64,000 bases of DNA, from positions 1 to 64,000 of the forward strand of contig JAQXOB010000045.1 of the NCBI GenBank assembly GCA_029098305.1. Reading direction: 5' to 3'. Positions within the stretch are counted from its first letter, which is position 1. Each line of letters begins with the position of its first letter. This document shows, one piece after another, positions 1-64,000 of this stretch. The notes under the pieces are model-generated. The model was not told the origin of the DNA. It made no database searches and worked only from the letters and a program-made list of their open reading frames with translations. The translations under genes were made by a program, and so were the position numbers. The stretch is from Clostridia bacterium (lineage in GTDB: Bacteria; Bacillota; Clostridia; Oscillospirales; Acutalibacteraceae).

Positions 1-147
1 CAGGCTTATTTGAGTTGCGTCTTTTTCCGATTTTATACCTTTTTTCTTTCATTTTAGCTTATTTCTCATACTAATTTCCGTCAATTTCCCAAGGTAACTT
101 CTACTCCTTTCCTACTGTGGAACTTACTTTGGGAATTAACTTGATTT

Positions 148-1290
<1,143 letters not shown>

Positions 1291-1453
1291 TTAAATAAGC
1301 CGTTTTTTTCACAGAATTAGCAGAAAAGACAGGCATCTCCAATGCTGATACTATATAAGATTTTACTGATTGGTAAAATCTTATATACCATAAACAATGC
1401 AAGTCTAATATTTACAGTATATATGAAAACGCTAAAAATTTCAATAAAAATAA

Positions 1454-1488
1454 CGCAAGAGATTTTCCCCTGCGTTATCTTTAGGTTT
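1454..1488. terminator. hairpin downstream of the TA pair
   Basis: aacgca agagattttcccc tgcgtt inverted repeat beside the antitoxin stop. Confidence 0.4.
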
Positions 1489-1705
1489 ACTGGAATGTAG
1501 CAAGATTATCCCAATCAATATCTGCTTCATCAACAAATCCGCTTTTCTCTGCATCGGCGATGTGCTTCGCCTCCTCGGAGGTGACCTTTGTAAAATCAGG
1601 GTCCCACGCAAGCACGAGCTTCTTGATAAACTCATATGCAAAGTTCTTATCATCCTCCGGTAACATATCCATTAGTCTTGCGGCTTCCAATGCAACATTA
1701 GACAT
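1487..1705 (-). CDS. putative type II antitoxin (small acidic protein, partner of the adjacent RelE/ParE-like toxin)
   Basis: 72 aa acidic ORF 17 bp downstream of a RelE-like ORF on the same strand. Confidence 0.65.
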   Translation of the reverse strand: MSNVALEAARLMDMLPEDDKNFAYEFIKKLVLAWDPDFTKVTSEEAKHIADAEKSGFVDEADIDWDNLATFQ

Positions 1706-1722
1706 TTACTTACCCCCTTTTT

Positions 1723-1983
1723 TTATTTGTAAATATCTCCACGGTTTCCAATATCGATGATAAAAATAATTTCAATATGAGATTCTGCTCCGTATTTGTA
1801 AATGATACGCCAAGAACCGACTCTCAGTCTTTTACGGTTATCGGTATAACCTTGCATAAGTTTAATATCTCCAACAGGAGGTTTAAGGGTAAGACCGTTA
1901 ATCGCTTCCCGTATTCTTGTAACGGATTTCTTATTGAGCTTTGCTAAAAATTTTAAAGCGTCTTTTGAATATCTAATTATCAT
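1723..1983 (-). CDS. type II toxin, RelE/ParE family
   Basis: 86 aa; RelE-like pattern (FLAKLNKKSVTRIREAINGL..LMQGYTDNRKRLRVGSWRIIYKY...IEIIFIIDIGNRGDIYK). Confidence 0.85.
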   Translation of the reverse strand: MIIRYSKDALKFLAKLNKKSVTRIREAINGLTLKPPVGDIKLMQGYTDNRKRLRVGSWRIIYKYGAESHIEIIFIIDIGNRGDIYK

Positions 1984-2211
1984 AAATATATTCCACCATC
2001 AGTATATGTTTTTTCTATTTCTATCTTAACATATTATTGGCTAAAGTCAATAAATTAAATGTTAATTTTTCAGCTTTTGACTTTTGCAAAAATTGTTTTT
2101 TTATAGACATCGCCATGAATTTTATGAAAATATTTGAGTTTTCTGTAAACTTGCCAATTTTATGCAACTTGTATAATCAAAGATTAGATAAACTTAATTA
2201 TTTACTTGATG

Positions 2212-3237
2212 TCAACAAATAAACATCGCATCTCCAAAAGAGAAAAATCTGTAGTTCATAGAAACAGCTGTGTTATATGTATTCATAGTATTTTCATAAC
2301 CGCAAAATGCTGATACCAGCATTATCAATGTGCTTTCGGGTAAGTGGAAATTTGTAATCAGAGCATCCATCACATTAAATTTATATCCCGGATAGATGAA
2401 TATATCTGTCCAGCCACTACACTCTTTTATTTCTCCGTGGTCTCTTGCTGCAGACTCGATAGTGCGACAGCTTGTAGTGCCAACGCAGATAACTCTTTTG
2501 CCGTTTTTCTTTGCTTTGTTGATGGTGTCAGCCGCTTCAGATGATATCTGATAGAACTCTGAATGCATGGTATGCTCTGTTATTTCGTCAGCCTTTACCG
2601 GTCTGAATGTTCCAAGTCCTACGTGCAGTGTAACAAACGCAGTTTTTATACCTTTGTCCTTAATCTTTTTGAGTAACTCATCTGTAAAGTGCAAGCCTGC
2701 TGTAGGAGCAGCGGCTGAGCCTAGCTCTCTGCTATACACAGTCTGATATCTTTCTCTATCTTCAAGTTTTTCAGTAATGTATGGTGGCAGTGGCATCTCG
2801 CCAAGCTCGTCTAATATAGGGTAAAAATCATCAATTCTGTCAAACTCTATTATTCTGTTTCCGTCAGAAAGAACTTCTTTGATGACACCGTTTAGTTTTC
2901 CATCGCCAAAGCTGATTTGGCATCCCTCTTTTGCTTTTTTTCCCGGTTTTACCAATGTTTCCCAAACATTAGCTTCTATTTGTTTTAAGAGCAAAAGCTC
3001 TATCACTGCGCCGGTATCTTTTCTTACACCAAAAAGTCTTGCCGGCAAAACCCTAGAATCATTCAAAACAAGGCAATCGCCTTTGTTTAAATAATCAATT
3101 ATATCGTAAAAGTGCTTATGCTCCAGCGTGCCATCTTCCTTGTGCATCACAAGCAGTTTTGATGAATCACGAGGGTCTGCCGGTGTCTGAGCGATAAGCT
3201 CTTTTGGCAGATCATAATAAAAATCGCTTGTTTTCAT
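2212..3237 (-). CDS. queA: S-adenosylmethionine:tRNA ribosyltransferase-isomerase
   Basis: 341 aa; QueA motifs ([65 protein letters not shown]). Confidence 0.97.
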
Positions 3238-3356
3238 AATTTATGCTGATAAGTGATCTCAAAAACATCACTTAAAAAATCCTTTCTAAATAAATTTCTT
3301 TTTTTGAATATGTTTTTAATTTATGGCGAAAATTAATTTGCAAACCTATAAATAAA

Positions 3357-3385
3357 TTGACATATTATACAATAAATGATATATT
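3357..3385 (+). promoter_or_regulatory. sigma-A-type promoter for asd
   Basis: TTGACA - 17 nt - TATATT upstream of asd. Confidence 0.6.
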
Positions 3386-3480
3386 AAATTGTGTAGCAAT
3401 ATAGATTATATGTTATTTTTTTACATATGGCAATACTTTTTTCATTTTTGAATTATTAATGTTTTGTGGAGGTTTTTCCG

Positions 3481-4557
3481 ATGAAAAAATATAATGTAGG
3501 TATAATAGGCGCAACAGGTATGGTAGGTCAGAGATTTATCACTTTATTATCCAACCATCCATGGTTTACAATCACGGCTCTTGCCGCCAGTGGTCGCTCA
3601 GCAGGCAAAAAATATTTTGAGGCAGTGGACGGCAGATGGAAGATGAACACAGACATTCCTCAGAATGTACATGATATGACTGTGCTTGATGCTAACGATA
3701 TAGATAGCGTTGCTTCCAAGGTTGATTTTGTTTTTTGTGCAGTAGATATGCCAAAAGATCAGATTCGTGCGCTTGAGGAGGCATATGCTAAGGCAGAATG
3801 TCCTGTAATTTCAAATAACAGCGCCCATCGTATGACATCTGATGTACCAATGATAGTGCCTGAGATAAACGCAGACCATGCAAAGATCATCCCTGCTCAG
3901 AGAGAACGATTGGGCACAAAGAAGGGCTTTATTGCGGTTAAGTCTAACTGCTCATTGCAGAGCTATGTGCCTGCTATACATCCTCTGATGGACTTGGGTG
4001 TTACTAAGATACTTGCTTGTACATATCAGGCTATCTCAGGAGCAGGAAAAACTTTTGAAACATGGCCTGAGATGGTGGATAACATCATACCATATATAGG
4101 CGGAGAAGAAGAAAAGTCTGAGAAAGAGCCTCTTAAGATTTGGGGTAAAATTGATGGGAATAAAATAGTAGATGCAGATGATATTATGATAACATCACAG
4201 TGCCTCAGAGTGCCGGTGAGTGATGGACACACAGCCGCTGTGTTTGTATCTTTTAAAGAAAAAGTGTCTATAGATGACTTAAAAGCAAGAATGATAAATT
4301 ATAAAGGAAGAGCTCAAGAGCTAAATCTGCCTAGTGCGCCTAAGCAATTTATCTATTATTTCGAGGAGAACGATCGTCCTCAGATAAAGAGTGAGAGAAA
4401 CCTTGAAAACGGTATGGCAATATCTGTTGGCAGGTTGAGAGAAGATACTCAATATGACGTTAAATTCATATGTATGTCTCATAACACATTAAGAGGTGCT
4501 GCTGGTGGTGCTGTGCTTATGGCAGAGTTGCTTTGTGCTGAGGGATATATCGACTGA
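3481..4557 (+). CDS. asd: aspartate-semialdehyde dehydrogenase
   Basis: MKKYNVGIIGATGMVGQRFITLL, SNCSLQSY, QAISGAGK; start chosen at 3481 after a GGAGG RBS. Confidence 0.95.
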   Translation: MKKYNVGIIGATGMVGQRFITLLSNHPWFTITALAASGRSAGKKYFEAVDGRWKMNTDIPQNVHDMTVLDANDIDSVASKVDFVFCAVDMPKDQIRALEEAYAKAECPVISNNSAHRMTSDVPMIVPEINADHAKIIPAQRERLGTKKGFIAVKSNCSLQSYVPAIHPLMDLGVTKILACTYQAISGAGKTFETWPEMVDNIIPYIGGEEEKSEKEPLKIWGKIDGNKIVDADDIMITSQCLRVPVSDGHTAAVFVSFKEKVSIDDLKARMINYKGRAQELNLPSAPKQFIYYFEENDRPQIKSERNLENGMAISVGRLREDTQYDVKFICMSHNTLRGAAGGAVLMAELLCAEGYID

Positions 4558-4579
4558 TTTTTTAGGGGAGATAATTTTA

Positions 4580-5467
4580 ATGAAAAAAGTTATATTTGAG
4601 GGTGCAGCAGTAGCACTTGTTACACCAATGTATGAGGATGGCTCTGTAAACTATGATGTTTATGAAAAGCTTGTAGATTTTCAAATAGAAAACGGAACAG
4701 ATGCTCTTGTGGTAATGGGCACAACAGGTGAGTCTGTGTGTATGCACAACGAAGAACGTGAAAGGCTTGTAGACATCACAGTGCAAAAAGCCAAAGGCAA
4801 AGTACCTATCATAGTAGGAACAGGCAGTAATGACACTAATTATAGTATAATGCGTTCTAAAAAGGCAGAGGCATTAGGAGCAGATGCCGTGCTGTGTGTT
4901 ACACCATATTATAACAAAACATCACAAGATGGTTTGGTTCAGCATTATAACATGATAGCAGACAGCGTAGATATACCGGTGATATTATACAATGTGCCAT
5001 CAAGAACAGGCGTAAATATCAAGCCTGAAACTTACTACAAACTATCGAAACATCCCAATATTGTAGCTACAAAAGAAGCCAACGGCGATATCTCCAGTGT
5101 GGCAAAGACGATATCTTTATGCGGGGATGATCTTACAGTATATTCCGGCAATGACGATCAGACAGTACCTCTAATGTCACTTGGTGCTAAAGGTGTTATA
5201 TCTGTTTTTTCCAATATTATGCCAAGAGAATGTCATGCGCTTACTCAGGCTATGTTAAATAGCGACATCCGCGAGGGTTCCAGACTCCAGCTTAAATATC
5301 TGGAGCTTATGAATGCGTTGTTTATGGATGTTAATCCTATACCTGTAAAAGCGGCTATGAATCTGTTGGGATATAATTGTGGAAACTGCCGTATGCCGCT
5401 CGTTCCGATGGCAGATGGTGAACTGGAAAAGCTGAAAAACTGTATGAAAAAATACGGACTACTATAA
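4580..5467 (+). CDS. dapA: 4-hydroxy-tetrahydrodipicolinate synthase
   Basis: GTTGES, VTPYYNKTSQDGLVQHY, YNVPSRTGVNI, KEANGD; start chosen at the ATG after ggggag. Confidence 0.96.
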   Translation: MKKVIFEGAAVALVTPMYEDGSVNYDVYEKLVDFQIENGTDALVVMGTTGESVCMHNEERERLVDITVQKAKGKVPIIVGTGSNDTNYSIMRSKKAEALGADAVLCVTPYYNKTSQDGLVQHYNMIADSVDIPVILYNVPSRTGVNIKPETYYKLSKHPNIVATKEANGDISSVAKTISLCGDDLTVYSGNDDQTVPLMSLGAKGVISVFSNIMPRECHALTQAMLNSDIREGSRLQLKYLELMNALFMDVNPIPVKAAMNLLGYNCGNCRMPLVPMADGELEKLKNCMKKYGLL

Positions 5468-5504
5468 AATACATAAACTAAATTTTCAGGATGTGAAAAG
5501 AGGT

Positions 5505-6269
5505 ATGAGTATGACAGAAATTATTTTGTGCGGATGCAACGGAAAAATGGGTAAAAATATTTCCGCTATCGCTTCTCAGACTGAGGGTTTTTCAGTGGTG
5601 GCAGGTGTAGATGTCTTTGCTGAAGCAGAAACACGATTTCCTGTTTTTAAGAGTTTTGCAGATATGAAAGAGTATCCCGGCGCTGTTATCATTGATTTTT
5701 CGCATCCATCAGTGCTTCAAAATCTGCTTTCATACGCCATAAAGCACAAAAACCCTTGTGTAATTTGTACAACAGGACTTTCTGAAAATGATGTAGCAAA
5801 AATAAAAAAGGCAAGCGAAAAAATACCTATATTCTATTCGGGTAATATGTCAATAGGAATAAATCTACTGATTTCACTTGCAAAGACAGCGGCAAAGACT
5901 CTAGGCAACGATTTTGATATTGAGATAATAGAGAAGCATCATAATCTTAAGCTCGATGCACCTAGTGGAACAGCATTTATGATTGCAAACGCTGTAAACG
6001 AATCTAATGATCACAAATACATATATGACCGCCACAATGTGAGAAAAAGACGTGATAAAAAAGAGATTGGTATGCACTCAGTAAGAGGAGGCACAATAGT
6101 TGGTGAGCATGAGATAATCTTCGCAGGCAATGACGAGGTTATCACTGTATCTCATAGCGCACAGTCAAAAACTGTGTTTGCACAGGGTGCAATAAGAGCT
6201 TCTGAGTTTTTAAAAGATAAAAAAAGCGGTATGTATGATATGAATGATATAATACGTTCAAAAATTTGA
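5505..6269 (+). CDS. dapB: 4-hydroxy-tetrahydrodipicolinate reductase
   Basis: GCNGKMGK, DFSHPS, EIIEKHHNLKLDAPSGTA, GMHSVRGGTIVGEHEIIFAG. Confidence 0.95.
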   Translation: MSMTEIILCGCNGKMGKNISAIASQTEGFSVVAGVDVFAEAETRFPVFKSFADMKEYPGAVIIDFSHPSVLQNLLSYAIKHKNPCVICTTGLSENDVAKIKKASEKIPIFYSGNMSIGINLLISLAKTAAKTLGNDFDIEIIEKHHNLKLDAPSGTAFMIANAVNESNDHKYIYDRHNVRKRRDKKEIGMHSVRGGTIVGEHEIIFAGNDEVITVSHSAQSKTVFAQGAIRASEFLKDKKSGMYDMNDIIRSKI

Positions 6270-6294
6270 CAAAGGGGGTTAAGAAAACAAAGTC

Positions 6295-8433
6295 ATGGGA
6301 AAAAAACAAAAAAAGAAAGTACACGTTTCACCAAAAACAAAGTATGGTTATCCATATCATAACAGAGAGTTAAGCTGGATGGACTTTAATAATCGTGTGC
6401 TTGAGGAAGCCTTTGAAAAGGAAAATCCAATTTTTGAAAGAATGAAGTTTTTATCTATAACAGCATCAAACCTTGATGAGTTCTTTATGGTGAGAGTAGC
6501 TGGAATTTCGGAACAAATTCATTCTAATTACACTTCCCCTGACCCATCAGGCTTATCACCCAAAATGCAGATGGAAAAGCTAAGTGAAAAGATTCATCGC
6601 TTTTCTGAAAAGCAGTATAACTGCTATAATCGCTCGCTGATACCTGCGCTAAAAAAATATGGTTTTCATTTTTTGAGTTTGCAGGAGCTAAACGATAAGC
6701 AAAAGAAATTTATAAAAAAATATTTTATGCATATAGTCTTTCCTGTGCTAACCCCGCTGGCTGTAGACACAAGCAGACCATTCCCTTTGCTCGGAAACAA
6801 AACTGTAAATATAGCAGTTAGACTTCGCACAGAGGATAAGGAAAACGCATTTGCACTTTTGCAGGTTCCATCTATATTGCCTAGATTTCTTGAGTTGCCA
6901 TCTCAGAGTGGTAAAAAAGAATTTATATTATTGGAAAATGTAATTCTTGATAATCTTAAAGATGTATTTGAGGTTTATAAGATAAAATCATCATGTATAT
7001 TCAGAATAACAAGAGACAGCGATCTTGAAATTGATGAAGAGGCTGACGATTTGCTGATAGAGATAGAAAAATCTATCAAGAAGCGCAAGAGGGGTAAGCC
7101 TATTCGACTTGAGCTTCAAGGAGCGTGCGACAAGGAACTAGAAAAATTCCTTATTACTATGCTTGATGTGGAGCCATGTGATATCTATCATCAGCATGGA
7201 CCACTTGACCTCACGTTTTTATCCAAGTTTTCATCAATGGATGATTACCCACAACATTTGTTTAAACCTATAGTTCCGGTAGATCCACCGGCAGAGTTTT
7301 ATGGATATGATGATGTGTTTGAGGCTATCAGAGAAAAAGATCGTCTTGTGCATCATCCTTATGAGAGCTTCAGCACAGTGGTAAACTTTATCAGGCAGGC
7401 TGCTGACGATGAAAACGTGCTTGCAATAAAGCAGACTTTGTATCGTGTGAGCGGAAAGTCCCCTATAATCGAGGCGCTTATAAGAGCAGCCGAAAATGGC
7501 AAGCAGGTAACAGTCTTAGTGGAGCTAAAGGCACGCTTTGACGAAGAAAACAATATTCATTGGGCCAAGAAGCTTGAAAAAGCAGGTTGCCATGTTATAT
7601 ACGGAGTACATGGTCTCAAAACTCACTGTAAGATAGCCCTTGTGGTGTGCAAAGAGGAAAATGGAATTCGCAGATATATTCATATGGGTACAGGCAATTA
7701 TAACGATATTACAGCACGATTCTATACAGATATTGGTATGTTTACTTGTCGTGAAGATTATGGCGAAGATGCCTCATGTCTATTTAATGTGCTCACAGGC
7801 TATTCCAGACCTCCCGAATACAACAGATTTATTGTAGCCCCAAAGGGTATGAGAAGCTTTTTTGAAGAGAAAATAAAGGCAGAAATAGAAAATTCCAAAA
7901 AAGGGCTTCCGTCAGGTATTATAGTTAAGGTTAACTCACTGGTTGATCCGGAGATAATCAAGTTGTTATATAAGGCGTCTCAGGCAGGTGTAAAGATACA
8001 GCTTATAGTGCGTGGAATATGCTGTCTGATACCCGGCATAGAGGGTATTAGTGAAAATATCACTGTAAATAGTATTGTAGGACAATTGCTTGAGCATAGC
8101 AGAATCTTTATTTTTGAAAATAACGGTGACAAGCTCATATATATGGGCAGTGCCGACTGGATGCCAAGAAACCTCGATCGCAGGGTAGAGCTTGTGTTTC
8201 CTGTGCTTGATGAAGATCTCAGGAGGCGTGTATGTGAGATTATAGATGTATCTCTGAGAGATACAATCAACAGACGCATACAGCACAGCGATACTTCCTA
8301 TGTCCTTGTAGACAGACGTGGCAAAAAGAAATGCAATAGTCAAAAAGTTCTTTCGCAGATGGCAAAGGAAGCATATATTGAAGCAAAACAAAGATACGAG
8401 GAAAGCAAAGAAATTAAAAACGAAGATAACTAA
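6295..8433 (+). CDS. ppk1: polyphosphate kinase 1
   Basis: 712 aa; NRELSWMDFNNRVLEEA, FPVLTPLAVD, GLKTHCKIALVV, HMGTGNYND, SADWMPRNLDRRVE. Confidence 0.97.
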   Translation: MGKKQKKKVHVSPKTKYGYPYHNRELSWMDFNNRVLEEAFEKENPIFERMKFLSITASNLDEFFMVRVAGISEQIHSNYTSPDPSGLSPKMQMEKLSEKIHRFSEKQYNCYNRSLIPALKKYGFHFLSLQELNDKQKKFIKKYFMHIVFPVLTPLAVDTSRPFPLLGNKTVNIAVRLRTEDKENAFALLQVPSILPRFLELPSQSGKKEFILLENVILDNLKDVFEVYKIKSSCIFRITRDSDLEIDEEADDLLIEIEKSIKKRKRGKPIRLELQGACDKELEKFLITMLDVEPCDIYHQHGPLDLTFLSKFSSMDDYPQHLFKPIVPVDPPAEFYGYDDVFEAIREKDRLVHHPYESFSTVVNFIRQAADDENVLAIKQTLYRVSGKSPIIEALIRAAENGKQVTVLVELKARFDEENNIHWAKKLEKAGCHVIYGVHGLKTHCKIALVVCKEENGIRRYIHMGTGNYNDITARFYTDIGMFTCREDYGEDASCLFNVLTGYSRPPEYNRFIVAPKGMRSFFEEKIKAEIENSKKGLPSGIIVKVNSLVDPEIIKLLYKASQAGVKIQLIVRGICCLIPGIEGISENITVNSIVGQLLEHSRIFIFENNGDKLIYMGSADWMPRNLDRRVELVFPVLDEDLRRRVCEIIDVSLRDTINRRIQHSDTSYVLVDRRGKKKCNSQKVLSQMAKEAYIEAKQRYEESKEIKNEDN

Positions 8434-8457
8434 ATTTAATAGGAAAGGATGTCAGCA

Positions 8458-9540
8458 ATGAAAAGAATAGGTATTCTAACAAGTGGCGGAGATTGTCAAG
8501 GGCTAAACGCAGCAATAAGAGGTGTTGCTAAGGCACTATATGAGCATTATGGCGAAGAAAAGCTTGAAATCATCGGTATACAAGATGGTTACAAAGGTCT
8601 GATTCATGGCCAGTACAAAAAGCTGGAGAAAAAAGACCTTTCCGGCATCCTTACCATGGGTGGAACTATCCTGGGTACATCACGTCAGCCATTCAAGCTC
8701 ATGCGTGTCATTGACGAGGCAGATAACGTAGATAAAGTTGCAGCTATGAAGGAAAATTACAAGAAGATGAAGCTGGATTGCATTGCTATATTAGGCGGTA
8801 ATGGCACACAAAAAACAGCAAATCTTCTAAGAGAAGAAGGACTTAATGTGGTTTCACTGCCAAAAACTATTGATAATGATCTATGGGGAACAGAGATGAC
8901 ATTTGGATTCCAAAGTGCTGTAGACATCGCTACAAATGTTATCGACTGTATTCACACCACAGCCACATCGCATGGCAGAGTTTTCATAGTAGAGCTAATG
9001 GGACACAAGGCCGGTTGGCTCACACTATATGCAGGTATAGCAGGCGGTGCAGATATTATCTTGATACCAGAGATACCATATGACCTCAAGTCTGTTATCA
9101 AGACATTAAAAGCCCGTACTGAGAGCGGAAAAAACTTCTCTATTCTTGCAGTTGCTGAGGGTGCGATATCAAAGGAATACGCCTCATTACCAAAAAAACA
9201 GCGCAAGCAAGCTATGGCTCAGATTCCTTATCCATCAATCTCATATAAACTGGCGCACGAGATAGAAGAGGCAACAGGTCAAGAGACAAGAGTTACAGTG
9301 CCTGGTCATTTTCAGAGAGGTGGCAGTCCTTGTCCTTATGACAGAGTGCTTTCCTCAAGACTTGGTACAGCAGCCGCACAGCTTATTATAGAGAAAAAAT
9401 ATGGAAATATGGTTGCTGTTAAGGGTAATGATATAGTTGCAGTGCCACTTGAAGAGGTAGCAGGCAAGATAAAGACAGTCCCAACAGATTCACCGGTGAT
9501 TCAGAGTGCTAGAGAGCTTGGCATTTGCTTCGGTGATTGA
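8458..9540 (+). CDS. pfkA: 6-phosphofructokinase
   Basis: GILTSGGDCQGLNAAIRG, GGNGTQ, PKTIDND, VELMGHKAGWL, GHFQRGGSPCPYDR. Confidence 0.95.
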   Translation: MKRIGILTSGGDCQGLNAAIRGVAKALYEHYGEEKLEIIGIQDGYKGLIHGQYKKLEKKDLSGILTMGGTILGTSRQPFKLMRVIDEADNVDKVAAMKENYKKMKLDCIAILGGNGTQKTANLLREEGLNVVSLPKTIDNDLWGTEMTFGFQSAVDIATNVIDCIHTTATSHGRVFIVELMGHKAGWLTLYAGIAGGADIILIPEIPYDLKSVIKTLKARTESGKNFSILAVAEGAISKEYASLPKKQRKQAMAQIPYPSISYKLAHEIEEATGQETRVTVPGHFQRGGSPCPYDRVLSSRLGTAAAQLIIEKKYGNMVAVKGNDIVAVPLEEVAGKIKTVPTDSPVIQSARELGICFGD

Positions 9541-9588
9541 TATACCACATAGATTTTAAAATAATCACAGCAAAGGAGCTAGAAAAAC

Positions 9589-10086
9589 ATGTCAGATTTT
9601 AAAGAATCATCAGCAAGCGGTAGACTGATAACACAGGAGAGAAAAAGATTAGCTTTTTTTGGGTTGCCATTTACATTTACAAAATATCTTCTTACCGAGA
9701 AAAAATTGATAGTATATTCAGGTTTTTTCACGACCACCGAAGAGGAGATTCTTCTCTATAGAGTGCTTGATATTTCTCGCAAGCGTAACCTTTTTCAAAA
9801 AATGTTCGGTTTGGGTACTATCACTATATCGTCGCAGGATAAGAGCATGCCTGTGCTTGAGATGAAAAATGTGAAAAATTCAAATGATTTTAAAAACATT
9901 CTTTCTGAGCAGGTAGAATGTGAAAAGAAGCGTATGAATGTAAGAGCCGGTGAGTTTATTGGAGTGTCTACACATGATCATCATGATCACCATGGCTCTG
10001 ATTTGGATTTCGACCACGATTGCGATTTTGATAACGACGGTATACCTGACCATTCTCCTGATTTCCATGATGGATACAACGCTTAA
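9589..10086 (+). CDS. PH-domain-like (YdbT/bPH2-type) protein with His/Asp-rich C-terminal tail
   Basis: YLLTEKKLIVYSGFFTTTEEEILLYRVLDISRKRNLFQKMFGLGTITI is a bPH2-like signature; tail HDHHDHHGSDLDFDHDCDFDNDGIPDH. Confidence 0.8.
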   Translation: MSDFKESSASGRLITQERKRLAFFGLPFTFTKYLLTEKKLIVYSGFFTTTEEEILLYRVLDISRKRNLFQKMFGLGTITISSQDKSMPVLEMKNVKNSNDFKNILSEQVECEKKRMNVRAGEFIGVSTHDHHDHHGSDLDFDHDCDFDNDGIPDHSPDFHDGYNA

Positions 10087-10107
10087 TAATAAGATTTGAA
10101 AAAACCA

Positions 10108-10146
10108 ACGGCAGCAATGAGTTTGTTTAACTCGTATGCTGCCGTG
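10108..10146. terminator. bidirectional Rho-independent-type hairpin
   Basis: cggcagca..gagtt tgttt aactc..tgctgccg between convergent genes. Confidence 0.65.
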
Positions 10147-10149
10147 TTG

Positions 10150-11037
10150 TTATTTGCAGAATATTTCAAGTATTTTATCTTTTTGCTTCATCACTGCATT
10201 GTAGCCTTCTTCTATAGTTTTTTCTACATTATCTATAACAAAAAGTGCTGTGTTTTCATTTTTTATCTGGATTGCAAGATCTGCCAGCTTCATAGATTCT
10301 CTTGTGCTATCAATAGAATATAAGTCGAGTGCTCTCAGCACCACCTTTACTATGCCATCTAGTCCTACAGACGGTGTATAGTCTGTTATATCAAATCCAA
10401 GTGCAAGCACCTTGCCAACGCCCATATCACGCAGTATTTTTACAGGCAGATTATCCTTTGCTCCACCGTCTATAAAATTGTATTTGTCATATGTGCAAGT
10501 AGTATAAATACCGGGAAACGACATACTGGCTCTTACAGCAAGCTCCAGAGGAGCACCCGTTATGTAGTGTATATGCTCGTTTTCAAGATGTTCATCACAA
10601 GTGGTAAATATACATTCGTCTGTTGTATTTGTGTCTACGGTGCATATAGATAGATTAATTGGCAAGTCGGAAAATCCCTTTATCCCTTTTTCGTCCATCA
10701 TCTGTTTGACCACATCAGATATAATTTCACCCGATTTAAGGCCATCTTTTTTTATATTTTTATTTACACCAAATTGCACAAGAGACTTGAAGATAAAACC
10801 ACGGTCTATATCTGCAAGAGTTTTCCAGTGCTTTGTTGCAGCCACTTCCATTTCATCGGGAGTATATTCCATAGCCATAAGAGCAGCTATAACCGAACCT
10901 GAGCTGGTTCCGGATACATACTGAGGCTTTACCCCCAACTCATATAATGCTCGTATAGCACCTATGTGTGCTATACCTTGCAGACCACCGCCTGAGAATG
11001 ATATTCCAATAGCATTTGATCTATCTGAATCAAACAT
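10150..11037 (-). CDS. patatin-like phospholipase family protein
   Basis: GISFSGGGLQGIAHIGAIRAL, GTSSGS (GxSxG), DGGAKDNLPV (DGG/DGA dyad). Confidence 0.93.
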   Translation of the reverse strand: MFDSDRSNAIGISFSGGGLQGIAHIGAIRALYELGVKPQYVSGTSSGSVIAALMAMEYTPDEMEVAATKHWKTLADIDRGFIFKSLVQFGVNKNIKKDGLKSGEIISDVVKQMMDEKGIKGFSDLPINLSICTVDTNTTDECIFTTCDEHLENEHIHYITGAPLELAVRASMSFPGIYTTCTYDKYNFIDGGAKDNLPVKILRDMGVGKVLALGFDITDYTPSVGLDGIVKVVLRALDLYSIDSTRESMKLADLAIQIKNENTALFVIDNVEKTIEEGYNAVMKQKDKILEIFCK

Positions 11038-11097
11038 AATTTATAACCAATGATACCGGTTGCCTCAAAAGGCTTGTATCTTCCTTTCATATTTATC

Positions 11098-12810
11098 TTA
11101 TTTGTAAAATCTATACACGTTGCAGTAAGATTCGGTTTCTGCAAAATAGTCATACCAGTTAAAGAAATCGTTGAAATCATAATCCTCTTGAATAATTTCG
11201 TATTTAGTAAAATCTGTGTTAGAAAGCACGTAATTAATTATATATTCTCTGTCGCAAAGCTGTGATATATACAATGTGACATCATCAAACTGTGACAACT
11301 TGGTATTACCGGATATCTTGTCAAGACAAATATCATCTGAGCTTGAGTTTGCAGAGTCTATAAAGGATTTTGCGAGATTATCAATTTTTCCGTTTGTCAC
11401 CACTCCACGCCCATTGGCAAAAGAATCCAAATCGTCCATAAAGCCCATGTTTAGTGGTGCTGTTACCATCATAACATTATCATATTGCATCAGTTTATCT
11501 ATGCTTTTATTCCACTCCATCATAGATGTTCCCACAAATACACAGTTATCAGTTTTTTTGTCATAAAGGTTTGTTTTGCCGTATGTGTAGTATGGAGACA
11601 CGGTGAATAATGCTAGTGTGTTTGTCAGTAAAATACCGGTTGTTAATACAATGCATACAATTTTTCGACTAAAAAATCTTTTTAATAGCATAGCTATACC
11701 AAATAGAAATATCATCACAACAAACGGCATCACAGCCATAATATATCTGTCGCTGTTAAAAGGTGAAGCTATCATAATACCAATCAGAAAGATTAAAGCA
11801 GGAATAAATATAATTTTAGCTTCGTCACAAATTTTTGTTTTTCTTAGAAATTTAGTGTATATCAACGACACTAATAACAGAACACAGCATAATACAAATA
11901 ACCATATTTGATTAATAAAAATCTCTTTCGATATTATCTGCATATACGTGCGAATTTTATAAACACCATATGTCAATATTGTTATAAAATCTATTGAGAT
12001 ATTGCCTGTATCAAGACCTCTGTTGCCTGATAGCACATTAGTGATAATAAATGGATAAACAGCTAGTGATGCTACTGCTGCTAAGACTCCGGCAATAATA
12101 TATTTTTTTATGCTAAAGGCACCTTTGCGTTTGATTGTGATTATAAGCAAAGTAATGCCCACCAGCACCTCAAATAAAATAAAGTAGTAATGTGTCAGAT
12201 TGCCTAGAAATGCTACAATGCAAAAAATGACAAAATGCTTAGTCTTTACATTTTCATAGTTTCTATATAAAAACAATGTCATATAAGAGAAAAGCACAAC
12301 AAAAAACGTGAGCATAGCATACATTCTGATATAAATTGTCGTGGTAATGCACGCAAGACTCATGGCATATGCTATGGCGGAAAGTAGGGCATAGGTGTTG
12401 TTTCTGCAAATCAGAGCAGCAGTCTTAAAGAGAAAATATATTGCTCCCATCATAAAGCACCCATTAAGAAAAAATGAAAACCACTTGCTAAAAATATCTG
12501 GGAACAGAGAGCATATGCTGTGAAAGAGAAAATAATACAGCGGGGGATGCACGCCATCTTTTATCTGATTTTCATACACCATGGTATAGTCAAATCTGTT
12601 ACTATCAGATACAGATAAATATGAATTAAAGTCATCAAAACTATACCATTCTCCGTCGGCACTAAGCTCACAGGAGGAGTTTGCCAGATTAAAGGTAAGT
12701 AACTCGTCCTCATGATAGCCTTGCTTGTTATATATAAAAAATATACTTATCGAAAGGCTAATTATCATTGTTACAAGCAAAAGAATGCTTGTCTTTTTCT
12801 TTGAAGTCAT
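11098..12810 (-). CDS. multi-pass glycosyltransferase family 39-like membrane protein
   Basis: Many TM helices, YHEDELLTF near the N-terminus and HPPLYYF loop typical of GT39/PMT-like proteins; start chosen at MTSKKK. Confidence 0.75.
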   Translation of the reverse strand: MTSKKKTSILLLVTMIISLSISIFFIYNKQGYHEDELLTFNLANSSCELSADGEWYSFDDFNSYLSVSDSNRFDYTMVYENQIKDGVHPPLYYFLFHSICSLFPDIFSKWFSFFLNGCFMMGAIYFLFKTAALICRNNTYALLSAIAYAMSLACITTTIYIRMYAMLTFFVVLFSYMTLFLYRNYENVKTKHFVIFCIVAFLGNLTHYYFILFEVLVGITLLIITIKRKGAFSIKKYIIAGVLAAVASLAVYPFIITNVLSGNRGLDTGNISIDFITILTYGVYKIRTYMQIISKEIFINQIWLFVLCCVLLLVSLIYTKFLRKTKICDEAKIIFIPALIFLIGIMIASPFNSDRYIMAVMPFVVMIFLFGIAMLLKRFFSRKIVCIVLTTGILLTNTLALFTVSPYYTYGKTNLYDKKTDNCVFVGTSMMEWNKSIDKLMQYDNVMMVTAPLNMGFMDDLDSFANGRGVVTNGKIDNLAKSFIDSANSSSDDICLDKISGNTKLSQFDDVTLYISQLCDREYIINYVLSNTDFTKYEIIQEDYDFNDFFNWYDYFAETESYCNVYRFYK

Positions 12811-12845
12811 ATATAAAAATTCCAATCATAGTTATAATAAAATTA

Positions 12846-13400
12846 TTAACCTCTTATTTTTTCTAACTCATCTCTCAGATGCAAAAAATCTCCAAATGTT
12901 TCAGGCAATAGATGTTGATTTCGGAGGATTGCGGCAGGGTGAAGGATAGGCATCATAACAAGCCCATTTTTTCTATAGATTTTTCCGTGATCTTTCATTA
13001 TCTTTATATCAGGATCAATCATTTTTGCTGCGGCTATTCTGCCTAAGCAGACAATTATTTTTGGTTCAATTATGCGTATTTGCTCATATAGCCATGTTAT
13101 GCACATATCCTGTTCCTCCGGCTTAGGATCTCTGTTTTGCGGAGGACGACACTTTACGATATTGGCTATGTATATATTCTTATGTCTGTCTAGGTGGATA
13201 GAATTAAGTAGTTTGTCAAGTAACATACCGGCCTTGCCCACAAATGGCTCGCCCTTGAGATCCTCTTGTTCGCCTGGACCTTCACCAATAAACATTATAT
13301 CTGTTTTTTCGTTTCCAACGCCAAAAACTACATTGTGCCTTGTTTCACATAAACTACAGTTTTTGCAGTTGAGGCATTTATTTTTTAAACTCTCCAGCAT
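12846..13400 (-). CDS. uracil-DNA glycosylase, family 4
   Basis: Fe-S cysteines (CLNCKNCSLCETR), GEGPGEQEDLKGEPFVGKAG, NIVKCRPPQNRDP, LHPAAILRN. Confidence 0.95.
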   Translation of the reverse strand: MLESLKNKCLNCKNCSLCETRHNVVFGVGNEKTDIMFIGEGPGEQEDLKGEPFVGKAGMLLDKLLNSIHLDRHKNIYIANIVKCRPPQNRDPKPEEQDMCITWLYEQIRIIEPKIIVCLGRIAAAKMIDPDIKIMKDHGKIYRKNGLVMMPILHPAAILRNQHLLPETFGDFLHLRDELEKIRG

Positions 13401-13421
13401 GGGTTTTCTCCTTTAGCTTTT

Positions 13422-15512
13422 TTATTTAAAATCAAAGGCGACTCCGTTGTCGCTAGTGATCAATACTGCATCAAATGTAGTTCCTTTTTTAGAAATAAAC
13501 CCTTTTAGATTCACAGTTCTGCCATTTGTCAGCAGGTCCTTTGCTGCACTTACGGGGATATTGCGTTTGCAAAGATATAGTGGAATTTTGAAGCTACAGC
13601 CATCCTTGTATCCACTGCATCCATAGTAGTATCTTCCTCTTATAATATCCTTACCACACACAGGACACACTCCGATATTCTGGAAAGCGATACCTGTGTC
13701 AGTATCGTTTTCAGGATCAGCCGTTGTCTTTTTAAATACCTCGCTTATCTCATTCTCTGCAATCTTAATTCCATCCTGAACGCTTATCTCATTACGAAAT
13801 ATCTTCTTGAGTGCCCTACCCAAATGAGCAGTTTTTTCTCTATCCATGTTGATATTCATCTTCATAAGTGATTCTATCAGGAAAATACCATCTTTTTGAA
13901 TGGTGTATGTATTATTTTTTAGTGCAATGTATTTAGAAGAAATAGCATTGCCTATGATTGCAGCTCTTGTGGCTTCGGTGCCTATTTCTACACCTTCAAA
14001 AAGTGCCTTATATTCTTCCATATCGTCTTCGTTTTCACTCTCGCTTGCTTCAGCCTTGATATCACGATATGGATTCTTTAGAAAATTGTTCAGCGTTTCC
14101 ACTGTGTAGTGCTTTGGTGCAGAGGTTTCCTTTTCCTTTGGCATAAAGTTGATATTCACTTTGTCACCTACATTTAATGCAGGCAAAACCTTGTTTTTTA
14201 CGTTTGGAGCTTCAAATTTGGTGAAGCCGGGTTCAACTATTACTGTGCCATTTAATGTGAATTCCTCATAGTCACCCACGCTGATTTTAATTTCTGTTTT
14301 ATTAGCAATACAATCTTCACTGCAAAATACAGCCACAAATCGTTTGAATACTATTTGATAAACCTTGAATTCTTCATCTGATATAGAGTTTTTTTGTGGG
14401 ATTTTATATGTTGGTGTTATAGCAGAGTGTGATTCTATCTTTTTATCGTCAAAAATAGTTTTTTTATCCTTGAATTTTACAGGATATCCTATTTTCGATA
14501 TTTCATTTATTATCTGCTTTATCTTGTCCTTTTCAGCCTCAGCCAAATACTCAGAGTTAGATCTGGGGTAGGTGAGGTAGCCTTTTTCATAAAGAGATTG
14601 TGCTATGCTCAATGTTTTATCAGGTGGAAGCTTATACATTTTTCCGACAACGTTTTGTAGCTTAGATAATGAAAAAAGCTTTCCGGGGTTTAGCGTTTCT
14701 TTCTTCTTTTTTACATTTTTAACTATTGCTTCACAGCTATTATATTTCTCACAAAGACTTTTTGCTCTTTCTAATTGGGTGTTTTTAAATTTTTCTTTGC
14801 TTGTAAGCTCTATTTCATAATCATTTGTCTTTTCTTTGCTCACGATACCATAATATTTTTCAGGAACAAAATCTTTGATCAGCATATCACGGTCATAAAT
14901 AGTTTTTACAATAGGTATAATGACCCTACCAACTCGCAAAAAAGCACCTGACTTCAAGGTTGCGTATCTGGTGTAGTTAATGCCAAACAGCCAGTCTATG
15001 TATGTTCTTCCAAAACCCTCGTTTGCCAGGTTGTCATATTCACTTTCAGGTTTTAGCTCTGATAAAGCTTTTTTTACAGTCTGCGGTGTTTGATCAGGTA
15101 GCCATATGCGCAACAGTGACTTGTTATGATTTTCTTTGAGTGCATTGTTCACGCATAGGCGAACTATGATTTCTCCTTCTCTGTCTGCGTCGCCTGCGTT
15201 TATAATTGTGTCGACGTCTTCACGGTTGCAAAGCTCTTTTATTATCTCAAACTGTTTTTTTACTCCATTGTCATTGCCTCTAAGCTTGAACTTGAACTCC
15301 TTAGGGAAGAATGGCAGATTGTCCATTGTCCATTTGGTCTGCTCTTTTGTATCGCTATAATCATCCACATCATAAAGACTAAACAAATGACCGAAAGCCC
15401 AGCTTACTATATATCCCTGACCTTCATAATATCCATTTTTCTTTTTCATTTCACCGATTCCGGCACAAATATTGCGTGCAAGACTGGGTTTTTCGGCTAT
15501 TATTAACTTCAT
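13422..15512 (-). CDS. topB: DNA topoisomerase III
   Basis: Toprim MKLIIAEKPSLARNI, NAGDADREGEIIVR, GYLTYPRSNSEYL, EGVEIGTEATRAAII; C-terminal zinc-ribbon-like segment. Confidence 0.95.
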   Translation of the reverse strand: MKLIIAEKPSLARNICAGIGEMKKKNGYYEGQGYIVSWAFGHLFSLYDVDDYSDTKEQTKWTMDNLPFFPKEFKFKLRGNDNGVKKQFEIIKELCNREDVDTIINAGDADREGEIIVRLCVNNALKENHNKSLLRIWLPDQTPQTVKKALSELKPESEYDNLANEGFGRTYIDWLFGINYTRYATLKSGAFLRVGRVIIPIVKTIYDRDMLIKDFVPEKYYGIVSKEKTNDYEIELTSKEKFKNTQLERAKSLCEKYNSCEAIVKNVKKKKETLNPGKLFSLSKLQNVVGKMYKLPPDKTLSIAQSLYEKGYLTYPRSNSEYLAEAEKDKIKQIINEISKIGYPVKFKDKKTIFDDKKIESHSAITPTYKIPQKNSISDEEFKVYQIVFKRFVAVFCSEDCIANKTEIKISVGDYEEFTLNGTVIVEPGFTKFEAPNVKNKVLPALNVGDKVNINFMPKEKETSAPKHYTVETLNNFLKNPYRDIKAEASESENEDDMEEYKALFEGVEIGTEATRAAIIGNAISSKYIALKNNTYTIQKDGIFLIESLMKMNINMDREKTAHLGRALKKIFRNEISVQDGIKIAENEISEVFKKTTADPENDTDTGIAFQNIGVCPVCGKDIIRGRYYYGCSGYKDGCSFKIPLYLCKRNIPVSAAKDLLTNGRTVNLKGFISKKGTTFDAVLITSDNGVAFDFK

Positions 15513-15745
15513 ATATTGACCTCAATTCAAGCTTGTAATACTGATTTTAACATTATATTGCAAATTACAAAAAAAATCAACTAAATAGGCCCGATTAGTC
15601 ATAACTCTAACGGTATTTTATTAAAAAAATAATCTGATTGTACTATTTGAATTAATACAATTAGATTATATAGTCTGAAAAAATATTTGTCAAGTAATGT
15701 CAAGTAAACATTAACCAAAAAAGTTATAGAAAAGTTTTATGAAGA

Positions 15746-15901
15746 TTAAACTTCAATTTTGCCATGCTTTTCTTCGTATTTTTCTACGAGATCTCTGATA
15801 AGAACAAGTATTTATCCGTTGCAGCTACGTCCTTCATAATCGGCTACAATGTGCAATTTGTGCAGAAGCTTATCATCTATTCGTATAGATAAGTTTTTCA
15901 T
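15746..15901 (-). pseudogene. Arc/CopG-like ribbon-helix-helix protein interrupted by an in-frame TAA
   Basis: Manual translation: MKNLSIRIDDKLLHKLHIVADYEGRSCNG*ILVLIRDLVEKYEKKHGKIEV*. The frame continues coherently on both sides of the TAA at 15812-15814. Confidence 0.8.
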
Positions 15902-16040
15902 GATTAATCCGTCTTTTTTATATTTATTTTATGTTTATTTTATATTGTGTTATAATGTTTATAATAAACTTAAATTATATTTAAATACAATTTAAAATAA
16001 AATTATATTAAGTTTAAAATTAAGCAAAGGATTGATCAAT

Positions 16041-16376
16041 ATGAAAATAGCGGTAGTAGGCTCAAGAAATCTGATTGTTGAGGACATTGAGAAATATTTA
16101 CCATGTAAGCCAAATGAGATAGTTTCCGGAGGTGCAAGAGGTGTTGATGCTTGTGCCAAAAGATATGCGATTGAGAATAATATAAAATTAACCGAATTTC
16201 TCCCAGATTACAAGAGATATGGTAGAATTGCGGCGTTGCGCAGAAATTTAGATATTATTAATTATGCTGATATTGTAGAAGCTCTGTGGGATGGAAGATC
16301 AAAAGGCACAAAAAATGTAATTGATAATTGTAAACGTATAAACAAAAAAGTGATTGTCTATTATTTCAACGCATAA
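16041..16376 (+). CDS. small SLOG-family (YspA/DUF2493-like) protein
   Basis: MKIAVVGSRNL...VSGGARGVDACAKRYA...EFLPDYKRYGRIAALRRNLDIINYADIVEALWDGRSKGT is a Rossmann-like SLOG pattern. Confidence 0.85.
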   Translation: MKIAVVGSRNLIVEDIEKYLPCKPNEIVSGGARGVDACAKRYAIENNIKLTEFLPDYKRYGRIAALRRNLDIINYADIVEALWDGRSKGTKNVIDNCKRINKKVIVYYFNA

Positions 16377-16378
16377 CA

Positions 16379-16412
16379 AATGCCGTCAAAATTTCTTGAC
16401 GGCATCTGTTTT
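16379..16412. terminator. bidirectional terminator hairpin
   Basis: atgccgtcaa aattt cttgacggcat followed by a T-rich tract, between convergent genes. Confidence 0.75.
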
Positions 16413-16425
16413 TACATATTATATA

Positions 16426-18618
16426 TTACTTTTTGTTGTTAAAACGACGATTTCCGTTTGATCTTCTAGGAGCACGTGGCTTTTCTTCGCTTAAATCATT
16501 CTCAGGTACTGCCCCGTTTACTTTGATGAGAGCCTCACGTCTGGAGAGATTTAATCTGCCTTTTTCGTCAGTTTCAAGCACAGAAACCATAATCTCGTCA
16601 CCTTCGCTTACTACATCAGTTACCTTATCAGTGCGTTTAACATCTAACTGAGAGATATGGCATAAGCCTTCTTTGCCCGGCACGATCTCTACAAATGCGC
16701 CGAACTCCATAATTCTTGTTACCTTGCCATAATAAACATCGCCCGGTACAAGATCATTTGCAATAGTCTCTACAATCTGCAAAGCATGATTACATTTTTC
16801 AAGATTAAGACCGCTGATAAATACATGACCGTCATCTTCAATGTCAATCTTACATTCGCAGTCAGCCTGAATCTTCTGAATGATCTTACCGCTTTTACCG
16901 ATAACATCACCAATCTTTTCTGGATTGATAGTTGTTGTGAGCATCTTAGGTGCATATGGAGAGAGCTCTTTTCTTGGCTCTGCTATAGCCTTGAGCATGA
17001 TTTCGTCGAGAATATAAAGACGAGCCTTGTGAGTTTTCTCGAGAGCTTCTTTAACCATTTCAGGTGTAAGACCGCTAATTTTGAGGTCCATCTGGATTGC
17101 TGTAATGCCGGTATGAGTACCAGCTACCTTAAAGTCCATATCGCCAAAGAAGTCTTCTAATCCCTGAATATCAACCATTGTCATCCAGCGATCGCCCTCT
17201 GTAATAAGTCCACATGAGATACCTGCTACAGGCTCTTTAATCGGTACACCGGCATCCATAAGTGCAAGTGTAGAACCACAGATACTGCCCTGAGATGTAG
17301 AACCATTAGAAGAAACAACTTCAGATACAAGTCTGATAGCATATGGGAATTCTTCAACAGATGGGATAACAGGAACCAATGCTCTCTCAGCAAGAGCACC
17401 ATGACCGATCTCGCGTCTGCCGGGACCTCTGCTTGGCTTTGTTTCGCCTACAGAGTATGATGGGAAGTTGTAGTGATGGATATATCTCTTTTCTTCCTCA
17501 CCGTCTATACCGTCTAATAACTGCTTGTCTGCTACAGGGCCGAGTGTGGCACAAGTGAGAACCTGAGTTTGACCTCTTGTGAACAATCCTGTACCGTGAA
17601 CTCTTGGCAACAATCCTACTTCGCTTGCGAGAGGACGCATATCGTTCATTCCTCTACCGTCTACACGCTTCTGCTCATCCAAGAGCCAACGTCTTACGAT
17701 AGTCTTCTGGGTTTTGTACATACATTCGTCGATCTTTGCTTCCATTTCCGGATAGATCTCGTCGAACTTAGCGTGTACAGCCTCATATATTGGTTTTAAG
17801 TTTTCATCTCTTACAGTTTTATCATCGGTATCAAGAGCAGACTTTACGTCTTCGCAAGCAAAGTTAAAGATAGCATCAAACATATCATGATCCGGCTCGT
17901 TGCTTGGATAGCTGAACTTCTCTTTACCGATTTCTTTTTGGATTCCCTTAATAAACTCAATTATCTTCTGGTTAGCCTCATGACCTGCCATGATAGCATT
18001 ATACATTTCTTCATCGGTTACACGGTCTGCACCAGCCTCAATCATAGCTATACGGCTGTCAGTAGAAGCTACTGTTGTAGACATTCTGGAAACCTTTCTC
18101 TGTTCAAAGGTAGGGTTGATAACATATTCGCCATCAATCATACCTACAGAAACAGCACTGATTGGGCCGTTCCATGGAATATCAGAGATGCTGATTGCGA
18201 TTGATGTACCCACCATTGCTGCGATTTCAGGTGAGCAGTCTAAATCTACACTCATAACAGAGCATACAACAGAAACATCGTTTCTCATATCCTTAGGGAA
18301 TAGAGGACGAATTGGTCTATCAATAACTCTTGAAACAAGGATAGCCTTTTCGGAAGGTCTGCCTTCTCTCTTGAGATATGAACCTGGAATTTTACCAATA
18401 GAATACATCTTCTCTTCGTAGTCAACAGAAAGAGGGAAGAAGTCTACACCATCACGTGGTTTTGCAGCAGCTGTAACAGCTACGTTCACAACAGTGTCGC
18501 CATATCTTACAAGACAGCTTCCGTTAGCAAGCTGTGCAATTTTACCGGTTTCGATAATAAGAGGTCTGCCGGCGAACTCTGTTTCAAAAGTTCTGAAATT
18601 CTTAAAAATCATTTCCAT
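16426..18618 (-). CDS. pnp: polyribonucleotide nucleotidyltransferase
   Basis: 730 aa; two RNase PH domains, KH (IGDVIGKSGKIIQKIQ) and S1 (YYGKVTRIMEFGAFVEI). Confidence 0.97.
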   Translation of the reverse strand: MEMIFKNFRTFETEFAGRPLIIETGKIAQLANGSCLVRYGDTVVNVAVTAAAKPRDGVDFFPLSVDYEEKMYSIGKIPGSYLKREGRPSEKAILVSRVIDRPIRPLFPKDMRNDVSVVCSVMSVDLDCSPEIAAMVGTSIAISISDIPWNGPISAVSVGMIDGEYVINPTFEQRKVSRMSTTVASTDSRIAMIEAGADRVTDEEMYNAIMAGHEANQKIIEFIKGIQKEIGKEKFSYPSNEPDHDMFDAIFNFACEDVKSALDTDDKTVRDENLKPIYEAVHAKFDEIYPEMEAKIDECMYKTQKTIVRRWLLDEQKRVDGRGMNDMRPLASEVGLLPRVHGTGLFTRGQTQVLTCATLGPVADKQLLDGIDGEEEKRYIHHYNFPSYSVGETKPSRGPGRREIGHGALAERALVPVIPSVEEFPYAIRLVSEVVSSNGSTSQGSICGSTLALMDAGVPIKEPVAGISCGLITEGDRWMTMVDIQGLEDFFGDMDFKVAGTHTGITAIQMDLKISGLTPEMVKEALEKTHKARLYILDEIMLKAIAEPRKELSPYAPKMLTTTINPEKIGDVIGKSGKIIQKIQADCECKIDIEDDGHVFISGLNLEKCNHALQIVETIANDLVPGDVYYGKVTRIMEFGAFVEIVPGKEGLCHISQLDVKRTDKVTDVVSEGDEIMVSVLETDEKGRLNLSRREALIKVNGAVPENDLSEEKPRAPRRSNGNRRFNNKK

Positions 18619-18659
18619 AAAATAAACACCTTTCTTAATAAATATTTTCTACATTAAGT

Positions 18660-18731
18660 CGGCAGTGTTTAGCAATAAAACCACTGCTCAAATTAGTTAT
18701 TAACCAGTCGTTTCACTGCTAACCCACGCCG
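18660..18731 (-). promoter_or_regulatory. imperfect long stem-loop in the pnp 5' leader
   Basis: Arms cggcagtgtttagca / tgctaacccacgccg; about 13 pairs with a bulge and an internal loop. Confidence 0.5.
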
Positions 18732-18763
18732 ATAATACACAAGTTTTTTCAAAAAAGCAAAAT

Positions 18764-18797
18764 ATAGGGCAGAAAGCATCAAGCTCCCTGCCCCAAA
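18764..18797 (-). terminator. terminator-like hairpin after rpsO
   Basis: ggggcaggga...tttctgcccta followed by T-rich sequence on the minus strand. Confidence 0.5.
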
Positions 18798-18806
18798 AAA
18801 TACAAA

Positions 18807-19070
18807 TTATTTACGGAGACCGAGTCTGCTTACTATAGAACGATATCTCTCAATATCAACCTTCTTTAAGTAGTTGAGAAGGCTTCTTCTGTGTCCTACC
18901 ATCTTAAGCAAGCCTCTGCGTGAGTGGTGATCCTTCTTATGAATCTTCAAGTGCTCTGTGAGATCTCTGATTCTCTCTGAGAGGAGAGCAATTTGTACTT
19001 CAGGAGAGCCTGTGTCGCCCTCATGAGTAGCATATTCTGCCATGATTTCGTTTTTTCTTTCTTGTAGCAT
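18807..19070 (-). CDS. rpsO: 30S ribosomal protein S15
   Basis: [57 protein letters not shown]; start set at 19070, since the longer ORF covers the leader. Confidence 0.96.
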
Positions 19071-19195
19071 TGTGTTTTCCACCTTTTTAAAATATTTTGC
19101 CTTAGAACAAGCACTCTTGCTCACAATCTCAGTAACGGGAAGGTGAATCCTTAAAACAGGCTTACACCCGAAACCGTGATTGGGCAACATTGGAA
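19071..19195 (-). ncRNA. rpsO 5' leader, candidate S15 autoregulatory region
   Basis: About 115-nt GC-richer leader between a strong promoter and rpsO. Confidence 0.45.
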
Positions 19196-19223
19196 TTATA
19201 TCATAAGCATACCCAAATGTAAA
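19195..19223 (-). promoter_or_regulatory. rpsO promoter
   Basis: TTTACA - 17 nt - TATAAT on the minus strand. Confidence 0.75.
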
Positions 19224-19416
19224 CACTTTTTAAGTATTTTTTTACTTTTAATATAAATAAAAATCATACCTGGTTACGAAGTCACATAAAATAATAATTG
19301 TGAATTGATTGACAATAATATTTCGTGATGATATAATCAAAAATCGGATCTTTGATGTAAACTTTTCATATCTTAATTGGTCAGTTTTAAGAATAAAATA
19401 AGGAAGTGGATTTTTT

Positions 19417-20343
19417 ATGCTGAAATATTTGTTGCTTCTAGTAGGATTTGTCCTGCTTATCAAAGGAGCAGATGTGTTTGTAGAAGGTAGCGCATCTGTG
19501 GCAAAGCTGCTTAAGGTGCCATCACTCATTATAGGTCTTACAATTGTTTCTATGGGAACCAGCGCGCCGGAAGCGGCTGTAAGCATCACTGCCAGCGTAG
19601 ATAATAGTTCGGCTATAGCGGTGAGTAACGTGGTTGGATCTAATGTTTTTAATATTCTGGTGGTTGTAGGTGCGTGTGCATTAATGAAGCCTGTGCTTGT
19701 AGATAATGCACTCATCAAGAGAGATATACCAATTTGCATAGCGGTTACACTGGTGACTTTACTGCTTGCACTCAATTGTACGCTTAGTCGCATCAATGGA
19801 ATCATATTGCTTGTTCTGTTCGTAGGTTTTATGGCACTTATGATAATAACAGGTATTCGCTCAAAGGAAAGCAATCAAGACGAGGACTACAAGGTCATGC
19901 CTGCGTGGAAGAGCGTGCTTTTTATAATTGGCGGTATTGCGGCAGTAATTTTCGGTGGTGATCTCGTAGTAGACAATGCCTGCTTAATAGCAGAGAGCTT
20001 TGGCATCAGTGAAACAATAATAGGTCTCACCATTATTTCAATCGGTACATCATTGCCGGAGCTTGTCACAAGCATTGTTGCCACTAAGAGAGGGCAAACT
20101 GACATTGCACTGGGCAATGCGATAGGCTCATGCATTTTTAATGTAATTTTTATCTTAGGTATGGCATCAGCTATCCATCCAATTACATTTGAGTTTTATA
20201 CAATTATAGATATAGTTGTTGCACTTGCGGTAGCAGTGCTTGCATTTCTTTTTACTTTCAAGAGTAAGTCGATTTCCAGATTTGAGGGAATCTTATTCCT
20301 TTTGGGATATGCAGGTTATATGGTATATATCAACCTCAGATAA
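19417..20343 (+). CDS. calcium/sodium antiporter, CaCA family
   Basis: Two alpha repeats: SMGTSAPEAAVSITASVDNSSAIAVSNVVGSNVFNI and SIGTSLPELVTSIVATKRGQTDIALGNAIGSCIFNV. Confidence 0.95.
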   Translation: MLKYLLLLVGFVLLIKGADVFVEGSASVAKLLKVPSLIIGLTIVSMGTSAPEAAVSITASVDNSSAIAVSNVVGSNVFNILVVVGACALMKPVLVDNALIKRDIPICIAVTLVTLLLALNCTLSRINGIILLVLFVGFMALMIITGIRSKESNQDEDYKVMPAWKSVLFIIGGIAAVIFGGDLVVDNACLIAESFGISETIIGLTIISIGTSLPELVTSIVATKRGQTDIALGNAIGSCIFNVIFILGMASAIHPITFEFYTIIDIVVALAVAVLAFLFTFKSKSISRFEGILFLLGYAGYMVYINLR

Positions 20344-21714
20344 TCATATGGTTAGATATCCGTTTTCACTTTCCAGCAATATATAGATATTTTCTTCCAA
20401 GCCAGTGTTTGCATTTATATATACAAGGATAGTGTCATCATCCTCACCATTGCAAAGAAATTCATAGCACAACACCTCATTATTTCCGCCGGTCGGGATT
20501 AATGTGGTGTTTTCTTTTTTTATGGTAAGCTTATCACTAAGATTTTTAGATGCTTGCCCGATTGTAATAGACCCTTTGGATAGATTTCGCTTGCAATGAT
20601 TCATTATATATCCTGTTGCACTAAAAGATACTATTTCACCGCTGTCTGTCGCCACGCCAACCTTTATTAGATCGTTGTAGCATATCACGCCATCTTGATT
20701 ATATGCAAAATTAAAGGTTGCAACACTATTTGAGATAAATCCGTAGCTCGGGCTCATATTATCAAAATGTTTCTCTTTTAGATAAAATTCTGCCTTTTGC
20801 ATGGCATCATCATAGCTAAGCTTTGGTTCGTCCGGTGTTAATCTTTTGTGGAACGATTCCACATATCCTCCAAACTTAGTTATACTTACATCTGTTTTCT
20901 CATCTTTGGTTATAAAATGATACAGTGGCAAGTTGTTTTTTGTTTCATTAGAAAGCTTAAGTTCGTTTTCATCGCAATTCAAGAACATGGATGCCGTATA
21001 TCGTGCCTCGTTCACAGAGTATTCTTTGCAGTTCTTTGTAAGCTTAGGTGTCGCCTGCAACAGATGATCTGAGAAAGGTCCATCATATATAAGTGAGGGA
21101 TAATTTGTAAATTCACCGTTTATATTTCTAAAGGTAGGATCCAGATTACTCAAATAGTCAGTATCTGATGAATTTGCAAGGTTATTCATAGACGTATCAG
21201 AGAATGTGATTTGTCCTCCATAATCCGTAAAAAATATAGCAGTGTCTTCCACACTGAGTGCGAGTTGCTTGCTATAATCTCTGAGCGATAGTAATAGTTT
21301 CTCATCACTATCATTCAATTCCTCCATACCATCATATTTTTTTTGAAGATACGTGGCAATATCGCTTATCTGGGACAAGTATTTTTGAATGGTTTCTTCT
21401 TCGTTAGTATTCACAGGCAACAGACTAAGTGAATCCTTTGCTAGCTGTGAAGAAACGATAAGCTTTGTGTAAATCTCATTTTTAGCAGTAGAGGTGTTTG
21501 CATACATGCTTTTTGTGAGAGTGTTTGTGAGGTCGCTAAGTCGATCTGACAGCTGATTAAGGGCATTTTGATATGTTTGCTCAATCGAGGTTTTATACTT
21601 CATTGCAAAGCTATATCCCATAACTCCGGCAGAAACAATCATTATAACTGCTGCTAGTGTGAAGCTTATTACTCGGATGATTGCTCTGTTTGACATCGGC
21701 TTGTTCATTTTCAT
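20344..21714 (-). CDS. ypeB: germination protein YpeB
   Basis: N-terminal TM, YQNALNQLSDRLSDLTNTLTKSMYA, PepSY-like C-terminal repeats. Confidence 0.9.
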   Translation of the reverse strand: MKMNKPMSNRAIIRVISFTLAAVIMIVSAGVMGYSFAMKYKTSIEQTYQNALNQLSDRLSDLTNTLTKSMYANTSTAKNEIYTKLIVSSQLAKDSLSLLPVNTNEEETIQKYLSQISDIATYLQKKYDGMEELNDSDEKLLLSLRDYSKQLALSVEDTAIFFTDYGGQITFSDTSMNNLANSSDTDYLSNLDPTFRNINGEFTNYPSLIYDGPFSDHLLQATPKLTKNCKEYSVNEARYTASMFLNCDENELKLSNETKNNLPLYHFITKDEKTDVSITKFGGYVESFHKRLTPDEPKLSYDDAMQKAEFYLKEKHFDNMSPSYGFISNSVATFNFAYNQDGVICYNDLIKVGVATDSGEIVSFSATGYIMNHCKRNLSKGSITIGQASKNLSDKLTIKKENTTLIPTGGNNEVLCYEFLCNGEDDDTILVYINANTGLEENIYILLESENGYLTI

Positions 21715-21837
21715 TCCTCCAAAGAGATTTCATTTACCATATTTTTTCACAAAACAAATAATTTATACTTCAAAAATCATTACTGCATCTGAATATGAAA
21801 GTAATAAGTATTTACACATCTCAGAAAATATAAAAAT

Positions 21838-21876
21838 AACGACTTACCAAAACATAAAGCCTTGGTAAGTCGTTTA
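21838..21876. terminator. hairpin between ypeB and glnN
   Basis: acgacttaccaa...ttggtaagtcgt perfect arms. Confidence 0.55.
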
Positions 21877-21884
21877 GTAAAATC

Positions 21885-23981
21885 TTAGTTTACGCTGAAC
21901 AGCAAATCGGAGTATGTGGGATATGGCCAATATTCCTTAGCTATAATCAGTTCCAGTTCATCAGAAGCTTTTCTGATTGATGACATAATAGGAAGTATGC
22001 TGTTTTTATAGTATTTTGCAACTTCCAGCTTGTGAGAAATCAATTTGATTTCTTCTAAAGTGTCGTAAAGTCTATGTAGTTCTGAATAGAGTTCATCCGA
22101 AAGTGAGTCTATTTTTGTGATTGTATCTTCTTCAAATGTGCATTTCAGTGTTGGCAACACTGCTCTTTTGCTTATGATAGAATCGGAAAGGAACTTTGAA
22201 TATTTGGAAACAGCAGGAAGAATGTCTTTTTCTACCATTTCTCCAAGTGTCAAAGCCTCAATGTTTATCACCTTGCTATAGTTTTCAATCAGGATTTCAT
22301 ATCTTGAGTAAACCTCTAATTCGTTGTAAACCTTATGCTTTTTGAATAGATCAATGTTGCTTTGATCTATAAAATGCTCTAGGGCATCCGGTGTAGCCTC
22401 AAGATTATGCAGACCTCTTACTTCTACAGCTTCTTTTATCCATGCATCATCATATCCATTACCATCAAAAATAATGCGCTTATGATCCTTGATGGTCTTT
22501 TTAATTAATGAATCGCAAGCTTCTGTGAAGTTATCAGCGTTTTCAAGAATATCTGCAAAACCACACAATTCTTCTGCTACAGCGGTGTTTATCATTATAT
22601 TGGTGCAAGCAATAGAGTCAGAAGAACCGAGCATACGGAACTCAAACTTGTTGCCGGTGAAAGCAAATGGTGATGTTCTGTTTCTATCTGTTGTATCTCT
22701 GAAAAATCTAGGCAACACATGGACACCAATTTTTAGATGTTCCTTCTCCTTGCCATCATATGATGTACCATTCTCAATAGAATCTAGTATTCCGCTGAGC
22801 TCTGTGCCCAAAAACATAGATATAATAGCAGGCGGAGCCTCGTTTGAACCCAGACGATGATCGTTGCCTGCGCTTGCTACAGAAATTCTCAGTAGATCCT
22901 GATATTCATCTACAGCCTTTATAACAGCGCACAGGAAAAGCAAAAATTGAGCATTTTCGTATGGCGTTTCTCCGGGCTCAAGCAGATTAACACCGGTGTT
23001 AGTGGTAATAGACCAGTTGTTATGCTTACCGCTACCGTTAACACAGTTAAATGGCTTTTCATGCAAAAGACAAGCAAGACCATGTTTTCTGGCAATCTTC
23101 TTCATTACCTCCATTGTGAGCTGATTGTGATCAGTTGCAATGTTAGTAGTTGTGAATATTGGTGCAAGCTCATGTTGGCCCGGTGCCACTTCATTATGCT
23201 TTGTTTTGGCATATATGCCAAGTTTCCACAATTCCTCGTCAAGCTCTTTCATATATGCAGTTACACGAGGCTTTATACTGCCAAAGTAATGATCTTCAAG
23301 CTCTTGGCCCTTTGGAGGTCTTGCACCTATCAGGGTTCTGCCGGTAAATTGCAGATCCTTACGCTTGTTGTATAGCTCTCTGTCTATCAGAAAATATTCT
23401 TGCTCAGGCCCTACAGTGCTACTTACACTGGTTACTTCGTTATTGCCAAATAATCTTAATATTCTGACAGCCTGTTTGCTAAGTGCCTCCATAGAGCGCA
23501 AAAGCGGTGTTTTCTTATCGAGAACTTCGCCACTATATGAGCAAAAGGCTGTTGGTATGTATAGAGAGTTATCTTTTATGAAGGCGTAGGAGGTGGGATC
23601 CCATGCAGTGTAACCTCTAGCCTCAAATGTTGCTCTCAATCCACCTGACGGAAAACTGGATGCATCAGATTCACCCTTGACAAGCTCTTTGCCCGAAAAT
23701 TCCATTATTACAGTGCCTCCCACAGATGGAGAGATAAAGCTATCATGCTTTTCGGCGGTGATACCTGTCATTGGCTGAAACCAATGTGTAAAATGTGTTG
23801 CGCCTTTTTCTATTGCCCAGTCTTTCATTGTGTTTGCCACAATATTAGCTATGGATATATCAAGTTTTTTTCCTTCAGAGATTGTCTTTTTCATAGCCTT
23901 ATAGACATCTCTCGGCAGTCTTTGTTGCATAACGGTTTCGTTAAAAACCATGCTTCCAAAGGCTTCAGGGACATTATTCAT
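21885..23981 (-). CDS. glnN: glutamine synthetase type III
   Basis: [68 protein letters not shown]. Confidence 0.95.
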
Positions 23982-24087
23982 AAAAAACCACCTCAAATTT
24001 TTGACAAAATTCCAGCGAATAATACACAAGAAAGTATAAAAGAAAATTAAGCATTTGTCAATACACAAAGGCTAATTTTAGCTATTA

Positions 24088-24429
24088 TTATATAATCAAA
24101 TACATCAGTGCTAGGATGGTTTCACTGGGAGCTTTTTCCTCTGCCAAAATCATTATGAGCAGAATTATCAGGCTCTTCTCCTTATCTTTCATAATAATAT
24201 CTAACAGACTTGGCATGGAATCAGTACCGGAGCTGTTAGACTGTGGCAGGTGCATCTCCACGGGAGACTCAGCATGGGTGTTTTCTTTTTTATCAAAATT
24301 TTTTTGTTCTTGCATGGGTGAAGACCTTGATTTGCGGTTAGATTGTTCCATTTGCCGCACTCTGTTCTGGGCCTCCCTTTGCAAGTTGTTATACTCAGAT
24401 TGGTTTGACTTTTCAGGCACGAGCATCAT
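24088..24429 (-). CDS. hypothetical protein with hydrophobic C-terminus
   Basis: ORF overlapping or adjacent to co-directional small ORFs; C-term SLLDIIMKDKEKSLIILLIMILAEEKAPSETILALMYLII. Confidence 0.7.
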   Translation of the reverse strand: MMLVPEKSNQSEYNNLQREAQNRVRQMEQSNRKSRSSPMQEQKNFDKKENTHAESPVEMHLPQSNSSGTDSMPSLLDIIMKDKEKSLIILLIMILAEEKAPSETILALMYLII

Positions 24430-24446
24430 ACCCTTTTTATATTATT

Positions 24447-24812
24447 TTATTCTAAATTAAATTCTCTTATTAATGGAATTATTTTCATAACACGAAGCAG
24501 TTTTATTGCTTCATCCAGCTTTTTTTGACGGTCATGGCTTAGTAATGGACGCAAAGAATAGAGTAGCCTGGTGGTGTCGTCATCACGATTGCATTTATTC
24601 ATTAGTGGCATCAGCTTCATAGCGGTGCTTAGCATTTCAGATTGGTTTCCACCGGTTAGGCTATCCGTAATATTTGAAAAGCTGTTGTTTTCTACCGGAG
24701 GAGGTTTTGCATTTGCTTGCCCTCCCGAGAACATTCCGGCTAGACTCTTTAGCTTTTCCATAGCTGTGGGATCATTCAGAATTTCCGAGATTTTGTTATT
24801 TAAGTCTTCCAT
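24447..24812 (-). CDS. hypothetical protein
   Basis: 121 aa ORF, co-directional and tightly packed. Confidence 0.75.
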   Translation of the reverse strand: MEDLNNKISEILNDPTAMEKLKSLAGMFSGGQANAKPPPVENNSFSNITDSLTGGNQSEMLSTAMKLMPLMNKCNRDDDTTRLLYSLRPLLSHDRQKKLDEAIKLLRVMKIIPLIREFNLE

Positions 24813-24815
24813 AGG

Positions 24816-25040
24816 CTAACCCTCTTTTTGGTTCAACTTTCTGATCAGTTCCTGTGCTTGTGGTGACGACAATATCTTTTTGGCATAATCTTTGTCATTT
24901 AATGCACGATTAAAGCTCTCTGCTTGTTCCTGTGATAGTCCCATAGAGTTAGCCAATTTTCCGTTTTTTAGAGATTTTTCCAGTTCTTCAGGTGTAGTGC
25001 CAAGTTGTGCAGCAGCCTTTTTGATTAATCGTTTATCCAT
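24816..25040 (-). CDS. hypothetical small helical protein
   Basis: 74 aa ORF with a plausible RBS (ggggga); 3 bp from the next ORF. Confidence 0.75.
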   Translation of the reverse strand: MDKRLIKKAAAQLGTTPEELEKSLKNGKLANSMGLSQEQAESFNRALNDKDYAKKILSSPQAQELIRKLNQKEG

Positions 25041-25050
25041 AAAATACTCC

Positions 25051-25290
25051 CCCTATTTCTTTTTTTGATACAATATACTATGCATTTTTTGATGATATTA
25101 TCACTTATTGCGTAACTATAAAATATAATTAATGGACTATAGATTTTAAACTATTTATCTTTTTGTGTAACTGTAATCTAATATGCGTATTAGAAGTAGA
25201 AAAAGGAGAGGTTTATATAAGTTAATATATATTAATGTTTTCCTATAAGCCGATCGGTGACCAGCCAAATGCTTTGCTATGATTATATAT
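25051..25290 (+). pseudogene. decayed copy of the uvrB promoter and first codons
   Basis: Aligns by eye with 41964-42180: shared taaactattta..tgtaactgtaa, GGAG RBS, and SYKPIGDQPNA versus [11 protein letters not shown]. Start codon reads ATA and the third codon TAA. Confidence 0.75.
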
Positions 25291-25348
25291 TTAAACAATT
25301 GTTAATAATATCATGTTATAATATTTTTATCCTTGAGTTAATATAAAA

Positions 25349-25383
25349 TGACCAGTGAGAAATTAAAGCTATTCTCACTGGTA
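25349..25383. terminator. hairpin downstream of sigG
   Basis: accagtgagaa ttaaagcta ttctcactggt; weak T-tract. Confidence 0.45.
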
Positions 25384-25454
25384 CATTATTTGCTGAAATT
25401 GACTATTATTACTATCAAATAACTTTATATATAATATACTCTTATAGAAAAATT

Positions 25455-26237
25455 TTAAATCTCTTTTTTTATTTGTGATAATGCGCCTTTTTCTATTCGG
25501 CTCACCTGTGCTTGAGATATACCGATCTCTGATGATACCTCCATTTGGGTTTTTCCCTGAAAAAATCGCATATTGAGAATCTTTTTCTCACGATTAGAAA
25601 GCTTAGAGATAGCCTCACGCAGTGAAATTTCTTCTATCCAGTTGGTATCATCGTTTTTATCGCTGATTTGATCCATCACATATATGGTATCGTTGCTATC
25701 GGAGAACACAGGCTCGTTGAGCGATATTGGCGCTACTATCGCTTCGAGTGCCATCACAACATCCTCACGCTTCATATCAAGCTCTTTTGCTATTTCTTCC
25801 ACAGTAGGTTCACGACCTGTCTCGTTAATCAGCCTTTCTTTAACCTGCATTGCTTTGTAGGCAGTATCACGCATACTTCTGCTTACTCTAATGTAATTAT
25901 AGTCACGCAAGTAGCGTCTTACTTCGCCGATGATCATAGGCACACCATACGTAGAAAATTTAACATCAAGGTCACTGTTAAAATTATCGATTGCTTTGAT
26001 AAGCCCTATGCATCCCACTTGAAACAAGTCGTCACAACTTTCACCTCTATTGGTAAACCTTTGTATTACACTAAGTACAAGCCTGAGATTGCCATTTATC
26101 ATATCTTCTCTAGCTTTTTTCTTTTGTGATGGCGTGCCTTCTTTCATTATGCGAAAAAGCTCTATCTTTTCATCTTCTTTCAAAACCTTTAGCTTCGATG
26201 TGTTAATACCGCATATTTCGACTCTATTATACTGCAT
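25455..26237 (-). CDS. sigG: RNA polymerase sporulation sigma factor SigG
   Basis: 260 aa sigma-70 family; VEICGINTSKLKVL N-term typical of SigG, DLFQVGCIGLIKAIDNFN, LSNREKKILNMRFFQGKTQMEVSSEIGISQAQVSRIEKGAL. Confidence 0.92.
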   Translation of the reverse strand: MQYNRVEICGINTSKLKVLKEDEKIELFRIMKEGTPSQKKKAREDMINGNLRLVLSVIQRFTNRGESCDDLFQVGCIGLIKAIDNFNSDLDVKFSTYGVPMIIGEVRRYLRDYNYIRVSRSMRDTAYKAMQVKERLINETGREPTVEEIAKELDMKREDVVMALEAIVAPISLNEPVFSDSNDTIYVMDQISDKNDDTNWIEEISLREAISKLSNREKKILNMRFFQGKTQMEVSSEIGISQAQVSRIEKGALSQIKKEI

Positions 26238-26306
26238 ATTTTAAGATACTCGATAAAGTCACACTGTTTCCGACAGAAAAGTGTACAATATCGCACCCTC
26301 CTTCAA

Positions 26307-26343
26307 AATAATGATATTGATGGTAAAACTTAATATCATTATT
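26307..26343. repeat. 12-bp perfect inverted repeat upstream of sigG
   Basis: aataatgatatt (26307-26318) / aatatcattatt (26332-26343), 13-nt loop. Confidence 0.8.
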
Positions 26344-26455
26344 GCCATGCAGGTTTTATTAATACAGATTATAATAGAGAATTTAAAAATAAAAAAACGT
26401 AGCCACTGCATATAGACGTAATGGTCTGTACACAGTGGCTCAAACTCTTTAGAAA

Positions 26456-27572
26456 TTATTTAAAATACATATATACCTGACAAGGTATAGTGCCATTATA
26501 TAGCTTTCTTCTTTTGTCGGCTTTCCTGCCAAAAAGCTGTTCAAAGCTATCTTCCGGTGTGATGATGGTGTAGCTATGATGAAGCTTCGGTATAAATACA
26601 TTACCCATAGTTTTGTATATCTCTGCTGCTTCTGATGCTGATAGCAGTCTTTCACCATATGGTGGATTGCATATAACAGTTGCATATTCATTTGATGCCA
26701 CAAAGTTTTTCACATCTTTTTTCTCAAAACGTAGTTTATCCTTTACGCCTGCTTTTTCTGCGTTTTCTATGGCTGTTCTCAGTGCAAATTTATCTATATC
26801 ACTACCAAAGCCAATAAATTCACAATCGGTTTTGATGTCAGCCTGTGCAGTGTCTCTTTCGCTTGAAATAGCTTTTTTGCTAATATTTTCCCAATCATCA
26901 AAAGCAAATTCTCTGTTTAGTCCCGGTGCTATATTCATAGCTTTCATAGCGGCTTCGATCAAGATTGTTCCTGAGCCGCACATTGGCTCATATACAGTGT
27001 GAGATGCTCTAACCTTTGATAACTCAACCAATGCAGCAGCTAGTGTTTCTTTTATTGGTGCGTCATTTGCATTTTCTCTATAGCCTCGTTTGTGTAGCCC
27101 TGTGCCACTTGTGTCTATCATCAGTATTACCGAGTTTTTAAGGATCAAAAAGCGCACTTGGTAGGTTGAGCCGATTTCAGGAAAAATCTGAAGCTTGTAT
27201 TTTTGCTTCATTTTTTCCACGATAGCCTTTTTAATTATCTTTTGACAATCCGGTATACTAGTTAGCTTTGAATCTAAACTTCTGCCTGCTACGGGAAATT
27301 TATCATTTTTTCCGATTATCATATCCCAGTCAAGCGCCTTAGTCTTTTCAAATAGTTCGTCAAATGAAAAAGCCTTAAACATACCCATTACAATTAATAT
27401 TCTCTCGGCGAGTCTACTTTTTATGTTTGCACGCACTAAAATATGTTCGTCACCCTCAAAGAACACACGACCGTTTTCAGCGGTTACGTTTTCAGCACCC
27501 ATAAACCTTAATTCATTAGCAAGTAAGCCTTCTATACCCAGCATACAAGTTGCTACCATTTTAAACTTATTC
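26456..27572 (-). CDS. THUMP-domain class I SAM-dependent RNA methyltransferase (RlmL/YpsC type)
   Basis: CMLGIEGLLANELRFMGA, THUMP region, EPMCGSGTILIEAA, CNPPYGERL. Confidence 0.92.
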
Positions 27573-27651
27573 ATAACACAACACAAAAAAACAGGATTTT
27601 GCAGTATATAATAGCAAAATCCTGCATATTTCCTTTCTAAATACGTCTATA

Positions 27652-28296
27652 TTAAGCGTTCTGCAAAAGTCTGATTGCCTCTGCGGGATCTTCTGCCTTA
27701 AACACGCCTGTGCCGGATACAGCAATGTCAATGCCGGCTGCTGATGCTTGTGATGCAGTCTGCATATTTATTCCACCGTCAGCCTCTATTAAGATAGCAG
27801 TGCCAATTTCTTTAGCCTTATTCTTAATAGCAGATACCTTAGGCAACATATCTGCCATGAAAGATTGACCGCCAAATCCGGGCTCTACTGTCATTATCAA
27901 TACCATATATATATCTTCAAGATACGGGAACACAGCTTCAGCAGGTGTGTTTGGCTTGATTACCAGTCCGGGCTTTATGCCAAGTGATTTTATTTTCTCA
28001 ATAGTTTCTTTTATGTCGTCTTTAGCCTCTACATGAAATGTGATGATGTCAGCACCGGCATCAGCAAAGCGTTCTACATATTCTAGCGGATGATCTATCA
28101 TCAGATGCACATCAAATGGGATGGTTGCGTATTTTCTAAGTGATTTGATCACGTCAGGGCCAAAAGTTATGTTTGGTACAAAGTGACCATCCATAATATC
28201 TATGTGTATGAGATCCGCTTTTGCATCTTCCATTCTTTTTATTTCTTCACCCAGCTTTGAAAAATCACTCGCTAGAATTGATGGTGCTATTTTCAT
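27652..28296 (-). CDS. rpe: ribulose-phosphate 3-epimerase
   Basis: APSILASDFSKLGEEI, HIDIMDGHFVPNITFGPDVI, DVHLMI, MTVEPGFGGQSF, DGGI. Confidence 0.97.
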   Translation of the reverse strand: MKIAPSILASDFSKLGEEIKRMEDAKADLIHIDIMDGHFVPNITFGPDVIKSLRKYATIPFDVHLMIDHPLEYVERFADAGADIITFHVEAKDDIKETIEKIKSLGIKPGLVIKPNTPAEAVFPYLEDIYMVLIMTVEPGFGGQSFMADMLPKVSAIKNKAKEIGTAILIEADGGINMQTASQASAAGIDIAVSGTGVFKAEDPAEAIRLLQNA

Positions 28297-28325
28297 ATCT
28301 TTTTATTTCCTTTCATAATTCGCTT

Positions 28326-30707
28326 TTATTTCTTTGTGATAGTTGGTAAAATCAGGGATACAACAGTCCAGAACAAAGTATACAAAATTATTCTCAACGG
28401 ACTGATGAGGATGCCACCATGGAGCAGTATCACAGTTGCCACTATAATGCATAAAAGACTTGATATCACCTGCAATAAAGTCAGCAATCTTGTAGTTGAG
28501 ATTAACCTTTTGCTATAAGCAAAACAATATGCCATTGATAAGAAGCTACCCATTGTGACTGCATATGGCTTTACATTCTCAATCTTTTCACTAGAAAGCT
28601 CTTTAAATATATTTCCAAGTCCAGACGGCAAAATCTTTATGCTTCTTTGATACAATCCAAAGTCTTTTGCTATCTTTTCAGAAGTGATAGCTTCAGATGA
28701 TGTTCTGATAAGCACGCATATGCCTGCCTCACTCAGTGATCTAAGGGCATGTGCCACTTTGGAATCCGGTCTATATCTCACCACCAACATGGCATATAGT
28801 GTTCCCTTCATGGCTATGTAGGTTATATTACAACCGTTCTCTGTGTATCGTCCTTCAAAATCCTTTGACGGAGTATCTATACCATGAGCGTTCATAAGCT
28901 GTGCATTACCCACCAAAATACGCTCGCCATATATCCAGCCTACAAGTCCCTTGTCGTCTTCAAATATAACACTATCACAGGATGGAATCTGTGGATTTTC
29001 CTTAAAAATTCCCGATAGCACATCGTATAGAGGACTTTTGGCCGCTTTTACAACAGATAGAGCATTTACAAGAGGCTCATCTATATCAGCTTGACCAAAT
29101 TTTTTGATTGCAATAAGCTGTGGTGCTCCCTTAGGATAGAGTGCACGATCCGTAATGACAATGGATGATGAAGAATTAAACTTTCTGGCTGATGCATATC
29201 CCACAAGCATGGCTTTCTTTTTGAGAGCATTATTACAAAATCTCTTTGTCATCAGTTCAGATGTGAGCACAGCATTTATTGGAGCTGCACAACAGCATAT
29301 AATTGCAAATGCATTAAAACCGGCTATTACTCCGCTTTTTATACCGCATATTACAGATATTACAGTTGCAAATAGCATAATTGGCACAGCAAGTCGGTTT
29401 ATGACCGTCATGCCTTTATATCCATTGCAAGATAGCTCAAAAAAGCCTTTGTAATGTTCGCTTGGGCGTTGATAGACTATATTAGTCTTTGGTGATGCCA
29501 CACCATTTAGTATAAGTGGCTTAGTCTGTTTATCTTTGTAGTTTCGCAGGATGTATTTATTCCCTGCAGAGCATAGAAAGCTATAGTTTTTTCGTGTTCT
29601 CTCGTTTGCTGTAAGCTTTGCATATGTACTAAATAACATTATAAAAAGGAGAAAAACAGAAAAATATTTGTAGTTTTCTTTGTAAAACTCACCAGACGCA
29701 AAAAATGCAGAAATACTTTGAATAAGAACGGCGAATCCGGCAATAGCAGAGCCTGTATCTCTGTTGCCACCGCTTTTTATCGCTTTTAAACCTGATGCTA
29801 TGGTTTTTCTGCCTGCAAGCAGTGCAAAGCAAGTTATCAGCAGATTGATAGCACAGTACATTACCGGTGCAGCAGGACCTGTTCCAAACAGATTTGGGTT
29901 TGCACCTTTTATAATAAAGAATATCACAGATGCTATCATGAGCAAAACAAGAATTAGCGTGCTCACATAAAGAGAAGTAGAGTTCTCGTATAGCTTTGCC
30001 TTTATTTTGAGAGGCTCTGTTTCATTATCAAACTCATTTTTATATTGTGTGCCGTCAATATGTTTTTTCTGAAAACTGTTTATTTTAGAAAGGATAGGGG
30101 ATAGGTTAATTTTAAACTTCTCGGTAATTCTATTCTTTTTCTTTAATTTTACCGGAATATCCTCATTTATCGTTTTCTTCTTAATTTCATTATTATCGTA
30201 TTTTACATAGTTTTCATATTCACGTCTAACAATATTTGAAAATTTTCCAACAGAAACAGACAATACAGGAATCTCTTGATCTGGCTCTACCAATTTTTCC
30301 TTAGGCTCTTCACTTTTATGTTCGGTTTTATCGTCATCTGTTTTTTTACTATGTGTTTTGATATCATCCTTATTCACCACGATAGTTTTTTCTTCTTCTG
30401 ATGATGAATCGTGAGTTTCTACCCTTTCAAATATAGCTGTTTTCGGGCCTTTTGAAGAGGTAGCATCGTCATTATCAGAAGTTTTTGAATTATTTGCACT
30501 ACTATCTGTATTTCTTTGATGATCTTTTACCTTATCAAGATAGTCGATGATATCAAAAAGCTCACGAGTGCTGGTTGAAGCTTCAGGTAAATCATCCAAA
30601 GGATTTTGCTTTGTCAGACGTACTTCTTTTGATGCGTTGCTATAAATGTCTTCACGCTTTGATTTGAAATCGGATTTTTTACTTTTATCTTTGTTGTTTC
30701 CAAGCAT
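28326..30707 (-). CDS. P-type ATPase-like membrane protein lacking catalytic motifs, with long hydrophilic N-terminus
   Basis: 793 aa; P1B-like order: TM pairs, AAPINAV at the CPC position, SSIVITDRALYPKGAPQL where DKTGT is expected, GLVGWIYGERILVGNAQLMNAHGID N-domain-like, YRPDSKVAHALRSLSEAGICVLIRTSSEAITSEKIAKDFGL P-domain-like. Confidence 0.75.
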   Translation of the reverse strand: MLGNNKDKSKKSDFKSKREDIYSNASKEVRLTKQNPLDDLPEASTSTRELFDIIDYLDKVKDHQRNTDSSANNSKTSDNDDATSSKGPKTAIFERVETHDSSSEEEKTIVVNKDDIKTHSKKTDDDKTEHKSEEPKEKLVEPDQEIPVLSVSVGKFSNIVRREYENYVKYDNNEIKKKTINEDIPVKLKKKNRITEKFKINLSPILSKINSFQKKHIDGTQYKNEFDNETEPLKIKAKLYENSTSLYVSTLILVLLMIASVIFFIIKGANPNLFGTGPAAPVMYCAINLLITCFALLAGRKTIASGLKAIKSGGNRDTGSAIAGFAVLIQSISAFFASGEFYKENYKYFSVFLLFIMLFSTYAKLTANERTRKNYSFLCSAGNKYILRNYKDKQTKPLILNGVASPKTNIVYQRPSEHYKGFFELSCNGYKGMTVINRLAVPIMLFATVISVICGIKSGVIAGFNAFAIICCCAAPINAVLTSELMTKRFCNNALKKKAMLVGYASARKFNSSSSIVITDRALYPKGAPQLIAIKKFGQADIDEPLVNALSVVKAAKSPLYDVLSGIFKENPQIPSCDSVIFEDDKGLVGWIYGERILVGNAQLMNAHGIDTPSKDFEGRYTENGCNITYIAMKGTLYAMLVVRYRPDSKVAHALRSLSEAGICVLIRTSSEAITSEKIAKDFGLYQRSIKILPSGLGNIFKELSSEKIENVKPYAVTMGSFLSMAYCFAYSKRLISTTRLLTLLQVISSLLCIIVATVILLHGGILISPLRIILYTLFWTVVSLILPTITKK

Positions 30708-30754
30708 TTTGTTTCAACATCCTTTCCACCAGAGCGTTATTAATTGTTTTTGAT

Positions 30755-31528
30755 TTAGTTTCGTTGTTTAGCTGCTTCATACATTGCAATTCCGGCAGCT
30801 ACAGAAGCATTTAAAGAATTTATTTTTCCATACATCGGCAGTGATACCATACCATCACATTTGCTTTCTACAAGCTTGCCGATCCCTTTTCCTTCGTTTC
30901 CAATCACCAGGGCAATGCTTCCTGTTAGATTGGTTTTGTATATAGATTCGCCATTCATGTCGGTTCCATATACCCACACGCCCATGTCTTTTATCTTGTC
31001 GATAGTTGAGGCTATATTCGTCACTTTTACAATATGCATATATTCCAATGCACCGGCAGATGCCTTATGCACTGTGTATGTAAGCCCTGATGAGCGCCTT
31101 TTTGGAATTATTACACCATGCACACCGGCACATTCTGCTGTTCTGATTATTGCACCTAGATTGTGTGGATCTTCTATCTCATCAAGAATTAATATAAAAG
31201 GATCTTCTCCACGTTCCTTTGCTGTTGCAAAGATATCTTCTAACTGCGAATATTCTTTCATAGCGGCATAAGCCACCACACCCTGATGGTTGCCATGACC
31301 GCACATATAATCCATTTTTCTGGCATCAGCTTCTTTTACGGTAATACCTTTTTCTTTTGCCTTAGATATTATCACAGCCGTAGTGCCGCTATATGGTGTG
31401 CCTTTTGCAATGATTATATTATCTAGTTCACGACCACTTTTTAGTGCTTCCAGCACAGAGTTTCTGCCTATTATTATATTTTCATTAATGTTGTTATTTT
31501 TATCGTCTTCTCTTTTTTTATCTATCAT
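30755..31528 (-). CDS. rlmB: 23S rRNA (guanosine-2'-O-)-methyltransferase RlmB family (SpoU)
   Basis: IIGRNSVLEALKSG, ILDEIEDPHNLGAIIRTAECAGVHGVI, ALVIGNEGKGI, LPMYGKINSLNASVAAGIAMYEA. Confidence 0.95.
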   Translation of the reverse strand: MIDKKREDDKNNNINENIIIGRNSVLEALKSGRELDNIIIAKGTPYSGTTAVIISKAKEKGITVKEADARKMDYMCGHGNHQGVVAYAAMKEYSQLEDIFATAKERGEDPFILILDEIEDPHNLGAIIRTAECAGVHGVIIPKRRSSGLTYTVHKASAGALEYMHIVKVTNIASTIDKIKDMGVWVYGTDMNGESIYKTNLTGSIALVIGNEGKGIGKLVESKCDGMVSLPMYGKINSLNASVAAGIAMYEAAKQRN

Positions 31529-31560
31529 TTTAATTAAACTCCAAAATTACAAAACAATTA

Positions 31561-32934
31561 TTAGAACAATCCTTTTCCGTTAAACAGTCGAACTATGTCG
31601 TTAGCAGAAACGAAAAGAATAAATGCGATTAATATAGCAAAGCCTACACCATGGATAAGACCTTCGTATTTAGGTGGTATTGGCTTTCTTCTTATAGCTT
31701 CAATAATCAGGAACAAAAATCTGCCGCCATCCAATGCCGGAATAGGGAGGATATTAAATATACCTAGATTAATTGATATCATAGACATTATATAGATGAT
31801 ATTATTGACAGCATCTCCAAATCCACTTTCGAGGCCTACAGAAGCTGCATCTTTAACAGCACTCACAATGCCCACAGGACCAGATACCTCTGACACATAA
31901 AATTGTCCGGTCACAAGACCAATCAGGCTTTTATATACCATTCTAACAATAGAAACACTGCTACTAAAGGTTGTAGACATAACTGTCAAAAGGTTCTTAT
32001 CTACAGGAACAGTGTAAAAGTCGAAACCAATGGCAGGCTTGCCCTTGCTATCCATATATGTGTAAAAGTCTACATCTTTTAATGTGATTTTTTTACCATC
32101 ACGAAGCACTTCTACATCGGTTCTGAATCTTGGTGATGTTTCTGTAATAGATACAGATACCTCAGGCAACTCAGGTTTACTGCCGTCTGCCAAATTAAAC
32201 ATAGTCATCTCATCATATGCTTTTTCATATGTTTTCACGATTTTATCAGTTTCGTTAGCAGTTGAGATTTCATTTCTGGCTTTTGTATAAATATCTGTAA
32301 TTGAATTAAAATCCTCTTCAGAATAATTATCTTTGCTTTGATACAGATACGCATACACATTTACAAGTGTAGCGTTATATTTTTCTTTTGCTATAATTGG
32401 AGCTGTGCCATCCACATCGGTAGATTTCATCATAGCAAGGGCATATGATATATCGTTTGATGATAGTATTTTATAGTTGCCAATCTTAAGGATTTCATCA
32501 TTTTGCTCTAGTCCGGATTGAGCTGTGTAAGCACTATCAACAAATCCTGATATAGTCGTGCTTGCATATGTGTCGCTCTGCACCTGCAATATAAACACAA
32601 GTACAAGCCCAAGCAAGATATTCATAATTGCACCGGCACACACTATTATCATTCTTTTATAAACCTTAGCCTTAGAGAAAGAATCAGGTGCATCACTCTC
32701 TTCGTCTTCACCCTCCATAGCACAATATCCACCTATAGGAAGCAGACGTAGAGAATAAATAGTTTCTCCTTTTTTAAAGCTAAAAAGCTTAGGTCCCATA
32801 CCAAGCGCAAATTCATTTACACGAACACCACTAAGCTTGGCTGTAATAAAATGTCCAAATTCGTGTGAAAAAATTAATAATTCAAAGATTAGAATTCCGA
32901 TTATAATTAATAAGGCTGTTTTAATAATAAACAC
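31561..32934 (-). CDS. rseP: RIP/site-2 zinc metalloprotease
   Basis: SHEFGHFITAK (HExxH), SGPVGIV, NILPIPALDGGRFLFL. Confidence 0.95.
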   Translation of the reverse strand: MFIIKTALLIIIGILIFELLIFSHEFGHFITAKLSGVRVNEFALGMGPKLFSFKKGETIYSLRLLPIGGYCAMEGEDEESDAPDSFSKAKVYKRMIIVCAGAIMNILLGLVLVFILQVQSDTYASTTISGFVDSAYTAQSGLEQNDEILKIGNYKILSSNDISYALAMMKSTDVDGTAPIIAKEKYNATLVNVYAYLYQSKDNYSEEDFNSITDIYTKARNEISTANETDKIVKTYEKAYDEMTMFNLADGSKPELPEVSVSITETSPRFRTDVEVLRDGKKITLKDVDFYTYMDSKGKPAIGFDFYTVPVDKNLLTVMSTTFSSSVSIVRMVYKSLIGLVTGQFYVSEVSGPVGIVSAVKDAASVGLESGFGDAVNNIIYIMSMISINLGIFNILPIPALDGGRFLFLIIEAIRRKPIPPKYEGLIHGVGFAILIAFILFVSANDIVRLFNGKGLF

Positions 32935-32945
32935 TTTCCTTTCAG

Positions 32946-34094
32946 TTAGTTGATATTACTATACACAAATTCACGTGCTTTTTTGTCTGCAATAAGCACA
33001 TCTTCAACTGAATTTATTGGAGAAGCATCAGCTATCTCTACTGCTTTTTCTACCAAGTCGCCAATATCGTGAAAAGATATTTTTCCCTCTCGATAGAGAA
33101 GATTTGCAACCTCGTTTGCACCATTTGCACTTGCAGGTGCAAGACCGCCTTTTTTGATTGCTTTTTTGCAAGCGTGCATACATTTAAAAGTCTTTTCATC
33201 AGGCTTAAAAAATGTTAAATTGCATATTTCGGTTAAATCAAGCTCTTTTACAGGGCTTTCAAATCTTTGTGGATATGTTAATGCATATTGTATTGGTATA
33301 CGCATATCAGGCAGTCCTAGCTGAGCTATCACAGAGTTATCCATATATTCTATCATAGAGTGGATTATGCTTTCACGATGTACCACCACATCTATTTTTT
33401 CGACAGGTGTATCAAAAAGCCATCTTGCTTCAATTATTTCAAGACCTTTATTCATCATAGTTGCCGAGTCTATTGTAATTTTTTGTCCCATGCTCCAGTT
33501 AGGATGTTTTAGTGCTTGTGCAGGAGTTACATCCCTAAGTTTTTCGTATGTTTTGCCAAAAAATGGTCCTCCTGATGCTGTGAGGATAAGTCTTTTGAGA
33601 GCTTTTTTCTCCGGGCATCCTTCAAGACATTGAAAAATAGCAGAGTGCTCACTGTCTACAGGAAGTATTTTTATTTTGTTTTCAGATGCAGTCCTTGTGA
33701 CTAGCTCACCGCCCGCTACAAGTGTTTCTTTGTTAGCGAGGGCTATATCTTTCTTTGCTTTAGCTGCTGTGAGTGTAGGTATAAGCCCTACCATGCCTAC
33801 CAGTGCGTTAAGCACCATATCAGCCTCACCTATGCTTGCGGCATTGCACAAGCCATCTATACCATGGTCCACTATGATATCCATATCTCTAAGGCGAAGT
33901 TTTAGCTCCTTAGCAGAATTTTCATCATGCATAACCACGAGAGATGGTTTAAATTTTCTTGCTTGTTGCTCTATCAAATCAACATTTTTATTTGCTGTTA
34001 AGGCACTCACTTTTATGCCCAGCTTCTCTGCCACATCAAGTGCTTGAGTGCCGATAGAGCCTGTGCTTCCTAAAATTGATAAATTTGTTATCAT
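32946..34094 (-). CDS. dxr: 1-deoxy-D-xylulose-5-phosphate reductoisomerase
   Basis: LGSTGSIGTQALDV, LANKETLV, PVDSEHSAIFQCL, TASGGPFF, HPNWSMGQKITIDSATMMNKGLE. Confidence 0.97.
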   Translation of the reverse strand: MITNLSILGSTGSIGTQALDVAEKLGIKVSALTANKNVDLIEQQARKFKPSLVVMHDENSAKELKLRLRDMDIIVDHGIDGLCNAASIGEADMVLNALVGMVGLIPTLTAAKAKKDIALANKETLVAGGELVTRTASENKIKILPVDSEHSAIFQCLEGCPEKKALKRLILTASGGPFFGKTYEKLRDVTPAQALKHPNWSMGQKITIDSATMMNKGLEIIEARWLFDTPVEKIDVVVHRESIIHSMIEYMDNSVIAQLGLPDMRIPIQYALTYPQRFESPVKELDLTEICNLTFFKPDEKTFKCMHACKKAIKKGGLAPASANGANEVANLLYREGKISFHDIGDLVEKAVEIADASPINSVEDVLIADKKAREFVYSNIN

Positions 34095-34115
34095 AATATT
34101 ATCCTTAAAATTCTG

Positions 34116-34946
34116 TTATTTTACTAATGGTAAATATTCACTTAATATATATAATGTTGGGAAAGTAAATATTACGCCATCAAGTCTATCTAAAAATCCG
34201 CCATGACCGGGAAATATATTGCCATAGTCTTTAGCGTTATAATTTCGTTTAATCAAAGAGAACGTAAGATCTCCTATTATTGAAACACCGGCACACACAA
34301 AGCTAACGATAGATAAATTAATATAATTAACATTAGCACTGATCTCACAATTTGGGAAAACAGCCTTATCAAAAATAAGTCCTGTAATAAGCATAAACAA
34401 AGTGCAACAGATAACTCCGCCTATAGCGCCCTCCACAGTCTTTTTAGGACTGATGGTAGGGCACAGTTTGTGTTTGCCAAACAACATACCTGCAAATAAT
34501 GCTCCGCTATCTGCAAGCCATGTAGAGGCAAGCCCCACCACAAAATAATAAACAGTGAGTTTTCTATCATTCATAAATAATGGTATTAATGACGACAAAC
34601 CGAAAGAAATGATAAGGGTAAAACAAAATGATATACACGCATTAGAAAAATTGACTTTCTGATGAAAAAATATCATACATGCAAACATAAGAATGAAATA
34701 AACAAATATAACCTCTGCCAAAAATCCAGACATTATAACGTATGGTATGGAAAGGCCAAATAAAATGCTGGGTATAGAAATATAATACTTTTTCAGCATT
34801 CCACCAGTGTGTATTACTTCTGCCACACACATAGCAGATGCAAGTGATAGTACGATGTCTATGATAAATGGAAATTTTGTTCCCAAAAACAGTAGCAATA
34901 AAATGGCAGGAATGCCAATAACCGCTGTTAAAAGTCTTGCTTTCAT
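34116..34946 (-). CDS. cdsA: phosphatidate cytidylyltransferase
   Basis: SPKKTVEGAIGGV, SIIGDLTFSLIKRNYNAKDYGNIFPGHGGFLDRLD. Confidence 0.95.
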   Translation of the reverse strand: MKARLLTAVIGIPAILLLLFLGTKFPFIIDIVLSLASAMCVAEVIHTGGMLKKYYISIPSILFGLSIPYVIMSGFLAEVIFVYFILMFACMIFFHQKVNFSNACISFCFTLIISFGLSSLIPLFMNDRKLTVYYFVVGLASTWLADSGALFAGMLFGKHKLCPTISPKKTVEGAIGGVICCTLFMLITGLIFDKAVFPNCEISANVNYINLSIVSFVCAGVSIIGDLTFSLIKRNYNAKDYGNIFPGHGGFLDRLDGVIFTFPTLYILSEYLPLVK

Positions 34947-34950
34947 AATA

Positions 34951-35709
34951 TCAGATACCTCCGTATCTTCTGTTTCTCTTTGAGTATTCTATTATAGCCT
35001 CGTTAAGATTTTCTTTTGAAAAATCAGGCCACAAAACATTGTCCATGATAACATATTCAGAATATGCTGATTGCCAAAGCAAAAAGTTTGATGTTCGATA
35101 CTCACCGCTTGGTCTTATTATAAGATCCGGATCAGGCTGATTTGCAGTATATAGATAGTCGGATATCAGCTTTTCGTCAATGTTTGATTTGTCTAGTTTA
35201 CCGGACTCTATATCTAAGCAGATTTGTTTTACGGCTGTTACTATCTCTGCTCTACCACCGTAATTAACTGCTATATTAAGCACCATGCCATCTCTGTTTG
35301 CACTGCCTTCTTCGGTTTGTTTCATTAGATCTTGCAGTTCAGGAGTAAATTTTGATGTATCTCCTATGAAATGTACTTTTATGGTATCATCCTTGAAGTC
35401 GTTAATAGCCTCTATCATATACGACTTAAATATTTTCATAAGCGAAAGAACTTCTTCTTGTGGACGCTTCCAATTTTCAGTTGAAAATGCATACACAGTC
35501 AAATATTTTATGCCTATGTCACTGCAATATCGTGCAATGGTTTTAAATGTGTTACTACCCACAGAATGGCCTGCTGTGCGAGGAAGTCCGCGTTTTTTTG
35601 CCCATCTGCCATTGCCATCCATGATGATTCCTATGTGCTTTGGAAGAATTATATCAGTAGGCAGAGTCGATTTTTCGCTCTTGCCCTTTTTATTGTTAAT
35701 TATAGGCAT
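34951..35709 (-). CDS. uppS: isoprenyl (undecaprenyl diphosphate) transferase
   Basis: HIGIIMDGNGRWAKKRGLPRTAGH, YAFSTENWKRP, DLIIRPSGEYRTSNFLLWQSAYSE. Confidence 0.96.
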   Translation of the reverse strand: MPIINNKKGKSEKSTLPTDIILPKHIGIIMDGNGRWAKKRGLPRTAGHSVGSNTFKTIARYCSDIGIKYLTVYAFSTENWKRPQEEVLSLMKIFKSYMIEAINDFKDDTIKVHFIGDTSKFTPELQDLMKQTEEGSANRDGMVLNIAVNYGGRAEIVTAVKQICLDIESGKLDKSNIDEKLISDYLYTANQPDPDLIIRPSGEYRTSNFLLWQSAYSEYVIMDNVLWPDFSKENLNEAIIEYSKRNRRYGGI

Positions 35710-35730
35710 ATTTTTCTCCTTAAATCAGAA

Positions 35731-35841
35731 AATTAAAGGCTGAGAGGTGAAATTACTTGCATAAATTCACCTCTTAGCTTTTAATTTTCAGCACAAGCAC
35801 AGACACACCTTTTTACGATTTGTCTGTGCTTGTAGTTTTTT
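35731..35841. terminator. two consecutive strong hairpins in the frr-uppS gap
   Basis: aaaggctgagaggtgaa..ttcacctcttagctttt and cacaagcacagaca..tgtctgtgcttgtag. Confidence 0.5.
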
Positions 35842-35845
35842 ATGT

Positions 35846-36400
35846 TTAGATTTCCATTATTTCTTTTTGCTTTTTATCAGCCATAGCCTCGATGTTTTTG
35901 ATATATTTATCGGTTATATCCTGAATTTTCTTTTCGCCAATCTTCTGGTCATCCTCAGTTATTTCATTATTTTTCTTTAAAGCCTTTAGATCGTCCATGG
36001 CATCACGTCGAACGTTTCTTACAGATACTTTAGTTTCTTCTGCCATCTTGCCGATGTCTTTTGCTATTTCCTTACGTCTGTCTTCGGTAAGTGGTGGAAA
36101 GTTGAGTCTTATCAGCTTGCCGTCATTTTGAGGGTTGATGCCTACGTCAGATGTCAATATAGCCTTTTCAATAAGCTTTAGTGCTGATGCATCCCAAGGC
36201 TGAATGGTAAGTGTTCTGGCCTCTGTTACGCTTACAGCGGCTATCTGATTAATCTGAGTTGGCACACCATAATAGTCAATTGTTACTTTGTCAAGAACGG
36301 ATGGATTTGCTCTGCCTGCTCTTATTGCTGCAAAGTCATTCTCAAGATAGTTCACTCTTTTTATAATTCTTTGCTCTAATCTGTCTAATACATTTTTCAT
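35846..36400 (-). CDS. frr: ribosome recycling factor
   Basis: IRAGRANPSVLDKVTIDYYGVPTQINQIAAVSV, RRDAMDDLK. Confidence 0.97.
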   Translation of the reverse strand: MKNVLDRLEQRIIKRVNYLENDFAAIRAGRANPSVLDKVTIDYYGVPTQINQIAAVSVTEARTLTIQPWDASALKLIEKAILTSDVGINPQNDGKLIRLNFPPLTEDRRKEIAKDIGKMAEETKVSVRNVRRDAMDDLKALKKNNEITEDDQKIGEKKIQDITDKYIKNIEAMADKKQKEIMEI

Positions 36401-36434
36401 AAAGTTAAAAACCTCCGTTTATTGTTATACTTAA

Positions 36435-37175
36435 TTATTTAGTTACCAAAGTGCCTATGCTTTCACCGCAGACAGCACGAACGATGTTCTCCGGATCTTC
36501 AAGGCTAAACACAAGTATTGGTATATCGTTATCTTGACACATAGATGCTGCAGTACTATCCATTACAGCAAGACCTTTTGAGAGCACTTCTGCAAAGGAA
36601 ATGTGATCAAATTTGATAGCATCCGGATTCTTTTTAGGATCGCTGTCATAAACACCGTCTACCATTGTGGCTTTCAGGATTATCTCTGCGTCAGTTTCGG
36701 CAGCTCTCAGAGCTGCTGCTGTGTCTGTAGAAAAGAATGGATTACCGGTGCCACATCCAAACACTACAACTCGATTTTTTTCATAGTGACGCATTGTGCG
36801 TGAGCGAATATATGGCTCTGCAATGCTTCGCATATTTATAGCAGTTTGCACTCTGACGTCAACCCCAAGCTGTTCCAGAGCATCGGCTACACCAAGAGCA
36901 TTTATAACAGTTGCGAGCATTCCCATATGGTCTGCTCTGGTTCTATCCATTTTGCCACTGCTTCTACCTCTCCAAAAGTTGCCTCCGCCTACAACGATAC
37001 CAACATCAACGCCCATTTCGTTAAGCTTTTTGATTGGTTCACAAATCCTAACTACTGTATTGAAATCGATACCTTGCTTCTGCTCGCCTGCAAGTGCTTC
37101 ACCACTTAGTTTTAATAATACTCTTTTATATTTTGGCTGCATATCACAACACACTCCATAAAAACAATTTGTCAT
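36435..37175 (-). CDS. pyrH: UMP kinase
   Basis: [46 protein letters not shown]. The true start may be internal ([11 protein letters not shown]). Confidence 0.95.
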
Positions 37176-37238
37176 TGATAATTTTACCTGATTTTTAAGA
37201 CAATGTAAAGCTAATTTTTTAATAATTTGTTAAAATTT

Positions 37239-40202
37239 TTATGGATTTGCTTTTTCTAAATTGTCAATAGCATCATTAAGCTGATTATATGCATATTCCA
37301 GTTCATCTATCTGTGCATATTCATCATCATATATGGCTATGGCATCACGATATGCATCTGTAAAGTTTAAAAATGAATCTGCCGTGTAATATCCATCGTC
37401 ATTGTTATAAAAGCTGTCTTTAAATTTCTCAATATTATCAAGAAGCTTTTTTATTTTTTGTTTTAGTTCCTCAATGCTCTCTAAATCGTCTTCGTTGCCT
37501 TCATTTTCAATAAATTCACCGGCATCAAACATATCAATAAGATCGGCTATGTATTTTTGTATGTCTGTTACATCTACAAGGTTTATTTCCAAATCTCCGT
37601 TTACATCTGCTGCCGATAGCTGAAGATCATCAAGTTCTATTAAACATGCGATGTACTTTTGCAAACTTGTAACATCAGACATAGTGACGCTTCCATCAAG
37701 ATCCACATCGCCTACAAATATTTGTTTTTTATCAGTGTCAGTTGATATAGGTGGGTTGCCGTTTCTTTTTATGTAGCAGGCACTTGAACCTGTGCGAAGC
37801 TGATATGTGTTTTCATAAATCGAGAATACACAGTAAATATCAACTATATCTCCAGCTTTTATATCCGAAGAATATTCTTCGGCATTGTATATATTTATTG
37901 AACCTGTGCTATCACTGATAGATGTATATCCATCAGAGATATGTTCACCAAGCGTAACATTTCTTATAACTATGAGTTCATTTAGATAGTCGTCTGCCTT
38001 TGATGAGCGTAATCGCGAAATAGTAACCTCTTGTGCAGGCATTATTTCACATTCTTCTAAAGGCTCAACCTTTTCTATTTCTTTTATCTCACGAAGTCCT
38101 TTATAATTAGTGATTTTTCCACTAACTATAACTACCTGACCGTCATCATATTTATCCAGAAGTCCACTATCATCAACTAGCAACAATCCATGAGCTTCTC
38201 CATTTATTTCATCTTCGATGATAATATAATTCTTTTCACCGCCGGACTTTGAAGAATACTTATGGGTTATTTGTCCAATTACATCTACTACATCGCCGTC
38301 TTGGATACCCATAGCGTCCTCTATGGTAAAAATACCATCAGGTACCATATTTGTCGGAATAGGATCAAGATTATCATTATAATCCTTTATATTCAGTGTG
38401 CAGTTAGATGAAAAGTTGCCATCCTCTGAAACAACGGTTATAGTCGTAGTGCCAGGCTTTAATGCGATGATGCGACCTGCCTGTGATATTATGGCAATGC
38501 TTTCATCAGCAGATGCCCAACGCACTTTTTTGTTTGTTGTATTTTCAGGAGTAAATTTAACTGTGAGAACTGCTGAGTTTCCCTGCGATAAGGTAAGATA
38601 ATCTTTGTTAAGCTCAATTTTTCTCGCTTTAATATTCATATCAAAGCTTTCGCCTATCATGAGATGAGATGTAAAAGCCTTTATTCTGAAATTAATGCCG
38701 TCATCTTTTGCCACGTTTACCCAATTGTTCATATTAGTGCTAAAAAAGCTTTGGTTAGATATTGCAGTATTTGTAAAGCTTATCCAGCTAAGCGAACTTT
38801 CAGTTTTATCGCATGGCAGAATTACTCTTTCTGAGGCATTGTCTTTAAAAAGTCTAACTACTACAGAAAAGCGTTGACCTTTTGTGAGTTGAATACTCTC
38901 CGGTAAAGGGATAGTATGTATACCGGCATATTTTTTTGTGCCTTTTAAAGGTGTGGGTAACGCTCTTTTACCAGATAAAGGGTCTGTACGAGATTGCAAA
39001 TCAGTGTAAATTTCAACAGAATAGTTTACATTCGGATCATATGTCACGAAGGAAACAGCATTAAGGTAATCATTATACTGTGATGTGAAGATATTAGACA
39101 TATATCCACCGCCGGTAAATCCACCATTGATAGGATCAGTTCCATCAGAATAGTTTGAGGTTGGATTGCTGGTGCCATCATATTGATAATTATAGTCATA
39201 TTGATTTACAGATGAAAACTCAAGAAAACAAGCATCATCCTCTAAAAGTGACGCATCCTCGTATGATAGCCATATATAACCATAACTACCAAATCCCTCA
39301 CCCCAACTATTTTTTACCAGCCATGCACCATTATTTTTTGGCTTTGAGAGCGGAAAATTTTCTTTGCTGTAAGAGTCGTTCCATCCTACTATGCACGCCT
39401 CGTGGTTGGCAGATTGTGTTTTGCCGGAGGTTGGTATGTAACAATATCCGCTTGTAACGCTGGATAAGTATTCTTCGTCAAAGTAAAAGCCGATCATGGC
39501 AGAGCCATATTTTAGTATAAGCTGTTTAATATCGTTTTTGTCTTTTGTAGAAACAAAATAAGCGTTTTTTAGTAATGCTTCATTTATGCCATAAGCTTTT
39601 TTATTATCTAAAACGTTGAATCCGGAATATGCATTTTGAAAAGAAAATTCACTGTGCTTTTTCTCATCTACTACACCGGTCCATCTTGCAAGTGAAAGAG
39701 CAGAGATATAGTGCATGCCACCGGATGAAAGAAAATCAGTGGATGGAGAAGTGTAATCACCCTCAAGTAGTCCGAGCTTGTCATAAGCATTGTTATTTAA
39801 ATAGTAAGCCAAATGAAGCTCAGATAAATCAATATCATTGATATCAAAATCATTTAACTTTATCAGGCTTGATTCTGCAGTGCTCATCGCAGAAAAAGCC
39901 CAGCAGGTGTTTGTTTCTCCTTGATCTTTTACCGATGTAATAAAGGGTTTATCCTCCAGACGAGGGTCATAATAAGCAGGAATAGTTAAATAGTTCTGAC
40001 TTTTGCCCACGCTATCCACGGAGAAATCAATATCCATATATCCACTTTCGGATGGCTTGCTTATATCAAATGAATGAACCACTCCGCTTGCACTAGTGCT
40101 GTGTGCCGAAGCATTATATGCAGGGATTATAGAAGCACATATAATTGTTGATAGGACTACTATGGAAATCATTCTATGAGAAAACTTTGAAATAGTTTTC
40201 AT
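37239..40202 (-). CDS. secreted C1 (papain-like) peptidase with BIG2-like, OB-fold-like and dockerin modules
   Basis: Signal peptide; DQGETNTCWAFSAMSTAES, NHEACIVGWND, WLVKNSWGEGFGSYGYIWLSYED; VTLSQGNSAVLTVKFTPENTTNKKVRWASADESIAII (BIG2); GDVDLDGSVTMSDVTSLQKYI / ADVNGDLEINLVDVTDIQKYI (dockerin). Confidence 0.9.
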   Translation of the reverse strand: MKTISKFSHRMISIVVLSTIICASIIPAYNASAHSTSASGVVHSFDISKPSESGYMDIDFSVDSVGKSQNYLTIPAYYDPRLEDKPFITSVKDQGETNTCWAFSAMSTAESSLIKLNDFDINDIDLSELHLAYYLNNNAYDKLGLLEGDYTSPSTDFLSSGGMHYISALSLARWTGVVDEKKHSEFSFQNAYSGFNVLDNKKAYGINEALLKNAYFVSTKDKNDIKQLILKYGSAMIGFYFDEEYLSSVTSGYCYIPTSGKTQSANHEACIVGWNDSYSKENFPLSKPKNNGAWLVKNSWGEGFGSYGYIWLSYEDASLLEDDACFLEFSSVNQYDYNYQYDGTSNPTSNYSDGTDPINGGFTGGGYMSNIFTSQYNDYLNAVSFVTYDPNVNYSVEIYTDLQSRTDPLSGKRALPTPLKGTKKYAGIHTIPLPESIQLTKGQRFSVVVRLFKDNASERVILPCDKTESSLSWISFTNTAISNQSFFSTNMNNWVNVAKDDGINFRIKAFTSHLMIGESFDMNIKARKIELNKDYLTLSQGNSAVLTVKFTPENTTNKKVRWASADESIAIISQAGRIIALKPGTTTITVVSEDGNFSSNCTLNIKDYNDNLDPIPTNMVPDGIFTIEDAMGIQDGDVVDVIGQITHKYSSKSGGEKNYIIIEDEINGEAHGLLLVDDSGLLDKYDDGQVVIVSGKITNYKGLREIKEIEKVEPLEECEIMPAQEVTISRLRSSKADDYLNELIVIRNVTLGEHISDGYTSISDSTGSINIYNAEEYSSDIKAGDIVDIYCVFSIYENTYQLRTGSSACYIKRNGNPPISTDTDKKQIFVGDVDLDGSVTMSDVTSLQKYIACLIELDDLQLSAADVNGDLEINLVDVTDIQKYIADLIDMFDAGEFIENEGNEDDLESIEELKQKIKKLLDNIEKFKDSFYNNDDGYYTADSFLNFTDAYRDAIAIYDDEYAQIDELEYAYNQLNDAIDNLEKANP

Positions 40203-40390
40203 TATACATCATCTCCTATATACTAAACGTCTATAATATCATATCAATTTCTTGGTATAATTTCAAGCAATTTTAATAATTCTTTAACAATCCTGATTTA
40301 GTTGATTTTTATAGTAAAACAAAGAGAGTGGATATATATTTGAGAAAAGTTACAAAAACTTGTTGTTTGAAAATATTTGTAAAAAAATGT

Positions 40391-40419
40391 TTGACATGGC
40401 TATATTGTTGTGATATACT
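40391..40419 (+). promoter_or_regulatory. rplU operon promoter
   Basis: TTGACA - 17 nt - TATACT. Confidence 0.75.
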
Positions 40420-40423
40420 ATTC

Positions 40424-40515
40424 TAGCCGCTTATTGTAGGCTTATAAAAAAGCATATCTGCTTGCCTACGGCTCATTATTGTGAGCATAAATAGCGAGTC
40501 TTATAAAGAGAGGAC
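40424..40515 (+). ncRNA. ribosomal protein L21 leader-like RNA
   Basis: gccgcttatt gtaggc ttat..gcttgcctacggc stem plus gctca..tgagc hairpin between promoter and rplU. Confidence 0.7.
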
Positions 40516-40527
40516 AGGTGACTGTCA

Positions 40528-40836
40528 ATGTATGCAATTATCACAACTGGCGGAAAGCAGTACAAAGTTAGTGACGGTGACGTTATTTACGTTGAGAAGC
40601 TTGATGCTGAAGACAATGCAACTGTTGAGTTTGACGTTGTTGCTGTAGGAGCAGAAGACGGACTCAAGGTTGGCACCCCATTAGTTAAAGGTGCAAAAGT
40701 AACCGGTACTGTTGTAAAGACCGGCAAGGCTAAGAAGATCACTGTAATGACCTACAAGCCAAAGAAAGGCGAAAAGAGAAAAATGGGTCATAGACAGCCT
40801 TACACAAAGGTTGAAATCAGCAAGATCAGCCTTTAA
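40528..40836 (+). CDS. rplU: 50S ribosomal protein L21
   Basis: [46 protein letters not shown]. Confidence 0.97.
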
Positions 40837-40845
40837 TTTTCGTAT

Positions 40846-41166
40846 ATGATAGATGCGGAAATTTACGTTGATAAATTCGGAAATAACATAGGGTTCTGTA
40901 TAAGCGGACATTCAGGCTATGCCGAGGCAGGCAGCGACATTGTGTGTGCTGCTGTAAGCTCTGCGGCATATATGACTGCCAATATCATTACTGATATTCA
41001 CAAGGTTGATGCTGATGTGTCTGTGAATGACGGCTTTATGAAATTGCGAATTTTATCACAGGATGCTGCTTTATGCTCGGTCATTTTATCAGGATTTAAG
41101 CAACATCTATGTTCTCTTGAAGAACAGTATCCCGATTATTTAATTGTAAACTATTTGGAGGTGTAA
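40846..41166 (+). CDS. prp: ribosomal-processing cysteine protease Prp
   Basis: [19 protein letters not shown]; located between rplU and rpmA. Confidence 0.93.
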
Positions 41167-41170
41167 AGTA

Positions 41171-41452
41171 ATGCTTAGAATTAACATTCAACTTTTTGCT
41201 CATAAAAAAGGAATGGGCTCTACCAAGAACGGTCGTGACAGTGAGTCAAAGCGTCTTGGTGCAAAGCGTGCCGACGGTCAGTTCGTATTGGCAGGCAACA
41301 TTCTTGTAAGACAGCGTGGTACACATATTCATCCAGGTGCAAATGTAGGTAAGGGCAAGGATGATACTTTGTTTGCACTTACAGACGGCATCGTTCGTTT
41401 CGAGCGTTGGGGTCGTGACCGCAAGCGTGTTTGCGTTTACGCAGAGCAGTAA
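41171..41452 (+). CDS. rpmA: 50S ribosomal protein L27
   Basis: [32 protein letters not shown]; carries an N-terminal Prp cleavage extension. Confidence 0.97.
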
Positions 41453-41494
41453 TTTTTTACTGTGATTTGCTTATAAAACTACGGAGGTTTTAAT

Positions 41495-41752
41495 ATGGAT
41501 CTCAAAACTATTTTACAGCTTGTTCTCGGTTCCATTCTGGTTATTTGTTCAATAGCAATTATTATTGTTATTATTCTTCAGGAAGGTCATCAGGCAGGTT
41601 TGGGTGCAATCACAGGCGGTGCTGATACATTCTTCTCAAAGAATAAGGCACGTTCTATCGATTCTTTTCTTGCACGCTGGACAAAGGGATTTGCAGCTGT
41701 ATTTATTTTGATGGTTGTTGCATTGAATGTAATCGACCGCTTTATGGCTTAA
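41495..41752 (+). CDS. secG: preprotein translocase subunit SecG
   Basis: 85 aa with two TMs; IVIILQEGHQAGLGAITGGADTFFSKNKARSIDSFLAR. Confidence 0.92.
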   Translation: MDLKTILQLVLGSILVICSIAIIIVIILQEGHQAGLGAITGGADTFFSKNKARSIDSFLARWTKGFAAVFILMVVALNVIDRFMA

Positions 41753-41815
41753 TTTTATTCTAGCTGACTTTAATAAGTATTATAGGTGCTGTCGCATTAG
41801 GATGGCTCCCAAAAG

Positions 41816-41858
41816 GATCGGGCAACCCGAAAAGGGTTGCCCGATCGCTGTTTTTATA
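41816..41858 (+). terminator. strong Rho-independent terminator after secG
   Basis: gatcgggcaaccc gaaaag ggttgcccgatc gctgttttt. Confidence 0.85.
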
Positions 41859-42123
41859 GTATAATCAGGTTGAATTCAAACTTTACAGGAGGTAAGGTTA
41901 ATATATTAGATAGTTGTGACGCTGTCTTTTTAATCAATTATTTATCTACAAAATAATTTCGTATTTCTTTTTATGCAATATATTATGCGTCTTTTTGATT
42001 ATATTGTCATTCATTGAACAAGTATAAATTATAGTTGAAAGAATTTATTTTTTAAACTATTTATGTTCTCGTGTAACTGTAAGCTGATAAATGTTTTACA
42101 GTAGAAAAAAAGGAGCTTTACAC

Positions 42124-44106
42124 ATGAATAAATTTGAATTAGTGTCTTCATACAAGCCTACCGGTGACCAGCCAAGAGCTATAGAAAAGCTTGTAAAAAG
42201 CATACAAGAGGGCAACAGAGAGCAAACCCTGCTTGGCATCACAGGCTCAGGCAAAACATTCACTATGGCGAACGTGATAGCACAGCTAAATCGTCCGACG
42301 CTGGTGCTTGCACACAACAAAACCCTTGCGGCACAGCTATGCACAGAGTTTAAGAGCTTTTTTCCGAATAACTCTGTAGAATATTTTGTTTCTTATTATG
42401 ATTATTATCAGCCGGAAGCTTATGTAGCATCTACTGATACTTATATAGAAAAAGACAGCTCTATAAATGATGAGATAGACAAACTGCGTCACTCTGCTAC
42501 ACTTGCACTCTCTGAACGAAACGATGTAATAATTGTAGCGAGTGTTTCGTGTATATATAGCCTTGGTAACCCTATTGACTACAAAAATATGGTTATTTCA
42601 CTTCGCCCAGGTATGCAAAAATCCCGTGATGAGCTTTTGCACAAGCTTGTGGAACTGCAATATGAAAGAAACGATATCAATTTTATACGAAACAAATTCA
42701 GAGTAAGAGGAGATGTGGTTGAAATTTTTCCTGCTGCATCTAAAGATGCTGTAATCAGAGTAGAATTTTTTGGTGACGAGATAGACCGAATTTCTGAGAT
42801 AAACCCGCTTACCGGTGAATTGCTTTCGGTGCTTAGACATGCAGCTATTTATCCGGCATCTCACTATATCGTTCCACCTGAAAAAATGAGCGACGCTGTA
42901 AAGGAAATCAGACGAGAGCTAGACGAAAGAGTCAAATTTTTCGAAAGCACGGGAAAACTTATCGAAGCGCAGAGAATTCGCCAGAGAACAGAATATGATA
43001 TCGAGATGCTCACAGAGATAGGTTTTTGCACAGGGATAGAGAATTACTCCAGAATTTTGTCAGGAAGGGCGCCAGGTAGCACACCATACACGCTGCTCGA
43101 CTACTTTCCAAAGGACTATCTGCTATTTGTTGATGAATCTCATGTTACGTTGCCACAGGTTAGAGGAATGTTCGAGGGTGACAGAGCAAGAAAACAGAGT
43201 CTTATAGACTATGGGTTTAGGTTGCCAAGTGCGCTGGACAACAGACCTCTTAATTTCGGAGAGTTTTATAATCATATCAACCAGGCTATATTTGTTAGTG
43301 CTACACCCGGTGATTTCGAACTAGAAAAAAGTGAAAACGTTGTCGAGCAGGTTATCAGACCAACAGGTTTGTTAGATCCTACTGTTAGTGTTAGACCTGT
43401 AGATGGACAGCTGGATGATCTTGTATCTGAAATTAACGTGCGTTCAGCCAGAAACGAGCGAACTCTTGTAACTACGCTTACAAAGAAAATGGCAGAGAAT
43501 CTCACGGAGTATTTTACTACGCTTGGCATAAAGGTAAGATATATGCACCACGATATAGACACAGTCGAGAGAATGGAAATAATAAGAGATTTACGTCTCG
43601 GTCAGTTTGATGTGCTCGTTGGAATCAATCTTCTTAGAGAAGGACTTGATATTCCAGAGGTATCACTGGTTGCGATACTCGATGCGGATAAGGAAGGATT
43701 CCTGCGAAGTTCAAGATCGCTAATTCAGACTATGGGACGTGCCGCACGTAACAGCGAAGGCACAGTTATTATGTATGCAGATACAGTTACACCATCTATG
43801 GAGACAGCAATAAAAGAAACACTGCGTCGCCGTGATATTCAAATAGAATATAACGAAAAGAATGGAATAATTCCGAAAACTATAATAAAAAATGTGTTAG
43901 ATATTCCGGAAATATCTACACACGCAAACGATGAACGCATAAAGGGCAAAAAGTTATCGAAGCTTGAGCGAATGAAACTGATAGATGACCTCACTAAAGA
44001 GATGAAGGCAGCAGCAAAATTGCTCGAATTTGAGCACGCAGCATATCTCAGAGATAAAATTGCTAAGCTAAGGGCAGAGGACAGCTCACACAAAACTATA
44101 GTTTGA
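42124..44106 (+). CDS. uvrB: excinuclease ABC subunit B
   Basis: [71 protein letters not shown]. Confidence 0.97.
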
Positions 44107-44232
44107 TATCTAGCTTTTATGAGGTGTTTTTGCATATGTAATGAGAAATTTTCTAGTGTTTTACTATCTAAAATGGGATTTTAATTAGCAATAGACTTTG
44201 TTGCTTTTTTTTAAATAGTATGCACAAAAATC

Positions 44233-44262
44233 TTGACAAAGCGTATTGAAAAGTAATATAAT
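44233..44262 (+). promoter_or_regulatory. rny promoter
   Basis: TTGACA - 18 nt - TATAAT. Confidence 0.7.
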
Positions 44263-44274
44263 ATTATCAATCCT

Positions 44275-44485
44275 ATTAAAAGAGGATGATGCGGATTTTG
44301 TTCCGTACACATTTTATTAATTCGACTCTTTAAGGGCCGTTATATTATATAATTTATTTTTTTATTGTTATTTTACTAAGGCTGTGTTGCCTTGCTATAT
44401 ATTTCGCACTTGATATGTGGTGCATTTATGATATATACTTACTAATGCTTTAAAATTGAATAATGTTGTATAACGGCACCTTCGG
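44275..44485 (+). ncRNA. candidate structured 5' leader of rny
   Basis: Long-range helix aagg-gccgttata (44332-44345) / tataacggcacctt (44468-44481) enclosing aaggc..gcctt and gcac..gtgc hairpins. Confidence 0.4.
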
Positions 44486-44538
44486 GTTTGGTTAATTACT
44501 AACGAATTTGGAATTAAATTTAAGGAGGTGTCAGAAGG

Positions 44539-46092
44539 ATGGACATAGGATTGGCTATTCTTTTTATTGCTTTGGCAGCCATTGTAAGCGGTGTGTCATG
44601 CTTTCTTGCCGGCGTAAGTCACAGAAAAAGACGCGCAGAAGCGGAGATTGGTTCTGCAGAGCAAGAGGCTAAAAGAATTGTGAGCGATGCTGTAAAATCA
44701 GCCGAGGCTAAAAAGAAAGAAACAATTCTTGAGGGTAAAGATGAAATTCATCGTTTGCGTAGTGAAGCAGAACATGAGATTTCTGAGAGAAGAAAAGATG
44801 TTCAGCGTCAGGAGAGAAGACTCCAGCAAAAGGAAGAAACCCTCGATAAGAAAATGGACAATCTCGAAAAGAAAGATGAAACGCTTGCAAAGAAGATCAA
44901 AGAGGCTGAGTCAAAGCTTGAAGAAGCTGAGATGGTGAAAAAAAGTCAGTTTGAGGTTCTTGAAAAAATATCAGGATTTTCGGGTGAACAAGCAAAGGCC
45001 TATTTGTTAAAACAGCTTGACCAAGAGCTTGCACATGAAAAGGCAGTCAAAATCAGAGACTTTGAACAGCAGCTTCATGAGGAACAAGAGCGTCGAGCAG
45101 CGAACATAATTTCACTTGCCATTCAAAAATGTGCAGCCGAGCAGGTTACAGAAACAGCTGTTTCTGTTGTGCCACTGCCAAGTGACGAGATGAAAGGTAG
45201 AATTATCGGTCGTGAGGGTAGAAATATTCGTGCCCTTGAAACTTTAACAGGTGTAGACTTTATCATAGACGATACACCGGAAGCAATCACACTATCATGC
45301 TTTGAACCGGTGAGAAGAGAGATTGCTAGAGTCGCATTAGAAAAGCTTATTTCTGATGGACGTATCCATCCAGCCAGAATCGAAGAAATGATTGATAAGG
45401 CACGCCGTGAGGTTGAGGCTACAATCAAAGAGGAAGGCGAAAGAGCAGTTATTTCTGCAGGAATTAATGGTATTCACCCAGAGCTTATTAAGCTACTTGG
45501 TAGATTACGTTATAGAACCAGTTATGGTCAGAATGTCCTCAATCATTCACTTGAGGTGTCTTATCTTGCCGGAGTTATGGCTACTGAGCTTGGACTTGAT
45601 CCTACAGTTGCAAAGCGTGCAGGTTTGTTGCACGATATAGGCAAAGCTCTCGACCACGAAATAGAGGGTTCACATATTGAGATAGGCGTGGATATGGCAA
45701 AGAAATATAAAGAGCATGATGCTGTTATTCATGCTATTCACGCTCATCATGGCGATATAGAAGCCAAGACCATAGTGGCTTGTCTTGTTCAGGCAGCTGA
45801 TGCTATCTCAGCAGCAAGACCTGGTGCAAGACGTGAAAATCTTGAAAACTACATTAAGCGTCTGCAAAAGCTTGAAGAAGTTGCATCATCATTCCAAGGT
45901 GTTGATCGTTCATTTGCTATTCAAGCCGGTAGAGAGATTCGAATAATGGTAAAACCAGAGGTTATCAATGATGAAAAGATGGTTTCACTTGCAAGAGATA
46001 TTTGCAAGAAGATAGAAACCGATCTTGAATATCCAGGTCAGGTTAAGGTTACAATTATTCGAGAGAGCAGAGCTATCAACTACGCAAAATAA
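44539..46092 (+). CDS. rny: ribonuclease Y
   Basis: N-terminal TM, coiled coil, [25 protein letters not shown] domain [17 protein letters not shown]. Confidence 0.97.
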
Positions 46093-46104
46093 CATATCAT
46101 TAAA

Positions 46105-46138
46105 TTAGCGACAGTTTTTTACTGTCGCTTTTTTGTAT
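46105..46138 (+). terminator. terminator after rny
   Basis: agcgacagt tttt tactgtcgct tttttgt. Confidence 0.8.
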
Positions 46139-46363
46139 AATGTGCAGTTTAAAAATCTGTAAATATATAGAATGTTTTGTGATGATACCAACCGTGTTTA
46201 AAGGATTGATGATAGGGATACCATTTCAATTCAAAATCTACTGGGGTAGCTTGTGTAATTATGACATAGTGGATAATGAAACGTTCTAGGCTATATTTCA
46301 TTGTAGATGTTTTTTAAAAAAGTATGAATGCGATACTCTGTTTTTCACAATCTTATGCAAAAA

Positions 46364-46401
46364 ATGAGTAGGGGCTAATTTGTAGCTCCTACTCATTTTT
46401 T
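46364..46401. terminator. bidirectional hairpin terminator
   Basis: aaatgagtaggggcta atttg tagctcctactcattttt. Confidence 0.7.
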
Positions 46402-47008
46402 ATATCTCTTTTATAAAGTTGTTTCCATCCTGCACAAAGCCCATTGATTTGAGATAGCTCTTGTGGCCCTCATCTTCTGTCTGTGCAATCAGCTTGTTAA
46501 AGCCTAGGCTCTTTAGTTTTTTGTATAAGAATTTTCCGACACGACAATCTCGATATTCTGGTGTTGCATAGTCAAGATCAACACGCATGGTTCCATCACC
46601 GTTGTTTTTTCCCATAATTAGTCCTGCTGCAGTCAGATTGCAATATACAAAGATAGCTGTGTTAGAATCAGTTTCACCTAATGTAAAGTTTGAAAAATGT
46701 TTTTGAATATCTCTGCCGTTGAACATAACAAAGCTTTTCAAAAATTCATTGTCCACTCTGCAATAATGAGCAGAAAAAATTTCTTCACGTTTTTTCATTT
46801 TTATTAGGTAATAAATATTAATTGCCACTAAGCCAATGTTTAATATAGCAGTCGGATAAGATTTTATTGCCAGTGCATACACTGCAAAAATCAGTGCACC
46901 TATAGTGTTCACCCATCTTAGCTTTACTACAGATGACATGATGAAAGAAACGAATACGATAACGGATGCTAAATAACCTATATATTCCCAAATTTGTTCT
47001 ATTGTCAT
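46400..47008 (-). CDS. membrane protein (YgjV-like TM region) fused to a GNAT-like domain
   Basis: Three N-terminal TMs; C-term RVDLDYATPEYRDCRVGKFLYKKLKSLGFNKLIAQTEDEGHKSYLKSMGF is GNAT-like. Confidence 0.75.
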   Translation of the reverse strand: MTIEQIWEYIGYLASVIVFVSFIMSSVVKLRWVNTIGALIFAVYALAIKSYPTAILNIGLVAINIYYLIKMKKREEIFSAHYCRVDNEFLKSFVMFNGRDIQKHFSNFTLGETDSNTAIFVYCNLTAAGLIMGKNNGDGTMRVDLDYATPEYRDCRVGKFLYKKLKSLGFNKLIAQTEDEGHKSYLKSMGFVQDGNNFIKEI

Positions 47009-47024
47009 AATTAAATACTCCTTT

Positions 47025-47272
47025 TTATTTGTTAGAATTTTGTTTTTTTATTACTTTCATTCTCGTGAATTCTTCACGATCTTTTTCTTCCAAAGATTCG
47101 GTGATACTGCTTATTTGTGACTCGAATTTTGGAATTATAATATTTTGAAGAGCATTTGCTCTTTTTTTTGTGATTTTTTTGCATAGGTAACGAAAGTTTT
47201 TTCTGAAAGTCTGTTACCATACATTGTGCGTGCCTTTGCCGAAACAGCATTAGAAGCATGATTAAACATCAT
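47025..47272 (-). pseudogene. V-type ATPase subunit C 5' end joined to subunit D 3' end
   Basis: MMFNHASNAVSAKARTMYGNRLSEKTFVTYAKK (C-like), then in another frame KKITKKRANALQNIIIPKFESQISSITESLEEKDREEFTRMKVIKK (D-like C-terminus). Confidence 0.7.
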
Positions 47273-47608
47273 TCTTTTGCACCTCTGAGGTCACCTGAAA
47301 GCGAGAATATCACATCAAATATAATAGGGTCAGTCCATATATCAATGTTTTTATCTCTGGCATTATCCAAGCGTTGCTCTGCGTCGGATACTTTTTGGAG
47401 CGAATTTGTCGTTTTGCGTTCTTCATCTCTACTATACATTTCTTCAAGCTTTTCTAGTTCTCCTTGGGCAGATTCAGATACTCACAGCGTAACTTATCTT
47501 TTTTGATATTACGGTGTAGGAAACTTTATCATTCTCTTTTTCTGCTTTGCTCACAATATCTCTGGCTTTATCATCAGCATCAATTATCCTTTTAAAAATG
47601 TCATCCAA
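47269..47608 (-). pseudogene. frameshifted coiled-coil V-type ATPase-associated (G/H-like) subunit gene
   Basis: AGGAGG RBS, TTG start: MDDIFKRIIDADDKARDIVSKAEKEND...(two frameshifts)...SAQGELEKLEEMYSRDEERKTTNSLQKVSDAEQRLDNARDKNIDIWTDPIIFDVIFS; overlaps the next relic start (GAATGATG). Confidence 0.65.
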
Positions 47609-47757
47609 AAGGTGATCCTCCTTTCACTTGTCTTAAAGAGAACAAATATATATTATGAACTCTTTTCTTTTCAAAGTCAATGATTTGAGAAATTAAAATA
47701 GAAAATACTCTTATAAAATTTTTCGTAAATTTTTTATAAAGTTTTTTGAAAAAAGTG

Positions 47758-47786
47758 TTGACAAATGAAATTTCAAGTGGTATTAT
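47758..47786 (+). promoter_or_regulatory. rplJL promoter
   Basis: TTGACA - 17 nt - TATTAT. Confidence 0.75.
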
Positions 47787-47799
47787 ATTGAAGCTGTAA

Positions 47800-47945
47800 T
47801 TCTAAAGACAGCAGGTGCACCCGCATAAAGGACAAAATAGTCCGCCTGCCGAGGAATACGGATTATATGATTTTGATTATAATTCTGTCTTCCTGCGCGT
47901 GTGGGAAGGCATTTTTTTATTCCCGGTGCACTCATCTCACTAATT
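47800..47945 (+). ncRNA. ribosomal protein L10 leader
   Basis: Position 5' of rplJ; gcaggtgcacccgcataaaggacaaaatagtccgcctgc and a T-run hairpin (cttcctgcgcgtgtgggaaggcattttttt). Confidence 0.8.
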
Positions 47946-47962
47946 TACGGAGGTGAATTACA

Positions 47963-48478
47963 TTGCCAAGCAATAAGGTTTTGGAACAAAAGAAAGCTTA
48001 CGTAGCTGAGCTTTCAGAGAGATTGAAGAGTTCAATCGCAGGTGTTCTCGTTAATTACAGTGGCATCACTGTTGCTGACGACACAAAGCTTCGTAAAGAG
48101 CTTCGTGAAGCAGGCGTTCAGTACACTGTTGTAAAGAACACATTGTTGTCCCGTGCTGCTAAAGAGGCTGGTATAGAGGGTCTTGATCCTGTGCTCGAAA
48201 ACACAACAGCTCTCGCAACTAGCGATACAGATTATGTAGCAGCAGCAAGAATCCTTTGCAAATACGCAGAGGGTAGCAAAACATTTGAGGTTAAGACCGG
48301 TTATCTCGATGGAGAGCTTATTTCAATGGATAAGCTCAATCAGCTTGCAAAGCTTCCATCAAGAGAGGTTCTTCTTGCAAATGTACTTGGTGCATTCAAC
48401 GCACCTATCGCAAGCTTCGCACGTGCCGTACAGGCTATCGTTGATAAGAGCGGCGAGGCAGTAGAGGCAGAGGCTTAA
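47963..48478 (+). CDS. rplJ: 50S ribosomal protein L10
   Basis: GVLVNYSGITVADDTKLRKELREAGVQYTVVKNTLLSRA; TTG start. Confidence 0.96.
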   Translation: MPSNKVLEQKKAYVAELSERLKSSIAGVLVNYSGITVADDTKLRKELREAGVQYTVVKNTLLSRAAKEAGIEGLDPVLENTTALATSDTDYVAAARILCKYAEGSKTFEVKTGYLDGELISMDKLNQLAKLPSREVLLANVLGAFNAPIASFARAVQAIVDKSGEAVEAEA

Positions 48479-48527
48479 TAGTCTGCCAACATATTAAAAA
48501 AATATAAAATATTGGAGGTAATTTGTC

Positions 48528-48902
48528 ATGGCATCAGAGAAGGTTATGGCTATCGTAGAAGAATTAAAAACACTTACAGTTCTTGAGCTTTCAGAACTTG
48601 TACACGCAGTAGAGGAAGAGTTTGGCGTATCCGCAGCAGCAGCAGTTGCAGTAGCAGCTCCAGCAGCAGGCGGCGCAGCAGCAGAAGAGAAGACAGAGTT
48701 CGATGTAATTCTCAAGAACGCTGGCGCAGAGAAGATTAAGGTTATCAAGGTTGTTCGTGAGATCACAGGTCTTGGCCTTAAGGAAGCAAAAGAAGTTGTT
48801 GACGGCACACCTAAAACACTTAAGGAAGGCGTTAGCAAGGACGATGCAGAAGCAATCAAAGCAAAGCTTGCTGAGGTTGGTGCTGAAGTAGAGATTAAGT
48901 AA
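48528..48902 (+). CDS. rplL: 50S ribosomal protein L7/L12
   Basis: [59 protein letters not shown]. Confidence 0.98.
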
Positions 48903-48932
48903 TTTGATCTTATTACTTGTTTTTAACAATAA

Positions 48933-48977
48933 TTGGGCATATCCGGTCAGATGATTTGGATATGCCCGTTTTTTATA
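48933..48977. terminator. terminator after rplL
   Basis: gggcatatcc ggtcagatgattt ggatatgccc gtttttta. Confidence 0.8.
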
Positions 48978-49638
48978 TTATTTTTCCATCAGATATTGTG
49001 ATAATTCTGCCTGCTTGATGAGCGATAGAATCGTCATGAGTGATAATTATGACGGTTTTACCATTTTGATTGAATTTTTTTAGTAGGTTCATAACTTCAT
49101 TGCCTGATGACGAGTCAAGGTTTCCGGTAGGTTCGTCTGCAAGGATAACTTCAGGGTTGAGTGCAAGAGCACGTGCTATTGCCACACGCTGTTGCTGGCC
49201 ACCGGATAATTGATTGGGACGATGAAGTGTCCTATGTGATAGTCCTACTGATTCCAATGCACTAGTGGCTTTTTCTCTTCTTTTATTTTTATTCACCTTT
49301 TGATAAACCAATGGTAATTCCACGTTTTCAAGTGCTGATAGGGTTGGAATCAGATTAAAACTTTGAAAAATAAATCCTATTTTTCTGCTACGTATCTGAG
49401 AAATACTACTCTCTTTCATTTTATTTATATCATTATCTTCAAATAGGTATTTTCCGGATGTTGGTATATCAAGAAATCCTAAGATGTTCATTAAAGTGGA
49501 TTTTCCCGATCCGGATTTACCTATTATAGATACAAATTCACCTTTATCAATGTTTAAGTTGATATTATCAAGTGCAAATAAATCTTCAGTCCCGGTTCTA
49601 TATTTCTTTGATACCATTTTTAGTTCCATTAATGACAT
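48973..49638 (-). CDS. ABC transporter ATP-binding protein (MacB/LolD-like), no adjacent permease
   Basis: [51 protein letters not shown]; start chosen near [13 protein letters not shown]. Confidence 0.92.
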
Positions 49639-49795
49639 AACAATAAATTTAGCCTTTCTAAAAACATTTATTTTTACAAAAAATTGCTTCATAATATGTA
49701 TTTTTTCCGAAAAAGTACAAAATATTGTTTTTAATATAGACAATTTAAAAAAAATATGATATAATCACTCCAGTGTAGATATAGGGAGGCTTAGT

Positions 49796-51310
49796 ATGAC
49801 AAGCGAGTTTTGGCATGGCCTGAAGAGTGGAACTGATATACGAGGAGTCGCTGTTGACGGTTTAGAGGATATGAAGCTTGATCTCTCTGATGAAGTTGTT
49901 GAAAGAGTGATTTCTGCTTTTGTATATTGGCTTTGTGAAGACAAAGGATATTCTGCTGACAAGCTTGTTGTATCAATTGGACGTGATTCACGAATCACCG
50001 GTGAGCATATTCTTACACTTTCTGCTAATACAATGAGTAGATATGGCGTTAAAGTGTTCGATTGCGGATTGGCTTCCACACCATCTATGTTTATGACAAC
50101 GGTTGATGGCGGTTGCGATGCTGCTATTATGGTCACTGCCAGTCATCATCCTTACTATAAAAACGGACTAAAATTCTTTTTGAAGAATATTGGAGGACTT
50201 GAAGGCTCAGATATTGCTAAGATTCTGTTGTATGCAGAGTCTGTCGATGCTTGCAAAGCTTCCTCCGGCGGCAGTGTAACTCCTTTAAACTATATGGAGC
50301 GTTACTGTGACAGACTTCGTAAATATATATGCAGTGAAGTTGCTGCTGAGGACTATGATTATCCGCTCAAAGGAATGAAAATAGCGGTTGATGCCGGTAA
50401 TGGTGCCGGTGGATTTTATGCTACCAGCGTCTTAAAACCTTTAGGTGCAGATGTCAGCGGTTCATGTTTTTTAAATCCGGATGGGATGTTTCCTAATCAT
50501 ATCCCAAATCCTGAAAACAAAGATGCTATGCGTGCTATTTCAAAAGCGGTTGTAGATAATAATTGTGATTTGGGTGTCATATTTGATACAGATGTTGATA
50601 GAGGTGCTGCAGTAGATTGTTTCGGTAATGAAATTAGCCGTAACCGACTTGTTGCATTAGCCTCAGCTATTGTGTTGGAAAACAATCCCGGTGCTACCAT
50701 TGTTACAGATTCTATTACATCTGATGGGCTTAATTTCTTTATAGAAACTGTTTTAGGAGGAAAGCATCACAGGTTTAAAAGAGGATATAAAAATGTAATT
50801 AATGAGTCACTTAGACTTAATTCTATAGGTATTGATTCACCTCTAGCTATCGAAACTTCCGGCCATGCTGCTATGAAAGAAAATTATTTTCTTGATGACG
50901 GCGCTTATCTGTGTACAAAGATAATTATTATGGCGGTTAAACTCAGAAATCAAGGAAAAACCTTGAATGATATCCTAAAGGATCTTCCGGAGCCTGCAGA
51001 GGCAGAGGAATATCGCATTAAAATCACAACACCTGATTTTAAAGCATATGGTAACAATGTGATTGATGGCCTTATAAAATATGCGGCTGAAAACAACATA
51101 ACAGTTGTACCTAACAACTATGAAGGTGTGAGACTATCATTTGATAGAGATAACGGAGACGGCTGGTGTCTTCTCAGACTTAGTGTTCACGACCCAATCA
51201 TGCCACTCAATATTGAAAGTAATTCAAAGGGTGGAGTTAATGAGATAATTAAGCGCATCAAACCCTATTTATCAGGGTGCGATAAGCTTGATTTTATAAA
51301 TTTATTTTAA
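49796..51310 (+). CDS. phosphomannomutase/phosphoglucomutase family protein
   Basis: DIRGVAVDG, MVTASHHPYYKNGLKFF, DTDVDRGAAVD, ETSGHAAMKENYFLDDGAY. Confidence 0.93.
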   Translation: MTSEFWHGLKSGTDIRGVAVDGLEDMKLDLSDEVVERVISAFVYWLCEDKGYSADKLVVSIGRDSRITGEHILTLSANTMSRYGVKVFDCGLASTPSMFMTTVDGGCDAAIMVTASHHPYYKNGLKFFLKNIGGLEGSDIAKILLYAESVDACKASSGGSVTPLNYMERYCDRLRKYICSEVAAEDYDYPLKGMKIAVDAGNGAGGFYATSVLKPLGADVSGSCFLNPDGMFPNHIPNPENKDAMRAISKAVVDNNCDLGVIFDTDVDRGAAVDCFGNEISRNRLVALASAIVLENNPGATIVTDSITSDGLNFFIETVLGGKHHRFKRGYKNVINESLRLNSIGIDSPLAIETSGHAAMKENYFLDDGAYLCTKIIIMAVKLRNQGKTLNDILKDLPEPAEAEEYRIKITTPDFKAYGNNVIDGLIKYAAENNITVVPNNYEGVRLSFDRDNGDGWCLLRLSVHDPIMPLNIESNSKGGVNEIIKRIKPYLSGCDKLDFINLF

Positions 51311-51330
51311 TTAAAAAGGGGACAAAAACA

Positions 51331-52770
51331 ATGAAAAAGACATTCAAGAGACTTATTTCTTGTGCAATGGCTACATTGATGGTAGCTTCCATGGCTTCTA
51401 TCAGTGCCTTTGCAGACGAAGAGCCAGCTTTTAAAGTTGGTGATGCTGTTTACATCAGCTATGGCGCAAAAGATGCTGATGATAATGCTCTTTTAAGAGC
51501 ATTCTATGGTTTCGATTTTGAAGTTGCTGCTTTTGAAGAAGGCGTTGCTACTGTAACACGTGACTTCGGAAGAGAAGACCTTGAAGCTGTAGGCGTAAAT
51601 ACAGCAAAATACGACGAAGCACTCGACGTAGTTGAAAGCGTATTAGGTGAGGGTGCAAAAGTTACTGTTAGCCTAGATGTTAACGAGGAAGACCTTTCAA
51701 ATGATTTGAGCGTTGCACACAATCCATATCCAGCAGATGAAGATGCTAAGGATATCGAGGTTGGTTCATTAGTTGCAATCAAATATGATTCAAAAGATGC
51801 TAATGATGCAGAAATTGCAAAGTTTAAGAGCTTTATTGACTTCACAGTTGACGAAATCAACGAAGATGTTGCTTCAATAAGCGCAAAGCTTGATGCTAAA
51901 GATTTTATGGATAGCGTTAAAGGTTATATCACAGGCGAAGGTGTTGCAGATAATCTTGTAACATTACTTAGCGGTGTATCATCAGATCTTCTTGTTAGAG
52001 ATTATAAGATGGATGTTAAGCTTGACAGACTTGTATGTCTCGAAGAGAAAGAGCTCACAGATGACGACTGGAGAACATTACAGTCATACGTTCCAGTATC
52101 TTTCAACGATACTGATATGCTCGTAGAGTTCGTAGTAGAAGTTTCTGAAGATGAAGAGAAGACAGAGTCTGTAAAAGAGCTTGCTATCTATTACAATCAG
52201 GAAGAGCAAGTTGAGTTTGGCAGAGTTGAGCTTCCAGAGGCACTATTAGACGTTGAATATTCAAAAGAGAATATGACAGTTGCAGTTGAAGAAGACGGCA
52301 CAGTTGTAATGACAGTTCCTTACAAGGATGCTGACGGCAAAGAGTATGCTTATGTATATGTTTTGACAGAGGATAAGTTTGTTCTTGAGTCAGATGGTAA
52401 GCTTAGTGCTGGCGATGCAAACGCTGACGGCAAAGTAAACATGGAAGACGTTGTAGACCTCCAGAAGCACATTGCAAACCTCATCACAATCGAGGGTGAT
52501 GCTTTCGTTGCAGCTGACGTTTACGCTGATGGTCATCTCAGAATGCTCGACGTTACAACACTTCAGAAGTATATTGCAATGCTCATCGACACTCTACCTG
52601 TAGAGCCAGTTGAGGAGACTGACACAGATTCAACAACAGATACTGAAGAGGCAGGCACAGATACAGAAGAAGGTACTGACACAGAGGAAGGCACAGACAC
52701 AGAAGAAGGTACTGACACAGAGCCAGGTACAGATACAGAACCAAGCACAGATTCTGAAGGCGAAGAATAA
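51331..52770 (+). CDS. secreted dockerin protein with duplicated N-terminal domain and acidic TDTEEG tail
   Basis: Signal peptide; GDANADGKVNMEDVVDLQKHIANLI / ADVYADGHLRMLDVTTLQKYIAMLI dockerin; Asp/Thr/Glu repeat tail. Confidence 0.85.
   Translation: MKKTFKRLISCAMATLMVASMASISAFADEEPAFKVGDAVYISYGAKDADDNALLRAFYGFDFEVAAFEEGVATVTRDFGREDLEAVGVNTAKYDEALDVVESVLGEGAKVTVSLDVNEEDLSNDLSVAHNPYPADEDAKDIEVGSLVAIKYDSKDANDAEIAKFKSFIDFTVDEINEDVASISAKLDAKDFMDSVKGYITGEGVADNLVTLLSGVSSDLLVRDYKMDVKLDRLVCLEEKELTDDDWRTLQSYVPVSFNDTDMLVEFVVEVSEDEEKTESVKELAIYYNQEEQVEFGRVELPEALLDVEYSKENMTVAVEEDGTVVMTVPYKDADGKEYAYVYVLTEDKFVLESDGKLSAGDANADGKVNMEDVVDLQKHIANLITIEGDAFVAADVYADGHLRMLDVTTLQKYIAMLIDTLPVEPVEETDTDSTTDTEEAGTDTEEGTDTEEGTDTEEGTDTEPGTDTEPSTDSEGEE
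52648..52752 (+). repeat. in-frame tandem repeat encoding (T/S)DTE(E/P)G
   Basis: Degenerate 18-nt units gaaggtactgacacagag. Confidence 0.85.
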
Positions 52771-52789
52771 TCTTCACTTTGTAATTATT

Positions 52790-52821
52790 CAATCGGCGAG
52801 TTTATCTCGCCGATTTTTTTG
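52790..52821 (+). terminator. terminator after the dockerin gene
   Basis: aatcggcgag tttat ctcgccgatt tttttg. Confidence 0.85.
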
Positions 52822-52929
52822 TTCTAAATAGCCATGGACAAAGTCTAAATTGTTGACTATTGTTAATAAAAGTTGTATAATTTTTCTTGTCTTATGACCT
52901 AATTTATATAAATCGTGGAGGTTTTAAAA

Positions 52930-55008
52930 ATGAAATCGATTAAAAGATTGTTGTGCGTTGTGCTTTCTATTACAATGTTAGCATCGATGGCAACAGCGAT
53001 TGCATCTGAATCTGATGCCAAAGCACTATCTCTTGGTGATGTTGATGGTGATACATATATATCAATGAGAGATGTTGTTGAAATACAACGCTATGTGGCT
53101 GATCTCACAGACTTATCTGATGATCAAAAAAAGGCTGCTGATGTGGATGAACCATATGAAAATGTAAATATGTTGGATGTTGTTACAATACAAAAATACA
53201 TAGCCCAGCTTATTTCTGAGTTTCCTGCAGAATCAAGAGAATTTAATGATTCCGAGAATGATATACAGCATGATACAGATATAAGTTCTTCAAGTGATAT
53301 CATTGATACTTCAACAGATACTTTAGATACATCAAGTGATACTGAATTTGATACTACAGTTGATGTTGTTTCTATAAAAGATGTTCTCTCAGCAAGCGTT
53401 GGTGCTAATCTTACCACAAGAGGTCAGGTGTGCTATGTCTATGATGGCAACACTGTAATCATAGAAGAAGTTGAGGAAGATGGCACTGTCAATGGTTTGA
53501 TGATTTTTGACAAAGAAGGAATCGCAGGCGGTTTCTATGAGTTAAACAGCATTGTTGAAGTTACAGGTACAACAAAGTTATATAATGGAAGCAACGAGTT
53601 AACAGATATATCTTCTATAGCTATTATGTCAAAACAGAATAAACCTATAGCTCCTGTTGAGTCAACCGTATCAGAATTGAAGGAGCATATAAATACTGTT
53701 GCTGTAATCAAAAACTGTAAGCTAGGTGCATATGATTCCAATAGTTCTAATGTTACTGATGCTACAGGTACAGTTGTATCATACAAGCCAGCTATGTATC
53801 CGGATGGTGTAACAGAAGGTTCTGCAGTTGATCTTGTGTGCTTGCCAACAATGTATAAGGATGCAGTTCAAATCCGTGTAGCAGATAAGAGCAACTATAT
53901 GCCTTTGGGTAGCTTCGTTGATACAGATTCTGAAACAGCATCAGAAACAGATACCTCCACATCAACAGATACAAACACAAGTCCAATCGAAATTACAGGC
54001 AACAGAGTTGTTTTTGGAGAGCCAATTACATCTCTTGATAAGATTGTAAATAGACCGGTTGCAATAACAATCAGCAATGAGGCACTAAGTGCAGCCGAAC
54101 CAAACTCTTCATACGCCGGCGCACTTGATATAAAAACTGTTGAAGGAAAGCTTACAGCAAGCAGTGATTGTGTCTATATAATTGAACATGTAGCAGGTTC
54201 ATATCTTTTAAAGAGCCATGCTACCGGTAAATATCTCACAAACAATGTTAAGACAGAATCTGTGTTCTCATCTGAGATTACAGAAGCTGCATATATGTCA
54301 ATTACTTTTGCATCAGATTTATTCGAAATCTCATCAATAAATCAGGAGAGAGAGCTTGCACTCTTTATTGGAGAGAACAAAAATTCTTTCCGTTGGTATG
54401 TGTCAACAGCACAGACATCGCTTTCACGTGATGTTAAAATATATCCTATCGTTTCTTCATATAATGAGGAAATAGACACATCCACAGACACCGCAACAGA
54501 TACAACATCTGATACATCGACAGACACATCCGGTGCAATTAATGCCAATCAAAAAGTTTATCTCACTAATAATGCAACTTCTGTGGACCAGATAATCGGC
54601 AAAAAAGTTGTTCTGACTATCAAAAACTGTGCAGTAATCGGCGAGCTATCAGGCAACAATGGAGTCGCAAGAGATATCGAATCAGACGAAGATGGAATGT
54701 ATGTAGATGGAAAGGCTGTATTTACGGTTGTTTTTGAGAATGATTCTTATTACCTCTATAATGAAGTAAGCAAAAAATATTATGGATATAAGGGCAATAA
54801 TTCTTATACATCACTGTATAATTCTATTTGTAATGATGCTATGCTAAATATCACATATAATTCAAGCAATTCATCATTTTTAATTTCCAGTGTGGTGAAC
54901 ACTCATGAATTGTCATTTTTCTCTTCTACGGGCAATTCATTTAGATGGTACGAGCCAAATGCGTTCACAGATCGCTCACGTGATGTTGTGATATACCTTG
55001 TTGACTAA
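52930..55008 (+). CDS. secreted protein with N-terminal dockerin, OB-fold-like region and two copies of an FRWY-type domain
   Basis: Signal peptide; LGDVDGDTYISMRDVVEIQRYVADL..NVNMLDVVTIQKYIAQLI; Asp/Ser/Thr linkers; repeated SFRWY...SRDVxIY domains. Confidence 0.85.
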   Translation: MKSIKRLLCVVLSITMLASMATAIASESDAKALSLGDVDGDTYISMRDVVEIQRYVADLTDLSDDQKKAADVDEPYENVNMLDVVTIQKYIAQLISEFPAESREFNDSENDIQHDTDISSSSDIIDTSTDTLDTSSDTEFDTTVDVVSIKDVLSASVGANLTTRGQVCYVYDGNTVIIEEVEEDGTVNGLMIFDKEGIAGGFYELNSIVEVTGTTKLYNGSNELTDISSIAIMSKQNKPIAPVESTVSELKEHINTVAVIKNCKLGAYDSNSSNVTDATGTVVSYKPAMYPDGVTEGSAVDLVCLPTMYKDAVQIRVADKSNYMPLGSFVDTDSETASETDTSTSTDTNTSPIEITGNRVVFGEPITSLDKIVNRPVAITISNEALSAAEPNSSYAGALDIKTVEGKLTASSDCVYIIEHVAGSYLLKSHATGKYLTNNVKTESVFSSEITEAAYMSITFASDLFEISSINQERELALFIGENKNSFRWYVSTAQTSLSRDVKIYPIVSSYNEEIDTSTDTATDTTSDTSTDTSGAINANQKVYLTNNATSVDQIIGKKVVLTIKNCAVIGELSGNNGVARDIESDEDGMYVDGKAVFTVVFENDSYYLYNEVSKKYYGYKGNNSYTSLYNSICNDAMLNITYNSSNSSFLISSVVNTHELSFFSSTGNSFRWYEPNAFTDRSRDVVIYLVD

Positions 55009-55046
55009 CACACAATACGTTTTAGTAGAGTTACAAAATATTAAAG

Positions 55047-55093
55047 CTAAGCCAGAGCTAAAACAGCTCATCGGCTTAGCTTTTTTAGTTAGT
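55047..55093. terminator. terminator after the N-terminal-dockerin gene
   Basis: aagctaagcc...cggcttagctttttta. Confidence 0.75.
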
Positions 55094-55106
55094 TTAATAT
55101 CTTCAT

Positions 55107-55141
55107 AAGAAAAAGCCATCAGCAACAAGCTGATGGCTTAA
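55107..55141. terminator. second hairpin in the same intergenic region, likely serving the minus-strand gene
   Basis: aagccatcagc aaca agctgatggctt. Confidence 0.6.
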
Positions 55142-55211
55142 TGTGTAAGATAAAACTTAATTTTTGCAAGATGGAATAAAATACAGGGAAATCATCTTGA
55201 GCGTCGATATA

Positions 55212-55466
55212 TCATACCTCTAAAAATGATTTAACGAGGATTTCAAGTAAATCATCACGGTCAATACGACGAATGATATTTCGGGCATTATGATGGGTTG
55301 TGATATACGTTGGATCCTCTGACAGTATATATCCTACTATCTGATTGATAGGGTTATATCCTTTTTCTTTAAGGGCCTGATACACTGTGGCAAGTGCTAT
55401 CTTAACATCATCTTCACTACTACCACCTATACTAAAAACCTGTGTCTTGTCAATCATAATTGCCAC
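55212..55466 (-). CDS. IreB family regulatory phosphoprotein (UPF0297)
   Basis: VKIALATVYQALKEKGYNPINQIVGYILSEDPTYITTHHNARNIIRRIDRDDLLEILVKSF. Confidence 0.95.
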   Translation of the reverse strand: MAIMIDKTQVFSIGGSSEDDVKIALATVYQALKEKGYNPINQIVGYILSEDPTYITTHHNARNIIRRIDRDDLLEILVKSFLEV

Positions 55467-55573
55467 CTCCTAAATTTTAAACTCCTAAAATAGTATTATA
55501 CAAGCTTTTTTATCAGATTTCAAGTAAATATATAAAAATATTTACTATAATAGCAAAATAAGTTGTTTTAACT

Positions 55574-57949
55574 TTAGCTTCTAAGTTCTGCACCTAAGCT
55601 TTCAAGTGCTGCAACAGCTTTTTTCATCACACTTTTTATCTGATCATCGGTCAAAGTAGCATCACTGCTTCTGAGTGTAATATTGAAAGCAACACTTTTT
55701 TTGCCGGCTTCAATTTGTTTTCCTTGATAAATGTCAAATAATTTTACTTCTTCCAAGAGCTTGCCTGCAGCCTTGGATATTGCTTTTTCAAGTGAGAGAA
55801 CAGGCAAATCTTCATCACAAATAACGGCGATATCACGAGAAACAGCAGGGAATTTTGGCAATGGGCTGTATTTGTGTTCACTTGAATAAAGCTCAAACAG
55901 CGTGTCGAGATCAAAGTCAAAGCAATATGCAGTACATAGCTCAAAGTTTTTGCAAACAAGCGGATGAATTTCACCAATAGTGCCAATCATAGTACCATCA
56001 ACACTTATTAAAGCGCTTCTGCCTGGGTGATATGCATAAGCATCTTTTGCTCTTTCAATGTCAAAATCTTTGATGCCAATTGTTCTGAATAGCTCTTCAG
56101 CAATGCCTTTTACAGTGAAATAGTCTATATTCTCGCCATACATTCCGCATATAAGCTTGCTGATTTCATCTGGAAGCTGGTTTTCTTCTGTTGGTATATA
56201 TTCCTTTGCAATTTCAAACAAATATGCTTGCTTGTTTCTGTTGTTATAATTTTTGCTGAGTATGTCTAGCATAGATGGAAGAGCGGTTGTTCTCATTATG
56301 CTGGTATCTTCACCCAGAGGATTGCTTATTTTGAGAGAATTTCTCAAAATATGATCCTTAGGCATCATCAGCTTTTCATATTGTTTAGGGCTAATAAATG
56401 AATATGTCATTATCTCGCTAAGTCCCATAGCGGTCATGGCATCCATAACCTTATTATTAAACTTCTGACGTTCTGAGTATTTGCCCTTTCCGCCACCATT
56501 TACACTGGTGCTTGAAATATTGTTATATCCATAAAATCTTGCAATCTCCTCCGCAATATCGCAGAAGTGCAAAAGATCCGGTCTGAATGTTGGCACGATA
56601 ATTTTGTCGCCACAAACTTTACATTCAATTTTCTCAAGGATTTCTACCATTTTGTCACGGCTGAGATCTGTAGACAAAAATGCATTTATCTTATCTGCAT
56701 CAAAATCGATTTCTACTTTATTATCTTTTGAACGATCATCAATGATGATTCCATCGAGTATATCACCTGCATCCAACATTTCTACTAGTTCACATGCTCT
56801 CTCCAGAGCAGGTATACATGAGTTTGGATCGAGTCCTTTTTCAAATCTGGAGCTGGCATCTGTTCTCATTCCTTGCTCTTTGGCTGTTACTCTTACGCTG
56901 CTTCCTGCAAAGTTAGCACTCTCAAAGACGATAGTGGTAGTATCATCCATAATTCCGCTATATTCTCCACCCATAACACCGGCAATAGCAACAGGTTTTT
57001 CAGAATCAGCGATAACTAAATTAGTATTTTTTAGTGTTCGCTCTATACCGTCAAGTGTGGTTATAGTTTCACCATCTTTAGCACAGCGTATTCTGATTTT
57101 GTTGTCTTTGATAAAACGTAGGTCAAAAGCGTGCATTGGCTGGCCATACTCCAACATAACATAGTTTGTTATGTCAACTATATTGTTAATTGGACGCACA
57201 CCCATTGCTCTAAGTCTTTCTCTCATCCAACGTGGTGATGGCTTTACACGCACATTTTTAACAATTCTTGCAGCATATACCTTACAGAGGTCTTCATTTT
57301 CAATCTTTACATCTATCATACCATCGCTGCTGCCGTTTCCTGCTTTAACTACAGGTGTGTGGAGCTTTAGCTCTTTACCAAATGTTGCAGCGGCTTCCCT
57401 TGCGAGTCCGATTACAGAGAAACAATCAGGGCGGTTAGATGTGATTTCAAATTCCACCTTTAGGTCGTTTAGACCGATAGCATCTCTGATATCATCTCCG
57501 GGTTTGCAATCCTCTTGTATTACAAAAACACCATCTTCATCCGCATAAGGAAAATCGTTCTTGGTGATGCCTATCTCTTCGAGTCCGCAGAACATTCCGT
57601 AGCTTGCCACGCCTCTTAATTTTCCTTTTGAAATCTTTGTGCCATCAGCAAGTGTAGACTTGTCCTTTGCAACCGGAACGAGGTCGCCCACGTTTACGTT
57701 TGTAGCGGCGGTTACTATCTGTATTGGTTCTGCTTCGCCTATATCTACCATGCATACTCTCAGCTTATCAGCATCAGGGTGCTTTTCTATAGAAACAATT
57801 TTACAAACAACAACATTGCTAAGTTTTTCGCCCTCTTGCTCATAACATTCTACCTTAGAGCCACTCATTGTCATTGCTTCAGCAAATTCTCTTGGTGAAA
57901 CCTCACCAATGTCAACAAACTCACGAAGCCATCTCATTGATAAATTCAT
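55574..57949 (-). CDS. pheT: phenylalanine--tRNA ligase subunit beta
   Basis: MNLSMRWLREFVDI, tRNA-binding domain, NRPDCFSVIGLAREAAA, GQPMHAFDL, FDX-ACB C-terminus. Confidence 0.97.
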   Translation of the reverse strand: MNLSMRWLREFVDIGEVSPREFAEAMTMSGSKVECYEQEGEKLSNVVVCKIVSIEKHPDADKLRVCMVDIGEAEPIQIVTAATNVNVGDLVPVAKDKSTLADGTKISKGKLRGVASYGMFCGLEEIGITKNDFPYADEDGVFVIQEDCKPGDDIRDAIGLNDLKVEFEITSNRPDCFSVIGLAREAAATFGKELKLHTPVVKAGNGSSDGMIDVKIENEDLCKVYAARIVKNVRVKPSPRWMRERLRAMGVRPINNIVDITNYVMLEYGQPMHAFDLRFIKDNKIRIRCAKDGETITTLDGIERTLKNTNLVIADSEKPVAIAGVMGGEYSGIMDDTTTIVFESANFAGSSVRVTAKEQGMRTDASSRFEKGLDPNSCIPALERACELVEMLDAGDILDGIIIDDRSKDNKVEIDFDADKINAFLSTDLSRDKMVEILEKIECKVCGDKIIVPTFRPDLLHFCDIAEEIARFYGYNNISSTSVNGGGKGKYSERQKFNNKVMDAMTAMGLSEIMTYSFISPKQYEKLMMPKDHILRNSLKISNPLGEDTSIMRTTALPSMLDILSKNYNNRNKQAYLFEIAKEYIPTEENQLPDEISKLICGMYGENIDYFTVKGIAEELFRTIGIKDFDIERAKDAYAYHPGRSALISVDGTMIGTIGEIHPLVCKNFELCTAYCFDFDLDTLFELYSSEHKYSPLPKFPAVSRDIAVICDEDLPVLSLEKAISKAAGKLLEEVKLFDIYQGKQIEAGKKSVAFNITLRSSDATLTDDQIKSVMKKAVAALESLGAELRS

Positions 57950-58025
57950 AATCTATAACCTATGCAATCAAACACAGAATAAAAAATTCTCTGTCTGGCA
58001 TTGTTCCTTTCTATTCTTTGTATGA

Positions 58026-59048
58026 TTATTTAAACTGCCTTAAAAAACGAACGTCATTTTCATAGAAAAGACGAATATCATCAACGCCATAACGTCTCAT
58101 TGCAACTCTCTCAAGGCCGAGACCTAGTGCAAAGCCACTATATTCTTCAGGGTCTATTCCGCAGTTCTCGAGCACCTTAGGATGAACCATTCCGCATCCC
58201 AAAATCTCTATCCAGCCCTCGTTTTTGCATAGACGACAACCCTTACCATGACAACCAAAGCACTGCACGTCAACCTCTGCAGAAGGCTCTGTGAAAGGGA
58301 AGTGGTGTGGACGGAAACGAACTACACTGTCTTCACCATAAAGTCTTTTAACAAATGTTTCCAGTGTGCCTTTAAGATCAGCAAATGTAATGCCTTTATC
58401 TACTACAAGACCTTCTATCTGATGGAAAAGAGGAGAGTGGGTCGCATCTAGTGCATCACTTCTATAAACTCTACCCGGAGATAAAATTCTTATAGGTGGT
58501 TTCTGCTTTTCCATGATACGCACCTGTACAGGTGAAGTCTGTGTTCTAAGCAAAATATTATCTGTTATATAAAATGTGTCCTGAGTATCTCTTGCAGGGT
58601 GATCTTTTGGTATATTGAGAGCTTCAAAGTTGTAGTAATCAGACTCCACCTCAGGACCTTCAACAATTTCAAATCCCATTCCTACGAAAATCTCTTTGAT
58701 TTCATCTATTACAGTTTCAAGAGGATGTCTGTTTCCCAGTGAGAATTCTTTGCCCGGCAATGTGACATCAATTTTTTCATTTTCAAGACGCTTCAAAAGC
58801 TGTGCTTGCTCTAGCTCTGATTTCTTCTCATCAATTTTAGACTCAATATAGCTTCGAATTTCATTTGCCAGCTGACCGATAACAGGGCGTTCCTCAGCAG
58901 AGAGCTTACCCATTTGCTTTAATATGGATGTTAGCTCACCCTTTTTTCCGAGAATTTCAACACGCAGTTGCTCTAGCTCTTGAGTGTCCACCAATTCTTT
59001 CAATTTATTTTCTGCTTTTTCTCGTATAGCTTCAAGCTGTTGTTTCAT
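58026..59048 (-). CDS. pheS: phenylalanine--tRNA ligase subunit alpha
   Basis: [60 protein letters not shown]. Confidence 0.97.
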
Positions 59049-59390
59049 ATTAATCGTCCTTTCAACCTATGTATAAGAGCGTATGTATTGCGCTTGTATA
59101 GATGTTTTTTATCAAAATAGAACATACAAACATCATTATAACATTTTTTTAGCTTTTTTCAATACTATTTTTGCAATTAATTCCATTGTATTCGTACTTT
59201 GTATGAAGAAGTTAGGTTGGCATACGTTCTTTGAAAAATTATTATTGTTTTTTCTTATACAAAATGTTGTTAATAGCAATTTTTTATGTCTTAATTGACA
59301 AAAAAACCATAATAAGGTTGACAAAATGAAATATTGTAATAAAATATACTTGTTATTTTATGCAATGAGAATTGTTTTATATAGATATAT

Positions 59391-60224
59391 TTGTGGACGG
59401 TGAAATTTTTGTTTTCTATTTTTAAAGAACATAGACATTTTGGTAAGCAGATTCTGCTTTTGGCTAAGGACGAGCTACTAAAAACCTACAAAGGTGCTCT
59501 TGTTGGACCTCTTTGGGCAGTTATTAAGCCTGCATTTACACTCTTTGTATATTGGTTTGCTTTTTCTGTTGGTCTCAAAAAGACCGGTGACATCGAGGTT
59601 TTGATACATGGCAATAATCTTGAGTTTGATAGATTTTTGTTTATGCTTGTTGGATTTATTCCGTGGTTTTTTATACAAGACTCTATTTTGATGGGATCCA
59701 AATCTATCAGAGTGAACAGTCAGTTTGTCACAAAAGTTAGCTTTCCGGTTTCTACTATTCCTACATACACAGTGCTTTCAAGACTGTATGTAAGCTTATT
59801 CTTGTCGGCAATTATGTATATTTACGTTTTGTTTAATCAAGGCGCAAGCTTATATAATCTGCAATTTTTCTTCTATTGTCCGTTCATGTTTGTCTTCTTC
59901 TTAGTTTTTGCATGGTCTACAGCGCCTATGAGTGCTATCAGTCGTGACTTTGAAAACGCTGTTATATCAATAATGGCAGGTGTTTTCTGGTTTTCGGGTA
60001 TCGTTTACAACAGCTATGATTTGCCTGAACCACTCAAAACCATCATGCTCTTTAATCCTATTAATTTCTTCGTAAATGGATATAGAAATGCATTTTTATA
60101 TGATAGAATGTTCTTTGAATATAAAACTGAGCTTGTCATTGTTTTGGCAGAGTTTATTGTGCTGCTCTTCTTTGGGCTTTTCAACTATTCCAGACTTCGC
60201 AAAAAGCTTCCCGATGTAATGTAA
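59391..60224 (+). CDS. ABC-2 type polysaccharide/teichoic acid export permease
   Basis: LLAKDELLKTYKGALVGPLWAVIKPAFTLFVYWFAFSVGL, FNPINFFVNGYRNAF; start TTG 59391 or GTG 59400. Confidence 0.9.
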   Translation: MWTVKFLFSIFKEHRHFGKQILLLAKDELLKTYKGALVGPLWAVIKPAFTLFVYWFAFSVGLKKTGDIEVLIHGNNLEFDRFLFMLVGFIPWFFIQDSILMGSKSIRVNSQFVTKVSFPVSTIPTYTVLSRLYVSLFLSAIMYIYVLFNQGASLYNLQFFFYCPFMFVFFLVFAWSTAPMSAISRDFENAVISIMAGVFWFSGIVYNSYDLPEPLKTIMLFNPINFFVNGYRNAFLYDRMFFEYKTELVIVLAEFIVLLFFGLFNYSRLRKKLPDVM

Positions 60225-60254
60225 TTGATACAATCCAGTAAAGGAAAAATATAT

Positions 60255-60980
60255 ATGGAAAATCCTATTATTACGTTTGATAATGTCACTAAGGAATATA
60301 CACTTTATAAGAACGATCACCAGCGTTTTGTATCCCTTTTTAAAGAAGTAAAAGGTGCTAAAAAGCATTTGGCACTCAAGGATGTTAACCTCAAAATCTA
60401 TAAGGGTGAGGCCGTTGGTATAATCGGCGCAAATGGCGCAGGAAAGTCTACTCTGCTTAAGATGATAACAGGTGTAACTTTTCCAACAAGTGGTAATGTA
60501 ACCGTAAACGGAAAGGTAGCTGCTCTGCTGGAGCTTACAGCAGGTTTTTCAGCTCAGATGACCGGTAGAGAAAACATTTATCTTAAAGGCTATATTCTTG
60601 GACTTACAGACGAATATATAAAGCAAATTGAAGAGAGAGTAATTGAATTTGCAGAGCTTGGTGACTACATTGATCAGCCGGTGAGAACATATTCCAGCGG
60701 TATGAGAATGAGGCTTGGATTTGCAATCAATGTCAATATTGATCCGGACATCCTTGTAATTGACGAGGCACTAAGTGTAGGTGATGCGAGCTTCAAAAAA
60801 AAGTGTAAAGAAAAGATTGCCGAAATTATGAAAAAAGGCATAACAGTGCTTTATGTTAGCCATTCAAAGGATGGAATCCAGGAGATTTGTAACAGAGCTA
60901 TTTATCTTAATAAAGGTTGCGTTATGTATGACGGCGATGTTAGCACAGCTGTTCAGATGTATAACGACCGAAAAAAATAA
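60255..60980 (+). CDS. ABC transporter ATP-binding protein, polysaccharide/teichoic acid export (TagH/RfbB-like)
   Basis: IGANGAGKSTLLKMITG, YSSGMRMRLGFAI, ILVIDEALSVGDASFKKKC. Confidence 0.93.
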   Translation: MENPIITFDNVTKEYTLYKNDHQRFVSLFKEVKGAKKHLALKDVNLKIYKGEAVGIIGANGAGKSTLLKMITGVTFPTSGNVTVNGKVAALLELTAGFSAQMTGRENIYLKGYILGLTDEYIKQIEERVIEFAELGDYIDQPVRTYSSGMRMRLGFAINVNIDPDILVIDEALSVGDASFKKKCKEKIAEIMKKGITVLYVSHSKDGIQEICNRAIYLNKGCVMYDGDVSTAVQMYNDRKK

Positions 60981-61001
60981 AAAGGATATTAGGTGAAAGG
61001 T

Positions 61002-61727
61002 ATGAATATTGGACTATTAATAGCAGGTGGCGTTGGAGAACGCATGAAAATGAATGTCCCAAAACAGTTTTTAGAGGTTGAGGGAAAACCTGTAATTATG
61101 TATACATTAGAAAGCTTTCAACGTTGCAAAGCGATAGATGCTATAGCTGTCGTTTGTCTTAAGGGTTGGGAAGATGACCTTAGAAAATGGGCAGATGAAT
61201 TTGGAATCACAAAATTAAAGTATATTACCGAGGGTGGCTCCACAGGCATGGAGTCTTTGCACAATGGTATGAATATGCTTCGTGAAAACTGCAACGATGA
61301 TGATATTATTATAATCCATGATGCAGTTAGACCTCTTGTATCTTGCGATATAATTAACAGAAATATTGAGTCTGTCGAAAAGCATGGAACAGCTATCACA
61401 TCTCTACCTGCCACAGAAGCCATACTTTTCAGTAGCCCTGAAGAGCATTCAGATGATGGCGCAGAGTCCGGAAAGGTAATCGACAGAGATAATATAATAA
61501 AAACTCAGACTCCACAAAGCCTTCGCCTTTCTAAGTTTGTTTGGGCACATGAAGAGGCCATGAAGAGAGGAATCACAAACACTGTTGCTACTTGCACACT
61601 CCTTATAGAGCTTGGCGAAAAGGTTCATGTAGTATGGGGTGACGAGATGAACTTCAAAATTACCACAAGTGAGCATATTTCGCTCTTGAAAGCTTATCTT
61701 AAGCTTAGAGAAGAAAATGACTCATAA
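61002..61727 (+). CDS. IspD/TarI-family cytidylyltransferase
   Basis: MNIGLLIAGGVGERMKMNVPKQFLEVEGKPVIMYTLE, IIHDAVRPLVS, KTQTPQSLRLS; TarI-like by context. Confidence 0.9.
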   Translation: MNIGLLIAGGVGERMKMNVPKQFLEVEGKPVIMYTLESFQRCKAIDAIAVVCLKGWEDDLRKWADEFGITKLKYITEGGSTGMESLHNGMNMLRENCNDDDIIIIHDAVRPLVSCDIINRNIESVEKHGTAITSLPATEAILFSSPEEHSDDGAESGKVIDRDNIIKTQTPQSLRLSKFVWAHEEAMKRGITNTVATCTLLIELGEKVHVVWGDEMNFKITTSEHISLLKAYLKLREENDS

Positions 61728-61738
61728 GGCGGTTTCCT

Positions 61739-62809
61739 ATGAATAACTTAGTAAAAAAAGATGTTTTATCTTTAATTGACAGCCAGTCGATAGCCTGGGA
61801 GAAACTTGATGGAAAAAGTGTATTAATCACAGGAGCCACAGGCTTTATTGGTTCGTTTATAATTTATACTTTGCTTGAGCGCACAAGGCAGAATAACAGC
61901 AAAATTAATATTGTTGCACTTGTGCGAAACAAAGAAAAAGCAATAAAAATGTTTGCAGACTATGCAGACTTTGACATGATAGACTATATTGAGCAGGATG
62001 TGTGCACACCGATAGTTTATCGTAAACCTGTGGATTATATAATTCACTGTGCATCAAATGCAGCACCAAAGGAATATTCAGAGTATCCGGTAGAAACTAT
62101 GAAGACAAATTTCTATGGAACTCTAAATCTTTTAGACTTTGCCAAAGAAAAGCAAGTGTCGGGGGTTCTGTATGTTTCTACTATTGAGGTTTATGGTGCG
62201 CTTATCGGTAATGAAAAAATATCAGAGTCTGATTATGGTATAATAGACGCATCAAAGGTGCGTTCATGCTATCCACTCAGCAAAAAAGCTTGTGAAACGT
62301 TGTGTTTGAGCTATGCAGATGAGTATGGAGTGCCTGTAAAGATCGGTAGACTAAGTTATATATTTGGTCCTGGAATGAAAGCAGGGGATTCTAAAATAGT
62401 TGCCCTGTTTCCAAGATGTATTGCAGAGGGTAAAGACATTGTGCTTAAAAGCAAAGGTGATCAGCTACGCTCATATACCTATGTGTCTGATGCTATAGCA
62501 GGACTTCTCAGGGTTCTTATTGATGGTGAATGTGGCGAAGCTTATAACATTGCTTCAAAGCTATGCATAACCACCATAGCTGATATAGCAAAAACACTTG
62601 TAGAGCTTTATCCTGAAAAGAAACTGAAAGTTATCTTTGACCTGCCAAGCGAGCAGGAAGTTAAGGGGTTTTCACTCATACAAAACGCTGTATTAAACAG
62701 CGAAAAGCTGGAGGCACTGGGATGGTGCCCTAAAACAGACCTAAAAACAGGTTTGAAAAATGTTGTAGAAGAGCAACTTATGTTGATTTCCAAAGGGAAG
62801 GAATTTTAA
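61739..62809 (+). CDS. NAD-dependent epimerase/dehydratase
   Basis: VLITGATGFIGSFIIYTLL, YPLSKKACE (YxxxK), SYTYVSDAIAGLLRVL. Confidence 0.93.
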   Translation: MNNLVKKDVLSLIDSQSIAWEKLDGKSVLITGATGFIGSFIIYTLLERTRQNNSKINIVALVRNKEKAIKMFADYADFDMIDYIEQDVCTPIVYRKPVDYIIHCASNAAPKEYSEYPVETMKTNFYGTLNLLDFAKEKQVSGVLYVSTIEVYGALIGNEKISESDYGIIDASKVRSCYPLSKKACETLCLSYADEYGVPVKIGRLSYIFGPGMKAGDSKIVALFPRCIAEGKDIVLKSKGDQLRSYTYVSDAIAGLLRVLIDGECGEAYNIASKLCITTIADIAKTLVELYPEKKLKVIFDLPSEQEVKGFSLIQNAVLNSEKLEALGWCPKTDLKTGLKNVVEEQLMLISKGKEF

Positions 62810-62813
62810 AAAA

Positions 62814-64000
62814 ATGATAGACCAGTATGTCTTTAATGAGATGAATAATATTGCTGTTAATATCAAGGCATTGCCTATGCTTGATAAGTTAGCGTTATAT
62901 AAGAACGTTGCTATAGTAAGTGACGATTCGCTGTCAGCTTATTATCTTTGTGCCGGCATTGCACTTGTTAAGGGAAAGATGGAAAAAGATGGACTTCCTT
63001 TCCCTAATGTTAGCATAGTAATAGAAGATGGTCTTAATAATAAGGAATATCAAAACTATTTGAAGAAAAACATCAGCTCTGCTGAGATTTATAATAATAT
63101 TGATGAATATATGTCTAAACATAGCTTTAGTGAAAAGTCTATTGTGTTTAGATTTGTAAATTTAAAGGACAAAAAATATGATAACGTAGATTGCCAAACA
63201 AAAACATTGCAAAAGCTTGATGATCTAATGCAATTAACATCTGTAAATAGCGATAGTGTTTTTCAGCTTGTTGCAATAATCCCTGATATAGATTCGCTTC
63301 CGACTGGCATTTTAGGTGTTTCTGAGCGTGAATACGAGGTTATTTTTTCTGAAAAGGGCGAAAAAAGTCGAGAAAAATATCTTATAAAATTAGAAGATGT
63401 TCTTCGCAAATATGCAGAGAAGCTAAGCGTGAATTGCGCTCGTGTAGATAATATTATCGCACCACTGATGTCTGAGATAGACAGCAGTCTGCTTGATGAT
63501 GTGATAGACGAAGCCAAAACTTCTGATTCTATAACTATACATGAAAATGATTGCAAGGAGTATTTCTCTGCTGTGTATATAACTCAAGCGTGCATGGCGA
63601 TGCTTCAGATAGCCACGTTTGGACGCAAAGGCAATATATACAATGTCAGCTCATGGCACTTTACCAGATATGATATCAAAAGCACGCTGTATTCTCTGTT
63701 ATCACACTTGAACCTTGAGCTTAAGTATGAGAAAAACTCTGCAACTATACAGAACACATATCATATACTAAATCCTAAGAAAATATTATTAATTAGTACT
63801 CCGGCATTCAACAAAAAACAAAATTTAATCACCTTAAAATCTGCAATTCATATGACAGCACTCGCCAGAATGTGTGATTATGACAACTTCGTCACAGAGC
63901 CGATAGATGTATATTATGGCAAGATAGACATTATACGTGAGATGGAGATGCAGACACTTCTTGAGGTTGACCGTATTTGCAGAGAAAATAATATAAAATA
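62814..64000 (+). CDS. large protein truncated by the window end: divergent epimerase-like N-terminal part plus start of a LicD-like domain
   Basis: Open frame from the ATG at 62814 to the window end by manual translation; ends EMEMQTLLEVDRICRENNIK, the usual start of LicD domains. Confidence 0.75.
   Translation, partial: MIDQYVFNEMNNIAVNIKALPMLDKLALYKNVAIVSDDSLSAYYLCAGIALVKGKMEKDGLPFPNVSIVIEDGLNNKEYQNYLKKNISSAEIYNNIDEYMSKHSFSEKSIVFRFVNLKDKKYDNVDCQTKTLQKLDDLMQLTSVNSDSVFQLVAIIPDIDSLPTGILGVSEREYEVIFSEKGEKSREKYLIKLEDVLRKYAEKLSVNCARVDNIIAPLMSEIDSSLLDDVIDEAKTSDSITIHENDCKEYFSAVYITQACMAMLQIATFGRKGNIYNVSSWHFTRYDIKSTLYSLLSHLNLELKYEKNSATIQNTYHILNPKKILLISTPAFNKKQNLITLKSAIHMTALARMCDYDNFVTEPIDVYYGKIDIIREMEMQTLLEVDRICRENNIK

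Follow-up and report, generated by a model that had tools for sequence, protein, structure and literature searches.

A gene identified on the minus strand of the window (28326..30707), the window being the 64,000-nucleotide stretch of contig JAQXOB010000045.1 (assembly GCA_029098305.1, Acutalibacteraceae) that was analysed, encodes a 793-residue P1B-type ATPase-like protein that is very probably a non-pumping pseudoenzyme. For the family to which it belongs, a P1B fold, the loss of all P-type catalytic motifs, new conserved motifs, monophyly, purifying selection and a fixed synteny with rlmB are established. From the fold, losses, motifs, selection and synteny, we infer that there is no Post-Albers phosphorylation cycle and no ATP-driven metal pumping. 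The best reading of the gene is as a member of a new bacterial P-type-fold pseudoenzyme family. The full account, in which a dead P1B family arose in or before the Oscillospirales ancestor and now acts as a membrane scaffold or sensor at the rlmB locus, is considered reasonably probable.

The original prediction had described a long, intact ORF, and the reading frame was found to be unbroken. Its product was matched by NCBIfam CopA (residues 443-707, E=1e-14) and by LpCopA (3rfu; residues 453-706, E=8e-13), and similarity to P1B pumps is, on these alignments, well above chance. The similarity is significant, yet far under the NCBI curated cut-offs, and Pfam identified HAD alone, below threshold (E=0.014). 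Upstream, after a gap of 47 bases, lies rlmB (30755..31528), a conserved neighbour identified with Pfam and by synteny, which encodes an rRNA methyltransferase of the SpoU/TrmH type. Downstream, 29 bases on, lies rpe (27652..28296, identified with Pfam), a neighbour present at this position in only part of the order. All three genes share the minus strand, as do the segments of the ATPase-like gene described below.

An AlphaFold2 model of residues 225-793, built on 27 relatives, was obtained with a pLDDT of 88 and a pTM of 0.82, the evidence being one static model per member that does not extend to dynamics. A Foldseek search with this model returned LpCopA as the top solved structure (4bbj, E=1e-16); further P1B pumps, among them ATP7B and the zinc pump 4umw, ranked next. 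Whole-chain TM-scores were approximately 0.5, as is expected where domains sit at differing angles. The model of a very divergent member (pLDDT 84, pTM 0.82) likewise gave LpCopA as its top match (4bbj, 3e-17). The modules of the window model run in the order MA, MB, M1, M2, a short loop, M3, M4, the P/N/P domains, M5 and M6. The P1B module order originally proposed was therefore borne out, by the helix and domain order of the model and by LpCopA as top match, and structure prediction, far from showing no P-type similarity, gave a P1B fold.

The modules are preceded by a charged, probably disordered N-terminal extension (residues 1-230, 30018..30707) without a recognised Pfam domain; previously put at ~240 residues, it is real and covers about 230. 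In the model, helix MA (residues 231-269, 29901..30017) is followed by MB (279-312, 29772..29873), which is broken near Gly299 and carries Gly306, a residue nearly invariant across the family. M1 (318-333, 29709..29756) lies behind a conserved N-x-D-[TS] (N-R-D-T in the window), the equivalent of NMD[TV]L. Between M2 (350-379, 29571..29660) and M3 (440-458, 29334..29390), model and alignment place a loop of about 60 residues that lacks TGE and replaces the A-domain (380-439, 29391..29570). M4 (460-496, 29220..29330) is broken at Pro476, and M5 (722-763, 28419..28544) and M6 (770-791, 28335..28400) end the protein. The N-domain (536-638, 28794..29102), delimited by alignment and conservation, retains Gly587 and Gly600 and has Ser558 at the position of the SEHP His.

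At the site of DKTGTLTxG, TDRALYPKG was found (residues 519-527, 29127..29153). The motif had earlier been called as degraded to DRALYPKG; the loss stands, while the register was one residue out, since the gap-free HMMER alignment with LpCopA and the family alignment both place Thr519 at the phosphorylated Asp and Asp520 at the Lys position. The M4 metal site (CPC/SPC/CPH) is likewise missing, as had been claimed, although the aligned triplet is A475-P476-I477 and not the AAP given before; flanking Cys residues are not conserved in the family. RTSS, as first read, occupies the TGD site (668-671, 28695..28706; family consensus RTxD), so the Asp of TGD is Ser671. PSGL (694-697, 28617..28628) is found at the PxxK site, with Leu697 where the essential Lys is missing, and VTMGS (717-721, 28545..28559) at that of GDGxND, the last three sites being assigned by family alignment. 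The reported absence of GDGxND, and of the A-domain TGE, was thereby confirmed.

Neither DKTGT nor GDGxND was found in any of 155 family members, whereas 23 of the 24 true pumps used in comparison carry DKTG and 23 of 24 carry GDGxND; orthologues with an intact DKTGT did not come to light. The PxxK Lys is absent from all 154 members compared, and among the residues listed, the SEHP His that stacks on adenine is seen in no member. The family replaces DKTGTLT with D[AS]x[ED]L[FY]P, TGD with RTxDPN[IV]T and GDGxND with TxG[RK]. Conservation was ranked on a set thinned to <70% identity (73 sequences), and key columns of the first two replacements ranked high: the F/Y and P of L[FY]P lie at percentiles 96 and 98, and the T and D of RTxD at 97 and 99. 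The degenerate motifs are in this respect conserved among orthologues. Conservation of the GDGxND and CPC columns in the same set was mixed, being high only at their Gly and Pro.

The nucleophile Asp, the motif II Thr and the second Asp are retained together in 125 of 154 members (~80%). The window's genus has Thr for the nucleophile (T519) and lacks both Asp residues; relative to the family motifs the window protein keeps LYPxG and RT, with T-D-R-A for D-[AS]-x-[ED] and S671 for Asp. On this pattern the window protein is, as aligned, a derived member that has degenerated further. The family taken together owes its dead state mainly to the loss of motif III, motif IV, SEHP, TGE and CPC. The second Gly of GxG is present in 154 of 154 members and the region of the N-domain GN motif is strongly conserved. 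As ~80% of members keep the Asp/Thr/Asp set, phosphate chemistry or the binding of nucleotides may persist to some degree outside the window's genus.

With a family HMM of 27 members and an order-level threshold of E<=1e-30, full-length homologues were identified in 196 of 247 sampled Oscillospirales genomes, one per genome. At class level the 1e-24 threshold was passed by 12 of 288 genomes, each belonging to the order, and no full-length homologue was found outside Oscillospirales among the sampled Clostridia genomes; at phylum level the top matches beyond the order were true pumps. A single-sequence search (E<=0.001) of 200 genomes of the window's family gave matches in 188, and a few of the weakest matches may be true pumps. 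HMM scores were bimodal without overlap, no dead member scoring below 139 bits and no true pump above 106. Two further, weaker family-HMM matches in the window's own genome are presumably true pumps. Named relatives, scanned with a 9-row alignment and used to place the order as Oscillospirales (GTDB), include Caproiciproducens and Anaeromassilibacillus (Acutalibacteraceae), and some small-genome relatives were found to be without the gene altogether.

In a tree with 24 pumps, a single branch (SH-aLRT 100) separates the dead members from the pumps, and its stem measures 2.1 changes per column; the tree was made by a quick method, and several dead rows are long-branched. Values of dN/dS in close pairs were mostly 0.02-0.12 (highest 0.22), with 0.035 for the pair from the window's genus (L002-L003). 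The suggestion that selection maintains the gene accordingly held up, and there is good support for a pseudoenzyme family that is being maintained, because the degenerate sites are themselves conserved and dN/dS is low.

Synteny with rlmB was found to be nearly uniform. The rlmB gene lies directly upstream on the same strand in the window and in 67 of 72 named loci, the remaining five being on contigs that end at or near the ATPase-like gene, and rlmB is also upstream in 20 of 20 distant loci picked across families of the order. The median gap is about 30 bases, a few starts being mis-picked. Downstream genes differ, with rpe (18 of the 72 named loci), a gene that by its sequence resembles a translational GTPase, or a membrane protein in this position. 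Several genomes without the dead ATPase still have rlmB-type genes, with no copy beside them. A dependence of RlmB on the dead ATPase is therefore unlikely, and the protein does not appear to be needed for RlmB as such. A search of the literature on rlmB in this order found nothing.

In relatives the N-terminal arm covers about 150-1000 residues and is acidic, with no Pfam domain above threshold; the arm is nearly absent from members of a single family within the order (f150). A short FxxDxILxEAR-like motif was identified near the N-terminus of many relatives (L061-L132), ahead of the long acidic disordered arm, and is possibly a docking peptide. When three genomes were searched for the motif, no protein other than the family was found, in what is a weak test with a 30-residue query. 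In the longest arms (L079, L112), repeated basic amphipathic segments resembling KLKxLW or KxFW were observed between acidic stretches.

Among known systems, CopA-type P1B pumps (LpCopA, 3rfu/4bbj) are the closest, LpCopA being the top match to the family both by sequence and by structure. They share the order of MA, MB and M1-M6, the Pro-broken M4 and the P/N fold. Unlike LpCopA, the family lacks CPC, DKTGT, SEHP, the PxxK Lys, GDGxND and TGE, has an A-domain cut to about 60 residues and has an acidic disordered N-terminus without a recognised metal-binding domain. HAD-fold pseudoenzymes in general retain the HAD core and have lost motifs III and IV; in contrast to these, the HAD core of the dead ATPase sits in a full P-type membrane protein. 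Eukaryotic TMEM94/ERMA is the nearest precedent and was the only comparable case found. It has DKQGI for DKTGT, GSSANL for GDGVND and no TGE (PMC12134183, PMC13322241), and thus shares with the family a P-type fold, degenerate phosphorylation and GDGVND loops and the lack of TGE. Its catalytic status is disputed, as no ATPase activity was found for TMEM94 (PMC12134183), while Mg2+ transport dependent on its Asp was reported for ERMA (PMC13322241). It differs in being a eukaryotic, ten-helix protein that keeps D-K and whose nearest pumps are SPCA rather than P1B. Likened by description, it presumably underwent a change of this sort independently, and no entry named TMEM94 was among the best 50 Foldseek matches listed for either model.

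The same dead form is kept across the order, under strong selection and beside rlmB, and therefore probably has some non-pumping job. A role as membrane scaffold or sensor is slightly favoured. Under the proposed mechanism, eight helices might, with less certainty, serve as the membrane anchor; a protein or small ligand would bind at what used to be the active-site cleft between the P- and N-domains, and partners would be recruited by the long, acidic and disordered arm. The resulting scaffold or sensor would probably be produced together with the rRNA methyltransferase RlmB. Whether the gene may be called an order-wide hallmark, that is, a copper-type P1B ATPase turned non-pumping, tied to rlmB and with its cleft and arm remodelled for signalling or scaffolding, is evenly balanced.

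Several other explanations were weighed against this one. A decaying P1B pump gene, a relic nearing loss, might be suspected from the disappearance of every catalytic motif and from the gene being missing in some small-genome relatives, but the low dN/dS (mostly 0.02-0.12) and the shared new motifs rule it out, and its order-wide presence and fixed place beside rlmB leave it a negligible probability. It is unlikely, though less so, that ATP, ADP or another nucleotide is bound without hydrolysis and that the protein is an energy or nucleotide sensor acting through its N- and P-domains. The universal second Gly of GxG, the conserved GN region and the Asp/Thr/Asp set of most members would suit such a sensor, whereas the SEHP His is not among the listed residues, the PxxK Lys and the GDGxND Mg site are gone, and the window's genus additionally lacks both Asp residues. 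The retention of the whole P1B helix set with a Pro-broken M4 could also point to a passive membrane conduit or to a partner that regulates a true P1B pump, for which the two weaker HMM matches in the window's genome would be candidates. This is rather improbable, as the metal-binding CPC is gone and the sole fixed neighbour encodes an rRNA methyltransferase and is no metal gene.

Continued activity through unconventional catalysis, as an ERMA-like pump or a HAD-type phosphatase, is highly improbable. The Mg2+ movement reported for ERMA, for which the Asp is needed (PMC13322241), and the nucleophile Asp of most family members are consistent with it, but no member has the GDGxND acid motif or the motif III Lys, the nucleophile position of the window protein is Thr, and another group found TMEM94 to be without ATPase activity (PMC12134183). 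A sporulation-specific membrane protein is judged very unlikely. In its favour, the majority of the genomes sampled from the group possess Spo0A and SpoIVA, and the window has a gene for a SigG-like sigma factor a short way off; against this, two genomes (G022, G670) have the dead ATPase without Spo0A or SpoIVA, and nine sampled genomes have both without the dead ATPase. Presence of the gene does not track Spo0A or SpoIVA, and a sporulation link is unsupported.

Pseudoenzymes have hardly been described among the P-type ATPases, a large pump superfamily. A literature search joining 'P-type ATPase' with 'pseudoenzyme' found no paper, with subscription papers mostly outside its reach, and an earlier description is possible. 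If the non-pumping membrane scaffold or sensor proposed here is correct, the superfamily would have its first bacterial pseudoenzyme family that spans a whole clade. The dead ATPase is an unexplained piece of a gene set common to many gut bacteria, and as a single-copy, order-wide and strongly selected family with no Pfam or NCBIfam name it would offer an independent and genetically simple system. The question it opens is what a P-type fold can do without ATP hydrolysis.

Other features were observed in the window. Three adjoining small ORFs (113, 121 and 74 residues; 24088-25040, minus strand) without a Pfam match sit between the genes for a type III glutamine synthetase and the SigG-like factor. 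A 987-residue protein (37239-40202, minus strand) has papain-type protease, lectin-like, Big_2 and dockerin domains, a combination that suggests a cellulosome-type secreted protease. Dockerin was the only domain recognised in a 697-residue protein encoded on the plus strand (52915-55008).
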